Of a DNA stretch of 41,877 nt, positions 1 to 41,877 are shown piece by piece; position 1 is the first letter of the stretch, and the number at the start of each line of letters is the position of its first letter. Source of the stretch: Oscillospiraceae bacterium (GTDB lineage Bacteria > Bacillota > Clostridia > Oscillospirales > Oscillospiraceae); NCBI GenBank assembly GCA_017535865.1, contig JAFXTM010000058.1:1-41877 (forward strand), read 5' to 3'. The translations under genes and the position numbers were made by a program. A model generated the notes under the pieces. The model saw nothing but the letters and a program-made list of their open reading frames with translations, was not told where the DNA came from and searched no databases.

Positions 1-2319
1 CAGCACGCCCTTCGGCGCGCTGATGCCCGTGCCGATGAACTTTTTGGGGTTGCGGAGATATTCGATGAAATCCGCAAGTTCTCTCTTCGCATCCTCCGCG
101 CCGATCACGTCGGCAAAGTGCACGTCCGGCATGGAGATGCTGCTCAGTATGTTCTTTGAATCCTCCGCGTCCACGGCCGTCAGAAACTCAAAATCGAACA
201 GGCAGATATCCGCGATCTTGCCGTCCGCGGAGATGCGCTGGCCGGTCTCAAAGCTGACGAGCTTGTTGGCCTTGGCCAGATTGATGATGTTCTGCCGCTG
301 ATGCAGGTTCTCGCAGATTTTCTTCAGGGAAGCGTCGAAGCTCTCCGCGTCGCCTCCGATGTCGATGAAGTCCTGGACGCCGATGCGCCGGAACGAGAGC
401 TCCTCCTCCAGGCTGAGCTGCTCGTCGTTCTTTGCGATCAGATAGACCGGCAGTTCGCCGTGCTTTTCCCGGATGAACCAGAGGAAATCGCGGGTCTCCG
501 ACTCGATGTCCTCCACATTCAGGAACTTCTCGCCCTCGTCTGTCTGCGGCAGCTCCAGATCGAGCATCACAAACTGTACGTCGTTCTCGTGGAGGAGCCG
601 GACGGCCTCTTCCCTGTCCTGCGCCCCCAGGATGCGGCAGGCGGACTGGTTGTCCCGGCACCACGCCACATCCGCCTCCGGGGCGAAGACGAGCGCCTTC
701 GTATCGGCAGGGGTCTCAAAGAGCGAGCGGATCTTCTCGTCGTTCTCCGGAAGCTGGACAGAGAAACGTACTTCCTCCAGATCCTTGATGTCCGTTCTGG
801 CTTTCTCCGAGTCGATCAGGCGAAGCAGCTCAAAGAGCTCTTCGGTATAAAAGGCCTGTGATCTGCCCCGGATCATGCGCGCATCCGCGGCTCCGCCCTC
901 GGCGAGCAGCAGCGCGGTGTACACGTTTTCATCCACCCGGGTCTTGAGTCCAAGCTCGCGCTCGATGTTGTCGGCCTGCTTCGTGATGACGCTCCTGGCG
1001 ATATCCCGGAGCGTGTGCGCCGACAGATAATTGAACATCACCACGTTTCCCGAGGCGAAACGCGAGCAGATGGCGGGTGGGAAAAACGGGACCTGCGTCT
1101 CCGGATCCCTGTCGTTCTCAAGCGCCTTGAGAATGACTTTGCGGGACAGGCCGGACAGATCTCCTGTCTCCGAGTTTTCATACAGCTCCTTACCCGCGTT
1201 CGTCGTGAAGATCACGATCGTGTCCGCGAAGGACACCTCTTTCCGCGTCTTCGCATCGGCCAGTCTGCCGGCGTCCAGGAGCTGGAGGAACAGATGGATC
1301 GCGTTGATGTGCGCCTTTTCGATCTCGTCGAAGAGCAGGATGCACTTGGGATTCTCGTTCACAAAGCCGGTCAGCACGCCCGGCTGACTGTCCTTGTACA
1401 CAGGGTCGGAGCCGCACAGCATGACGACGGCTTCCTTGTCGGAGTACTCGCTCATATCGAAGCGTTTGTACGGGAGCTTCAGGACTTTCGCCGCCGTCTC
1501 GGCGAGGAAGGTCTTGCCCACGCCCGGAGGCCCCGCAAACAGGAAGGTCGCCCGCGGCCGGCTTCTTTCCGGATCGACCTGCGAAACGAGCTCGCCCTGG
1601 AAATAGCCGTTGGTCAGCACCGAAACCGCCTTATCCTGCCCGAAGATGTTCTCCAGCAGCGTCGCGCGCGTTTTCTTGACCGTTTCGACGAGAGAGGTCA
1701 TCCATTCCTTTTCCCCTCCCGGCAGCGGTCCGTCCTCCGACAGCGGATCGCCCTCCTCTTCTTTCTCCGGTTCGTCAAGTCTGAGCGGTCTTCTTTTCGG
1801 TCTATCCGTCCCGCCGTCCGTCCGGGAAGCGGCGTCCTGCATCTGTTTTCTCCGCTTTTCCAGAAGATCGGCCATGTCCGATTCCTCTATCACCGGCTTC
1901 TTCCGCGAGTTCTCCTCCAGGAAGCTTTCCACAAGCTTGCTCGGCTCCCGGATGAGCCCGGCAAGGACCAGGTCCGCCGTCAGCTTTTCCTTGTTCCGGC
2001 TCTTTGCCTCCTCCCTGGCCGCGTATATCCTTTCGGTTATACAAAGTTTCTCGCTCATGCGGGTCCCCTGCAGGGAATCGACCATTTCTCTCAGCTGAGA
2101 TACCGCCTTGTGCGCGTCGATCCGACGCTTTTTGAAACAGTCGGCCAACGGCTGCAGCTCCGCCGCTTCCTCCTGACCGGGAGGATCCGCCCGGTCGTAC
2201 AGGCGTTCGACGGCAGCAAGCAGAAAGCGCCCGGCGGTAAGGGGGACTTCTCCCTCTTCCGAAGTCATAGCTTTCTTCAACAGCTTTTCGAGCAGCTCAC
2301 TGTTTTGAATATCCTGCAT
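1..2319 (-). CDS. Tandem AAA+ ATPase (ClpB-like module, receiver-like module, FtsH-like module), 3' end outside window
   Basis: The frame is open from an ATG at 2319 (GAGG ribosome site upstream) to the left edge, giving 773 visible residues without a stop. Residues 1-150 are helical and resemble a weak Clp N domain; about 165-235 is a charged linker. A ClpB/AAA_2-type ATPase follows: Walker A GPPGVGKT at 263-270, the ClpB-like DMSEYSD box, Walker B ILLFDE at 327-332, and sensor-1 Asn 374 (TTNAG). The aromatic pore loop typical of ClpB is altered (PVYKDS). Residues about 540-690 look like a degenerate response-regulator receiver, with VMLDLELP around the usual phosphoacceptor Asp. From about 733 the sequence is FtsH-like (FADVIGAEDAKREL, then PKGVL), which normally leads straight into a second Walker A. 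A role in protein remodelling or proteolysis is inferred; whether a zinc protease domain follows cannot be seen. Confidence 0.82.
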   Translation of the reverse strand, partial: MQDIQNSELLEKLLKKAMTSEEGEVPLTAGRFLLAAVERLYDRADPPGQEEAAELQPLADCFKKRRIDAHKAVSQLREMVDSLQGTRMSEKLCITERIYAAREEAKSRNKEKLTADLVLAGLIREPSKLVESFLEENSRKKPVIEESDMADLLEKRRKQMQDAASRTDGGTDRPKRRPLRLDEPEKEEEGDPLSEDGPLPGGEKEWMTSLVETVKKTRATLLENIFGQDKAVSVLTNGYFQGELVSQVDPERSRPRATFLFAGPPGVGKTFLAETAAKVLKLPYKRFDMSEYSDKEAVVMLCGSDPVYKDSQPGVLTGFVNENPKCILLFDEIEKAHINAIHLFLQLLDAGRLADAKTRKEVSFADTIVIFTTNAGKELYENSETGDLSGLSRKVILKALENDRDPETQVPFFPPAICSRFASGNVVMFNYLSAHTLRDIARSVITKQADNIERELGLKTRVDENVYTALLLAEGGAADARMIRGRSQAFYTEELFELLRLIDSEKARTDIKDLEEVRFSVQLPENDEKIRSLFETPADTKALVFAPEADVAWCRDNQSACRILGAQDREEAVRLLHENDVQFVMLDLELPQTDEGEKFLNVEDIESETRDFLWFIREKHGELPVYLIAKNDEQLSLEEELSFRRIGVQDFIDIGGDAESFDASLKKICENLHQRQNIINLAKANKLVSFETGQRISADGKIADICLFDFEFLTAVDAEDSKNILSSISMPDVHFADVIGAEDAKRELADFIEYLRNPKKFIGTGISAPKGVL

Positions 2320-2373
2320 CGTTTTTCCTCACATTCTGCCTCTTTCGGGCGATATTGAAAACAAATCGTGTTC

Positions 2374-2440
2374 TGTCAAGGCAAGTCCCCCATGAAAGGA
2401 GGCCTGTTTCCGCGAAAGTCCCGGGCCGCCGCGGCGGCCT
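2374..2440 (-). promoter_or_regulatory. Gap between YbjN gene and AAA gene, with GC palindrome and possible weak promoter
   Basis: Between the second YbjN gene and the AAA gene lie a 16-nt palindrome (2424-2439, GGCCGCCGCGGCGGCC) with no T-tract and a TTGACA element (2379-2374 on the minus strand) that lacks a convincing -10. The gap may hold a weak internal promoter or a processing hairpin. It is not a clear terminator, so read-through into the AAA gene is plausible. Confidence 0.3.
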
Positions 2441-2441
2441 G

Positions 2442-2909
2442 TCAGCCGAGAAAAGCCGAGATGTCGAGCAGGCCCTCGTTGAGAGCATACAGCTTGTCAT
2501 TGAACTCGTCCACCGTCGCAGCCGCGCAGTCGATCATATAGTTGAACAGGCCCTCGCCGATCACGCTCTCCCGATAAGAGGCCGTCATGCGGAAGGTGAT
2601 CGAACCGTCACGGATGTTGTAATCAAAACAGCCGTTGGCCAGTCCGTATGTGCAGGCGCAGGCGGCGATCGCGCCTTCGGTCCGCCTGTCTTCCCTCATG
2701 GAGAACGGGAGACGGGAAAGCAGTCTCACCAGCCGGCGTTCCTCATCGACCACCATGACAAAGCGCATCGGGATATCGTCGCCGACAACGCCGAAGCGGA
2801 CCATCATCTGCTCTTTTTTCTCCTGGAAGCGCCAGTTCCGGCTCCGGATGGTCTGGCACAGGCTGTCATACACCTTCTGAGCCAATTCCCTTTTACTCGC
2901 TTCGCTCAT
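2442..2909 (-). CDS. YbjN domain protein (second of a pair)
   Basis: A 155-residue protein. The ATG at 2909 is chosen over one at 2942 because AAGGAG lies seven bases upstream of it and the earlier start would overlap the preceding gene. The sequence follows the YbjN pattern: an N-terminal helix, 'RFGVVGDDIPMRF', a strand with basic residues, 'VRLLSRLPFSMRED', 'NGCFDYNIRDGSITFRM' and a C-terminal helix with 'EFNDKLYAL'. YbjN proteins share the fold of type III secretion chaperones (CesT-like) and their biochemical role is mostly unknown. It is a paralogue of the gene just upstream, 20 bp away, with which it is surely co-transcribed, and it lies before the tandem AAA+ gene. A chaperone or adaptor role for that ATPase is inference from position. 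Confidence 0.75.
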   Translation of the reverse strand: MSEASKRELAQKVYDSLCQTIRSRNWRFQEKKEQMMVRFGVVGDDIPMRFVMVVDEERRLVRLLSRLPFSMREDRRTEGAIAACACTYGLANGCFDYNIRDGSITFRMTASYRESVIGEGLFNYMIDCAAATVDEFNDKLYALNEGLLDISAFLG

Positions 2910-2929
2910 TGTCTTCTCCTTTTTTTGGC

Positions 2930-3400
2930 TCAGCGCCTGCATTTTTCGATGAATTCTTCTACCGGCATCCGCCCCGTCGCCAGACTTAAGAACTTGTCGT
3001 TATACTCGTCGATGATCCTGCAGGATGCGAACAGCATGTACCGAAACAGGTCCTCGCCCAGCGTACTGTCGAGAAAGCAGCTCGTCATACGGAAAAACAG
3101 GCGGCCGCCGCAGATGTCAAAATCAAAGCAGCCGTCTGCCAGCGCGTTGTTCGCGACGCTGACAGCGACAGCCATATCCCGCCGCCTGTCCTCGGGCACG
3201 GAGAAGGGCAGCCGTGATACGAGAAGCACGAGCATGCTGTCCTCTTCCACGATGACGTCGAACTCCATCGGCAGATCCGCCGAGACCGCGCCGCTGCGGA
3301 GAGTCAGCTTCGCCTCCTCTTTTTCATACTGCCAATCGTATTTTTCAAATGTTTTGCATAACCCGTTGAATACTTCCAGGGCTTTTTCATGGTTGTCCAT
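2930..3400 (-). CDS. YbjN domain protein (first of a pair)
   Basis: A 156-residue protein starting at 3400 with an AGGAGAGG ribosome site. It has the same order of elements as its neighbour: 'TLRSGAVSADLPMEFDVIVEED', 'VLLVSRLPFSVPEDRR', 'DGCFDFDICGGRLFFRM' and 'DEYNDKFLSLATG'. No signal peptide or membrane segment is seen, so it is probably cytosolic. It is the first gene of a three-gene unit (YbjN, YbjN, AAA+) behind a good sigma-A promoter. Similarity to the downstream copy is clear by eye but they are not near-identical, so the duplication is old or the two have specialised. Function unknown. Confidence 0.75.
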   Translation of the reverse strand: MDNHEKALEVFNGLCKTFEKYDWQYEKEEAKLTLRSGAVSADLPMEFDVIVEEDSMLVLLVSRLPFSVPEDRRRDMAVAVSVANNALADGCFDFDICGGRLFFRMTSCFLDSTLGEDLFRYMLFASCRIIDEYNDKFLSLATGRMPVEEFIEKCRR

Positions 3401-3452
3401 GTTTTTCCTCTCCTGTCGATCCGAATCGAGTCCAGTCGTATGTGGTTAATGT

Positions 3453-3481
3453 ACCATATTTTCTCTATGAGCGCAAGTCAA
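3453..3481 (-). promoter_or_regulatory. Sigma-A promoter of the YbjN-AAA unit
   Basis: On the minus strand TTGACT (3481-3476), a 17-bp spacer and TATGGT (3458-3453) lie about 50 bp before the first YbjN start. Spacing is ideal; the -10 is imperfect. Confidence 0.5.
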
Positions 3482-3604
3482 TTGCCCCCGTGCAGATCCC
3501 GAAACGCGCCGTGTCCGCGGCTTTTCTCCGCAGAAGCTGCGTCCTCCGCCGTTCTTCCCGCCGGGCGGCCCGCCGCGCGGGCGCAGCGCCTCTCGACACG
3601 GCAA

Positions 3605-3633
3605 ACCCCGGGGTCCCGACGGGACCCCGGGGT
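3605..3633 (-). terminator. Hairpin terminator after the aldolase gene
   Basis: A perfect 13-bp stem (3605-3617 with 3621-3633, ACCCCGGGGTCCC) with a 3-nt loop lies 25 bp beyond the aldolase stop. The T-tract on the minus strand is short (TTTG), but stem stability and position fit an operon end. Confidence 0.65.
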
Positions 3634-3658
3634 CGATATGTTTTTGATCCGAACGGGG

Positions 3659-4420
3659 TCAGACGCCCTTGACGCCCTTGACCCACTTTTCGCACATGCG
3701 GTAGTACATGGACATATCGCCGACCTGGACGATATAGTCCGCGCCGCAGGCGAACCACTCGTTGGTGTCCTCGGGATCGATGCCCAGCATCCCGGAGAAC
3801 ACGCCCTTCGCCTTCGCTCTCCCGATCATATCCCGGATGGCGTCCTTCACGCGCGGATCGTCGAGCTGTCCGGGGATCCCGAGCGAGACGGAGAGATCGT
3901 AGGGCCCGAAGAACACGAACTCCACCCCCTCAACGTCGAGGATATCGTCGAAAGCCTCCACGCCGGCCTTGCCCTCGATCAGCAGGACGACGGCCACGTC
4001 GCGGTTGGAGTCTTCAAAATAGGTCTCGCTGCGGCCCGTGTAGCGGTTCGCGCGCACATAGGGGCAGGCGCCGCGCTTGCCGACCGGCGCGAATTTCGCC
4101 CAGCGGAGGGCCTCCCGGGCCTCCTCCACGCTGCTCACGCCCGGCACGACGATGCCGGCCGCACCGAGGTCCAGGACCTTTTTGATGTCGTCCTCATTGA
4201 TGTTGGGGACGCGGACGAGCGGGATGCAGTCAAAGGATTCCGCCGCACGGATCAGGTGGGCGTTGGTCTCTCCGCTCCAGCTGCCGTGCTCGTTGTCGAT
4301 GAAGATAAAGTCGAAGCCGGTCTGCGCGGTGATCTCCACCATCTCGGGGCAGGCTGTGTTGACGAACATGCCGATGGGCTTCTTCTCCTCGGCAAACAGC
4401 TGCTTCATGCTTTTACGCAT
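3659..4420 (-). CDS. HpcH/HpaI family class II aldolase (2-keto-3-deoxy acid aldolase)
   Basis: A 253-residue protein, start at 4420 with AGGAGG seven bases upstream. The family cleaves 2-keto-3-deoxy sugar acids (or 2,4-dihydroxyhept-2-enedioate) to pyruvate and an aldehyde using a divalent metal. The catalytic set known from E. coli HpaI is present at the same numbering: His45 and Glu44 in DNEHGSW, Arg70 in PLVRVPN, Glu149 in LLIEGKAG and Asp175 in FGPYDLS. It is the last gene of the TRAP transporter operon, which suggests it cleaves the imported acid or its dehydrated product. The exact substrate (rhamnonate-, glucarate- or uronate-derived) cannot be read from the sequence. Confidence 0.88.
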   Translation of the reverse strand: MRKSMKQLFAEEKKPIGMFVNTACPEMVEITAQTGFDFIFIDNEHGSWSGETNAHLIRAAESFDCIPLVRVPNINEDDIKKVLDLGAAGIVVPGVSSVEEAREALRWAKFAPVGKRGACPYVRANRYTGRSETYFEDSNRDVAVVLLIEGKAGVEAFDDILDVEGVEFVFFGPYDLSVSLGIPGQLDDPRVKDAIRDMIGRAKAKGVFSGMLGIDPEDTNEWFACGADYIVQVGDMSMYYRMCEKWVKGVKGV

Positions 4421-4456
4421 ATGCTAAACCTCCTATGATCGTCTCCTCTGCTCTCA

Positions 4457-5728
4457 TCAGAACAGAAGGTTCGGGATAAACGACTGGACCTGCGGGAATA
4501 TGGTCACGACCAGCAGCACGATGAACACGACGCCCATGACATACAGGACGTCCGGGAAGCTGTCCTCTATTCGGATCCCGACGATGCGGCAGCCGGTGAA
4601 GAGACACACGGACAGCGGCGGCGTCAGCGAACCGATCGCGGTGTTCATCAGCAGGATGATGCCGAACTGGACCGCCGTGTAGCCAAAGCTCTTCATGATC
4701 GGCAGAAGGATCGGCGTCATCAGGATGACGATGGAGACCGTCTCCATGAACGTGCCCTCAAGCAGCAGGATCAGCGTGATGACCACAATGATGATGTATT
4801 TGTTGCTCGTGATGCCGAGCAGCCAGGCCGTGAAATTCTGCGGCACATTCTCGATGGCCAGGATCCAGCCGAGCGGCGTCGCCGCCGAGATGATCAGCAG
4901 GATAACGGCGCTCGCCACCGCGCTGTCCGCAGCGACCTTGATGAACTTCTTGAAGTCCAGCTCCCGGTATACGAAGACCGCGAGGAAAAACGCATACACA
5001 CAGGAGATGACCGCCGACTCCGTCGGCGTGAAGAGGCCGGAGAGCACGCCGCCCAGAATGATGACCGGGGTCATGAGCGGCAGCAGCGCGTCCGCCACGA
5101 TGTAGATGATCTGCTTGAGATCGTGCTTCTCGTAGCCGCTGGGATAGTTGCGCTTGATGGCGATCACGATGATCAGTATCATCAGGCCGACGATGACCAT
5201 GACGCCCGGGATGATGCCCGCAAGGAACATCTCCCCGATGGAGGCGCCCGAGGAGGCGCCGTAGACGACCATGACAAGGCTCGGTGGGATCAGGCTCGCC
5301 ATCGCGCCGCCCGCCGCCATCAGCGAGGCGGTGATGCCCCTGCCGTAGCCGTCCTTGACCATCTCCGGGCCCATCAGGCCGCCGATCGCCGCCGTGCTCG
5401 CGACGCCGGAGCCGGAGACCGCCCCGAAGAAGCCCAGCGCCGCGCATCCGGCCGCGCCGATGCCGCCCGGGATCTTGCCCATGATGAGGCGGGCCAGGCG
5501 CATCAGACGCGGCGAGCTGCCGTAAGCCATGATCGCGCCGGAAAGCATGAACATGGGCAGGGCCATCATCGTGAAGGAACTGACGCCGTCGCACATGCGC
5601 TGGGAAAGGATGGTCAGGGGGTTTCCCGCAGTGAGAAGGAACGCGAGGCAGCTCATGCCGATCGAAAAGCCGACCGGGACGCCGATCAGCAGGGTGACGA
5701 GCATGACGCCGAACAGTACACCGATCAT
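4457..5728 (-). CDS. dctM: TRAP transporter large permease subunit DctM
   Basis: A 423-residue, very hydrophobic protein with about 12 membrane segments, the size of a typical DctM. It contains the family signatures 'GVSSFTMMALPMFMLSGAIM', 'GSGVASTAAIGGLMGPEM' and 'GSLTPPLSVCLFTGCRIVGI'. DctM is the transport channel of a sodium-driven TRAP system that works with DctQ and the binding protein DctP. Its ATG overlaps the dctQ stop by four bases (ATGA), showing translational coupling. An aldolase gene follows 36 bp downstream. The substrate is probably a small carboxylate or sugar acid, inferred from family and context. Confidence 0.93.
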   Translation of the reverse strand: MIGVLFGVMLVTLLIGVPVGFSIGMSCLAFLLTAGNPLTILSQRMCDGVSSFTMMALPMFMLSGAIMAYGSSPRLMRLARLIMGKIPGGIGAAGCAALGFFGAVSGSGVASTAAIGGLMGPEMVKDGYGRGITASLMAAGGAMASLIPPSLVMVVYGASSGASIGEMFLAGIIPGVMVIVGLMILIIVIAIKRNYPSGYEKHDLKQIIYIVADALLPLMTPVIILGGVLSGLFTPTESAVISCVYAFFLAVFVYRELDFKKFIKVAADSAVASAVILLIISAATPLGWILAIENVPQNFTAWLLGITSNKYIIIVVITLILLLEGTFMETVSIVILMTPILLPIMKSFGYTAVQFGIILLMNTAIGSLTPPLSVCLFTGCRIVGIRIEDSFPDVLYVMGVVFIVLLVVTIFPQVQSFIPNLLF

Positions 5729-6222
5729 GCCTGCTCGCCTCCCTCTTTCTGTGCGCCGCCGCGCGCGTTGCCGACCTCACGGGCGGCCAGCATCAGGAAG
5801 TACACCACCATGATCACGCAGCCGAAGATCACGGCGAAGTAGCTGATCGCGTTCGGCAGATGCAGCCCTGAGCTGTAGATCTTCATGTTCTTGCGGAACA
5901 CGGGCAGCGAGATATACGCGAGCGCGACGCAGAAGGCCGCGCACAGGACGTTGCTGACCGCGAGGAAATACGAGCGGATCTTCGGGGAAAACAGCGAGAT
6001 AAAAAAGTCGATGCGGGTGTGCGTGTTGCGGCTCACGGCCAGAGCGGAACCGAAGAAGGTGACCCAGACCATAGAGAACAACACGATCTCATCCGTCCAG
6101 ATAAAGGACCTGTGGAACAGAAAACGGTTTGCGACCTGGGCAAAGGAGCTCAGGCACATGAGCACCATCAGGAACGCGCAGAGCTTTTCCATGATGGAAT
6201 CCATGATCTTGAATGCTTTCAT
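5725..6222 (-). CDS. dctQ: TRAP transporter small permease subunit DctQ
   Basis: A 165-residue membrane protein. The ATG at 6222 is preceded by AGGAGG; an upstream in-frame start at 6306 would add 28 non-hydrophobic residues without a ribosome site. Four membrane helices are visible, with the DctQ-type segment 'FIWTDEIVLFSMVWVTFFG' and 'HTRIDFF'. It forms the membrane complex with DctM, which starts inside its stop codon. A perfect hairpin lies between it and the dctP gene upstream. Confidence 0.88.
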   Translation of the reverse strand: MKAFKIMDSIMEKLCAFLMVLMCLSSFAQVANRFLFHRSFIWTDEIVLFSMVWVTFFGSALAVSRNTHTRIDFFISLFSPKIRSYFLAVSNVLCAAFCVALAYISLPVFRKNMKIYSSGLHLPNAISYFAVIFGCVIMVVYFLMLAAREVGNARGGAQKEGGEQA

Positions 6223-6366
6223 TTCTCCTCCTCTCACGACTCTCCCTCCCTCACGGGCGGAAAGGCGTTGCATGAGACGCTTCCGCGCGGGCGCGGAGCA
6301 CGCCATCTCCGGCAGACGATTTCCCGATCCATGCCGGAGCGCGGACAGGAAAACGCATTTGTTTAG

Positions 6367-6403
6367 TTGACCCCGGAATACCGGGCTGGTATTCCGGGGT
6401 CAA
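6367..6403 (-). terminator. Intercistronic perfect hairpin between dctP and dctQ
   Basis: A perfect 16-bp stem (6367-6382 with 6388-6403, core GACCCCGGAATACC) with a 5-nt loop lies 18 bp past dctP and 145 bp before dctQ. No run of Ts follows on the minus strand (CAACTAAAC). It is better read as a partial terminator or 3'-end stabiliser that lets binding protein exceed permease than as a full stop. Confidence 0.65.
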
Positions 6404-6420
6404 GAAACCGGGTCACAGGA

Positions 6421-7434
6421 TCAAGCCATGGGCTCCTGACCGGAAGAGGTGAGCGCGAGGTTCACGGCGTCGGTGCCGAACTTGTCGGTATAGAGCTTCC
6501 AAACCTCGTCCATCGCGGCCTTGAACGCATCGGCGTCGATCTCGTTGACCTCCATGCCGTGGTCCTTGCAGGTCTGGATCATATCGGCCTCGGACTCGCT
6601 GGAGAGCTGACGGTCATAATCGCGGCACTCCTCGGCAGCGGCCTGGATGATCTCCTGATACTCAGCGGGCAGGCTGCCCCAGAAATCGGGGTTGACGATG
6701 AAGAGGGCGGTGGAGTAGAAGTGGCCGGAGAGGGAGAGATACTTCTGCACATCATAGAAGCCGTTGGCGGTGATGATGGACAGCGGGTTCTCCTGGCCGT
6801 CGACGGTGTGCTGCTGCAGCGCGGTGTAGAGCTCGCTGAAGTTGATGATCGTGGCGGAAGCGCCGAGCGCCTCAAACATCTTCACGCGGATCTCGGACTG
6901 CGCGGAGCGGAACTTGATGTCCTTCATGTCGTCGGGCGTGTAGATCGGGCGGACGTTGTTGGTGAAGTGCCGGAAGCCGGACTCCCAGAAGCAGAGGACC
7001 TTCAGGCCGGTCGGCTCGATCCAGTTCTCCTTGACATAGTCGCCGTAGGCGCCGTCAAAAGCGGCGCGTGCATGCTCCACGTCGGGATACATGAACGGCA
7101 GTTCCTCGATGGCCGTCTCGGGGACCATGTTCTGCCAGTTGGACATGCCCATGATCATGGCGGCGGTCAGAGAACCGTCGATGACCTGCTGGATCTCTTC
7201 CAGCTCGCCGCCGAGCACGCTGCTGTCATAGATGTCGACCTTCACTTTGCCGCCGGTCTGCTCTTCGACCATCTCTTTGAACTTGACCAGGGCCAGGTGC
7301 GCGGGGTGGGTCTGGGAATTGACGTGGGCGATCTTCAGGGTATAGGTCTTGTCTGCCGCCTGGGCGGTCCCAGCCAGCGCAAGAAGCATCACGCAGGTGA
7401 GAACCAATGCAAGGATCCGGGTGATTCTTTTCAT
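6421..7434 (-). CDS. dctP: TRAP transporter substrate-binding protein DctP
   Basis: A 337-residue exported protein; start at 7434 with AAGGAGA upstream. The N-terminus is a clear signal peptide (MKRITRILALVL...), with a probable AQA-A cleavage site. The mature part opens with 'YTLKIAHVNSQTHPAH', typical of DctP, and carries 'FRSAQSEIRVKMFEALGA' with the conserved Arg that binds the substrate carboxylate, then 'FSELYTALQQHTVDGQENP'. It captures the substrate for DctQM. No lipobox Cys is present: the position where related proteins carry Cys reads Thr (LALAGT). It is the first gene of the operon and divergent from a FadR-type regulator. Confidence 0.93.
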   Translation of the reverse strand: MKRITRILALVLTCVMLLALAGTAQAADKTYTLKIAHVNSQTHPAHLALVKFKEMVEEQTGGKVKVDIYDSSVLGGELEEIQQVIDGSLTAAMIMGMSNWQNMVPETAIEELPFMYPDVEHARAAFDGAYGDYVKENWIEPTGLKVLCFWESGFRHFTNNVRPIYTPDDMKDIKFRSAQSEIRVKMFEALGASATIINFSELYTALQQHTVDGQENPLSIITANGFYDVQKYLSLSGHFYSTALFIVNPDFWGSLPAEYQEIIQAAAEECRDYDRQLSSESEADMIQTCKDHGMEVNEIDADAFKAAMDEVWKLYTDKFGTDAVNLALTSSGQEPMA

Positions 7435-7773
7435 GATCTTTCTCCTTTTCGTTTTTTATGGCCGGATTGTGCCCGGCCACGGTTTACGGATCGGCTTCGA
7501 GCGGATAGTATGGTGTTTTACACAACTCGGGACTTGCGAAATCGTGCACTCTGCACAAATTGGTACTTTGGTATGATTTCCATACCGGTTGTTTGTATCG
7601 TATCATGCCCGGGGGTTGCTGTCAAGCCAACTCCGCAAAAATAGCGAAGTCAACAAATTTCTCCGCAGAAATTCAGCGCTTTACACAATAGCGTCGAAAA
7701 CTTTGTCGGGTTATAATAAAAATGTTAGACACTTCTCACGGACAATTGCTGAACAGAAAGAGGATGAAGTGCC
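7435..7773. promoter_or_regulatory. Divergent control region between dctP and the GntR gene
   Basis: About 340 bp without a gene, clearly richer in A and T than its flanks. Three short inverted repeats of operator size are visible: GTGT-N3-ACAC (7513-7523), GTGCA-N3-TGCAC (7544-7556) and GGTATG-N5-CATACC (7570-7586). A TATAAT at 7712-7717 may be the -10 of the regulator gene, but no good -35 matches it. The repeats are candidates for binding by the FadR-type regulator. Confidence 0.45.
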
Positions 7774-8502
7774 ATGTTTGAACCGCTCCGCAAGCAGACG
7801 ATCGTCGAAAACATCATCAACAAGCTCCTGGAAATGATCGCCAAGGGAGAACTCCGCCCCGGCTGTGCGCTGCCCAGCGAGCGTGACCTCGCGGCCATGC
7901 TCAACGTCAGCCGCACCTCCGTGCGCGAGGCGGTGAAGTCGCTCTCCTACAACGGCATCCTGGAAGTCAAGCCCGGCTCGGGCACCTATCTGACGGAACA
8001 GGCCCTGAGCGCTCCCCTGTCCCAGAAGGCCAGCCGCGAGTCGCTGATCCTCAAGCACCGCTCGGATTATTGGGAGGTCGTCGAGGCGCGGCGGATCCTG
8101 GAGGTGGAAATCTCCGTGCTGACGGCGGAACGAGCCTCGCCGGAGGCTATCGCGGAGATGGAAGACTGCCTGCTGCACATGCGCGAGCTGCTCGACCAGG
8201 AGGCCTACGAGGAGTATACGCTCGAGGACATGTCCTTCCACAACATGATCGCGCGCGGCTGTATGAACGACTACCTCTACCGGATTTACAGCGAGCTTTT
8301 TCCCCTCTTTGTCGATCTCTCCCGCCTCGGCGAGCAGGTCTCCAACCGCCACTGGCCCGCCTACAAGCAGCATGTGGAGATCCTGGAGGCCATCAAATCC
8401 GGTGACAAGGAGCTCGTCCGGCGGATAGTCGAGGCGCATATCGATTTCTGCTCGGAGAGCATGGTCCTGTATTTCCAGCATCTGATGGAGGAGCCGGACT
8501 GA
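7774..8502 (+). CDS. GntR-family (FadR/FCD subfamily) transcriptional regulator
   Basis: A 242-residue protein. Residues about 7-75 form the GntR winged helix ('LRPGCALPSERDLAAMLNVS' and 'RTSVREAVKSLSYNGILEV'). Residues about 95-235 form an all-helical FCD ligand domain with the usual spaced Asp/His metal- or acid-binding residues ('LEDMSFHNMI', 'KQHVEILEAI', 'VEAHIDF'). FCD regulators usually sense small organic acids or sugar acids. Being divergent from the TRAP-aldolase operon, it very likely controls that operon and itself. The start at 7774 has GAGG about ten bases upstream. No terminator is seen after its stop: a different-looking, lower-GC segment begins there. Confidence 0.9.
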   Translation: MFEPLRKQTIVENIINKLLEMIAKGELRPGCALPSERDLAAMLNVSRTSVREAVKSLSYNGILEVKPGSGTYLTEQALSAPLSQKASRESLILKHRSDYWEVVEARRILEVEISVLTAERASPEAIAEMEDCLLHMRELLDQEAYEEYTLEDMSFHNMIARGCMNDYLYRIYSELFPLFVDLSRLGEQVSNRHWPAYKQHVEILEAIKSGDKELVRRIVEAHIDFCSESMVLYFQHLMEEPD

Positions 8503-8566
8503 TCCGCCATAAAGAGGAACGTGAAAACCGACCGGCCAGGTGAAGGTGTAAGATAAAGGCAGACAC

Positions 8567-8863
8567 ATGGAAAACCGCCATGATGCGCAATGCAACTTCG
8601 GCATGATGATAAACACAAAGAAACAGCGTGTGAAGCTCATCTGCGAGGGAAGCCTTCTGGACACGATGCTTGACCGCTTCGGCACAACAGGCGTTTACTG
8701 CGGATGGATTGATGAAGAGCATTTTGTCTGCGAGCCGATTGTGGAAATCAATCATCAGTTTTATGGCTGGGTATGCGGCTTCGGTGAAAGCATCAAGATC
8801 GGCACACCTGAAATAGCAGAACGTTACACGAAGTACCTTTCCCGCATCCAAGCGCAGTATTGA
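8567..8863 (+). pseudogene. C-terminal fragment of a WYL-domain regulator
   Basis: A 98-codon frame that matches only the end of WYL-type regulators: 'RVKLICEGSLLDTMLDRFG', then 'DEEHFVCEPIVEINHQFYGW' and 'GESIKIGTPEIAERY'. In intact proteins this follows an N-terminal helix-turn-helix and the WYL core, both absent here; an in-frame TAA at 8549 blocks extension upstream and the first few codons look non-homologous. No strong ribosome site precedes the ATG. It is most likely a 5'-truncated pseudogene, though a short translated product cannot be excluded. Confidence 0.65.
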
Positions 8864-8901
8864 AAGCGCACTTTCAAAAACAATTTGGAGGAATAGCGCT
8901 C

Positions 8902-9642
8902 ATGGATTATTTAGTTGAGCATGGATTATTAGCAGGATTGTCCGATAATGCGAAAAGACTGTATGATTTGCTTTTCACAAAGGACTTCAAAGCAGAAGAA
9001 TTGACAGCGCAGTTAGAATCTGACGCTTTCAGTGTTGATGATATTAATACTGCTTCGTTCAGATATGTCGATGCATTGTGCCATTTAATTGATTACAGTG
9101 ATCCGCGGATAGAGAACTGTGGATTTGGTGAAGAAATTACTGGAATCGAGAGTAGTCATCTGCTTGAAGCAATTCAGATCTTGCTCAGATTTGGTCTTGA
9201 CCCTAACTATTCATGGAACAACGATATCACTGGAAACATCATGTGGAGCTTGCATTTTGCTTTCAATGGCTATCAAGCAGCTGATGCGGTGAATCTAATG
9301 CTCGAACATGGTGGAAATCCAAATTTGATTTTCGATGGATGGAGTTTGATTGGGGAATTGTGCGCTGATATCTCATGGTTTTTGGGCGGGGATGTGGAAT
9401 CGCGATATATAGCAGACAGTTTTATGCACTATTTGATGGTCGTTATCGGCCACGGCGCAAAGTGGGATAATGGCAATGAAATTGTTGTGACTTATGATGG
9501 ATTCAATGTTGCTGATTTTAAGGATCATCGAAACTATTACTGCGGCTTTATCCATGTCAAATATGAAGATGATCCTTATAACACGACAGCTGTAAGCTTT
9601 TTCGATAAAAGGACAAATCGAGAAGTAGCGCGGCTCGAATAA
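8902..9642 (+). CDS. Ankyrin-like hypothetical protein
   Basis: A 246-residue protein. The ATG at 8902 is chosen because GGAGG lies about ten bases upstream; a TTG at 8860 overlapping the previous frame is less likely. The middle resembles two ankyrin-type repeats ('LLEAIQILLRFGLDPNYSW' and 'AADAVNLMLEHGGNPNL'). The C-terminus is a charged beta-rich tail ('HVKYEDDPYNTTAVSFFDK'). No signal peptide or membrane segment is seen. Similar ankyrin-type proteins are common as immunity or cargo genes in islands, but no toxin gene is adjacent, so no function is assigned. Codon use is A/T-richer than the chromosomal flanks, and a strong terminator follows. Confidence 0.6.
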   Translation: MDYLVEHGLLAGLSDNAKRLYDLLFTKDFKAEELTAQLESDAFSVDDINTASFRYVDALCHLIDYSDPRIENCGFGEEITGIESSHLLEAIQILLRFGLDPNYSWNNDITGNIMWSLHFAFNGYQAADAVNLMLEHGGNPNLIFDGWSLIGELCADISWFLGGDVESRYIADSFMHYLMVVIGHGAKWDNGNEIVVTYDGFNVADFKDHRNYYCGFIHVKYEDDPYNTTAVSFFDKRTNREVARLE

Positions 9643-9725
9643 GGGCACTTTCAATGCTTCTGAGATCGCAGAGGCAACCCGCTCCGCCGATCGCAGAGGC
9701 AGAGCATGAAGAATAAAATGAAAAG

Positions 9726-9766
9726 AGCTGCAAGAAACTCATGTGCTTCTTGCAGCTTTCTTTTTT
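9726..9766 (+). terminator. Factor-independent terminator after the ankyrin-like gene
   Basis: An 11-bp perfect stem (9726-9736 with 9747-9757, AGCTGCAAGAA) with a 10-nt loop, followed by TTCTTTTTT. It ends the ankyrin-like gene 84 bp upstream. Confidence 0.85.
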
Positions 9767-9889
9767 ACTGTGGTTCGTTTTTTGAGACAAATACGAACAG
9801 CATTTTCTCTGATTTATGCGGTTTTTCTGCAATTACTTAAAAGAGTTCGTATTTATGATCGTAAAAAGTTCGCAAAATCGCGCTTTTTC

Positions 9890-9918
9890 TTGACCAATCG
9901 GCATGATTCTTGTATCAT
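9890..9918 (+). promoter_or_regulatory. Promoter of the integrase remnant
   Basis: TTGACC (9890-9895), 17 bp, TATCAT (9913-9918); the integrase ATG lies 36 bp downstream with AGGAGA as ribosome site. The -10 sits inside a 12-bp repeat (TCTTGTATCATG, 9908-9919) that recurs after the integrase gene. Confidence 0.7.
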
Positions 9919-9953
9919 GTTTTTTGTTGGAGAATGTTGTAGGAGATGAATAA

Positions 9954-10387
9954 ATGTCCTACACAAACGCCAGAGGTCGCACAGAAAACGGCTTGGGTTC
10001 TATCAGGAAAAAAGAACGAGAAAGAAAGGATGGTTCAGTTTACGAGTATTGGGAAGGGCGCATAACGCTCTTTTATGATCCAAACACAAAACAGCAGATT
10101 ACGAAAACCTTTACAGGCGCGACACGCGAAGAAGTCATTACGAAGATCCGAAGCTGTGGGATTGAGCCTGTCACAGAGGGAAAGCCCGCCTGCGTTTTCA
10201 CGATTTACGTCACCAATACGCTGTTATTGCCATCAAAAACGGGGATGATATAAAAACGATCCAGAGCAACCTTGGGCATGCTACAGCAGCCTTTACTCTG
10301 GACGTCTATGGTCATGTAACCGAGGAGATGAAGAGTGACAGCGCGGATCGGATGGAGAGTTATTTGAAAGCTCTTTCAGAGTTGTAA
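9954..10387 (+). pseudogene. Tyrosine recombinase (phage/ICE integrase) with internal deletion
   Basis: The N-terminal part (9954 to about 10140) reads 'NGLGSIRKKERERKDGSVY' and 'WEGRITLFYDPNTKQQ', typical of the small DNA-binding domain of Tn916-like integrases. Near 10140-10190 the frame changes, and a different frame (from about 10166, H codon at 10199, stop at 10385-10387) encodes the catalytic end: 'RFHDLRHQYAVIAIKNG', 'SNLGHATAAFTLDVYGHVT'. The HxxR, LGH and nucleophile Tyr boxes are therefore present. The whole middle, including the core-binding domain and the first catalytic Arg, is missing. The gene cannot make an active recombinase. It retains its promoter and ribosome site and lies beside tRNA-Val, its probable former target. 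Confidence 0.88.
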
Positions 10388-10458
10388 AAAGTCAAATCAA
10401 AGTTGTATTGAAGTCATATTGAAGTCCTGCAAAACTCGAACAGTAGTCCATGGAACCC

Positions 10459-10483
10459 ACGATACAAGCAAAAATCTTGTATC
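10459..10483. repeat. tRNA-end-like repeat and inverted repeat (possible att remnant)
   Basis: ACGATACAAG (10459-10468) repeats the tRNA-Val 3' segment at 10671-10680, and TCCATGG precedes both copies (10447 and 10661). The same copy forms a perfect inverted repeat GATACAAG-N7-CTTGTATC (10461-10468 with 10476-10483). This looks like a degraded attachment core or integrase-binding site. Confidence 0.4.
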
Positions 10484-10634
10484 ATGAGAAGCAGGTTACT
10501 TTTTTCTCACGAAAAGGCCGAAAAAGTGACCATTTTTGAATATGCCATAACTTTTGCATGGTTACTGCTTTTTGGCGATCTTTCGATTTTTGAACTTTTC
10601 TGGAGCAAATGTGGCCAAAACGATTAAAAAATAA

Positions 10635-10663
10635 GGAATTCCGAACATTTTGTTCGGAATTCC
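10635..10663 (-). terminator. Terminator of tRNA-Val
   Basis: A perfect 13-bp stem (10635-10647 with 10651-10663, GGAATTCCGAACA) with a 3-nt loop. On the minus strand it follows the tRNA CCA end directly and is followed by TTATTTTTTAAT. Confidence 0.88.
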
Positions 10664-10664
10664 A

Positions 10665-10740
10665 TGGTGGACGATACAAGACTCGAACTTGTGACCTCCC
10701 GCACGTCAAGCGGATGCGCTACCAGCTGCGCCAATCGTCC
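10665..10740 (-). tRNA. tRNA-Val (anticodon GAC)
   Basis: The minus strand folds into a full cloverleaf of 76 nt with encoded CCA: acceptor GGACGAT pairs with ATCGTCC; D-arm GGCGCAGCTGGTAGCGC; anticodon stem TCCGC/GCGGG with loop TTGACGT giving anticodon GAC; T-arm ACAAG-TTCGAGT-CTTGT. GAC reads valine codons GUC and GUU. It has a consensus promoter and its own terminator, so it is a single-gene unit. Its 3' end faces the decayed integrase. Confidence 0.96.
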
Positions 10741-10761
10741 GTATTCATTTAAGCAAAAGGA

Positions 10762-10790
10762 ATGATACTCTATTTCGCGTCAATTGTCAA
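10762..10790 (-). promoter_or_regulatory. Promoter of tRNA-Val
   Basis: On the minus strand TTGACA (10790-10785), a 17-bp spacer and TATCAT (10767-10762), about 22 bp before the mature tRNA 5' end. This is a near-consensus sigma-A promoter. Confidence 0.85.
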
Positions 10791-10865
10791 GCCTTTCTTT
10801 CGCTTTTTTCTGCCGGGTGCACGGGCGCGCAGGCCCTCGCCTCTCTCCGCTCCCCGCGCTGCGTC

Positions 10866-10901
10866 GGCGACCGGATATGTGGCCATATCCGGTCGCCGCT
10901 T
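10866..10901 (+). terminator. Perfect hairpin with T-tract upstream of the OYE operon
   Basis: A 14-bp perfect stem (10866-10879 with 10884-10897, GGCGACCGGATATG), 4-nt loop, then GCTTTTG. It lies upstream of the operon promoter with no plus-strand gene before it except the island. It may insulate the operon from read-through, or be left from a gene lost when the island inserted. Confidence 0.6.
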
Positions 10902-10966
10902 TTGTGGATATTATACGGCTGTGCGTCCTTCCCGCGTCGGGTTTTTTGCTTATTTCGACAAAGAAG

Positions 10967-10995
10967 TTGACGCAGAGGGGCAAAAAGGCTATAGT
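10967..10995 (+). promoter_or_regulatory. Promoter of the OYE-SDR-AOR operon
   Basis: TTGACG (10967-10972), 17-bp spacer, TATAGT (10990-10995), giving a leader of about 65 nt before the ATG at 11068. A second TATAAT overlaps at 10996-11001 but is too far from the -35. No known riboswitch fold is recognised in the leader. Confidence 0.75.
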
Positions 10996-11067
10996 TATAA
11001 TCGGAATGATTCCGGGAACAACGGTCCGTTCGGACAATACAGACCCAGTGAGAGGGGTGTCTTTTCC

Positions 11068-13146
11068 ATGTATGATCTCCTGCTGTCTCCGATGAAGATC
11101 GGCAGCATGACCGTCAAAAACCGCACCGTCATGACGGCGGCGGAATTCAGCCTCGGCCAGACCAACGGCAAGCCCACCGAGCGCCTGATGGACTACTACG
11201 AGGAGCGCGCGAAGGGCGGCGTCGGCATGATCATTCCCGGCATCTGCCGCGTCAACGACATGGGCGGCGCGTCCACCTTCACGCAGCTTGCCATGAGCCA
11301 TGACTACCACATCGATCCCATGCGCGAGTTTGCCGGGCGTATCCACCGCCACGGCGCGAAGCTCTGTATCCAGCTCCACCATCCCGGCCGGCAGGGCATG
11401 GCCAGTGCCATCAACTCCCTGCCCCTCGTCATTCCGGTGTCCGACCGCTTCCCCGGCGTGATGGACTCGATCTTCAAATGCACGCCGCTGCTGCTGGGGA
11501 TGGAGGCCAAGGGCGTCTGCTTCTCGGTGCAGGCGCCGTCGAAGGTCGAGCTCGCCAAGCACGGCGCGACCCGGATGCACGCCATGTCGAAAAGGGAGAT
11601 CCATGCGCTCATCCGGGACTTCATCGAAGCCGCCGTGCGCTGTCAGATGGCGGGCGTCGACTGTGTGGAGCTCCACGCCGGGCACGGGTACATCATCCAG
11701 CAGTTTCTCTCCCCACACACCAACCGCCGCACGGACGAATACGGCGGCAGCTTTGAGAACCGCCTGCGCTTCCTGCGCGAGATCATCGAGGGCATCCGCC
11801 TGCGCTGCGGGCGCGATTATCCGCTGACCGTGCGCCTGACCGCGGACGAGATGTACGACCGCATCGGGCGGCCCGGCGTCGGCTACGATCTGGAGACCGG
11901 CAAGCAGATCGCCAGGCGTCTCGAGGAGCTCACGGTGGACGCCATCAACGTCACCTCCGCCTGCTACGACGCCTACAACTACTGGCTGGAGCCGACCTCG
12001 TTCGAGCCCGGCTGGCGCAAATATCTCGCGCGGGAGATCAAGAGCGTGGTCTCCATCCCCGTCATCGCCGCCAACGTCATCCGCACGCCCGAGCAGGCCG
12101 AGCGGCAGCTCGAGGAGGGCGATCAGGACTTCGTCGCCTCGGCGCGCGCCTTCATCTGCGACCCGCACTGGGTCGAGAAGGCCGCCTCCGGCCGCTCGAA
12201 CGAGATCCGCCGCTGCATCGGCTGCCTCAACTGCATCCGCTCCTTCATGACCAACGCCGGCGTCGGCAAGCCCGGCGAGTGCGCGCTGAACATGAGCGTC
12301 GCGCGGGAGAGGGCCTATTTCAACATGCCGCGCGACGGCGAGGGGCGGGAGATCCTCGTCATCGGGGCGGGCCCCGCGGGCCTCACCGCGGCGCAGACGC
12401 TCGCCATGCGCGGCTTCGACGTGACCGTGTACGAGAAGGCGGAGGAGCCCGGCGGGCAGGTGCTGACCGCCGCGGCCTGCCACCTCAAGGACAAGCTCCT
12501 CTGGTGCATCGAGGACCTGATGACCCAGGCGCGCAAGGCCGGCGCGAAGATCGAGCTCGGCCGGGAGCTGAGCGCGCAGGAGATCGCGGAGCGGGAACCC
12601 TGGGGCGTCGTGGTTGCCACCGGCGGCGAGCCGCTGCGTCCGCGTTCCATCGAGGGCATCGACGGCGATAACGTCTTTACCGCGCCGCAGATCATCCACC
12701 GCGAGACCGTGCTGCGCGACGCCGACGTCGTCGTGGCGGGCTCGGGCCTCACCGGTCTCGAGACGGCGGAGCTCCTGAATCAGACGGGCAACCGCGTCAC
12801 GATCATCGAGATGGCGCAGGAGCTCGCGCCGGGCGCCTGGTTCCAGCTCGTCGACGACGAGATGGAGCGCCTCGTCCCGGCCGGGACACAGATCGCGCTC
12901 GGGACAAAGCTGTGCGCCGTGGACGGCGAAGGCGTCACGGTCGAGGACGTCAAGACCGGGCAGAAGCGCCGGATCCCCGCGGACTACCTGGTGCTCTCGC
13001 TCGGCGTCCGCCCGGCGGGCAACCTCGCCCGCGAGCTCGACAAACGCAGCGTCATGCGCATCTGGCGCGTGGGCGACGCCGTACAGAGCGGCACCATCGC
13101 CGACGCCTGCCACAGCGCTTACGATACCGTCATGGCGATCCGATAG
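11068..13146 (+). CDS. FAD/FMN/[4Fe-4S] Old Yellow Enzyme-type reductase (FadH/BaiCD-like)
   Basis: A 692-residue protein, close to the usual 640-680. The ATG at 11068 begins the conserved 'LLSPMKIGSMTVKNRTVMT' N-terminus; the open frame extends upstream but lies in promoter DNA. Residues 1-370 form the FMN TIM barrel ('ELHAGHGYIIQQFLSP', 'NRRTDEYGGSFENRLRF'). Cys383, 386, 389 and 405 form the iron-sulfur site. Residues from about 430 form the FAD/NAD(P) module (VIGAGPAGLTAA at about 430-441, then 'VVAGSGLTGLETAELL'). The family reduces enone or enoyl C=C bonds; members include 2,4-dienoyl-CoA reductase and the bile-acid enzymes BaiCD/BaiH. It heads a six-gene operon. The substrate is unknown; a hydrophobic unsaturated ketone, ester or acid is inferred. 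Confidence 0.92.
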   Translation: MYDLLLSPMKIGSMTVKNRTVMTAAEFSLGQTNGKPTERLMDYYEERAKGGVGMIIPGICRVNDMGGASTFTQLAMSHDYHIDPMREFAGRIHRHGAKLCIQLHHPGRQGMASAINSLPLVIPVSDRFPGVMDSIFKCTPLLLGMEAKGVCFSVQAPSKVELAKHGATRMHAMSKREIHALIRDFIEAAVRCQMAGVDCVELHAGHGYIIQQFLSPHTNRRTDEYGGSFENRLRFLREIIEGIRLRCGRDYPLTVRLTADEMYDRIGRPGVGYDLETGKQIARRLEELTVDAINVTSACYDAYNYWLEPTSFEPGWRKYLAREIKSVVSIPVIAANVIRTPEQAERQLEEGDQDFVASARAFICDPHWVEKAASGRSNEIRRCIGCLNCIRSFMTNAGVGKPGECALNMSVARERAYFNMPRDGEGREILVIGAGPAGLTAAQTLAMRGFDVTVYEKAEEPGGQVLTAAACHLKDKLLWCIEDLMTQARKAGAKIELGRELSAQEIAEREPWGVVVATGGEPLRPRSIEGIDGDNVFTAPQIIHRETVLRDADVVVAGSGLTGLETAELLNQTGNRVTIIEMAQELAPGAWFQLVDDEMERLVPAGTQIALGTKLCAVDGEGVTVEDVKTGQKRRIPADYLVLSLGVRPAGNLARELDKRSVMRIWRVGDAVQSGTIADACHSAYDTVMAIR

Positions 13147-13177
13147 TACAAAAATGACAGCAGGAGTGTGAAGGACT

Positions 13178-14005
13178 ATGATCAGTCACAAGAACATCAT
13201 CGTCACCGGTGCATCCAGCGGGATCGGAAAATCCATCATCGACGAACTCGTGCAGCAGGAGGGCAACCGCATCCTCGCGGCCTGCCGCCATGCCGACCGC
13301 GTCACGGGCTACGGGGCGAACGTCATCCCCTTCTCCTGCGATCTGAGCACGCAGGACGGGGTGGACGCCCTGTTCGCCCGGGCGGAGGAGCTCTTCGACA
13401 AGGTCGACATCTTCTTCTGCAACGCGGGCGCGCCCTACTACGAGCGCTTCGATTACGAGGACTGGGAGCGGATCGAGCGCATCTACCGCGTCAACACCAT
13501 CTCCCACATCTACGCCTACTCCAAGTACCTCCACCACCTCAACGGCCGGGAGGGCCGCCTGGTCTACACCATCTCCGCCATGGGCGAGATGGCGCTGCCC
13601 GGCTACGCGCTCTACGCCTCCACCAAGTTCGCGATGAAGGGCTTTCAGCAGGCCATCCGCGACGAGACGCCGGAGAACCTGCAGATCAGCTGTGTCTATC
13701 CCGTCTCCACCAAGACCAACTTTTTCCGCGTCGGCGGAGGCGGGCACAAGATGGAGCCGCCCTTCCCCGTGCAGGCGCCGGACAAGGTCGCAAAGGCCGT
13801 GGTCAAGGGCGTGCACAAGCTCAAAGACCACATCTATCCCTGCCCGGTCTATCTGCCGAGCAAATACCTGATGAACATCGTCCCCCCCGTGAAGAAGCTC
13901 TATATCCACGCGCAGAAGGGCAAGCTCCGCCGCTTTGTCAAGCGCCTCGAGCAGGAAGCGGAAGGCGCGGCGGAGGACATCAAGCTCAAACACACGCTTA
14001 AGTAA
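13178..14005 (+). CDS. Short-chain dehydrogenase/reductase (SDR)
   Basis: A 275-residue classical SDR. The cofactor loop TGASSGIG is at 10-17, NAG at 82-84, and the catalytic tetrad Asn106, Ser133, Tyr146 and Lys150 is complete ('YALYASTKFA'). The C-terminal extension (about 215-275) is rich in Lys and Pro ('PSKYLMNIVPPVKKLY') and resembles the membrane-associating tail of 3-ketosphinganine or retinol-type SDRs, hinting at a lipophilic substrate. It lies 31 bp after the OYE gene and 12 bp before the next gene. It likely oxidises or reduces a hydroxyl/keto group of the same substrate handled by the OYE enzyme (inference). Confidence 0.9.
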   Translation: MISHKNIIVTGASSGIGKSIIDELVQQEGNRILAACRHADRVTGYGANVIPFSCDLSTQDGVDALFARAEELFDKVDIFFCNAGAPYYERFDYEDWERIERIYRVNTISHIYAYSKYLHHLNGREGRLVYTISAMGEMALPGYALYASTKFAMKGFQQAIRDETPENLQISCVYPVSTKTNFFRVGGGGHKMEPPFPVQAPDKVAKAVVKGVHKLKDHIYPCPVYLPSKYLMNIVPPVKKLYIHAQKGKLRRFVKRLEQEAEGAAEDIKLKHTLK

Positions 14006-14017
14006 GGAGGAACGACC

Positions 14018-15157
14018 ATGGCAAACATTCACGATATCAGCCGCAACGCCTTCATGCTGCGCGGTCCGCTGGCGAAAAAAGGCTATGACTGGTGGTGGCA
14101 CTCCCTGACGGCGGAGAACGCCGAGACCGGGGAGAAAAAGCCCTTCTACATCGAGTTCTTTGCGTGCAACCCGGCGCTGGCGAAGGACGAGCCCGTCATC
14201 GTCTGGAACGATCCCGAAAAGCAAAAGCGCGGCGTCCTGCCCTCCTATCTGATGGTCAACGTCGGCTTCTGGGGCGAGGACCACGGGCAGCTCCACAACT
14301 TTTACGCCTGGAAGGACGTGAGCATGCATCCCAACGCGCCCTACTCCGTCTCCGCGGGCGGCTGCACCTGCTCGGAGACGCACACCGAGGGCAGCGTCAC
14401 GGTCACGCCGGAGCAGGTGAAGGCGCACCCCGAGTGGATGTGCGACGCCGGCAGCATGAGCTGGCGGCTCGACATCGACAAGCAGATCGCCTTCCATGTC
14501 GGCTACGGCGCGAGCAAGTTCTTCCGCGACGTAAACGCCTTTGAGATGTTCTGGCACGCCGAGGGCATGAAGACGAAATACAGCGGCGAGATCACGCTCA
14601 ACGGCGTGAAGTACGTGGTCCGGCCCGAGACCTGCAACGGCTACGCCGACAAGAACTGGGGCGGCGACTTCACCTCCCCCTGGGTCTGGCTCTCCAGCAA
14701 CGAGCTGCGCAGCCGCATCACCGGCAAAAAGCTCGAGAACTCCGTCTTCAACATCGGCGGCGGCCGGCCGAAGATCGGCCCCGTGGCGCTCGAGCGCAAG
14801 CTGCTGGGCGAGTTCTACTACGAGGGGACGGACTACGAGTTCAACTTTTCCAAGTTCTGGACGCTCTCCGGCACGAAGTTCGACTGCGAGGAGACCGCGG
14901 ACGAGATCCACTGGCACGTCGTGCAGACGACGGCGACCGCGAAGCTCGACACGCAGATCCGCTGCAAAAAGAGCGAGATGCTGCACATCAACTACGAGGC
15001 GCCGACCGGCCTCAAGCGCCACAACCGGCTCTGGAACGGCGGCACCGGAACGGGCGTGCTCAAGCTCTATAAACGCGCGCGCGGCAAATGGGTGCTTATC
15101 GACGAGGTGGAGGCCGTCGGCATCGGCTGTGAATTTGGGGAGTACGACAAGGCATGA
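14018..15157 (+). CDS. Tocopherol-cyclase-like / lipocalin-type protein
   Basis: A 379-residue protein with AAGGAGG before the ATG. The conserved centre 'GYADKNWGGDFTSPWVWL' matches the tocopherol cyclase family hallmark (Y-x-E/D-KNWG-x-x-F-x-x-W-x-W). The sequence is rich in Trp and in beta-strand patterns ('KKGYDWWWHSL', 'MSWRLDIDKQIAFHVGYG'), fitting the double lipocalin barrel of that family, which also resembles CrtC/AttH-type hydratases. Family members act on, or bind, large hydrophobic prenyl or steroid-like molecules. No signal peptide is seen, so it is cytosolic. Its stop overlaps the AOR start by four bases (ATGA). The assignment rests on the motif and general pattern; the reaction is unknown. 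Confidence 0.68.
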   Translation: MANIHDISRNAFMLRGPLAKKGYDWWWHSLTAENAETGEKKPFYIEFFACNPALAKDEPVIVWNDPEKQKRGVLPSYLMVNVGFWGEDHGQLHNFYAWKDVSMHPNAPYSVSAGGCTCSETHTEGSVTVTPEQVKAHPEWMCDAGSMSWRLDIDKQIAFHVGYGASKFFRDVNAFEMFWHAEGMKTKYSGEITLNGVKYVVRPETCNGYADKNWGGDFTSPWVWLSSNELRSRITGKKLENSVFNIGGGRPKIGPVALERKLLGEFYYEGTDYEFNFSKFWTLSGTKFDCEETADEIHWHVVQTTATAKLDTQIRCKKSEMLHINYEAPTGLKRHNRLWNGGTGTGVLKLYKRARGKWVLIDEVEAVGIGCEFGEYDKA

Positions 15158-17136
15158 CATCCTTCACCGGTAAGATCCTGCGCGTGGACCTGGGCACGCG
15201 CAGCGCGGAGGCCCTCAGCGTCCCGCCGGAGGTCTACGAGGCCGTGCTGGCAGGCAAGGGGCTGGAAGCCTGGTATCTCTACACCCATATCCCCGCCGGA
15301 GCGGACCCGCTCGGTCCGGAGAACATCCTCGCCTTCGCGGCCGGCGCGCTCTGCGGCACCGGCGCCTTTCTGACCGGGCGCTGGACGGTCGCCTGCAAAA
15401 GCCCGCTGACCGGCGGCTGGGGCGACGCCAACTGCGGCGGGCTCTTCGCCCCGGCCATCAAGCAGTGTGGCTACGACGCCATCTTCCTCTCGGGGATCGC
15501 GGAGGAGCCGGTCTACCTTTTCTGCGACGGGAAGACCGTGGAGGTACGGGACGCCTCCGCCTATTGGGGCCTGGACGCGACGGAAGCGGAAGCGGCGCTT
15601 CATCGGGATCTTGACGGCGTCTGCCGCAAGAGGCCCTGCATCGCCTGCATCGGCCAGGCCGGGGAGAAGCGCTCGCTCATCTCCGGCATCTGCAACGAGG
15701 GCGGCCGCATCGCCGCACGCAGCGGCGTCGGCGCCGTGATGGGCAGCAAAAAGCTCAAGGCCGTGGTGCTGGCGGGCTCGCTGCCCATGCGCTGCCACGA
15801 CCCCGAAGCCGTCAAGGCGCTCTCGCGGGAGCTGGGCCGCAAGCTTCTGAAAATGACCCTGCCCACAGGGCTCGGCGTCTTCATCGGCGCGGGCGGCAGA
15901 ATGATGGGCCATCTGCCCTATCTGCCGATGGACGGCTCGCTGACGGCTTACATGTTCCGCGAGTGGGGCACCCAGGCGAATACCTCGCTCGCCATCACGA
16001 GCGGAGACGGACCGATACGAAACTGGGGCGGCACGCCGAAGGACGTGCGCCGCATGGACGCGGTCTACAACCCCGAGCACATCAACAAGATCGAGACTGC
16101 CAAGTATCACTGCTATTCCTGTCCGCTCGGCTGCGGCGGCAAGCTCAACATCCGCGGGCGGAAGTACGTCGGATTCGACGAGACGCACAAACCGGAATAC
16201 GAGACCATCGAGGCCTTCGGCCCGCTGCTGATGAACGGGAGCCTGGACTCCATCTACCAGCTCAACGAGCTGCTCAACCGGGCCGGGATGGACACCATCT
16301 CCGCCGGCAACACCGTCGCCTGGGCCATCGAGTGCTTCGAACACGGCATCCTGACGACCGAGCAGACCGACGGGCTGGCGCTGACCTGGGGCAATACGGA
16401 GGCGATCCTCACGCTGGTCAAAAAGATGATCGCGCGCGAGGGCTTCGGCGACGCGCTCGCCGACGGCGTCAAGCGCGCCTCGGAGCGCTTCGGCGGCAGG
16501 GAGTACGCGATGCACATCGGCGGGCAGGAGCCCGGCATGCACGACGCGCGCAACGACCCGCAGCTCGGCGTCCACTTTGTGGCCGAACCCGCGCCGGGCA
16601 AGCATACCGTCGGCATGGGCATCGAATACGGCGCGATGAGTCTCTGCGACATCTGCTCCTGGGCGCCGCCGGCCACGCTGCACCCCAAGGCCCGCGACTT
16701 GGAGGACACGGAGACCATGGCCCTCGTCACCAAGGCCAACGCCTGCTACACCATGCTCGTCGACGGCGCGGGCGGCTGCTATTACGGGCAGATGATGGGC
16801 GTGCACATGTGGAAGCTGGTGGACTACATCAATGCCGCCGAGGGCTGGCACTACGACGGCGACCACTACATGGAGATCGGCGAGCGCATCCAGACCCTGC
16901 GGCAGCTCTTCAACGTCAAGCAGGGCGTCGATCCGGCCTCCTTCAAGCTGCCGAAGCGCATGCTGGGCGAGCCCCCGCTGCCCTCCGGTCCGCTCAAGGG
17001 CGTGACGCTCAGTCAGCACCGCGGGCAGGTGTCCTCACACTGGCGGGCCTTCGGCTGGGACGATCGGACCGGCGTGCCGCTCCCGGAGACGGTGAAAAAG
17101 CTGGGCATCGACAGGCTGACGGAGGTGAGCGTATGA
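15154..17136 (+). CDS. Tungsten-type aldehyde ferredoxin oxidoreductase (AOR family)
   Basis: A 660-residue protein with the AOR order of parts: an N-terminal pterin/iron-sulfur domain ('TGKILRVDLGTRS', 'CKSPLTGGWGDANCGG', 'QCGYDAIFLSG') and the later helical domains. The [4Fe-4S] ligands are visible as Cys320, Cys323 and Cys327 (CYSCPLGC) and a distal Cys542 (GAGGCYYG). The family interconverts aldehydes and carboxylic acids with ferredoxin using a tungsto-bispterin; members acting on other substrates also exist. It is coupled by ATGA overlaps to the genes on both sides. The next genes encode a ferredoxin and a MoaD-like protein, typical AOR partners for electron transfer and pterin cofactor supply. 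The physiological substrate is unknown. Confidence 0.93.
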   Translation: MTSFTGKILRVDLGTRSAEALSVPPEVYEAVLAGKGLEAWYLYTHIPAGADPLGPENILAFAAGALCGTGAFLTGRWTVACKSPLTGGWGDANCGGLFAPAIKQCGYDAIFLSGIAEEPVYLFCDGKTVEVRDASAYWGLDATEAEAALHRDLDGVCRKRPCIACIGQAGEKRSLISGICNEGGRIAARSGVGAVMGSKKLKAVVLAGSLPMRCHDPEAVKALSRELGRKLLKMTLPTGLGVFIGAGGRMMGHLPYLPMDGSLTAYMFREWGTQANTSLAITSGDGPIRNWGGTPKDVRRMDAVYNPEHINKIETAKYHCYSCPLGCGGKLNIRGRKYVGFDETHKPEYETIEAFGPLLMNGSLDSIYQLNELLNRAGMDTISAGNTVAWAIECFEHGILTTEQTDGLALTWGNTEAILTLVKKMIAREGFGDALADGVKRASERFGGREYAMHIGGQEPGMHDARNDPQLGVHFVAEPAPGKHTVGMGIEYGAMSLCDICSWAPPATLHPKARDLEDTETMALVTKANACYTMLVDGAGGCYYGQMMGVHMWKLVDYINAAEGWHYDGDHYMEIGERIQTLRQLFNVKQGVDPASFKLPKRMLGEPPLPSGPLKGVTLSQHRGQVSSHWRAFGWDDRTGVPLPETVKKLGIDRLTEVSV

Positions 17137-17360
17137 CAAAGAAGCATCCGGTCTTCGCGTATTTGCTCTGCGTCAGCTGCGGCATCTGCGCGCAGGCCTG
17201 CCCCGTGTCCGTGCTCGCCATGCGCCGCGAGGGCAAGTCCGGCAAGTACCGCAACGTCTTCCCCGAACTCGTGAAGGAGGGCTGCCTCGGCTGCGGCCAG
17301 TGCGCAAACGCCTGTCCGATGGAGGTCATTCACATGGAGGAGGACGGCGATGCGCGTTAA
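17133..17360 (+). CDS. 2x[4Fe-4S] ferredoxin-like protein
   Basis: A 75-residue protein with two CxxCxxCxxxCP clusters ('CVSCGICAQACP' and 'CLGCGQCANACP'), separated by a basic stretch. Its ATG overlaps the AOR stop (ATGA) and its own stop overlaps the next start by 11 bases. It is the likely electron carrier or small subunit for the AOR. The spacing between clusters is longer than in the smallest clostridial ferredoxins, closer to the polyferredoxin subunits found beside AORs. Confidence 0.93.
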   Translation: MTKKHPVFAYLLCVSCGICAQACPVSVLAMRREGKSGKYRNVFPELVKEGCLGCGQCANACPMEVIHMEEDGDAR

Positions 17361-17583
17361 GATCCTGCCGCCCCACGGCTGCGACCGAAGCGCGCTCGAC
17401 GAGCGCTCCTGGGCCGAGCTCCCGGCGGGGAGCACGGTGCGCGACGCGCTGCGTCTTGTGCGCTGCGGCCCGCTCAAAGCGAAGCTCCTGCTCGTCAGCG
17501 TCAACGGCGAGCGCAGTCCGCTCGACCGCGAGCTGCGAGACGGCGACGTCGTCGGCTTCTTCTTCCCGGTCTCCGGCGGCTGA
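17350..17583 (+). CDS. MoaD/ThiS-like sulfur-carrier protein
   Basis: A 77-residue protein ending in Gly-Gly (FFFPVSGG), the required end for adenylation and thiocarboxylation. 'LPAGSTVRDALRLV' and 'LLLVSVNGE' and 'LRDGDVVGFFFPVSGG' follow the beta-grasp pattern of MoaD. Being the last gene of the AOR operon, it probably supplies sulfur for the dithiolene of the tungsten-pterin cofactor. The ATG lies inside the ferredoxin gene, with GGAGGA just upstream. A 22-bp perfect hairpin terminator starts seven bases past its stop. Confidence 0.88.
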   Translation: MRVKILPPHGCDRSALDERSWAELPAGSTVRDALRLVRCGPLKAKLLLVSVNGERSPLDRELRDGDVVGFFFPVSGG

Positions 17584-17590
17584 GAGACAC

Positions 17591-17637
17591 AGAACAAAAG
17601 GCAGGGCCCCGCTGTGCGGGGCCCTGCCTTTTGTTCT
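17591..17637. terminator. Bidirectional terminator between the MoaD-like and Eis-like genes
   Basis: A perfect 22-bp stem (17591-17612 with 17616-17637) with loop TGT. The A/T-rich outer part (AGAACAAAA / TTTTGTTCT) gives a T-tract on both strands, fitting the two convergent operons. Confidence 0.92.
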
Positions 17638-17655
17638 GCATGGATGCGCCTGTTC

Positions 17656-18840
17656 TCAGAAGAAGGTCGAGATCATGAGGGGCTTGCGATAGAACACGCG
17701 GTCAAAGGGCGCGTCCGGGTGAAAGACCTCTACGCCGTCCATCCAGTCCTTCGCCCCTTCAAAGCCGCACACGCCCGCGATCAGCGCCGAGAAGGCCGGG
17801 ATCGAGAGCGCGGCGTCCGGCTCCCGCTCGCTCCGCTCGACCGAGACGGCGCGGCCGTCGGCAAAGCGGACGGCAAAGACGCCGTCGTTCTGCGGGATCA
17901 GCGCGTCGCGGATGCGCAGACAGAGCGCGCCCTCGCCGCGGTATGCGGCGCGGAGCAGGACCTCCCGCACATTCACGACACGGACCATACCCGCCGGCTC
18001 CAGGGAAAAACGCGCGGCGCCGAGCGACCACTCGTCCAGCAGATAGGGAAGCGCCGGGTCCGAGGGGAGAGAGAACTTCGCGTAGCGGTGGTCGGCGGCG
18101 AGGCTCTTGAACACGCCGAGCAGCGCGTAAAAGCCGGAGCGGTCCGCAAAGCGGAAGCGGCTGCAGACAAGGTTGCGCCCGTCCGGCTCCTGCACGGTGC
18201 GAAACGCGGTATATCCGCGCGGCGCGCCCTGCGCGTCGAAGCAGACGTAGAGGTATTCCTGCGTCGCGAGCGGGTCGAGCTTGTCCAGCCAGTCGTAATC
18301 CGCCTCGCCCCGGATCACCTCCATGTTCCAGCGGCTCTCCCAGGCGCGGTCCACCGCGCGGATCATCTCCCGGAGCGGCTCGTCCTTCCGTGCGAGGCGG
18401 AAGCCGCCCCCGTCCGGGGGCAGGCGCAGCGGCGCAAGCTCCAGCGTGCAGGCAAGCCTTGTGACACAGCTCTCGTAGCCGAAGCGGCGGTAGAAGGCGG
18501 TGGAGAAGGGATAGAGATAGGAGAACGGGACGCCCTCGTCATAGAGCGTCGGGAGCGCCCGGGCAAAGCAGGCGGCGACGCCGCCCCGGTGCCGGTAGGG
18601 CGGGAGCGTGTCGACCGCGCCGACGCCCGCCATCGGGCAGACGCCGCCGTCGAAGCGGATCGAAAAGTACGTGAGCGAGAGCGAGCTCATGAGCTCCCCC
18701 TCCTCCGAGAAGGCGCCCCAATGGCAAATGCGCGCGTCGTCCTCCCCGGCCGGGCCCTTTTCGGGCGAACTCTCAAAGGCGACGGCGAACAGGGCGTTGA
18801 CAGCCGCGCTCTCCGCGGGCAGCGTTTTGCGGACGATCAT
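17656..18840 (-). CDS. Eis-like GNAT N-acetyltransferase with SCP2-type C-terminal domain
   Basis: A 394-residue protein, the usual length of the Eis family. The first GNAT fold shows the acetyl-CoA loop 'VDTLPPYRHRGGVAACF' near 75-90, followed by 'FSYLYPFSTAFYRRFGYE', a hallmark of this family. A second GNAT-like half and an SCP2/sterol-carrier-like end ('LSIPAFSALIAGVCGF') follow. Eis proteins acetylate amines, including aminoglycosides and polyamines or lysines; the substrate here is unknown. The start at 18840 has AAGGAGG and overlaps the DUF624 stop (ATGA), so the two are co-transcribed. Confidence 0.87.
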   Translation of the reverse strand: MIVRKTLPAESAAVNALFAVAFESSPEKGPAGEDDARICHWGAFSEEGELMSSLSLTYFSIRFDGGVCPMAGVGAVDTLPPYRHRGGVAACFARALPTLYDEGVPFSYLYPFSTAFYRRFGYESCVTRLACTLELAPLRLPPDGGGFRLARKDEPLREMIRAVDRAWESRWNMEVIRGEADYDWLDKLDPLATQEYLYVCFDAQGAPRGYTAFRTVQEPDGRNLVCSRFRFADRSGFYALLGVFKSLAADHRYAKFSLPSDPALPYLLDEWSLGAARFSLEPAGMVRVVNVREVLLRAAYRGEGALCLRIRDALIPQNDGVFAVRFADGRAVSVERSEREPDAALSIPAFSALIAGVCGFEGAKDWMDGVEVFHPDAPFDRVFYRKPLMISTFF

Positions 18841-19475
18841 GTCTTTTCCTCCTTCTCCGGTTCCCGATAGGGGGCGAACACTTTTTCAAGCAGCCTGGCG
18901 ATCAGGACGGACGCCGCCGCAAAATAGAGAAACACCCACAGGAAGCCGGCGTATAAAAACAGATAGGGATCCACGAGCAGCAGCGCGAAGGGGAACACGT
19001 TCAGCACCGTGATGACGAGCGTGCGCGGCAGATAGCCGAGGCTCAGAAAGAGGGCGTTCTTCAGCGTCCCGGTCACGCCGTTCTCGAACTGGCTGAGCAG
19101 CGGGAAAGCGAAGCCCGCGGTGAAGAACGTCATCAAAAGCAGCAGGATGAAAGGGACGCGCAGCAGGCGCAGCCAGCCGCCGAGGGCGGTAAAGATGCGC
19201 AGGTCCAGCACCGCGACGACGCCCGCCAGCAAAAGCAGAAGCCACAGCGCCGTCGCGCGGCGGAAGCTCTGCCGGAAGCTGCGGAAAAACAGGGCGAGGA
19301 TCCGCCCTTCCGTCCCGCGGGCGATCCGGAAGGCGACCGTGTCGAGCGCCGTGACTGCCGCCCCGATCGTCACGACGGGCAGACAGCAGAGCAGAAAGAC
19401 GAAGTTCAGCAGCATCAGATCGCCCAGGGTGCTCATGGCGCGCATGAACTTGGAGTCGGGTGAAAACAGCTTCAC
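18837..19475 (-). CDS. DUF624 (YesL-like) membrane protein
   Basis: A 212-residue protein starting with GTG at 19475, chosen for AAGGAGG eight bases upstream. It shows 'LFSPDSKFMRAMSTLGDLM', then about five membrane segments ('LLNFVFLLCCLPVVTIGAAV', 'LWLLLLLAGVVAVL', 'FILLLLMTFFTAGFAFPLL', 'LVITVLNVFPFALLL', 'LYAGFLWVFLYFAAASVLI'). DUF624 proteins are widespread beside sugar ABC transporters and YesMN-type two-component systems, with unknown function. Here the gene is divergent from the GH94 operon, which ends in a YesN-type regulator; a membrane role in sugar uptake or sensing is inference. Confidence 0.85.
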   Translation of the reverse strand: MKLFSPDSKFMRAMSTLGDLMLLNFVFLLCCLPVVTIGAAVTALDTVAFRIARGTEGRILALFFRSFRQSFRRATALWLLLLLAGVVAVLDLRIFTALGGWLRLLRVPFILLLLMTFFTAGFAFPLLSQFENGVTGTLKNALFLSLGYLPRTLVITVLNVFPFALLLVDPYLFLYAGFLWVFLYFAAASVLIARLLEKVFAPYREPEKEEKT

Positions 19476-19521
19476 GGGCGCATCCTCCTTTCCGGTCAGA
19501 TCTGAAAAGATCGACAGGATC

Positions 19522-19550
19522 AGTATAATGCCGAAGGGGAAGCTTTGCAA
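19522..19550 (-). promoter_or_regulatory. Promoter of the DUF624-Eis operon
   Basis: On the minus strand TTGCAA (19550-19545), 17-bp spacer and TATACT (19527-19522), about 47 bp before the GTG start. Confidence 0.65.
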
Positions 19551-19601
19551 GTCTTGCCCCCCAACGGCGCAAGCAGAGTCAAAAAGGGGCAGAAACAGGC
19601 C

Positions 19602-19630
19602 TTTCCCTTTTTGTTTTTTTTCGGTATACT
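19602..19630 (+). promoter_or_regulatory. Possible promoter of the GH94 operon
   Basis: TATACT at 19625-19630 lies 34 bp before the ATG. At 17-bp spacing the -35 (TTTCCC, 19602-19607) is poor, and the spacer is T-rich. A weak -35 fits an activator-dependent promoter, for example one served by the AraC-type response regulator encoded at the end of this operon. Confidence 0.5.
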
Positions 19631-19664
19631 GAAGATGCAAAAATAGGGTCGGGAGGATGCTTCC

Positions 19665-22046
19665 ATGCAGTACGGCCATTTTGACAACGCCCGGCGCGAG
19701 TATGTGATCGACCGGGTGGACCTGCCTGTCTCCTGGACGAACTACATCGGCGTGGGCGACATGTACGGCGTGTTCAACCACACGGCCGGCGGCTATCTCA
19801 TCTACAAGAGCTCGGAGTATCACCGCATCACGCGCTTTCGGCCCAACGGCGTGCCGATGGACGGGCCGGGCCACTATATCTACCTGCGCGACGAGGAGGA
19901 CGGCGACTACTGGTCGGTCTCCTGGCAGCCGGTTGGCAAGCCGAAGGAGCATTACCGCTGCCGCCACGGCCTGAGCTATGTGACCTACGAGAGCGATTAC
20001 GGCGGCGTCACCGCGAGCCAGACGCTCTTCGTCGCGATGGACGACCCGGTCGAGATCTGGGATCTGCGCCTGCGCAACGACAGCGGGCGGGAGCGGCGGC
20101 TCTCCGTGTTTTCCTACCTGGAGTTCAGCTTCCACCAGGTCGCCATGGACAACCAGAACTTTCAGATGAGCCTCTATGCCGCCGGCAGCCGCTGCGTCGA
20201 CGGTGTGATCGAGCATGACCTCTACTACGAGCAGGACGGCTATCAGTTCTTCACCTCCGACTTCACGCCCGACGGCTTTGACTGCCTGCGCGACGCCTTC
20301 ATCGGCCCCTACCGGACCGAACGCGATCCGCTGACTGTGGAGAGCGGGACCTGTCGGGGAAGCTTTGAAAAGGGCGGGAATCACTGCGGCTGCCTGAAAA
20401 AGACGCTGGCGCTCGCCCCCGGCGAGGAGGCGCGGCTGCTGTTCCTGCTCGGTGAGGGCGGCGTCGAGGCCGGAAAGGCCATGCGGGCCAAGTACACGGC
20501 CGCACGCGTCGACGAGGATTTCCGCCGCCTCGCGGCTTTCTGGGAGAAAAAGCTCTCCTGCCTGCAGGTCGAGACCCCGAATGCGGGGCTGGACACCGAG
20601 ATCAATATCTGGAACCTCTATCAGAGCGAGATCAATGTGATGTTCTCGCGCTTCACCTCCTTCATCGAAGTCGGCGGACGGGTGGGGCTCGGCTACCGCG
20701 ATACGGCGCAAGACGCCATGATGGTGCCGCACTCCAACCCGGACAAATGCCGCAGCCGCCTTGTGGAGCTGCTGCGCGCGCTGACGAGGGCGGGCTACGG
20801 TCTGCATCTCTTCGAGCCGCGCTGGTTCGACCCCGTGCAGGAAAAGCCGGGCTTCAAGTCCCCCACCGTCGTGCCGATCCCGGACAAGAGCGAGATCGTC
20901 CACGGCATCCGGGACGCCTGCGCGGACGACGCGCTGTGGCTGGTCTCCTCGGTCGTGCAGTACGTGCGGGAGACCGGGGACTTCGGCTTCATCGACGAGA
21001 CGGTCACCTACGCCGACGGCGGCGAGGGTACTGTCTACGAGCACCTGCAGCGGATCCTGGCCTTCTCGGCGCGCGAGGTCGGCGCAAACGGGATCTGCAA
21101 AGGCCTGCGCGCGGACTGGAACGACTGTCTGAACCTGGGCGGCGGCGAGAGCGCGATGGTGAGCTTCCTGCACCTCTGGGCGCTGGGGAACTTCACGGCG
21201 CTGGCCGAACGCCTCGGCCGGAAGGAGGACGCCGCGTGCTGTCGGAAGCTGGCGGAAAAGGTCCGGGAGACCTGCCGTCATGTGCTCTGGGACGGCAGGT
21301 GGTTCATCCGCGGCATCACCGCCGACGGCAGGAAGATCGGCACGCAGCGCGATGAAGAGGGCAGGGTCCATATGGAGTCCAACACCTGGGCGGTGATCTC
21401 CGGCGCGGCCGACCGCGAGCAGGGTCTGGCCGCGATGGACAGCGTCTACGAGTATCTCTTCACCCCCTACGGGCTGATGCTCAACGCGCCCTGCTACACG
21501 AAGGTGGACGACGGGATCGGCTTTGTCACCCGCGTGTACCCCGGCCTCAAGGAGAACGGCGCGATCTTCAGCCACCCGAACCCCTGGGCCTGGGTGGCGG
21601 AGGCCATGCTGGGCCGCGGCGGCCGGGCGATGGAGCTCTACAACGCGCTCTGCCCGGCGCTTCAGAACGACAGGATCGAGATCCGCCAGTCGGAGCCCTA
21701 CAGCTACTGCCAGTTCGTCGTCGGCCGCGACCACACGGCCTTCGGCCGGGCGCGGCACCCCTTCATGACGGGCTCCTCGGGCTGGGCCTACTACGCGGCG
21801 ACGCAGTATCTGCTCGGCGTGCGGCCGGACTTTGACGGGCTGCGCATCGATCCCTGCGTCCCGGCGGACTGGCGGGAGTTCTCCGTCACGCGCGTCTGGC
21901 GCGGCGCGCACTACGAGATCCACGTCCGCAATCCCGAGGGCGTGGAAAAGGGCGTGCGTTCCCTCCGCGCCGACGGGCGTGAGGTGGACGCGCTGCCGAT
22001 CCTCCCACCGGGCAGCGTCTGCCGGGCGGAGGTCATCATGGGCTGA
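19665..22046 (+). CDS. GH94 glycoside phosphorylase, N,N'-diacetylchitobiose phosphorylase-like
   Basis: A 793-residue GH94 enzyme with the full domain order: N-terminal beta-sandwich (1-270, 'YGHFDNARREYVIDRVDLP'), linker helices, (alpha/alpha)6 barrel (about 320-720) and C-terminal jelly roll. The barrel shows 'GYRDTAQDAMMVPHSNP', 'GYGLHLFEPRWFDP' and 'KGLRADWNDCLNLGGGESA', with DWND at 484-487 holding the general-acid Asp. These blocks match chitobiose phosphorylase better than cellobiose phosphorylase (GFRDQLQD). The predicted reaction is (GlcNAc)2 + phosphate to GlcNAc-1-phosphate + GlcNAc, in the cytosol. No signal peptide is present. The phosphohexomutase 15 bp downstream would process the sugar-1-phosphate. 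Exact specificity is not proven. Confidence 0.88.
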   Translation: MQYGHFDNARREYVIDRVDLPVSWTNYIGVGDMYGVFNHTAGGYLIYKSSEYHRITRFRPNGVPMDGPGHYIYLRDEEDGDYWSVSWQPVGKPKEHYRCRHGLSYVTYESDYGGVTASQTLFVAMDDPVEIWDLRLRNDSGRERRLSVFSYLEFSFHQVAMDNQNFQMSLYAAGSRCVDGVIEHDLYYEQDGYQFFTSDFTPDGFDCLRDAFIGPYRTERDPLTVESGTCRGSFEKGGNHCGCLKKTLALAPGEEARLLFLLGEGGVEAGKAMRAKYTAARVDEDFRRLAAFWEKKLSCLQVETPNAGLDTEINIWNLYQSEINVMFSRFTSFIEVGGRVGLGYRDTAQDAMMVPHSNPDKCRSRLVELLRALTRAGYGLHLFEPRWFDPVQEKPGFKSPTVVPIPDKSEIVHGIRDACADDALWLVSSVVQYVRETGDFGFIDETVTYADGGEGTVYEHLQRILAFSAREVGANGICKGLRADWNDCLNLGGGESAMVSFLHLWALGNFTALAERLGRKEDAACCRKLAEKVRETCRHVLWDGRWFIRGITADGRKIGTQRDEEGRVHMESNTWAVISGAADREQGLAAMDSVYEYLFTPYGLMLNAPCYTKVDDGIGFVTRVYPGLKENGAIFSHPNPWAWVAEAMLGRGGRAMELYNALCPALQNDRIEIRQSEPYSYCQFVVGRDHTAFGRARHPFMTGSSGWAYYAATQYLLGVRPDFDGLRIDPCVPADWREFSVTRVWRGAHYEIHVRNPEGVEKGVRSLRADGREVDALPILPPGSVCRAEVIMG

Positions 22047-22061
22047 ACAGGAGGCGGAAAC

Positions 22062-23471
22062 ATGATCAAATTCGGGACCGGCGGCTGGCGCGCCGTCATT
22101 GCGGAGGACTTCACCAAGGCGAACCTCCGCCTGCTGACGGCGGGGCTTTGCCGTCTGATGGAAAAAGAGGGCCATGCCGGCGCGGAGATCTGCGTGGGCT
22201 ACGACCGGCGCTTTCTCTCCAAGGAGTCGGCGCACTGGATCGCCGAGGTGCTGGCGGGGTACGGCTATCGCACGCTGATGATCAACCGCTCCTCCCCCAC
22301 CCCGCTCATCATGTACGTCGTCAAGACCCGGGAGATGCCCTGCGGCATGATGGTCACTGCCAGCCACAACCCCGCGATCTACAACGGCGTGAAGGTCTTC
22401 ACCGCCGGCGGACGGGACGCGGATCTCACGGTCACGGCGAAGATCGAGGCGGAGATCGCCGCGATCGATCCGGCGAAGATCCCGAGCATCCCCTACGAGC
22501 AGGCGCTGCAGCGCGGTCTTATCCGGGAGGACAACCCCGCGAACGATTATATCGACAGCATCCTCGCGCTGATCGACGCCGAGGCGATCAAGCGGGCGCG
22601 GCTGCGCATCGCGCTCGACCCGATGTACGGCGTCAGCCAGACCTGCCTGCGCACGATCCTGATGACCTGCCGCTGCGACGTGGAGGTCATCCACGACCGC
22701 CACGACACGCTCTTTGGCGGCAAGCTGCCCGCCCCGAACGCCGCCACGCTGATCCCGCTGTCGAACTTCGTGCTCGACCGGGGCTGCGACCTCGGCGTGG
22801 CCACGGACGGCGACGCCGACCGGCTCGGCGTGATCGACGAGCGCGGCGGCTTCATCCACCCCAACACCCTGCTGGTGCTGCTGTATTATTATCTGGTCAA
22901 ATACCGCGGCTGGGAGGGCCCCTGCGTGCGCAACAACTCCACCACCCACCTGCTCGACCGGGTCGCCGAAGGCCTGGGGCAGCGATGCTACGAGGTGCCG
23001 GTCGGCTTCAAATATGTCTCGGCGAAGATGGCCGAGACCGACGCCGTCATCGGCGGCGAGAGCTCCGGCGGCATGGCCGTGCGCGGCCACATCTCCGGCA
23101 AAGACGGCATCTACGCCGCGGCGCTGCTGACCGAGATGCTGGCCGTTACGGGCAAGTCGCTCTCGGCACTCTACCGGGAGATCACGGAGCAGTACGGCGA
23201 GCTCTGCTACCGCGAGGCGGATTTCCGCATGACGCCGGAGCGCAAGGCGGAGCTGCAGAAACAGCTGTTCGGGGACGGGCTCCTGCCCGCCTTTGAGGGG
23301 ATCGAGCGCGTCAGCCGCGAGGACGGCGTCAAGTGCTGGTTCCGGAACGGCGGCTGGGTGATCTGCCGCTTCTCCGGCACGGAGCCGCTGCTGCGCATGG
23401 CGGCGGAGGCGGAGAGCGCGGAGCAGGCGGAGGAATCGATCCGCCGCTGGAGAGAGCTTCTCTCCCTGTAA
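22062..23471 (+). CDS. Alpha-D-phosphohexomutase (PGM/PMM/phosphoacetylglucosamine mutase superfamily)
   Basis: A 469-residue protein with all four superfamily motifs: TASHNP with phosphoserine Ser101, metal loop DGDADR (249-254), sugar loop GGESSGG (331-337) and phosphate loop RFSGTEP (436-442). AGGAGG precedes the ATG. It moves phosphate between C1 and C6 of a hexose. Coupled to the GH94 gene, it most likely converts the released GlcNAc-1-phosphate (or Glc-1-phosphate) to the 6-phosphate for catabolism. The motif GGESSGG does not by itself decide between glucose, mannose and GlcNAc. Confidence 0.92.
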   Translation: MIKFGTGGWRAVIAEDFTKANLRLLTAGLCRLMEKEGHAGAEICVGYDRRFLSKESAHWIAEVLAGYGYRTLMINRSSPTPLIMYVVKTREMPCGMMVTASHNPAIYNGVKVFTAGGRDADLTVTAKIEAEIAAIDPAKIPSIPYEQALQRGLIREDNPANDYIDSILALIDAEAIKRARLRIALDPMYGVSQTCLRTILMTCRCDVEVIHDRHDTLFGGKLPAPNAATLIPLSNFVLDRGCDLGVATDGDADRLGVIDERGGFIHPNTLLVLLYYYLVKYRGWEGPCVRNNSTTHLLDRVAEGLGQRCYEVPVGFKYVSAKMAETDAVIGGESSGGMAVRGHISGKDGIYAAALLTEMLAVTGKSLSALYREITEQYGELCYREADFRMTPERKAELQKQLFGDGLLPAFEGIERVSREDGVKCWFRNGGWVICRFSGTEPLLRMAAEAESAEQAEESIRRWRELLSL

Positions 23472-23487
23472 CGAGGTGAGCTTGAAG

Positions 23488-24225
23488 ATGTACCGAGTCG
23501 TTTTGATCGACGATGAGAGACTGATCGTCGAGGGCCTGCGAAAGGTCGTTAAATGGGAGGACTACCGCTGCGAGGTCGTCGCCGCGGCCTCGGACGCGAC
23601 GTCCGGCGCGGCGGCGATCCGGCAGTATCAGCCGCATATCCTTTTCACGGATATCCGCATGCCGGGCGACGACGGGCTGACGATGCTGGCCGGTCTGCGC
23701 AGCGAGTATCCGGACATGCAGGTCATCGTGCTGACCGGCTACCGCGATTTTCAGTACGCACAGGAGGCGATCCGCCTGGGCGTGGCGCGCTTTCTGCTCA
23801 AGCCCTCGAAGATGGGCGAGATCCACGAGGCCCTGCAGGCGGTGACCGAGCGGCTGGACAAGGCGCTGCCCGCCGAGGCGGCAGAGGAGCTGCGCGAGCA
23901 CAGCGGCAGCTTTCTGGTACGCCAGGCGACGGCCTATATCGAGAGCCACTACGCCGAAAAGCTCACGCTGCAGGAGGTCGCGGACGCCTGCTACGTCTCG
24001 CAGTGGCATCTGTCGAAGCTCCTCAGCAAGCACACCGACGGGAACTTCTACGACGTGCTGAACACGGTCCGCATCAACGCCGCGAAAAAGCTGCTGCGCG
24101 ATCCGAGCCTGCGGATCGGGGAGATCGGGGAGCGCGTCGGCTACGCCGACACGGCGCATTTCGCCCGCGTCTTCAAAAAGATCGTCGGCATGAGCGCCAA
24201 CGAGTACCGCAACAGCCTGTCCTGA
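23488..24225 (+). CDS. YesN-type response regulator (receiver + AraC HTH)
   Basis: A 245-residue protein. The ATG at 23488 is preferred over a GTG at 23476, since GAGGTGA forms the ribosome site before the ATG. The receiver (1-120) has acidic Asp8/Asp9, phosphoacceptor Asp55 (LFTDIRMPG), Thr83 and Lys105. An AraC-type double helix-turn-helix fills about 145-245 ('LTLQEVADACYVSQWHLSKLL', 'IGEIGERVGYADTAHFARVFK'). It is the last gene of the GH94 operon and has no kinase gene beside it. The only YesM-type kinase in the window starts near 38321 and itself lacks a regulator. It likely activates sugar-uptake genes in response to an external saccharide. Confidence 0.93.
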   Translation: MYRVVLIDDERLIVEGLRKVVKWEDYRCEVVAAASDATSGAAAIRQYQPHILFTDIRMPGDDGLTMLAGLRSEYPDMQVIVLTGYRDFQYAQEAIRLGVARFLLKPSKMGEIHEALQAVTERLDKALPAEAAEELREHSGSFLVRQATAYIESHYAEKLTLQEVADACYVSQWHLSKLLSKHTDGNFYDVLNTVRINAAKKLLRDPSLRIGEIGERVGYADTAHFARVFKKIVGMSANEYRNSLS

Positions 24226-24260
24226 GCGGGGCGTCTCTCCCGCCGCGAATCAAACTGTCA

Positions 24261-24300
24261 AAACAGGAAGGGCCTGCCGTCCGGCAGGCCCTTCCTGTTT
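24261..24300. terminator. Bidirectional terminator between the response regulator and etfA
   Basis: A perfect 18-bp stem (24261-24278 with 24283-24300) with loop GTCC between convergent genes. The ends AAACAGGAAGG / CCTTCCTGTTT give a short T-run on each side. Confidence 0.9.
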
Positions 24301-24321
24301 CCTGTATTCGGATAGAACGAT

Positions 24322-25326
24322 TCAGCTCCTGCGGGCTCTGAGCTGCTCGATCAGCTCGTCGCAGACCTCGTCCATGTCGCCCACGATACCGTAGTCGCAG
24401 TAGTTGAAGATCTGGGCGTCGGGGTTCTTGTCGACCGCCACGAAGACCTCCGCGTCCACGCCGGCGGTGTGGTTCACGGCGCCCGAGACGCCGAAGCTGA
24501 TGTAGAGCTTGGTCTTGACCATGACGCCGGACTGGCCGATCTGCAGCTTGTACGGCAGGATGCCGCGGTCATAAAGAGGCCGTGTACAGCCGATCTTGCC
24601 GCCCAGAAGCTTTGCGAGCGTACGGTAGCGCTCAAGGTGCTCGGAGTCCTTCAGGCCGTTTCCGACGCAGACGACGCAGTCGGCATTGGCGATGTCCATG
24701 TCGGGGTCCATATCGTCCGGGATGAAGTCGATGTGCCTGCAGCGGATCGCCGCGGGATCGAAGTTGATCTCCTCCCGGATGACCTCGATGTTCTCCTTTG
24801 CGCCGGTGGGGGCGTACTTGAAGGTGCCGGGGCGGATGGTGCCGACCTGGGGACGCAGGACGGGGACCGTGATGACCGCCATGATCTTGCCGCCGACGGC
24901 CGGCTCGATGAACTGGATATCGCCGGTCTCGGGGTCGTACTCCAGCTCCATGGCGTCGGAGGTGCAGCCGGTGTCGAGCTGCACGGCGAAGCGGGGCGCG
25001 AAATCGCGGCCGTTGATCGTGCCGCCGACAAAGATGGCGGAAGGGTTGTACTTGCGGGAAAGCACGGTAAAGGCGTTGGCGTAGGCGTCGGTGTTGAAGT
25101 ACTCGTAGCCGGTGCCGCTGACATGGAGGATGCCGTCGATGCCGCATTCCTTCACCTTATCCACTTCCGCCCCGGGGAGCTCCCCGAGGATGACGGCGTA
25201 CAGCTTGTCTCCGGTGGCGTCGCAGAGCTTTCGGAGTTCGCAGCACAGTTCCAGACCCACGGGCGCGGCGGTCACGCCGCCATGCTCGATGTACACCCAC
25301 ATGTTTTTGTAATCGGATTTCCGCAT
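24322..25326 (-). CDS. etfA: Electron transfer flavoprotein alpha subunit
   Basis: A 334-residue protein starting at 25326 with AAGGAGG. It has the ETF N-terminal fold ('NMWVYIEHGGVTAAPVGLE') and the C-terminal FAD-binding block ('LGGKIGCTRPLYDRG', 'GQSGVMVKTKLYISFGVSG', 'AEVFVAVDKNPDAQIFNYCD', then 'YGIVGD'). It binds FAD and forms a heterodimer with EtfB. The N-terminus begins directly with the ETF domain: the ferredoxin-like [4Fe-4S] extension found in some bifurcating EtfA proteins is absent. It is the last gene of a lactate/2-hydroxyacid oxidation operon. Confidence 0.95.
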   Translation of the reverse strand: MRKSDYKNMWVYIEHGGVTAAPVGLELCCELRKLCDATGDKLYAVILGELPGAEVDKVKECGIDGILHVSGTGYEYFNTDAYANAFTVLSRKYNPSAIFVGGTINGRDFAPRFAVQLDTGCTSDAMELEYDPETGDIQFIEPAVGGKIMAVITVPVLRPQVGTIRPGTFKYAPTGAKENIEVIREEINFDPAAIRCRHIDFIPDDMDPDMDIANADCVVCVGNGLKDSEHLERYRTLAKLLGGKIGCTRPLYDRGILPYKLQIGQSGVMVKTKLYISFGVSGAVNHTAGVDAEVFVAVDKNPDAQIFNYCDYGIVGDMDEVCDELIEQLRARRS

Positions 25327-25338
25327 CGTCGCGCCTCC

Positions 25339-26133
25339 TTAAATCGAGTCTTTTTCCGCCAGCAGTTCAAGCAGTCTGCCGACGTCGGTCCTGACGCTGC
25401 CGGTATTGATGATCTGCCCGGGTTCCGGGAGCTCGGGGGGATAGATCCGCGGCACGATCGTACCGGAGCCGGGGACGCCGATCTTTTCCGGATCCAGCCC
25501 GTCGATATCGTTTTCGGTATAGGTGGTGATCTCCGCCGTTTTGGCGGCGAGGTAGGCCTTGAGGTTCGGCAGACGGCCGTAAAACCTGTCTTTCTCCACC
25601 GTGATCAGGCAGGGCAGCGTCGCCTCGACGATCTCCTTGCCGGTCTCCAGTGTCCGGGTCGCGCGGACCTTCCCGTCGGCGATATCCTCAATGCTGTAGC
25701 AGCAGGAGATCTGCGAGGCGTCGAACCGCTCCGCGAGCTGCGAGGCCATCTGACCGGTGGCGCCGTCCATGGTCTCCTTGCCGCAGAAGATCAGATCGAA
25801 GCTGCCCTTCATCTCGGCAGCCTTCACAATGGTATAGCTCGTGGACAGGGTATCCGCGCCGCCGAAGGGGCGGCCGGTGATCAGGATCGCCTCGTCGCCG
25901 CCGACAGCCAGGCATTCGCGCAGGGTGCTCTCCGCCATGGGCGGGCCCATGGTGATGAGGGTGATCTCGCCGCCGAAGCGTTCCTTGGTCTGCACAGCCG
26001 CTTCCAGCGCGTTCAGGTCCAGGGGATTCGTCAGCGTCGGGACGCCGGTGCGGACCAGGTTGCCGGTCTCCGGGTCCATCTTCACCAGATCCACGTCCGG
26101 GATCTGCTTGACACACACGAGTATTTTCAGCAT
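25339..26133 (-). CDS. etfB: Electron transfer flavoprotein beta subunit
   Basis: A 264-residue protein. The ATG at 26133 has AAGGAG at proper spacing, whereas the ATG at 26139 abuts the ribosome site. Typical EtfB blocks: 'ILVCVKQIPDVDLVKMDPET', 'NPLDLNALEAAVQTKE', 'FDLIFCGKETMDGATGQM' and 'ATLPCLITVEKD'. The 'GKETMDGATGQ' loop is like that of bifurcating EtfB proteins that bind NAD(H) and a second FAD. It lies 12 bp before etfA and 33 bp after the FAD dehydrogenase gene, suggesting a three-protein LctBCD-like complex. Confidence 0.95.
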   Translation of the reverse strand: MLKILVCVKQIPDVDLVKMDPETGNLVRTGVPTLTNPLDLNALEAAVQTKERFGGEITLITMGPPMAESTLRECLAVGGDEAILITGRPFGGADTLSTSYTIVKAAEMKGSFDLIFCGKETMDGATGQMASQLAERFDASQISCCYSIEDIADGKVRATRTLETGKEIVEATLPCLITVEKDRFYGRLPNLKAYLAAKTAEITTYTENDIDGLDPEKIGVPGSGTIVPRIYPPELPEPGQIINTGSVRTDVGRLLELLAEKDSI

Positions 26134-26166
26134 AAGCATCTCCTTCCTCCATCGTTCCCCCGCGCT

Positions 26167-27600
26167 TCAGCCGGCAAGGGTGTCGTCGCAGACCTTGCCC
26201 GGGTTGAGGATGCCCTCCGGGTCGAAGACCTTCTTGATGTCGCTCATCAGCCGGAACACGTCTTCGCCGACGGACTCCCGCAGATAGACCATTTTCGCAT
26301 GGCCGATGGAGTGCTCGCCGGAAACCTGGCCCTCAAGCTCGGCGCACTTGGTGTAGGCCTTGTCCATGATGATCTTGACTCTCCGCTTGAACTCCTCTTC
26401 TTCGAGGTCGTTCGAGCAGCAGTAGATGTGCAGGTTGCCGTCGCCGGCGTGGCCGAAGTTGCGGATGCGGATCCCGTTCTCGTCGCCGAGCCGGCGGATG
26501 TAGATCAGGAAGTCGGGGATCTTGTCCACCGGCACCACAACGTCCATCTCGTCGATGAGCTTCGTGTCCGCCTCGATGGCGGTGAGGAAGCTCGAACGGG
26601 CGGACCAGGCCGCCTTCTTGTTGGAGGAGGTGGCGACGACCAGCACGTCCATGGCGCCGGCCTTCTCCGCGACCTTGCCGAGCGTGATCATCTTCTGGTC
26701 CAGCTCCTCCTCGTCCGCCCCGACAAAGGTGACAAGGATGGAGGCGCCGACCTCCTCGTTGTTGACAGTCTCCGGGAAAATGGGGTTCCCGGTGAAGGCG
26801 GCGGAGGAGGTCACGATGTCCGCGTCCATGAACTCGATGGACTGGGGATCCAGGTTCGCCAGCTTGATTTTGGGCACGGAGTGGATGCAGGCTTCCACGT
26901 CCCGGAACGGGAGCAGACAGGAGACGTCGCAGATGGGCTTTGGGATCAGCTTCATGGTCATTTCGGTGATGATGCCGAGCGTGCCCTCGGAGCCGACCAT
27001 CAGATGCAGCAGGCTGTAACCGGAGCTGGTCTTGCAGACGGATTTGCCGAGCTCGATGATCCGGCCGTCGGCCAGCACGACCGTGAGCGCGAGCACATAG
27101 TCGCGGGTGACGCCGTATTTGACCGCGCGCATGCCGCCCGCGTTGGTGGAGATGTTGCCGCCGACGGTGGCCGTCTTCTCACCGGGATCGGGCGGGTACA
27201 TCAGGCCGTGCTCCAGCGCGTCGGCGGCCAGGTCCTTCAGCAGGACGCCCGGCTGGATGCGGACCACGAGGTTCTCCATGTCGTAGTCCAGGATCTTGTT
27301 CATGCGGCGGGTGCAGAGGACAAGGCCGCCCGCCAGCGGGACGCAGCCGCCCACCAGCCCCGTCCCGGCGCCGCGGCAGGTCACGGGAATGCGGTTGGCG
27401 TGGCAGATCTTCATGATCTCGGACACTTCCTCCGTGGTCTCGACGTCCACGGCTGCCTCCGGGAGATGCTTGCCGTAGATCGGCATCTCGTCGTGCCCGT
27501 AGTTGGGATCGACCGCCTCTCCAACAAAGAATCTTCTTTCGCCCACCACAGCGCGCAGCTGTGCGGCGATTTCCGGCGTGAGTTTGTTGTAGCTTGCCAT
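26167..27600 (-). CDS. GlcD/LctD-type FAD-linked 2-hydroxyacid (lactate) dehydrogenase
   Basis: A 477-residue protein, start at 27600 with AGGAGGA. It contains the PCMH-type FAD domain ('VTCRGAGTGLVGGCVPLAGG', 'VGGNISTNAGGMRAVKYG') and the C-terminal FAD-oxidase domain ending in 'SGEHSIGHAKMVYL' and 'PEGILNPGKVC'. The family oxidises D-lactate or glycolate. With EtfAB directly downstream it matches the Acetobacterium woodii LDH-EtfAB arrangement, in which lactate oxidation to pyruvate is driven by reduced ferredoxin with NAD+ as final acceptor. That the same confurcation occurs here is inference from gene order. Confidence 0.93.
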   Translation of the reverse strand: MASYNKLTPEIAAQLRAVVGERRFFVGEAVDPNYGHDEMPIYGKHLPEAAVDVETTEEVSEIMKICHANRIPVTCRGAGTGLVGGCVPLAGGLVLCTRRMNKILDYDMENLVVRIQPGVLLKDLAADALEHGLMYPPDPGEKTATVGGNISTNAGGMRAVKYGVTRDYVLALTVVLADGRIIELGKSVCKTSSGYSLLHLMVGSEGTLGIITEMTMKLIPKPICDVSCLLPFRDVEACIHSVPKIKLANLDPQSIEFMDADIVTSSAAFTGNPIFPETVNNEEVGASILVTFVGADEEELDQKMITLGKVAEKAGAMDVLVVATSSNKKAAWSARSSFLTAIEADTKLIDEMDVVVPVDKIPDFLIYIRRLGDENGIRIRNFGHAGDGNLHIYCCSNDLEEEEFKRRVKIIMDKAYTKCAELEGQVSGEHSIGHAKMVYLRESVGEDVFRLMSDIKKVFDPEGILNPGKVCDDTLAG

Positions 27601-27742
27601 GCAAGACTCCTCCTGTCTGAGAAATAGTGACCGGGGAAGCGCCGAAGCCGCCGAAACACCGCGGCTCAGCGAATCCCGAAAGATATGTCGGCTGACTGAA
27701 CAGGCGCTTTTCGATTATGGGCAGAAGGCGGCGCGCTTCCGA

Positions 27743-28801
27743 TCAGGCGAGCAGATCCGCGAGCACGCCGTCCTCGCCGAGGGCGCCGCACCTGCGTCCG
27801 AGATCCGTCAGCTCGGCCTCAAGCGCGTCGGAGAAATCCAGGCCGGTGGCCTTCCGTTCCTCGATCAGCCGGGCTTCGATCTCGCCGGGCATGAAGATCT
27901 CCTTCACGCCGGTGGCGGTGCGGCTGTTTTTGATCATGCTCGCATAAAGCGAAGCATGCTCCTTGAAGCGTTCCACATCGATGAAATGCGCGATATCCAG
28001 CAGGATCACGGCGAAGCCGGTCTCCTCGGGCCTCATGTCCTCCACGAACGGGATCTCGGGGCTGGTGAGCGCGTCCGACAGAACGCCGCCGAACATGTCG
28101 ACAAACACAGCGAGGCCGTAGCCCTTGTGGCCGCCCATGGGGCGGACGCAGTAGGCGGCATGCGGATCGGAGGTCGGGTTGCCGTCGTAGTCGTTGGCCC
28201 AGTCCAGCGGCATCTGCTTGTTCTCGCGGCGATAGGCCTGGACCTTGCCGATGGCGACGCCGCTGGTGGAGATGTCGATCACGATCGGACGGTTCGGATT
28301 CTTCGTGGGGCAGCCCATGATGATGGGGTTCGTACCGATCAGACGGTCCGCGCCGCCGAACGGAGACTGGCAGGGATAGGTGTTGCTCACCACGATGCCG
28401 ATCATGTCGTCCTCGGCCATACGGTGACCGTAGTAGCCGCCGCAGCCGATGTTGGCGCTGTTGCGGCCCACGCCGGCGGCAACGCCGTACTTGCGGGCGC
28501 GTTCGCGCACGGCGTCATAGACGCTGTTCACCGCCACGATGCCGGAGCCGCCGCCGCAGTCGAAGACGAGGGAAGTCTCCCCGTCCTTCACACAGCGGAA
28601 GTCGGGCTGCGCCACCAGCGCGCCCGCCATATACTGCCGCAGGTAGATGCAGAGACGGGACAGCCCGTGGGAATAGGTTCCGGTGAAGTCGGAATGGGTG
28701 ACGACGGCGGCGAGCGAGGCGGCGTCGCTCTCCGAGACGCCCTGCGCCATGACCAGGCGCTTGATCAGGGTGATCTCCTGCTCGTAAGAAAGATGCATCA
28801 T
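27743..28801 (-). CDS. LDH2-family NAD(P)-dependent malate/L-lactate-type dehydrogenase
   Basis: A 352-residue protein of the LDH2 (AllD/YlbC/ComC) family, not the classical Rossmann LDH. Conserved blocks: 'DFTGTYSHGLSRLCIYL' with the catalytic His, 'VAAGVGRNSANIGCGGYYG', 'SNTYPCQSPFGGADRLIGTNP', 'ISTSGVAIGKVQAYRRENK' and 'GGHKGYGLAVFVDM'. The family uses NAD(P) on 2-hydroxyacids such as L-malate, L-lactate, sulfolactate or ureidoglycolate. Two ATGs (28801, 28798) share one GGAGG. It is the first gene of the unit with the GlcD-type enzyme and EtfAB. Two stereospecific dehydrogenases could interconvert lactate enantiomers through pyruvate (inference). Confidence 0.9.
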   Translation of the reverse strand: MMHLSYEQEITLIKRLVMAQGVSESDAASLAAVVTHSDFTGTYSHGLSRLCIYLRQYMAGALVAQPDFRCVKDGETSLVFDCGGGSGIVAVNSVYDAVRERARKYGVAAGVGRNSANIGCGGYYGHRMAEDDMIGIVVSNTYPCQSPFGGADRLIGTNPIIMGCPTKNPNRPIVIDISTSGVAIGKVQAYRRENKQMPLDWANDYDGNPTSDPHAAYCVRPMGGHKGYGLAVFVDMFGGVLSDALTSPEIPFVEDMRPEETGFAVILLDIAHFIDVERFKEHASLYASMIKNSRTATGVKEIFMPGEIEARLIEERKATGLDFSDALEAELTDLGRRCGALGEDGVLADLLA

Positions 28802-28883
28802 CGTGTAAGTACCTCCAGTCTTGTATGGTATACCTCTTTGTCAGACATAGGGAAAGCCGCGGCTTCCCGCCGTTGGGGATGCC

Positions 28884-29000
28884 GGCGGGGACCTGAGGCC
28901 GATGGGCGGCGGCGCCGCGAGCGCGGCCGGGGGGGCCGAAGCCGGCTGTGCCTTCGATGAAGGCCGCGCATACGAAGCCGACGGCGATCGCCTGAATGCG
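28884..29000 (-). pseudogene. lctP: Remnant of an LctP-family lactate permease gene
   Basis: On the minus strand one frame reads 'AIAVGFVCAAFIEGTAGFG' and, after a run of seven Cs where the frame shifts, another reads 'PAALAAPPPIGL'. Joined, these give the hallmark LctP segment (A-F-I/L-EG-x-AGFG-x-P-A-A-L-A-A-P-L-L-x-GLGF). Nothing else of the roughly 500-residue permease is present, so the gene was deleted except for this piece, which sits between a live promoter and a lactate dehydrogenase operon. Confidence is limited by shortness, but the motif is very characteristic. Confidence 0.65.
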
Positions 29001-29017
29001 GCGGTCGGAGCATTTTG

Positions 29018-29046
29018 ATTATAGCAAGAAAGTGCACAGATGGCAA
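29018..29046 (-). promoter_or_regulatory. Promoter upstream of the lactate operon
   Basis: On the minus strand TTGCCA (29046-29041), 17-bp spacer, TATAAT (29023-29018). It would give a leader of about 210 nt running through the permease remnant before the LDH2 gene. Confidence 0.72.
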
Positions 29047-29130
29047 GGAGAACCCCGCGCGTCTTTCCTGCATTTTTGTAAGAACTGCACAAAAGCGCAA
29101 GGATCCTTTCAAGAAATGCCTGTTATGTTT

Positions 29131-29167
29131 AAAAAAGACGGAACGACCGTGTTTCCGTCGTTCCGTC
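29131..29167 (-). terminator. Terminator of the carbamoyltransferase operon
   Basis: An 11-bp perfect stem (GACGGAACGAC, 29137-29147 with 29157-29167) followed on the minus strand by six Ts (29136-29131). It lies 33 bp past the gene's stop. Confidence 0.92.
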
Positions 29168-29199
29168 TTCGGTATCGGTCAAAGCCGTCCCCGTCCCTC

Positions 29200-30195
29200 T
29201 CAGGGCGCCAGCGTGGCATAGATCACGGCCTTGATGGTGTGCATGCGGTTTTCCGCCTCGTCAAAGACCACGGAGCGCTCGGACTCGAACACCTCGTCGG
29301 TCACCTCCATCTCCCGGATGCCGTACTTTTCGGCGATCTGCGCGCCGATGTCGGTCTTGGTGTCGTGGAAGGAGGGCAGGCAGTGCATGAAGACAGCGCC
29401 GGGCGCGGCCTTGGCCATGACGGCGGCGTTGATCTGGTAGTCCCTCAGCAGCGCGATGCGGCTCTCCCAGACCTCCTCCGGTTCGCCCATGGAGACCCAG
29501 ATATCGGTGTAGAGCACGTCCGCGCCGGCCGCGCCCGCCTCCACGTCCTCGGTCAGCGTGACGCTGCCCCCGCTCGCCGCGGCAAAGCCGCGCGCCTTTT
29601 CCACCAGTTCTTCGGCGGGGAAGAGCGCCTTCGGCGCGCAGGCGGTGAAGTGCAGGCCCATCTTGGCGCAGGCGATCATCAGGGAATTGCCCATGTTGTT
29701 GCGGGCGTCCCCCATATAAGTGAACTTCACGCCTTCGAGCCGCCCGAGCTTCTCCTCGATCGTCAGCAGGTCCGCCAGCATCTGCGTGGGGTGGAACTGA
29801 TCGGTCAGCCCGTTCCACACCGGTACCCCGGCGTACTTTGCCAGTTCCTCCACCCGCTCCTGGCCGAAGCCGCGGTATTCGATGCCGTCGAACATCCGGC
29901 CGAGCACCCGGGCGGTATCGGCGATGCTCTCCTTCTTCCCCATCTGGGAGCTGCCTGGGTCGAGGCAGGTCACGCCCATGCCCAGATCCAGTCCGGCAAC
30001 CTCAAAGGCGCAGCGGGTGCGCGTGGAAGTCTTTTCAAACAGGAGCACGATGTTCTTCCCCGCCAGGTAGCGATGGGGCGTGCCGGCGTGTTTGAGTTCC
30101 TTGAACATTTTCGCGGTGTCCAGCAGACAGCGGATCTCCTCGGGGGTATAGTCCAGCAGCGTGAGAAAATGTCTTCCGTGCAGATCAACAGCCAT
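29200..30195 (-). CDS. argF: Ornithine carbamoyltransferase
   Basis: A 331-residue protein. Carbamoyl-phosphate binding motif STRTR at 57-61, HPTQ at 135-138, ornithine loop 'DIWVSMGE' at 231-238 and HCLP at 271-274 are all intact. This identifies ornithine (not aspartate) carbamoyltransferase: ornithine + carbamoyl phosphate to and from citrulline + phosphate. It can serve arginine synthesis or, in reverse, citrulline breakdown. The gene just upstream encodes an ornithine cyclodeaminase, and no arginine deiminase or carbamate kinase gene is near. The pair suggests conversion of citrulline through ornithine to proline with carbamoyl phosphate released (inference). Confidence 0.94.
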
Positions 30196-30234
30196 TTCTT
30201 CTCCTCATTTCGATTCGTATTGCCCGCGGCGGGC

Positions 30235-31338
30235 TCAGTCGTCCCGCAGGTCCAGCCCGCGGGCGACGATGCGGATGAAATCCTGGACGTTCGTGACCAT
30301 GGTGGTGGCGGCGAGGCTGCCGCGGTCGAGCAGCTTGTTGACCACGAACTCCGCGGCGTCCACCGCGTAGAGATACACCGGGCGCACCGTGCCGTCGGGC
30401 AGCACCCGGAAAGAGGGCGTCATGTTCCCCACGGCGATGGTGTGCAGCATGGTGGCCAGGCAGATCACCGTCGTGCCGGTCCTGACGAGCGTCCGCATGG
30501 CGCTCTGGCCGGCGTAGGCGTCGCCGATCACCTCCGGGAGCGGTCCGTCGTCCCGGATGGAACCGGTGAGCACGAGGGGGATCTTGTTGCGTACGCAGGC
30601 GCAGAGGATCCCGTCATCGAGGCCGTACTCGTCGATAAAGGCGGGGATGGAGCCGCTGCGGCGCACCTTGTTGATCACGTCCAGATGGTTGTAGTGGCCG
30701 TTGGGCCGGGAGCGCTGGGTATAGATATCCTGTCCAAGGGCGGTGTGCAGCAGGGCGGCCTCGAGATCGTGCGTGGCCAGGGCGTTCCCGGCCAGCAGGC
30801 CGTGGCAGTAGCCCGCGTCGATCAAGGCGCTCATGCTCTCCCGGGCCTGCGCGTCGAAGGCAAAGGCCGGACCCATCACCCAGAGGATGCGGCCGTGCTC
30901 GCGCTCATAGCGCAGCAGCTCGATCAGCGCGTCGTAATCCCGGGCGTAGGAGGTCTCCCGGCTGCGTCCCTGCCGGAACACGAACTGATCCTCCAGCGCC
31001 TCCTCCGCTGTGCGGAAGCCGCTGCTGTGGACGTAGATCCCCTCCTGCGCCTGCTCTGTGCGGCCGAGGACGACCTTGTCGCCGCGGCGGAGGTTCCGGT
31101 TCTCCACAACATCCAGACGGCCGTTTTCCCGCAGGACCACACTGGAGTCCATCCGGCTCTCCTCCGCCAGGACCCAGCGGCCGTCGATCTTGAAATACTC
31201 CGGGAACATGGAGGTGCTGTGGTAGTATTCCGGTGCGACGCCGTCTTTCTCCGCGAGGGCGAAGCGCACGTCCGGCGCGTCGGCGAACTTCGGCAGCCGG
31301 AAATCCGGCGGGGTATACAAAGGCAAAACAAAAGCCAT
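30235..31338 (-). CDS. Ornithine cyclodeaminase of the archaeal/AgrE-type (TIGR00300 family)
   Basis: A 367-residue protein, start at 31338 with AGGAGGA. It does not resemble the common mu-crystallin-type ornithine cyclodeaminase. It matches the TIGR00300/'LOR/SDH' family, including the C-terminal half of cyanobacterial AgrE and methanogen enzymes: 'ILWVMGPAFAFDAQARESM', 'GYCHGLLAGNALATHDLEAA', 'RSRPNGHYNHLDVINKVRRS', 'GSIPAFIDEYGLDDGILCAC' and 'TMLHTIAVGNMTPSF'. These enzymes convert ornithine to proline and ammonia. The N-terminal region here is shorter than in fused AgrE, with no arginine dihydrolase domain. It heads a two-gene operon with ornithine carbamoyltransferase. Confidence 0.82.
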   Translation of the reverse strand: MAFVLPLYTPPDFRLPKFADAPDVRFALAEKDGVAPEYYHSTSMFPEYFKIDGRWVLAEESRMDSSVVLRENGRLDVVENRNLRRGDKVVLGRTEQAQEGIYVHSSGFRTAEEALEDQFVFRQGRSRETSYARDYDALIELLRYEREHGRILWVMGPAFAFDAQARESMSALIDAGYCHGLLAGNALATHDLEAALLHTALGQDIYTQRSRPNGHYNHLDVINKVRRSGSIPAFIDEYGLDDGILCACVRNKIPLVLTGSIRDDGPLPEVIGDAYAGQSAMRTLVRTGTTVICLATMLHTIAVGNMTPSFRVLPDGTVRPVYLYAVDAAEFVVNKLLDRGSLAATTMVTNVQDFIRIVARGLDLRDD

Positions 31339-31472
31339 CTTCTCTCCTCCTGTGTCTCTCTGTTTCAGTCGACCGGCATAAAAGGCCCCGCGCGGAGGAC
31401 CGATCCCGCTCTGAACGCAGACGGGTATGGACGCCGTTCTTCTTTGCAGATCGTTTTTTTTCGGATAAGATC

Positions 31473-31501
31473 AGTATAACACATTCCGCCGCCGTTGGGA
31501 A
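31473..31501 (-). promoter_or_regulatory. Promoter of the ornithine cyclodeaminase-OTC operon
   Basis: On the minus strand TTCCCA (31501-31496), 17-bp spacer, TATACT (31478-31473). Confidence 0.6.
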
Positions 31502-31570
31502 CAGGCGGGATAAAATCGACCTCTGTTTTCTGCGTCAACGACATGCCGCGGCCTGCGGACAGGCAAACGA

Positions 31571-31600
31571 ACTCCCCGCATCGCAGGCGATGCGGGGAGT
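31571..31600 (-). terminator. Hairpin after the ABC transporter operon
   Basis: A 13-bp stem (31571-31583 with 31588-31600, ACTCCCCGCATCG) 39 bp past the binding-protein stop. The following minus-strand bases (TCGTTTGCC) make only a weak T-tract. Confidence 0.65.
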
Positions 31601-31638
31601 CCTCTCTGATTTTATACGGGTCGTACGGCGCCAGGTGC

Positions 31639-33171
31639 TCAGCCGAGGAAGGCGGCCAGCTGGTCGTTGGCGGCAGCCACGAAGTCGCTCATGCCGGCGG
31701 CCTCGAGCTTCTGCAGGAACTCAGGCAGGACGGCCTCGGGATCGGTCGCGCCGGAGCAGAGGTTGAAGGCGTACTCGGCGAAGATGTTGGCGATGGCCGC
31801 GCCTTCGGTCTCCACGACGGAGCTGTCGAAGATGAACGCGCCGTAGGGCAGCGCTTCGGCGCTGTTGTAGTAGGCGGCAAAGTCATCCCAGTAGGTCAGG
31901 CCTTCGTCCGCGGTCGGGGGCAGGATGCGGACGTTGCCCATGCCGTTGCGCCAGGGGCTGTAGGTGGAGCGGCCCTCTTCGATGAAGGAGATGGTGCCGT
32001 CCTCGTTCTTCTCAAAGGTGAAGCCCTCGAGGCCATAGTTCAGGGTGGTCATCACATAGGGATCGGTGTTGAGCAGGTTCAGGAACTCCAGGGCCTTCTC
32101 GGGGTTCTTGGAGACGGCGGAGATGGCCATCATCGCGCCCTGGCCGGAGGTGGCGTCCATGTAGGGGGCGGAGGCGGGGACCATGCGCACGTCGATGCCG
32201 CGGGCGTTGGAGAAGTCGATCTCGCAGCCGTAGGCGTAGGACTGGGTGCTGATGAGGTAGGCGCCGCTGTTCTGGCAGGCGGTGCGGTAGTCATTGGAGG
32301 TGCCGACGTTCTGGATGCTCGGGGAGATGAAGCCCTTCTGCGCGAGTTCATAGGTGCGCTTGGCATAGGCCTCGAACTCGGGCGTGCCGAACTTGTTGAC
32401 GATCACGCTGCCGATGTCGTTGGCGGGGTGATCCTTGTCATAGTAGTAGGAGAGGACGTTGCCGCCGCCGAGGTCGCCGGTCACGATGGAGGAGACGTTC
32501 ACCAGACGCTCGAGCACCATCGGCTCGACGCAGAGAGGATAGAAGTCGTTCTCGCCCTGAGCGGCCATGTAATCCTTGGCCTTCTGGAGCATTTCCTCAA
32601 ACTCGTCGGAGTAGTAGTCGAGCCCCTTGGCGCAGACCTCGTCCACGTCATAGCCGAGCGCGGCGAGCAGGGTGCCGTTCACGTCCCAGCAGTTCTGGGT
32701 CGCGGTGTCCTTCAGGGCGGGGATGGCGTAGATGCCCATGCCGTCATAGCCGTTGGTCTTGGCGCACTCCCAGATGCCCTCGGGGATCAGCGCGAGCAGA
32801 TCCGGAGCGTACTCGGGCAGCATGTCGTCGAGCTTCACCCAGTAGCCGTCGCGGGCGTAGCGGTTGTACTCGTCGGCGGACCAGTTGCAGGTGAAGACCA
32901 TATCGACGTCGTCGCCGCCGGCCAGGGCGGTCACGACCGCCTGGTCGAAGTCACCCCAGGTGCCCCAGATGACTTCCAGCTTGGCGCCGATCTTGTCCTG
33001 CAGGTAGACGTTCAGCTCGTCGAGGACCTTCTTCGAGGAGTCGGGCGCGACGTTGCTGCCGTGGAACCAGATCTTCAGGGTCACGGCGTCGGACTTGTCG
33101 GCGTAAGCCTGAGTCCCGACGAGCGCGAACACCATGATGAGTGCGAGCGCAAGAGCGATGATCTTTTTCAT
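31639..33171 (-). CDS. ABC transporter sugar-binding protein (LplA-like, large)
   Basis: A 510-residue exported protein, start at 33171 with GGAGG. The signal peptide (MKKIIALALALIMVFALVG) lacks the lipobox Cys: LVGT replaces the usual LxGC. The mature part is a large family-1 binding protein ('TLKIWFHGSNVAPDSSKKVL', 'MGIYAIPALKDTATQNCWDV', 'GAMMAISAVSKNPEKALEFL', 'NLLNTDPYVMTTLNYGLEG'), resembling LplA/YtcQ proteins with a DUF3502-like end. It lies last in the operon after the two LplB/LplC-type permeases, and likely captures an oligosaccharide. Confidence 0.9.
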   Translation of the reverse strand: MKKIIALALALIMVFALVGTQAYADKSDAVTLKIWFHGSNVAPDSSKKVLDELNVYLQDKIGAKLEVIWGTWGDFDQAVVTALAGGDDVDMVFTCNWSADEYNRYARDGYWVKLDDMLPEYAPDLLALIPEGIWECAKTNGYDGMGIYAIPALKDTATQNCWDVNGTLLAALGYDVDEVCAKGLDYYSDEFEEMLQKAKDYMAAQGENDFYPLCVEPMVLERLVNVSSIVTGDLGGGNVLSYYYDKDHPANDIGSVIVNKFGTPEFEAYAKRTYELAQKGFISPSIQNVGTSNDYRTACQNSGAYLISTQSYAYGCEIDFSNARGIDVRMVPASAPYMDATSGQGAMMAISAVSKNPEKALEFLNLLNTDPYVMTTLNYGLEGFTFEKNEDGTISFIEEGRSTYSPWRNGMGNVRILPPTADEGLTYWDDFAAYYNSAEALPYGAFIFDSSVVETEGAAIANIFAEYAFNLCSGATDPEAVLPEFLQKLEAAGMSDFVAAANDQLAAFLG

Positions 33172-33238
33172 GTTTTTTCCTCCATTTAAAATAGTTTTTG
33201 TATCCCAAACAGCTTGGCTGTCCAGTACGGGTTTCGTA

Positions 33239-34150
33239 TCAGCCCTTGACCGAGCCGATGGTCAGGCCGGCGACGATATAGCGCTGGAAGAAGGGATAGG
33301 CGCAGGCGATGGGCACCACGATCAGCACGACCAGCACCATGCGCAGGGTCTGGGTCGGGGCGCGCATGGCCTCCTGGATCGCGGAGCTGCCCAGCGAGGC
33401 GCTCATGCGGTTGAGGTATTCCACGTTGTTCTGCAGCTCCATCAGCAGCGCCTGCAGCGGCTGGAGGATCTTGTTCTGCCGGATGTAGAGCAGGGAGAGA
33501 TACCAGTCGTTCCAGTAGGCCAGGGAGTTGAGCAGCGCGATCGTGGCGAGGCCGGGCTTGGCGATCGGAAGCACCACCCGGAAGAAGGTGGAGTACTCGC
33601 CGCTGCCGTCGATAGTCGCGGCCTCGACCAGCTCCAGCGGGACCGAGCTCTTGAAGAAGGTCCGCATGATGATGATGTTGAAGGGGCTGACCAGCAGCGG
33701 CACGATCAGCGCGGCGTAGTTCTCCCGCAGGCCGAGGATCTGTGTGCAGATGACATAGGTCGGGACCAGGCCGCCGCCGAAGATCATCGTGAAGAAGCTC
33801 AGGAAGTTGAAGAAGCCGCGGAACTTGAAGTCCGGCCGGAAGAGCGCGTAGGAGTAGAGCGCGCACATCAGCGTGCTGAGGACGGTGCCGACCACGGTGA
33901 TGAGGACGCTGTTGAAGTAGGAGCGCCAGATCTGCGGCAGGCGCTGGACCGCATAGGTGTAGGTCGCGGCGGACCAGGCCTTGGGCAGGAAGGAGTAGCC
34001 GATCTCGCGGATCGAGGACTCCGCCGAGAAAGAGATGATGATGACAAAGATAAAGGGGATGATGCAGCCGATCGAGAAGAGGCCGATGATCACATGGAAG
34101 ATCGCCTCGGTCCCGGCGCTGATCGAATTCAGGCGGTGGTTTTTCGTCAT
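33239..34150 (-). CDS. Carbohydrate ABC transporter permease (LplC/YtcP-like)
   Basis: A 303-residue membrane protein; the ATG at 34150 follows GGGAGG. Six membrane segments and the permease coupling loop 'ELVEAATIDGSGEYSTFFRVVLPIAKPGLATIAL' region (the EAA motif) identify a MalG/LplC-type subunit. 'FNIIIMRTFFKSSVP' and 'YWNDWYLSLLYI' are typical of the YtcP subgroup. It pairs with the permease encoded 14 bp upstream. No ATPase gene is nearby, so a shared MsmK-type ATPase elsewhere is expected. Confidence 0.93.
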   Translation of the reverse strand: MTKNHRLNSISAGTEAIFHVIIGLFSIGCIIPFIFVIIISFSAESSIREIGYSFLPKAWSAATYTYAVQRLPQIWRSYFNSVLITVVGTVLSTLMCALYSYALFRPDFKFRGFFNFLSFFTMIFGGGLVPTYVICTQILGLRENYAALIVPLLVSPFNIIIMRTFFKSSVPLELVEAATIDGSGEYSTFFRVVLPIAKPGLATIALLNSLAYWNDWYLSLLYIRQNKILQPLQALLMELQNNVEYLNRMSASLGSSAIQEAMRAPTQTLRMVLVVLIVVPIACAYPFFQRYIVAGLTIGSVKG

Positions 34151-34164
34151 GGCTCTCCCCTCCC

Positions 34165-35136
34165 TCAGAACAGCGAGCTCTCCGGGTCGATGCGCTTGAC
34201 CACGGCGTTCGCGAGCATGATGCAGACAAAGCCGATCACGTTCTGCAGCAGGCCCGCCGCGCTGCTCTGGCTGATATTGCCCGTGGTGATGAAGACCCGG
34301 TAGATGTAGGTGTCGATGACCTGCGTGACGGAGAAGAGGGCGCCGTTCTGCATCGGGACGTTGTAGAACAGGCCGAAGTCCGCCGCGAAGATCTTGCCCA
34401 CGTTGAGGATGAGCAGGATGCTGATCATCGTGCGCAGATGCGGCAGGGTCACGTAGCGGATCTGCTGCCACTTCGTCGCGCCGTCGATGGCCGCGGCCTC
34501 ATACTGGTTGGCGTCGATGCCCGTGATGGCCGCGAGATAGAGCACCGTCGAGTAGCCCACGTTCTTCCACAGATTGGCGAAGATAATGATCGCCGGCCAT
34601 GGTCGCGTCGTCGTGTACCAGGAGACCACTTCCTTCCCCGCCGCGGCCTGCGCCGCAGGGATCATGCCGTACTGGGCGTCGATGAAGGCGTTGAGGAAGT
34701 AACTGACCACGACCCAGGAGAGGAAGTAGGGGAAAAACATCATGGTCTGATAGGCCTTGGCGACGAATTTCTTGGTGAACTCGTTCATCATGATCGCGAA
34801 GGCGACCGGGATGATGCAGCCGAGGATGATAAATACGATGTTGTAGAGCAGGGTGTTGCGGATGGCGACGAGCGCCTGGTCGGTCTTGAAGATGAACTCG
34901 AAGTTCTTCAGGCCGACCCATTTGCTGTGAGCCAGGTTGCTCCAGAAGGTCGGGTTGCGCGGGAAGATCTTGTAGTTTTTGAAGGCGAGCACGATACCGC
35001 CGATGGGCAGATACCGCAGCAGCAGCAGCCAGATCGCGCCCGGCGCCACCATCGTCAGCAGCGCCAGCGTCTTTTTGTTCCGCTGGAACCAGTTCGGGGC
35101 CCGGTCCGCGCTGAGGCGCTCGAGCTTGTTGTCCAT
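34165..35136 (-). CDS. Carbohydrate ABC transporter permease (LplB/YteP-like)
   Basis: A 323-residue membrane protein. It has the LplB-type N-terminus ('NWFQRNKKTLALLTMVAPG', 'LRYLPIGGIVLAFKNYKI'), six membrane segments and the EAA loop 'QYEAAAIDGATKWQQIRYVT'. It forms the translocation pore with the LplC-like subunit downstream. It is the first gene after a promoter whose spacer holds a perfect inverted repeat, so the permeases and large binding protein form one regulated unit. Confidence 0.93.
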   Translation of the reverse strand: MDNKLERLSADRAPNWFQRNKKTLALLTMVAPGAIWLLLLRYLPIGGIVLAFKNYKIFPRNPTFWSNLAHSKWVGLKNFEFIFKTDQALVAIRNTLLYNIVFIILGCIIPVAFAIMMNEFTKKFVAKAYQTMMFFPYFLSWVVVSYFLNAFIDAQYGMIPAAQAAAGKEVVSWYTTTRPWPAIIIFANLWKNVGYSTVLYLAAITGIDANQYEAAAIDGATKWQQIRYVTLPHLRTMISILLILNVGKIFAADFGLFYNVPMQNGALFSVTQVIDTYIYRVFITTGNISQSSAAGLLQNVIGFVCIMLANAVVKRIDPESSLF

Positions 35137-35202
35137 GGTCTCCCCCTTCCCTGTTTCTGTTTTTCACAAAAAGCGGGGGCTCCGCTCTCATTTTCCGGTA
35201 TC

Positions 35203-35231
35203 ATTTTACCAGACCGGCGCGGTCTTGTCTT
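35203..35231 (-). promoter_or_regulatory. Promoter of the permease operon with inverted repeat in the spacer
   Basis: On the minus strand AAGACA (35231-35226), 17-bp spacer, TAAAAT (35208-35203). The spacer is filled by a perfect 6-3-6 inverted repeat AGACCG-GCG-CGGTCT (35211-35225). Two direct copies of CTTGTCT (35224-35230 and 35250-35256) lie at and upstream of the -35. These are candidate regulator sites. Confidence 0.5.
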
Positions 35232-35276
35232 GATGTGCCCTTGCCTTTTCTTGTCTGTGCTTGTGCGCTTGCAGAC

Positions 35277-35321
35277 AAAAAAAGAGGGACGGCGTCCCGC
35301 ACGCGCGGTTTTCCGTCCCTC
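35277..35321 (-). terminator. Terminator of the kinase-binding protein operon
   Basis: Stem GAGGGACGG/CCGTCCCTC (35284-35292 with 35313-35321) with a 20-nt loop, followed on the minus strand by seven Ts (35283-35277). It starts 15 bp past the binding-protein stop. Confidence 0.85.
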
Positions 35322-35335
35322 CGTTCTTTTGTTTC

Positions 35336-36637
35336 TCAGGGCTCCGCGTTCAGCCGGATGGCGGCTTCCACGGCCTCCTCGGCGCTCATCTGGCCCGTGA
35401 CGCATTTCTGGATATCCGCAAACAGCTCGCTCTTGGCCTCGCCGGAGATCGCGTCCTGTACGGATTCGACGATGCCGGTGATGTTGGCGTTCGTCTCCGC
35501 CGCCGTCTGCTGGATCGCGTTCAGGCCGACGGGGCTCGCGCCGTCGATCAGCGCGGTGACCTCCGTGGTGACGAAGCTGCTGAGCACCTCCTCCGAAGTC
35601 ATGTGGAACACGAAAGCGACAGCCGCCTCGCGTCTGAGCGGATCCTCCCAGGCCTTGCGCGTGATGAAATAGCCCATGGAGATGCCGCCGATGGCCTCCG
35701 TGGCCTTGCGCTCGCCCTTGCCGGGCACATAGGAGACCACATAGTCGTCCAGGTGCTCGGCATAGTATTCGGAGAGATACCCGACCTTCCAGGAGCCGTC
35801 GATCAGAAAGGCCGCCTTGCCCTCGGCGAAGAGCGCGACGGTCTCCGCGTCGGTGGCAGTGAGCGTGTTCTCCGGGAGATAGTGCGCCTCGTAGAGCGCC
35901 CGGATGTCCTCGATCGCGGCGATCCAGCTCTCGGCGCACGCGTCCCGGACAAGCCGGCCCTGCGCGTCCAGATGCGGGACCTTCAGGTGTTCGGCAAGCG
36001 TACCGTTATTCAGAACGGTGAACTCGAAGAGATAGTGCGGGATCTCAAAGAGCGAGCAGGCCAGCGGCGTATAGCCCGCCTCACGGATGCGTTCGCAGTC
36101 GGACAGAAACTCCTCCCAGCGGTAGTCCGGCCCGGGCAGCGGCAGCCCGCAGGCCTCCAGCACGCGGCGGTTGACGAAGAGGTTCTCCCAGTAGCCGCTG
36201 GAGGGCACGGCGTAGTGCCGCCCGTCCGCGGCGACGGCCATCATCGCCTCTTTCATGTTGGTCGCGTAATCGGGGTACTCCTCCCGGATCTCCTCGATCG
36301 AGACGACCCGCCCGGCGTTGATGAAGGGCTCGGCGTCCACATTGGTGAAATAGAACAGCACGTCCGGCTCGGAGCCGGTCATGAAGTCCGTCAGCACCTT
36401 GTTCTTCCACTCCTCGTTCGAGGTGGACGAGCCGTCGTTCACGCGGTTTCCCGTCTTGGCCTCGTAGGAGGCGACAGCGGCCTCGAAGCTCTTGCGGTTG
36501 CCGTCGTCGCGGCCGTAGGAGGTGACGACGCTGAGCTCCACGCCGCTCTCTGCCGGCGGCGCCGCCTCTTTCCGGGAGCAGCCCGCGAGGGAGAAAAGCA
36601 GCAGGATGCACAGCAGCGCGAGGATGCCTCTTCTCAT
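35336..36637 (-). CDS. Lipoprotein sugar-binding protein (ABC family 1)
   Basis: A 433-residue protein with a true lipoprotein signal (LLLFSLAGCSRKEA; lipobox LAGC, Cys20). The mature part follows family-1 sugar-binding proteins: 'SEPDVLFYFTNVDAEPFI', 'HYAVPSSGYWENLFVNRRVL', 'AEGKAAFLIDGSWKVGYLS' and 'ISMGYFITRKAWEDP'. It starts one base after the kinase stop, with its ribosome site inside the kinase gene, so the two are translationally coupled. It may feed the LplBC permeases or present ligand to the kinase (inference). Confidence 0.92.
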   Translation of the reverse strand: MRRGILALLCILLLFSLAGCSRKEAAPPAESGVELSVVTSYGRDDGNRKSFEAAVASYEAKTGNRVNDGSSTSNEEWKNKVLTDFMTGSEPDVLFYFTNVDAEPFINAGRVVSIEEIREEYPDYATNMKEAMMAVAADGRHYAVPSSGYWENLFVNRRVLEACGLPLPGPDYRWEEFLSDCERIREAGYTPLACSLFEIPHYLFEFTVLNNGTLAEHLKVPHLDAQGRLVRDACAESWIAAIEDIRALYEAHYLPENTLTATDAETVALFAEGKAAFLIDGSWKVGYLSEYYAEHLDDYVVSYVPGKGERKATEAIGGISMGYFITRKAWEDPLRREAAVAFVFHMTSEEVLSSFVTTEVTALIDGASPVGLNAIQQTAAETNANITGIVESVQDAISGEAKSELFADIQKCVTGQMSAEEAVEAAIRLNAEP

Positions 36638-36638
36638 A

Positions 36639-38321
36639 TTACTCTCCTTCCTTCCAGGCCGGGAAACAGACCCGCGCGAGGATCGTCCCGTGCCCGGTCT
36701 CGTCGAGACTCAGCGTGCCCCGCTCGCCGTAGATCAGCCAGAGCCGCTGGCTGACGTTCCGGACCCCGACCGAGCCGGTGACCTCATCCCGGTTCGCAAG
36801 CTGTTCGGCGATCTTGGCGCGGTCCTCCTCCGTCATCTGCCCGTCGTGCTCCACCTCGAGCACCAGCAGCCGCTCCTGACGGTAGGCGCGCAGCCACAGA
36901 TTGCCCCCGCCGCGGCGGGTCAGATCGTGCTCCACCGCGTTCTCCGCGATGGGCTGCAGGATCAGCCGCGGCACCGGCCGTCCGAGCAGCGATTCGTCGA
37001 TCTCCTTGTGCACGCAAAAACTCTCGCCCAGACGCTCCCGAATGATGTACAGATAAGCGTCCATGTAGACGAGCTCCTCCCGGAGCGTGATCTGCGTGCG
37101 CCCGTCGCGGTCGAGCGCCGCGTCGAGCATGGTGGAGAGCGCCTCGATCATCGCGCCTACCCGGTCGTTGCCGGCCAGGCGCGCCTCCCAGTTGATGACT
37201 TCGAGGGTGTTGTTGAGAAAATGCGGGTTGATCTGCGACTGCAGCGCCTTGATCTGCGCCCGCTGGGAGGCCTGCTGCTCCAGATAGGAGCGCTCGAACT
37301 GCGTCTTCATCTCCGCGGACATGTTGTTGAAGTGCTCAAAGAGCTTTTCAAACTCCGTGTTCGGCGCGTGCTCCGTGATCTCGAAGCCGCGCTCGCCGGC
37401 CTGCACCTTCAGGTTGGCCTCGACCAGCGTCTCGACCGGCTTGGATACATGCCGCCGGAACAGCAGGATGAGCAGCCACAGCAGCGGCAGCACCATCAGG
37501 GCCGCGCCGGCCGTGATCCAGCCCAGCCAGGGGTTCTCTCGCCACACCTTATATTCCTTTTCCGCCACGCGCAGGCATAGGCCGTGTCCGTCCGCCTCCA
37601 TCTCGTAGCGGTAGCCCGCCTCCCGCTCCGCGGTCTCTGCCACACCGTCTTCGCCGTCGAAGCAGAAGCACAGCGTGTCCAGCTGCAGTTGGACGTCCTC
37701 CGGCTCGCCAAGCGCGGAGAGCGGAGAGAAGAAGGCGGAGGGCTTGAGCAGCTGGACGATGGAGGCGTAGGGCTCGAAATGGCTGTCGACCAGGTTGCGT
37801 GCGAGGTAGAGGTCCCCGTCGGTCAGGATAAAGCGGATCTGCGTGTCCGCCTCGCGCATGATCTCCAGGATGCCCGGCGTCGCCGCCTGGCAGCGCTGCA
37901 TCATGTTCAGCCCGTTTTCCCCCGCTCCGAACACATAGGCGTCGGCGTTGACCTGCTCATACCAGAACACGACGAAAACGGCCTGATAATTGCCCGAGCG
38001 CGAGAATCTCTCTTTCAGGTAGTCGTTCACGTTCCGGTAGAGGTTCACGTTGTTCGCGCTCTCGCGGTAACTGCGGTAGGCGCTTCGGATCATGCCGTCG
38101 TAGGAGACGGATTTGGAATCGCTGATCGCGCTCGTCAGCGCCGTCCGGACCTGACTGACGGCATACTGCGCGGCGTCGTCCACCTCCTGCCGGGCGGAGC
38201 GCCGGTAGCTGTTGCCCAGCAGGATGCCCGAGAGCGTGACCAGCAGCAGGATCGGCGCAAGCCAGCAGAGCAGGATCGTCGTGGCCAGCCCCGTCCGGAG
38301 CGATATCTTCGGTTTTCGCAT
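36639..38321 (-). CDS. YesM-type sensor histidine kinase
   Basis: A 560-residue membrane kinase; the ATG at 38321 follows GGGAGGTGAG, better than one at 38396 inside non-coding DNA. Two membrane helices (about 12-36 and 264-288) flank an extracellular sensor domain; a HAMP follows. The His_kinase box 'ALQSQINPHFLNNTLEVINW' carries His367, and the ATPase domain has 'LQPIAENAVEHDL' and the G-box 'GSVGVRNVSQRLW'. Its normal partner would be a YesN-type regulator, absent here but present at 23488-24225. It is the first gene of a two-gene operon with a sugar-binding lipoprotein. Confidence 0.93.
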   Translation of the reverse strand: MRKPKISLRTGLATTILLCWLAPILLLVTLSGILLGNSYRRSARQEVDDAAQYAVSQVRTALTSAISDSKSVSYDGMIRSAYRSYRESANNVNLYRNVNDYLKERFSRSGNYQAVFVVFWYEQVNADAYVFGAGENGLNMMQRCQAATPGILEIMREADTQIRFILTDGDLYLARNLVDSHFEPYASIVQLLKPSAFFSPLSALGEPEDVQLQLDTLCFCFDGEDGVAETAEREAGYRYEMEADGHGLCLRVAEKEYKVWRENPWLGWITAGAALMVLPLLWLLILLFRRHVSKPVETLVEANLKVQAGERGFEITEHAPNTEFEKLFEHFNNMSAEMKTQFERSYLEQQASQRAQIKALQSQINPHFLNNTLEVINWEARLAGNDRVGAMIEALSTMLDAALDRDGRTQITLREELVYMDAYLYIIRERLGESFCVHKEIDESLLGRPVPRLILQPIAENAVEHDLTRRGGGNLWLRAYRQERLLVLEVEHDGQMTEEDRAKIAEQLANRDEVTGSVGVRNVSQRLWLIYGERGTLSLDETGHGTILARVCFPAWKEGE

Positions 38322-38450
38322 GCGCCTCACCTCCCGTCGGCCGTGACGGCCGTATCCCTTGCCTGCACTATAACGCGCAGAGCATCCGTTTCCCATGACC
38401 CCGGCTGTCTCTTTTTTTCTGTCCTTGGCCGTTTTCGCGTGCGGCGCGCC

Positions 38451-39155
38451 TCAGGCGCCGTAAAAGGGCAGGTCCCCGATGGCCGCGTTCATAATGGCGT
38501 GCGTCTGTTCAAAGACCGCCTCCCGGTCCCGGTTGAGCAGTGCCGTATAGAGCCGCAGCTTGATCTCGTAGAGACGCTCGATCCCGCTTCGCTTGCAGTA
38601 GAGCGCCCAGAGGTAGACCCCCTGCGGATGAAAGGAGTGGTACAGCAGCGGCATCAGGACGTTTCCCGACAGCACCGCCAGCTCGTGGTGGAAGTCGTAG
38701 GTCCGCTCGGCGGCCTCCTCCGACGAGGCGGCCGTCCGGATCGCCTCGAGCAGCGGTGCGAGCCCCTCCAGCTCGGCCAGCGGCACCCGGTCGATCACCT
38801 GCCGCAGGCAGAGGCACTCCAGCGCGTCGCGCACCTCCAGCAGCGAGCGCACCTCGTTTTGCCGCAGCGCACCGCCGTTATAGCGCATGATGGCGATCAG
38901 CGTCTCCACGCTGCCCTTGCGCCGGTAATCGCAGACAAAGACGCCCTGCCGGGGCCGGACCTCCACAAAGCCGAGCTTCTCCAGCTCCACGAGCCCCGCG
39001 CTGATCACGCTGCGCGAGACGCCCATTTTGATCGACAGCTCGCGGGCCGGAGGAAGCTGCTCCCCGACGGAGAGCTCCCCGGAGAGGATCATGTTCTCGA
39101 TCTGATGCACGAAAAGATCCGTGAGAGACGGCGCGGAGATCTTGGCAAAGCCCAT
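38451..39155 (-). CDS. GntR-family (FCD) regulator of the CrtI-like/FNR genes
   Basis: A 234-residue protein: winged helix at about 8-75 ('LSVGEQLPPARELSIKMGVS', 'RSVISAGLVELEKLGFVEV'), then an FCD-type helical domain ('LLEVRDALECLCLRQVI', 'RTYDFHHELAVLSGN', 'QTHAIMNAAI'). It is divergent from a FAD oxidoreductase gene. Two perfect TGGTNNNACCA sites, the classic FadR-type operator, lie downstream of its own promoter and of the divergent promoter, so autorepression and repression of the neighbour are strongly suggested. The ligand is unknown. Confidence 0.9.
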   Translation of the reverse strand: MGFAKISAPSLTDLFVHQIENMILSGELSVGEQLPPARELSIKMGVSRSVISAGLVELEKLGFVEVRPRQGVFVCDYRRKGSVETLIAIMRYNGGALRQNEVRSLLEVRDALECLCLRQVIDRVPLAELEGLAPLLEAIRTAASSEEAAERTYDFHHELAVLSGNVLMPLLYHSFHPQGVYLWALYCKRSGIERLYEIKLRLYTALLNRDREAVFEQTHAIMNAAIGDLPFYGA

Positions 39156-39182
39156 ACCGGAGGACCCCCTTCTGAATGCTCG

Positions 39183-39193
39183 TGGTCATACCA
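39183..39193. promoter_or_regulatory. FadR-type operator, gntR side
   Basis: TGGTCATACCA, a perfect TGGT-N3-ACCA palindrome at about +10 to +20 of the gntR promoter and 28 bp before its ATG. Confidence 0.7.
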
Positions 39194-39208
39194 ATAGCCA
39201 CAGCTCCC

Positions 39209-39237
39209 ATTTTATGTGCGGTATGCTGTCTTGTCAA
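39209..39237 (-). promoter_or_regulatory. Promoter of the FCD regulator gene
   Basis: On the minus strand TTGACA (39237-39232), 17-bp spacer, TAAAAT (39214-39209); near consensus. Confidence 0.82.
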
Positions 39238-39287
39238 GGCGATTTTTTACAAAAGCGACGAAATCATATGGTTATTTTTCGTAGGAC

Positions 39288-39316
39288 TTGACAAATAAAA
39301 CCCGCGACAGCTAAAC
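39288..39316 (+). promoter_or_regulatory. Promoter of the FAD oxidoreductase-FNR operon
   Basis: Consensus TTGACA (39288-39293) with a weak -10 at 17-18 bp (CTAAACT, 39311-39317). The start would fall near 39323, just before the operator. Confidence 0.6.
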
Positions 39317-39334
39317 TGATCATGGGTTTTTGTG

Positions 39335-39345
39335 TGGTAATACCA
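39335..39345. promoter_or_regulatory. FadR-type operator, oxidoreductase side
   Basis: TGGTAATACCA, the second perfect TGGT-N3-ACCA site, about +13 to +23 of the plus-strand promoter. It would block transcription when bound. Confidence 0.7.
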
Positions 39346-39385
39346 GGCAACAGCCGATTCTGTATATCCGTAGGAGGAAACGCTT

Positions 39386-40924
39386 ATGCCAAAGTTTGAT
39401 GCCGTCGTGATCGGCGCCGGCAACGGCGGGCTTGCGGCCGCCTGCCGTCTGGCAAAGGCTGGAAAAAAGACTCTGCTGGTGGAGCAGCACAACCTCCCCG
39501 GCGGCGTCGCGTCCAGCTTCCGCAGGGGCCGCTTCGAATTTGAGACCGCGCTGCACGAGCTCTGCGAGTTCGGCAGCGCCGAAAACCCGGGCAACTGCCG
39601 CAAGACCGTCGTGGACGAGTTCGGGCTGGACATCCGCTGGTACCGGGTCCCGGACAACTTCCGCGTCATCACCGTCGCGAGCGACGGCAAAACGCCCATC
39701 GACGCGACGCTGCCCTCCGGACGCGAGAACTTCATCAACAAGATGGAGGAATACGTCCCCGGCTGCCGGGCATCGGTCGAGCGCTTCTTCGACCTCGGCG
39801 CGGAGACGCTCGCGGCCGGCAACTACCTGACCGCCTCCGGCGGCAAGCCGGACTCCAAGGTGCTCAGGGAGAAGTACCCGAACTACCTGCGCACCGCGGC
39901 CTATCCGGTCAACCGCGTCTTCAAAGCCCTGAAGATGCCGCCCCTCGCGCAGGACATCATGAACACCTACTGGGGCTACCTCGGCGTGGACGCGGACCAT
40001 CTGAGCTTCGTGCAGTATGTGAACATGGTCTGCCTGTATGTCAACTTCGGCGCCTGGATCCCCGAGAAGACAAGCAACGAGCTGACGACCGGTCTCGCCG
40101 AGCGCTTCCGCGCGATGGGCGGCACGCTCTGGCTCAACTGCCGGGCCGAGGAGATCCTCTTCGACGAGAACGACCGCCTCTGCGGCGTGCGCACGACCGC
40201 CGGCGTGGTGGACACGCGCTATGTGCTCTGCAACGCCAGCCCCACCACAGTCTACGCCAACATGATCCCCGAGCGGCTTGTCCCGGAAAAGGATAAAAAG
40301 CTCCTGCCGAACCGCCCCTTCTCGGCGCGTATGTTCGTGGTCTATATGGGCCTGAACAAAACGGCGGAGGAGCTGGGGCTGAAGGATTACAGCTATTTCC
40401 TGCCCTCCAGCGCGGACAGCGTCAGGGAGTACAACAACCTGAAAAACATCGAGACCAACCGCTTCAACATCGCGCTCTGTTATAACGTGGTCAACCCCAA
40501 GGCCAGCCCCGAGGGGACCTGCATCGTCTCGCTGACCACCACCTATACGGATGACTGCTGGAGCAAGATCGACCCGAAGGACTACGTCCGCACCAAGGAG
40601 AAGGTCGCCGCAGGGATGATCGACTGGTTCGAGCAGAAGACCGGCATCGTCATCCGCCCCTACATCGAGGAGATCGAGATCGCGACGCCCTGGACCTTCT
40701 GCCACTACGCGAGCGTCCCGGAGGGCGCGGCCTACGGCTACGAGCTGCGCGACTGGGACAGCATGATGCCCCGCATGATGATGATGCGCGAGGAATACCC
40801 GATCAAGGGACTCAAATTCGTCGGCGCGTCCAGTATCCGCGGCGACGGCTTCAACTCCGCGATCTTCAGCGGCGATACCATCGCCAAGCTGACCCTTGGC
40901 GAAATGAGAGAGGAGGGGATCTGA
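39386..40924 (+). CDS. CrtI/RetSat-like FAD-dependent oxidoreductase
   Basis: A 512-residue protein with AGGAGG before the ATG. The N-terminal dinucleotide fold VIGAGNGGLAAA (8-19) and 'LLVEQHNLPGGVASSF' are typical of phytoene desaturase, carotene isomerase and retinol saturase relatives. The C-terminus has the FAD-closing block 'GLKFVGASSIRGDGFNSAI'. Such enzymes desaturate, isomerise or saturate C=C bonds in long hydrophobic chains. No carotenoid synthesis genes are nearby, so carotenoid synthesis is unlikely. The gene four bases downstream of a GGAGGGG site encodes a flavin reductase that could supply electrons. The substrate is unknown; the regulator suggests induction by a specific acid or its derivative. 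Confidence 0.85.
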   Translation: MPKFDAVVIGAGNGGLAAACRLAKAGKKTLLVEQHNLPGGVASSFRRGRFEFETALHELCEFGSAENPGNCRKTVVDEFGLDIRWYRVPDNFRVITVASDGKTPIDATLPSGRENFINKMEEYVPGCRASVERFFDLGAETLAAGNYLTASGGKPDSKVLREKYPNYLRTAAYPVNRVFKALKMPPLAQDIMNTYWGYLGVDADHLSFVQYVNMVCLYVNFGAWIPEKTSNELTTGLAERFRAMGGTLWLNCRAEEILFDENDRLCGVRTTAGVVDTRYVLCNASPTTVYANMIPERLVPEKDKKLLPNRPFSARMFVVYMGLNKTAEELGLKDYSYFLPSSADSVREYNNLKNIETNRFNIALCYNVVNPKASPEGTCIVSLTTTYTDDCWSKIDPKDYVRTKEKVAAGMIDWFEQKTGIVIRPYIEEIEIATPWTFCHYASVPEGAAYGYELRDWDSMMPRMMMMREEYPIKGLKFVGASSIRGDGFNSAIFSGDTIAKLTLGEMREEGI

Positions 40925-41877
40925 ATGGCGCTGCATGTGAAAGTCGGTCTGATCGGCGCGCTGGACATGCTCAAGTTCAAAAACCTGGCCAAGACCCGCC
41001 GCGAGGCAATTGAAAAGCTCCCGGTCAAGGCGCTGCCCAAGAGCTATGTGACCAACGAAAAAGCCGAATTCATGCACCCTCGGCGGCAGGAACTGCGCAT
41101 CAAGGCGATGCGTCCCAACGGGCCGGACGGCGTGACCGTCACGCTCGAAAGCCCAGACGGGAAGCCGCTGGCCCCCTTCCGCGCCGGCCAGTATATCAGT
41201 CTCAGCGTCGACGCCGACGCGAGCTCCACCACGCGCTCCTATTCCCTTTGCTCAAGTCCCGCGCGGAGCTGGCAGGGCGAGTACGACATTACGGTCAAGC
41301 GCGTCGAGGACGACGGCTTCGTGTCCAAATTCATTCAGGACGACTGGAAGCCGGGGATCACGGTCGCCGTGTCCGCCCCGCAGGGACACCTCTACTACGA
41401 GCCGCTGCGCGATGAGAAGAAGGTGATCGCGCTGGCGGGCGGCTCGGGCATCACCCCCTTCGTGGGCATGGCCTATGCCATCCGCGACGGCTATGAGGAC
41501 TTCGACCTGACGATCCTCTACGGCTCGCGGCTGGAAAAAGACATCCTCTACCGCGCCGAGCTCGATGAGATCGCCGCGGCCTGCCCGAAGGTACACGTCG
41601 TACATGTCCTCTCCGACGAGGAGAAGGAGGGCTTCGAGCACGGCTTCCTCTCCGCGGAGCTGATCCGCAGATACGCGGGCGGCGAGCCCTGCACTGTCTT
41701 CATGTGCGGCCCGCAGGCCATGTACAACTTCCTCGACGGCGTCGTGGAGGAGCTCGGCCTCGACCGCAAGCATGTCCGACGCGAGCTCTTCGGCATGATC
41801 AAGGACCCCTGGAACCAGCCAGGTTATCCGAAGGGCGCCCACGCGCTGTCCTATACGGCGAAGGTCACGATCTTCGA
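40925..41877 (+). CDS. FNR-type FAD/NAD(P)H reductase, 3' end outside window
   Basis: 317 residues are visible before the right edge with no stop. After an N-terminal extension of about 55 residues, the FAD domain shows 'FRAGQYISLSVD' and 'TTRSYSLCSSP' (the RxYS flavin motif), and the NAD domain shows 'VIALAGGSGITPFVGMAYAI', 'LYGSRLEKDILYRAEL' and 'CTVFMCGPQAMYNFL'. The last visible stretch ('ALSYTAKVTIF') looks like the first strand of a C-terminal plant-type [2Fe-2S] ferredoxin domain, as in PaaE-like reductases. The start lies immediately after the upstream stop (TGA-ATG), so it is co-translated and probably passes electrons to the CrtI-like enzyme. Confidence 0.88.
   Translation, partial: MALHVKVGLIGALDMLKFKNLAKTRREAIEKLPVKALPKSYVTNEKAEFMHPRRQELRIKAMRPNGPDGVTVTLESPDGKPLAPFRAGQYISLSVDADASSTTRSYSLCSSPARSWQGEYDITVKRVEDDGFVSKFIQDDWKPGITVAVSAPQGHLYYEPLRDEKKVIALAGGSGITPFVGMAYAIRDGYEDFDLTILYGSRLEKDILYRAELDEIAAACPKVHVVHVLSDEEKEGFEHGFLSAELIRRYAGGEPCTVFMCGPQAMYNFLDGVVEELGLDRKHVRRELFGMIKDPWNQPGYPKGAHALSYTAKVTIF

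Follow-up and report, generated by a model that had tools for sequence, protein, structure and literature searches.

A conserved, modular operon of gut Clostridia joins a tocopherol-cyclase-like protein, a short-chain dehydrogenase and an OYE-type reductase to an exchangeable, putative aldehyde oxidiser: a candidate route from isoprenoid alcohols to saturated acids

Introduction

A physiological role has been defined for a member in only five of 92 tungsten oxidoreductase clades, according to the accessible portion of PMC13328260. The described enzymes closest to the one considered here are the Class I WORs with WorX, such as PfAOR and CsWOR87, and those characterised are apparently involved in aldehyde oxidation (PMC13328260). 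The operon described below shares with them a single large subunit composed of AFOR_N and AFOR_C domains, a ThiS-like neighbour, a ferredoxin as the likely partner, and probably most of the aldehyde-oxidoreductase second shell. It differs in that its AOR-family enzyme is encoded together with an OYE/FadH-type flavoenzyme (OYE), a short-chain dehydrogenase/reductase (SDR) and a tocopherol-cyclase-like protein (TCL), bears a histidine in place of Tyr427, and has a dedicated small ferredoxin gene. The same portion of PMC13328260 describes no such AOR-OYE-SDR-TCL arrangement.

Other systems resemble parts of the operon. The OYE/FadH domain plan recurs in BaiCD of the bai operon and in the 2-naphthoyl-CoA reductase 6qkg. 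The Lactobacillus plantarum CLA system (CLA-HY, CLA-DH and CLA-ER; PMC13365329) follows the same functional outline of hydratase, SDR and enone reductase, but the reductase of our operon is of the OYE/FadH type and aldehyde enzymes are present. Finally, ruminal conversion of phytol to phytanic acid passes via phytanal (PMC7551613) and, like the chemistry suggested here, calls for alkene reduction combined with alcohol and aldehyde oxidation; the available parts of PMC7551613 and PMC8495353 name no bacterial genes for it.

Operon architecture

The operon resides in a window of 41,877 nucleotides, the whole stretch of DNA that was analysed, from an Oscillospiraceae bacterium, a relative of Clostridia of herbivore guts (contig JAFXTM010000058.1). 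Translation of open reading frames locates six co-directional genes at 11068–17583, all on the plus strand, with the following features.

10967–10995, plus strand: promoter, TTGACG (10967–10972), 17-nucleotide spacer, TATAGT (10990–10995); sequence motif
11068–13146, plus strand: OYE/FadH-type flavoenzyme with Oxidored_FMN and pyridine-nucleotide oxidoreductase domains; domain profiles and conserved sites
13178–14005, plus strand: SDR; domain profiles and PDB matches
14018–15157, plus strand: TCL, with a predicted AttH/kievitone-hydratase-type fold; PF14249 and structure model
15154–17136, plus strand: AOR-family (tungsten-type) aldehyde oxidoreductase, single large subunit; AFOR_N/AFOR_C and residues
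17133–17360, plus strand: 2[4Fe-4S] ferredoxin, 75 residues, eight cysteines; Fer4
17350–17583, plus strand: ThiS/MoaD-like protein with a C-terminal GG, compare WorX of PMC13328260; ThiS
17590–17638, no strand assigned: intrinsic terminator, 23-bp stem, probably two-way; hairpin

Seven domain profiles (Oxidored_FMN, Pyr_redox_2, adh_short, AFOR_N, AFOR_C, Fer4 and ThiS) score above their Pfam cut-offs. An earlier note on this DNA had proposed a single promoter, close or overlapping genes and a strong terminator, and each of these is borne out by the sequence. The promoter is unchanged in 9/9 aligned upstream regions (the window and eight hand-picked loci), while the surrounding flanks diverge, leaving a footprint. 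In gene order, gaps of 31 and 12 bases are followed by overlaps of 4, 4 and 11 bases. The terminator stem is perfect over its 23 bp (−48.9 kcal/mol); as it is palindromic and situated between the operon and a convergent gene, it may serve both. No description of the six-gene set appeared in titles or abstracts among the literature matches listed, and a search for AOR and tocopherol cyclase together returned no papers.

Conservation and modularity

The window's six-gene order on one strand recurs in 27 of the 80 related loci retained by the search, 18 with gaps below 300 bases and nine with insertions. Such recurrence shows that the arrangement is not due to chance. The operon is conserved, in Clostridia, and the outcome that would have refuted the earlier note, a gene order confined to a single genome, did not occur. 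Of the 80 loci, 69 have titles that mention goat, sheep, buffalo, horse, rumen, Butyrivibrio or RUG/RUI numbers, a series that we take to be rumen sets; the remaining 11 are without a clear host. Protein distances co-vary between TCL and OYE (Mantel r 0.90, 60 loci), SDR (0.82, 65 loci) and AOR (0.95, 31 loci), values reached by 0 of 299 permutations.

The earlier note had also supposed that the six proteins act together; that they do so in every case is not supported. The AOR-ferredoxin-ThiS part is absent or replaced in many relatives, and, in a set of 121 loci that includes contigs ending near TCL, counts one contig twice (L003 and L111) and may omit records very near the window's genome, TCL stands without any operon partner in 47 and beside OYE and SDR with no AOR, aldehyde dehydrogenase (ALDH) or Fe-alcohol dehydrogenase nearby in 28, some of them on short contigs. 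The gene set is modular: TCL-SDR-OYE form its core, and AOR is exchangeable. Among 19 genomes that have only this core, in another gene order, ALDH is found in one and absent from 18; in four of the 19, a search for AOR yielded a single 34% partial match, in one genome. TCL and ALDH occur without OYE or SDR nearby in four loci (L041, L044, L134 and L135). In the genomes of L041 and L044 even the best OYE match reaches no more than 30% and 34% identity, respectively, so some members evidently do without OYE.

The neighbourhoods of solitary TCL genes at 39 loci (19 plus 20 more) have no partner in common, and a search of plasmids for TCL gave no match. Double-cubane-reductase-like genes adjoin the operon in seven loci, with a fragment in an eighth, and a ThiF-like enzyme lies near it in some relatives. 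By eye, an EamA-type transporter adjoins solitary TCL in a few loci.

The putative aldehyde-oxidising position

The AOR matches AFOR_N (227.1 bits) and AFOR_C (312.8 bits), both above cut-off. Its [4Fe-4S] cluster cysteines, C320, C323, C327 and C542, align to cysteines of 1AOR and are invariant in 31/31 orthologs. Equally invariant are E350 and H484, which align to PfAOR Glu313 and His448, and T273, equated with Thr243 by transfer from 1b25. The position of Tyr427 is occupied by histidine (H463) in all 31, a substitution that PMC12096430, in its available part, describes in the C. formicoaceticum AOR as well. By alignment, then, the enzyme keeps three of the four aldehyde-oxidoreductase second-shell residues, one of them (Thr243) at one remove. 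The label "tungsten" would follow from family membership; a MoaA domain (PF06463) is present in the window's own genome, and the ThiS-like protein probably serves a metal-pterin cofactor. Assignment as a Class II WOR (WorL plus WorS) was rejected, as the neighbouring ferredoxin, with eight cysteines in 75 residues and hence two clusters, is too short for the Class II small subunit, which carries four [4Fe-4S] clusters (PMC13328260, in its accessible portion).

In relatives, the place of AOR may be taken by an ALDH, whose PDB relatives among the matches listed include fatty aldehyde dehydrogenase 4qgk and class-3 ALDH 1ad3. It directly follows TCL, where AOR lies in the window, in four Butyrivibrio loci (L049, L052, L055 and L059), and core and ALDH are found together in Butyrivibrio sp. 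MC2021, VCB2006 and AE3009. A search of 26 genomes for the two enzymes gave an AOR ortholog in 16, an ALDH ortholog in eight, both in none and neither in two (Fisher 2.9e-5, not corrected for kinship); the ALDH orthologs counted are 62–100% identical, and a 37% ALDH in one AOR genome was not counted. On a 31-row TCL tree, the ALDH-bearing rows do not form one clade (AU p 0.00024), nor do the AOR-bearing rows, so the exchange looks repeated. Together with the retained second-shell residues, this exchange sustains the role at the aldehyde level that the earlier note had assigned to AOR. A swap at one place offers a natural hint to the job of a WOR in its pathway.

The association of TCL with ALDH differs between two groups of genomes. 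In the MC2021 genus, ALDH is found in 16 of 27 TCL genomes and five of 32 TCL-free ones, these being the earliest by handle among 52 (Fisher 0.0009, not corrected for kinship). In the window's own family it is found in one of 30 TCL genomes versus 10 of 270 others (two 300-genome draws being taken as identical since their listed handles agree), so that no general TCL-ALDH link was seen across that family.

The core enzymes

TCL scores 24.9 bits against Tocopherol_cycl (PF14249), below the gathering cut-off of 26.6; among three relatives L013 is likewise below (25.3), and L065 (31.7) and L084 (41.6) are above, and the profile matches all 35 of 35 TCL members at E≤1e-3. A structure model (pLDDT 85.5, pTM 0.87) has 14 PDB matches at E≤1e-3, all AttH, kievitone hydratase, pericyclases or 25-phosphosteroid lyase. 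These are remote (TM 0.41–0.48, rmsd 8–11 Å), and TCL is only 9–13% identical to the solved kievitone hydratase, 25-phosphosteroid lyase and AttH-type structures. The predicted fold would be common to these proteins and to tocopherol cyclase, the last via PF14249 only. The matches include enzymes acting on steroids and, presumably, on polyketides. The suggestion of the earlier note that TCL belongs with proteins handling large hydrophobic ring compounds has a counterpart in the model, whose predicted fold is shared with enzymes of isoprenoid-type compounds. TCL as a universal Butyrivibrio linoleate isomerase is a weakened proposal: of 79 genomes in the MC2021 genus, only 27 encode the protein.

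The OYE has a conserved C-x2-C-x2-C...C motif in a 61-row alignment, which probably marks a [4Fe-4S] site, and its best PDB match is 6qkg. It falls below all three NCBIfam equivalog cut-offs: BaiCD (386 of 825 bits), bilirubin reductase (363.5 of 750) and mycofactocin OYE (421 of 793). BaiCD membership was rejected on this score, which lies far under the cut-off, and the other five genes have no bai model among the matches listed. The SDR has no PDB relative at 1e-18 and seven weak ones at 1e-12, the second being 17-beta-HSD XI (E 1.2e-14).

A candidate pathway and its rivals

Of the substrate classes named in the earlier note (lipid, steroid, terpenoid or polyphenol), our observations tilt towards a lipid of isoprenoid type. 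We tentatively favour an anaerobic route from an isoprenoid-type unsaturated alcohol or aldehyde of the herbivore diet to a saturated carboxylic acid, with phytol, the side chain of chlorophyll, to phytanic acid as the leading candidate, a reading drawn from sequence and a predicted structure and still short of probable. TCL, judged by its predicted fold, would act on an isoprenoid double bond by adding, removing or shifting either water or a proton; the SDR, judged by its family, would oxidise an allylic alcohol to an enal or enone; and the OYE, given its family and conserved motifs, would reduce the activated C=C with electrons of NAD(P)H passed via FAD, [4Fe-4S] and FMN. AOR would then oxidise the saturated aldehyde to the acid, handing low-potential electrons to the neighbouring ferredoxin, a step for which both the residues of its active site and its replacement by a class-3-like ALDH in relatives speak. 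The metal-pterin cofactor would be served by the ThiS-like protein, joined in some relatives by the nearby ThiF-like enzyme.

A link of the operon to ruminal phytol conversion is offered as a hypothesis, and several observations count against it. The solitary TCL is not explained by a phytol pathway. ALDH is absent from 18/19 core-only genomes, TCL and ALDH are not associated in the window's own family, L041 and L044 retain TCL and ALDH with only distant OYE matches, and none of the six genes encodes a phytyl-releasing enzyme. The fold matches of TCL, besides being remote, extend to enzymes of steroids and polyketides. OYE chemistry requires prior oxidation of the substrate. This conflicts with the order in PMC7551613, as far as that source was available, in which reduction of phytol to dihydrophytol comes first. 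In a broader framing, held with a shade more reserve than the favoured route, TCL-SDR-OYE with a lineage-dependent aldehyde oxidiser (tungsten-type AOR or class-3-like ALDH) may be the gene set by which a major plant lipid is saturated in the rumen. It would either yield phytanic acid from phytol or constitute a novel kind of biohydrogenation in Butyrivibrio and further gut Clostridia, and TCL would be a hydratase or isomerase of a new, anaerobic type acting on an isoprenoid or fatty chain. A co-inherited set in gut Clostridia is a concrete test object for both phytanic acid formation and biohydrogenation.

Ruminal biohydrogenation of polyunsaturated fatty acids is itself an unlikely contender, in which TCL would hydrate or isomerise a double bond, the SDR would yield an oxo acid, the OYE would reduce the enone and AOR-ferredoxin would supply electrons. 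Tocopherolquinols are reportedly, after Hughes and Tove, electron donors for fatty-acid reduction in Butyrivibrio, which we counted in its favour; a literature search for tocopherolquinol with Butyrivibrio returned no papers. The functional resemblance of TCL-SDR-OYE to CLA-HY, CLA-DH and CLA-ER (PMC13365329) points the same way, as do the presence of the core in some Butyrivibrio and the failure of a published genome study to find a gene for linoleate isomerase, either in B. fibrisolvens INBov1 or in the further Butyrivibrio species it examined (PMC6249431, in its available part); solitary TCL would then be a stand-alone hydratase. However, 27 of 79 genomes are few for a general Butyrivibrio trait; ALDH, Fe-alcohol dehydrogenase and AOR beside TCL have no place in such chemistry; and no TCL fold match carries the title of a fatty-acid enzyme (the match list is silent on what AttH does). 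As TCL matches only PF14249 in Pfam, no kinship with FAD oleate hydratases is evident. Oxidation or detoxification of fatty or other aldehydes, such as those that arise from plasmalogens or through lipid peroxidation, would have the OYE reduce 2-enals and TCL free the aldehyde from a precursor such as a vinyl ether. It would suit the four TCL-ALDH loci devoid of nearby OYE and SDR, the ALDH enrichment among TCL genomes of the MC2021 genus, and the apparent aldehyde oxidation by characterised Class I WORs (PMC13328260). We consider it improbable, given that the window's own family shows no link of TCL with ALDH and that a specific SDR and conserved core are not what broad detoxification would lead one to expect.

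Conversion of a steroid, sterol, bile acid or triterpenoid, with the SDR as a hydroxysteroid dehydrogenase, the OYE as a BaiCD-like enone reductase and TCL acting on the side chain or ring, is more doubtful again. The OYE does score against BaiCD and mycofactocin OYE, 17-beta-HSD XI is among the SDR matches and 25-phosphosteroid lyase among those of TCL, yet both OYE scores fall well short of the equivalog cut-offs, bai models are lacking for the other five genes among the matches listed, and an aldehyde/acid step is atypical of ring chemistry. Very improbable is a role for AOR resembling BamB, the class II benzoyl-CoA reductase, in which it would itself reduce a non-activated double bond. The PDB relatives of AOR include BamB (4z3w), and the adjoining double-cubane-reductase-like genes would fit. 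But BamB lacks the aldehyde-oxidoreductase second-shell residues (PMC12096430, in the part available), of which AOR keeps Glu313, His448 and probably Thr243 throughout its 31 orthologs, and ALDH replaces AOR in relatives; alkene reduction by AOR was rejected on these two grounds.

Operon architecture

The operon is real, conserved and modular, and is built from known enzyme families. The six open reading frames that the earlier note had assigned to it were recovered, separated in order by gaps of 31 and 12 bases and then overlapping by 4, 4 and 11 bases. The single promoter and the strong terminator that it had proposed were likewise borne out: the promoter hexamers and their spacing are invariant in 9/9 aligned upstream regions, where longer runs of invariant columns occur only within this promoter, and the operon ends in a perfect 23-bp stem.

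Features of the operon (window coordinates; domain calls against Pfam cut-offs)
10967–10995: sigma-70-like promoter, TTGACG-N17-TATAGT
11068–13146: OYE/FadH-type flavoenzyme (OYE); Oxidored_FMN, above cut-off
13178–14005: short-chain dehydrogenase/reductase (SDR); adh_short, above cut-off
14018–15157: tocopherol-cyclase-like protein (TCL); Tocopherol_cycl, 24.9 versus cut-off 26.6 bits
15154–17136: AOR-family, putatively tungsten-type oxidoreductase (AOR); AFOR_N/C, above cut-off
17133–17360: ferredoxin; Fer4, above cut-off
17350–17583: ThiS-like protein; ThiS, above cut-off
17590–17638: terminator, 23-bp perfect stem, −48.9 kcal/mol

Opposite the operon, across the palindromic terminator, lies a convergent gene (17656–18840, minus strand) whose product is a GNAT acetyltransferase that also has an SCP2-like domain (Acetyltransf_9, SCP2_2); 19665–23471 (plus strand) holds two genes, the first of GH94 phosphorylase type and the second of phosphoglucomutase/phosphomannomutase type. 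Immediately upstream of the operon, a tRNA-Val gene (10665–10740, minus strand) adjoins a 99-residue reading frame (9954–10253, plus strand) that has no Pfam match at 1e-5 and that, on inspection by eye, looks like the N-terminal region of a tyrosine integrase. Together these could mark an island edge.

Distribution and modular composition

Scanning with TCL yielded at least 590 confirmed relatives, from which the best 80 loci were retained; these are a selection from the top of the ranking rather than a survey. By title, 69 of the 80 derive from goat, sheep, buffalo, horse, rumen, Butyrivibrio or the RUG/RUI series, which we take to be rumen sets, and 11 have no clear host. The search for the same six-gene order in other genomes, suggested in the earlier note, found it in 27 of these 80 (18 with gaps below 300 bases and 9 with insertions, several of the latter carrying an Fe-alcohol dehydrogenase (FeADH), an amidohydrolase or two double-cubane-reductase-like genes).

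Neighbors were counted over 121 loci (the 80, 40 further stretches and the window; short contigs are included, and loci L003 and L111 share a contig). TCL stands without any counted neighbor in 47, with OYE and SDR in 28, with OYE, SDR and AOR in 25, with these three plus FeADH in 5, with OYE, SDR and aldehyde dehydrogenase (ALDH) in 4, with ALDH alone in 4, with SDR alone in 3, with OYE, SDR and FeADH in 2, and with AOR and FeADH, SDR and AOR, or AOR alone in 1 each. By these counts the core is TCL–SDR–OYE, whichever of the two gene orders it has. Strong co-variation of protein distances links the core genes and AOR. TCL occurs in 6/398 genomes of a phylum sample (own genome counted; two of the six weak), 30/300 of a family sample and 27/79 of the genus of Butyrivibrio sp. 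MC2021.

Two HGD-D genes accompany the operon in L030 (1950–4687), L031, L032, L034 and L050; such genes lie between ferredoxin and ThiS in L025 and L029, and L057 has a fragment. Loci with these genes are titled Mogibacterium or uncultured Clostridiales. One HGD-D gene matches the double-cubane anaerobic reductase model at 118 bits, below the cut-off of 350.

Exchange of AOR and ALDH

In four Butyrivibrio loci, the gene following TCL encodes ALDH instead of AOR, and solved relatives of this ALDH include, among the matches listed, fatty and class-3 ALDHs. Both genes were sought in 26 genomes: an AOR ortholog is present in 16, an ALDH ortholog (62–100% identity) in 8, neither in 2 and both in 0 (Fisher 2.9e-5, kinship uncorrected); a 37% ALDH in one AOR genome was not taken as an ortholog. 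Trees grouping the ALDH rows together, or the AOR rows together, were rejected, which suggests that the exchange occurred repeatedly. Within the window's own clade, the AOR-less loci L017 and L019 belong to genomes with ALDH, and L003 has FeADH where AOR would stand; AOR-less L020 ends shortly after TCL, and ALDH was not found in its genome.

Among 22 genomes searched from the branch with the other gene order (19 carrying the core, L042 TCL and SDR, and L033 and L061 only TCL at that locus), a single one has ALDH, a core genome, which counts against a general rule; AOR, sought in 4 of the 19 core genomes, gave only a 34% partial match in one. TCL and ALDH are unrelated in the window's family (ALDH in 1/30 TCL genomes versus 10/270 others). 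For the genus of MC2021, the corresponding figures are 16/27 TCL genomes with ALDH versus 5/32 TCL-free ones (32 tested of 52).

AOR active site and putative cofactor genes

By alignment, Glu313 and His448 of 1AOR correspond to E350 and H484, Thr243 probably to T273 (via 1b25), and the cluster cysteines to C320, C323, C327 and C542, all invariant in 31/31 orthologs. Equally invariant is H463, which replaces Tyr427; a Tyr-to-His change is also described for Clostridium formicoaceticum AOR in PMC12096430. The same paper describes BamB as devoid of the second-shell residues Glu313, His448, Thr243 and Tyr427. Retention of most of these residues, set against their absence from BamB, makes aldehyde/acid conversion a likelier predicted activity than reduction of a ring or alkene in the manner of BamB.

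The ThiS-like protein beside AOR fits WorX as presented in PMC13328260. A ThiF-like gene accompanies 11/33 loci with AOR versus 2/88 without: upstream and divergent in 8 (minus strand, before OYE; L002, L004, L008, L009, L010, L014, L021 and L026), just downstream in 2 and further off in 1. It was not seen in the available stretch of the other 22. This enrichment is in line with a putative cofactor role, and a MoaA domain is present in the window's own genome. In 5/6 relatives checked, a second promoter, TTGACG-N18-TATAAT, lies on the minus strand and points away from that of the operon; L003 and L018 have it as well, with other genes in the place of the ThiF-like one.

TCL fold and the putative pathway

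Three TCL relatives scanned straddle the Tocopherol_cycl cut-off (L013 below at 25.3; L065 and L084 above at 31.7 and 41.6), and the model is matched by 35/35 TCL alignment members at E ≤ 1e-3. The AlphaFold2 model of TCL is good (mean pLDDT 85.5, pTM 0.87) and has 14 PDB matches at E ≤ 1e-3, comprising AttH, kievitone hydratase, Fsa2 and other pericyclases, and 25-phosphosteroid lyase; an autotransporter barrel follows at 4e-3. Addition of water or a hydroxyl to a trisubstituted prenyl double bond is the reaction of kievitone hydratase, tocopherol cyclase and the carotenoid hydratase CrtC. Such chemistry points to an isoprenoid-type substrate for TCL, but the fold matches have modest TM-scores of 0.41–0.48 (rmsd 8–11 Å, identity 9–13%).

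In the leading, still tentative reading, the operon may encode oxidation and saturation of an unsaturated isoprenoid alcohol, as a class. TCL would prepare or interconvert the prenyl double bond, SDR would oxidize the alcohol, OYE would saturate the product, and AOR would oxidize the resulting aldehyde with electrons passing to ferredoxin, or to NAD(P) where ALDH replaces it. No description of this combination of families was found, the set being absent from titles and abstracts among the matches listed from open-licence PubMed Central literature; its predicted function is narrowed and testable. Phytol as the specific substrate is more doubtful than the class. Ruminal conversion of phytol via phytanal to phytanic acid, outlined in PMC7551613, would fit the second to fourth steps (SDR, OYE, AOR/ALDH), but there reduction to dihydrophytol comes first, whereas in the proposed order oxidation by SDR precedes reduction by OYE. 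Phytol also leaves unexplained both the frequent stand-alone TCL (47/121 loci) and L041 and L044, which have TCL and ALDH, yet whose genomes offer a best OYE only 30–34% identical.

A rival reading, fatty-acid saturation, would account better for stand-alone TCL. It would also fill a published gap, as PMC6249431 reports that a linoleate isomerase was not found in Butyrivibrio, but it leaves the aldehyde enzymes without explanation. Steroid or triterpenoid conversion is possible, as is aldehyde release or detoxification.

Separately, some stand-alone TCL genes (L107, L109, L142, L143 and L148) adjoin what by eye is an EamA-type transporter gene, and TCL relatives on G451 contig 46 and G603 contig 50 each contain one in-frame TGA.
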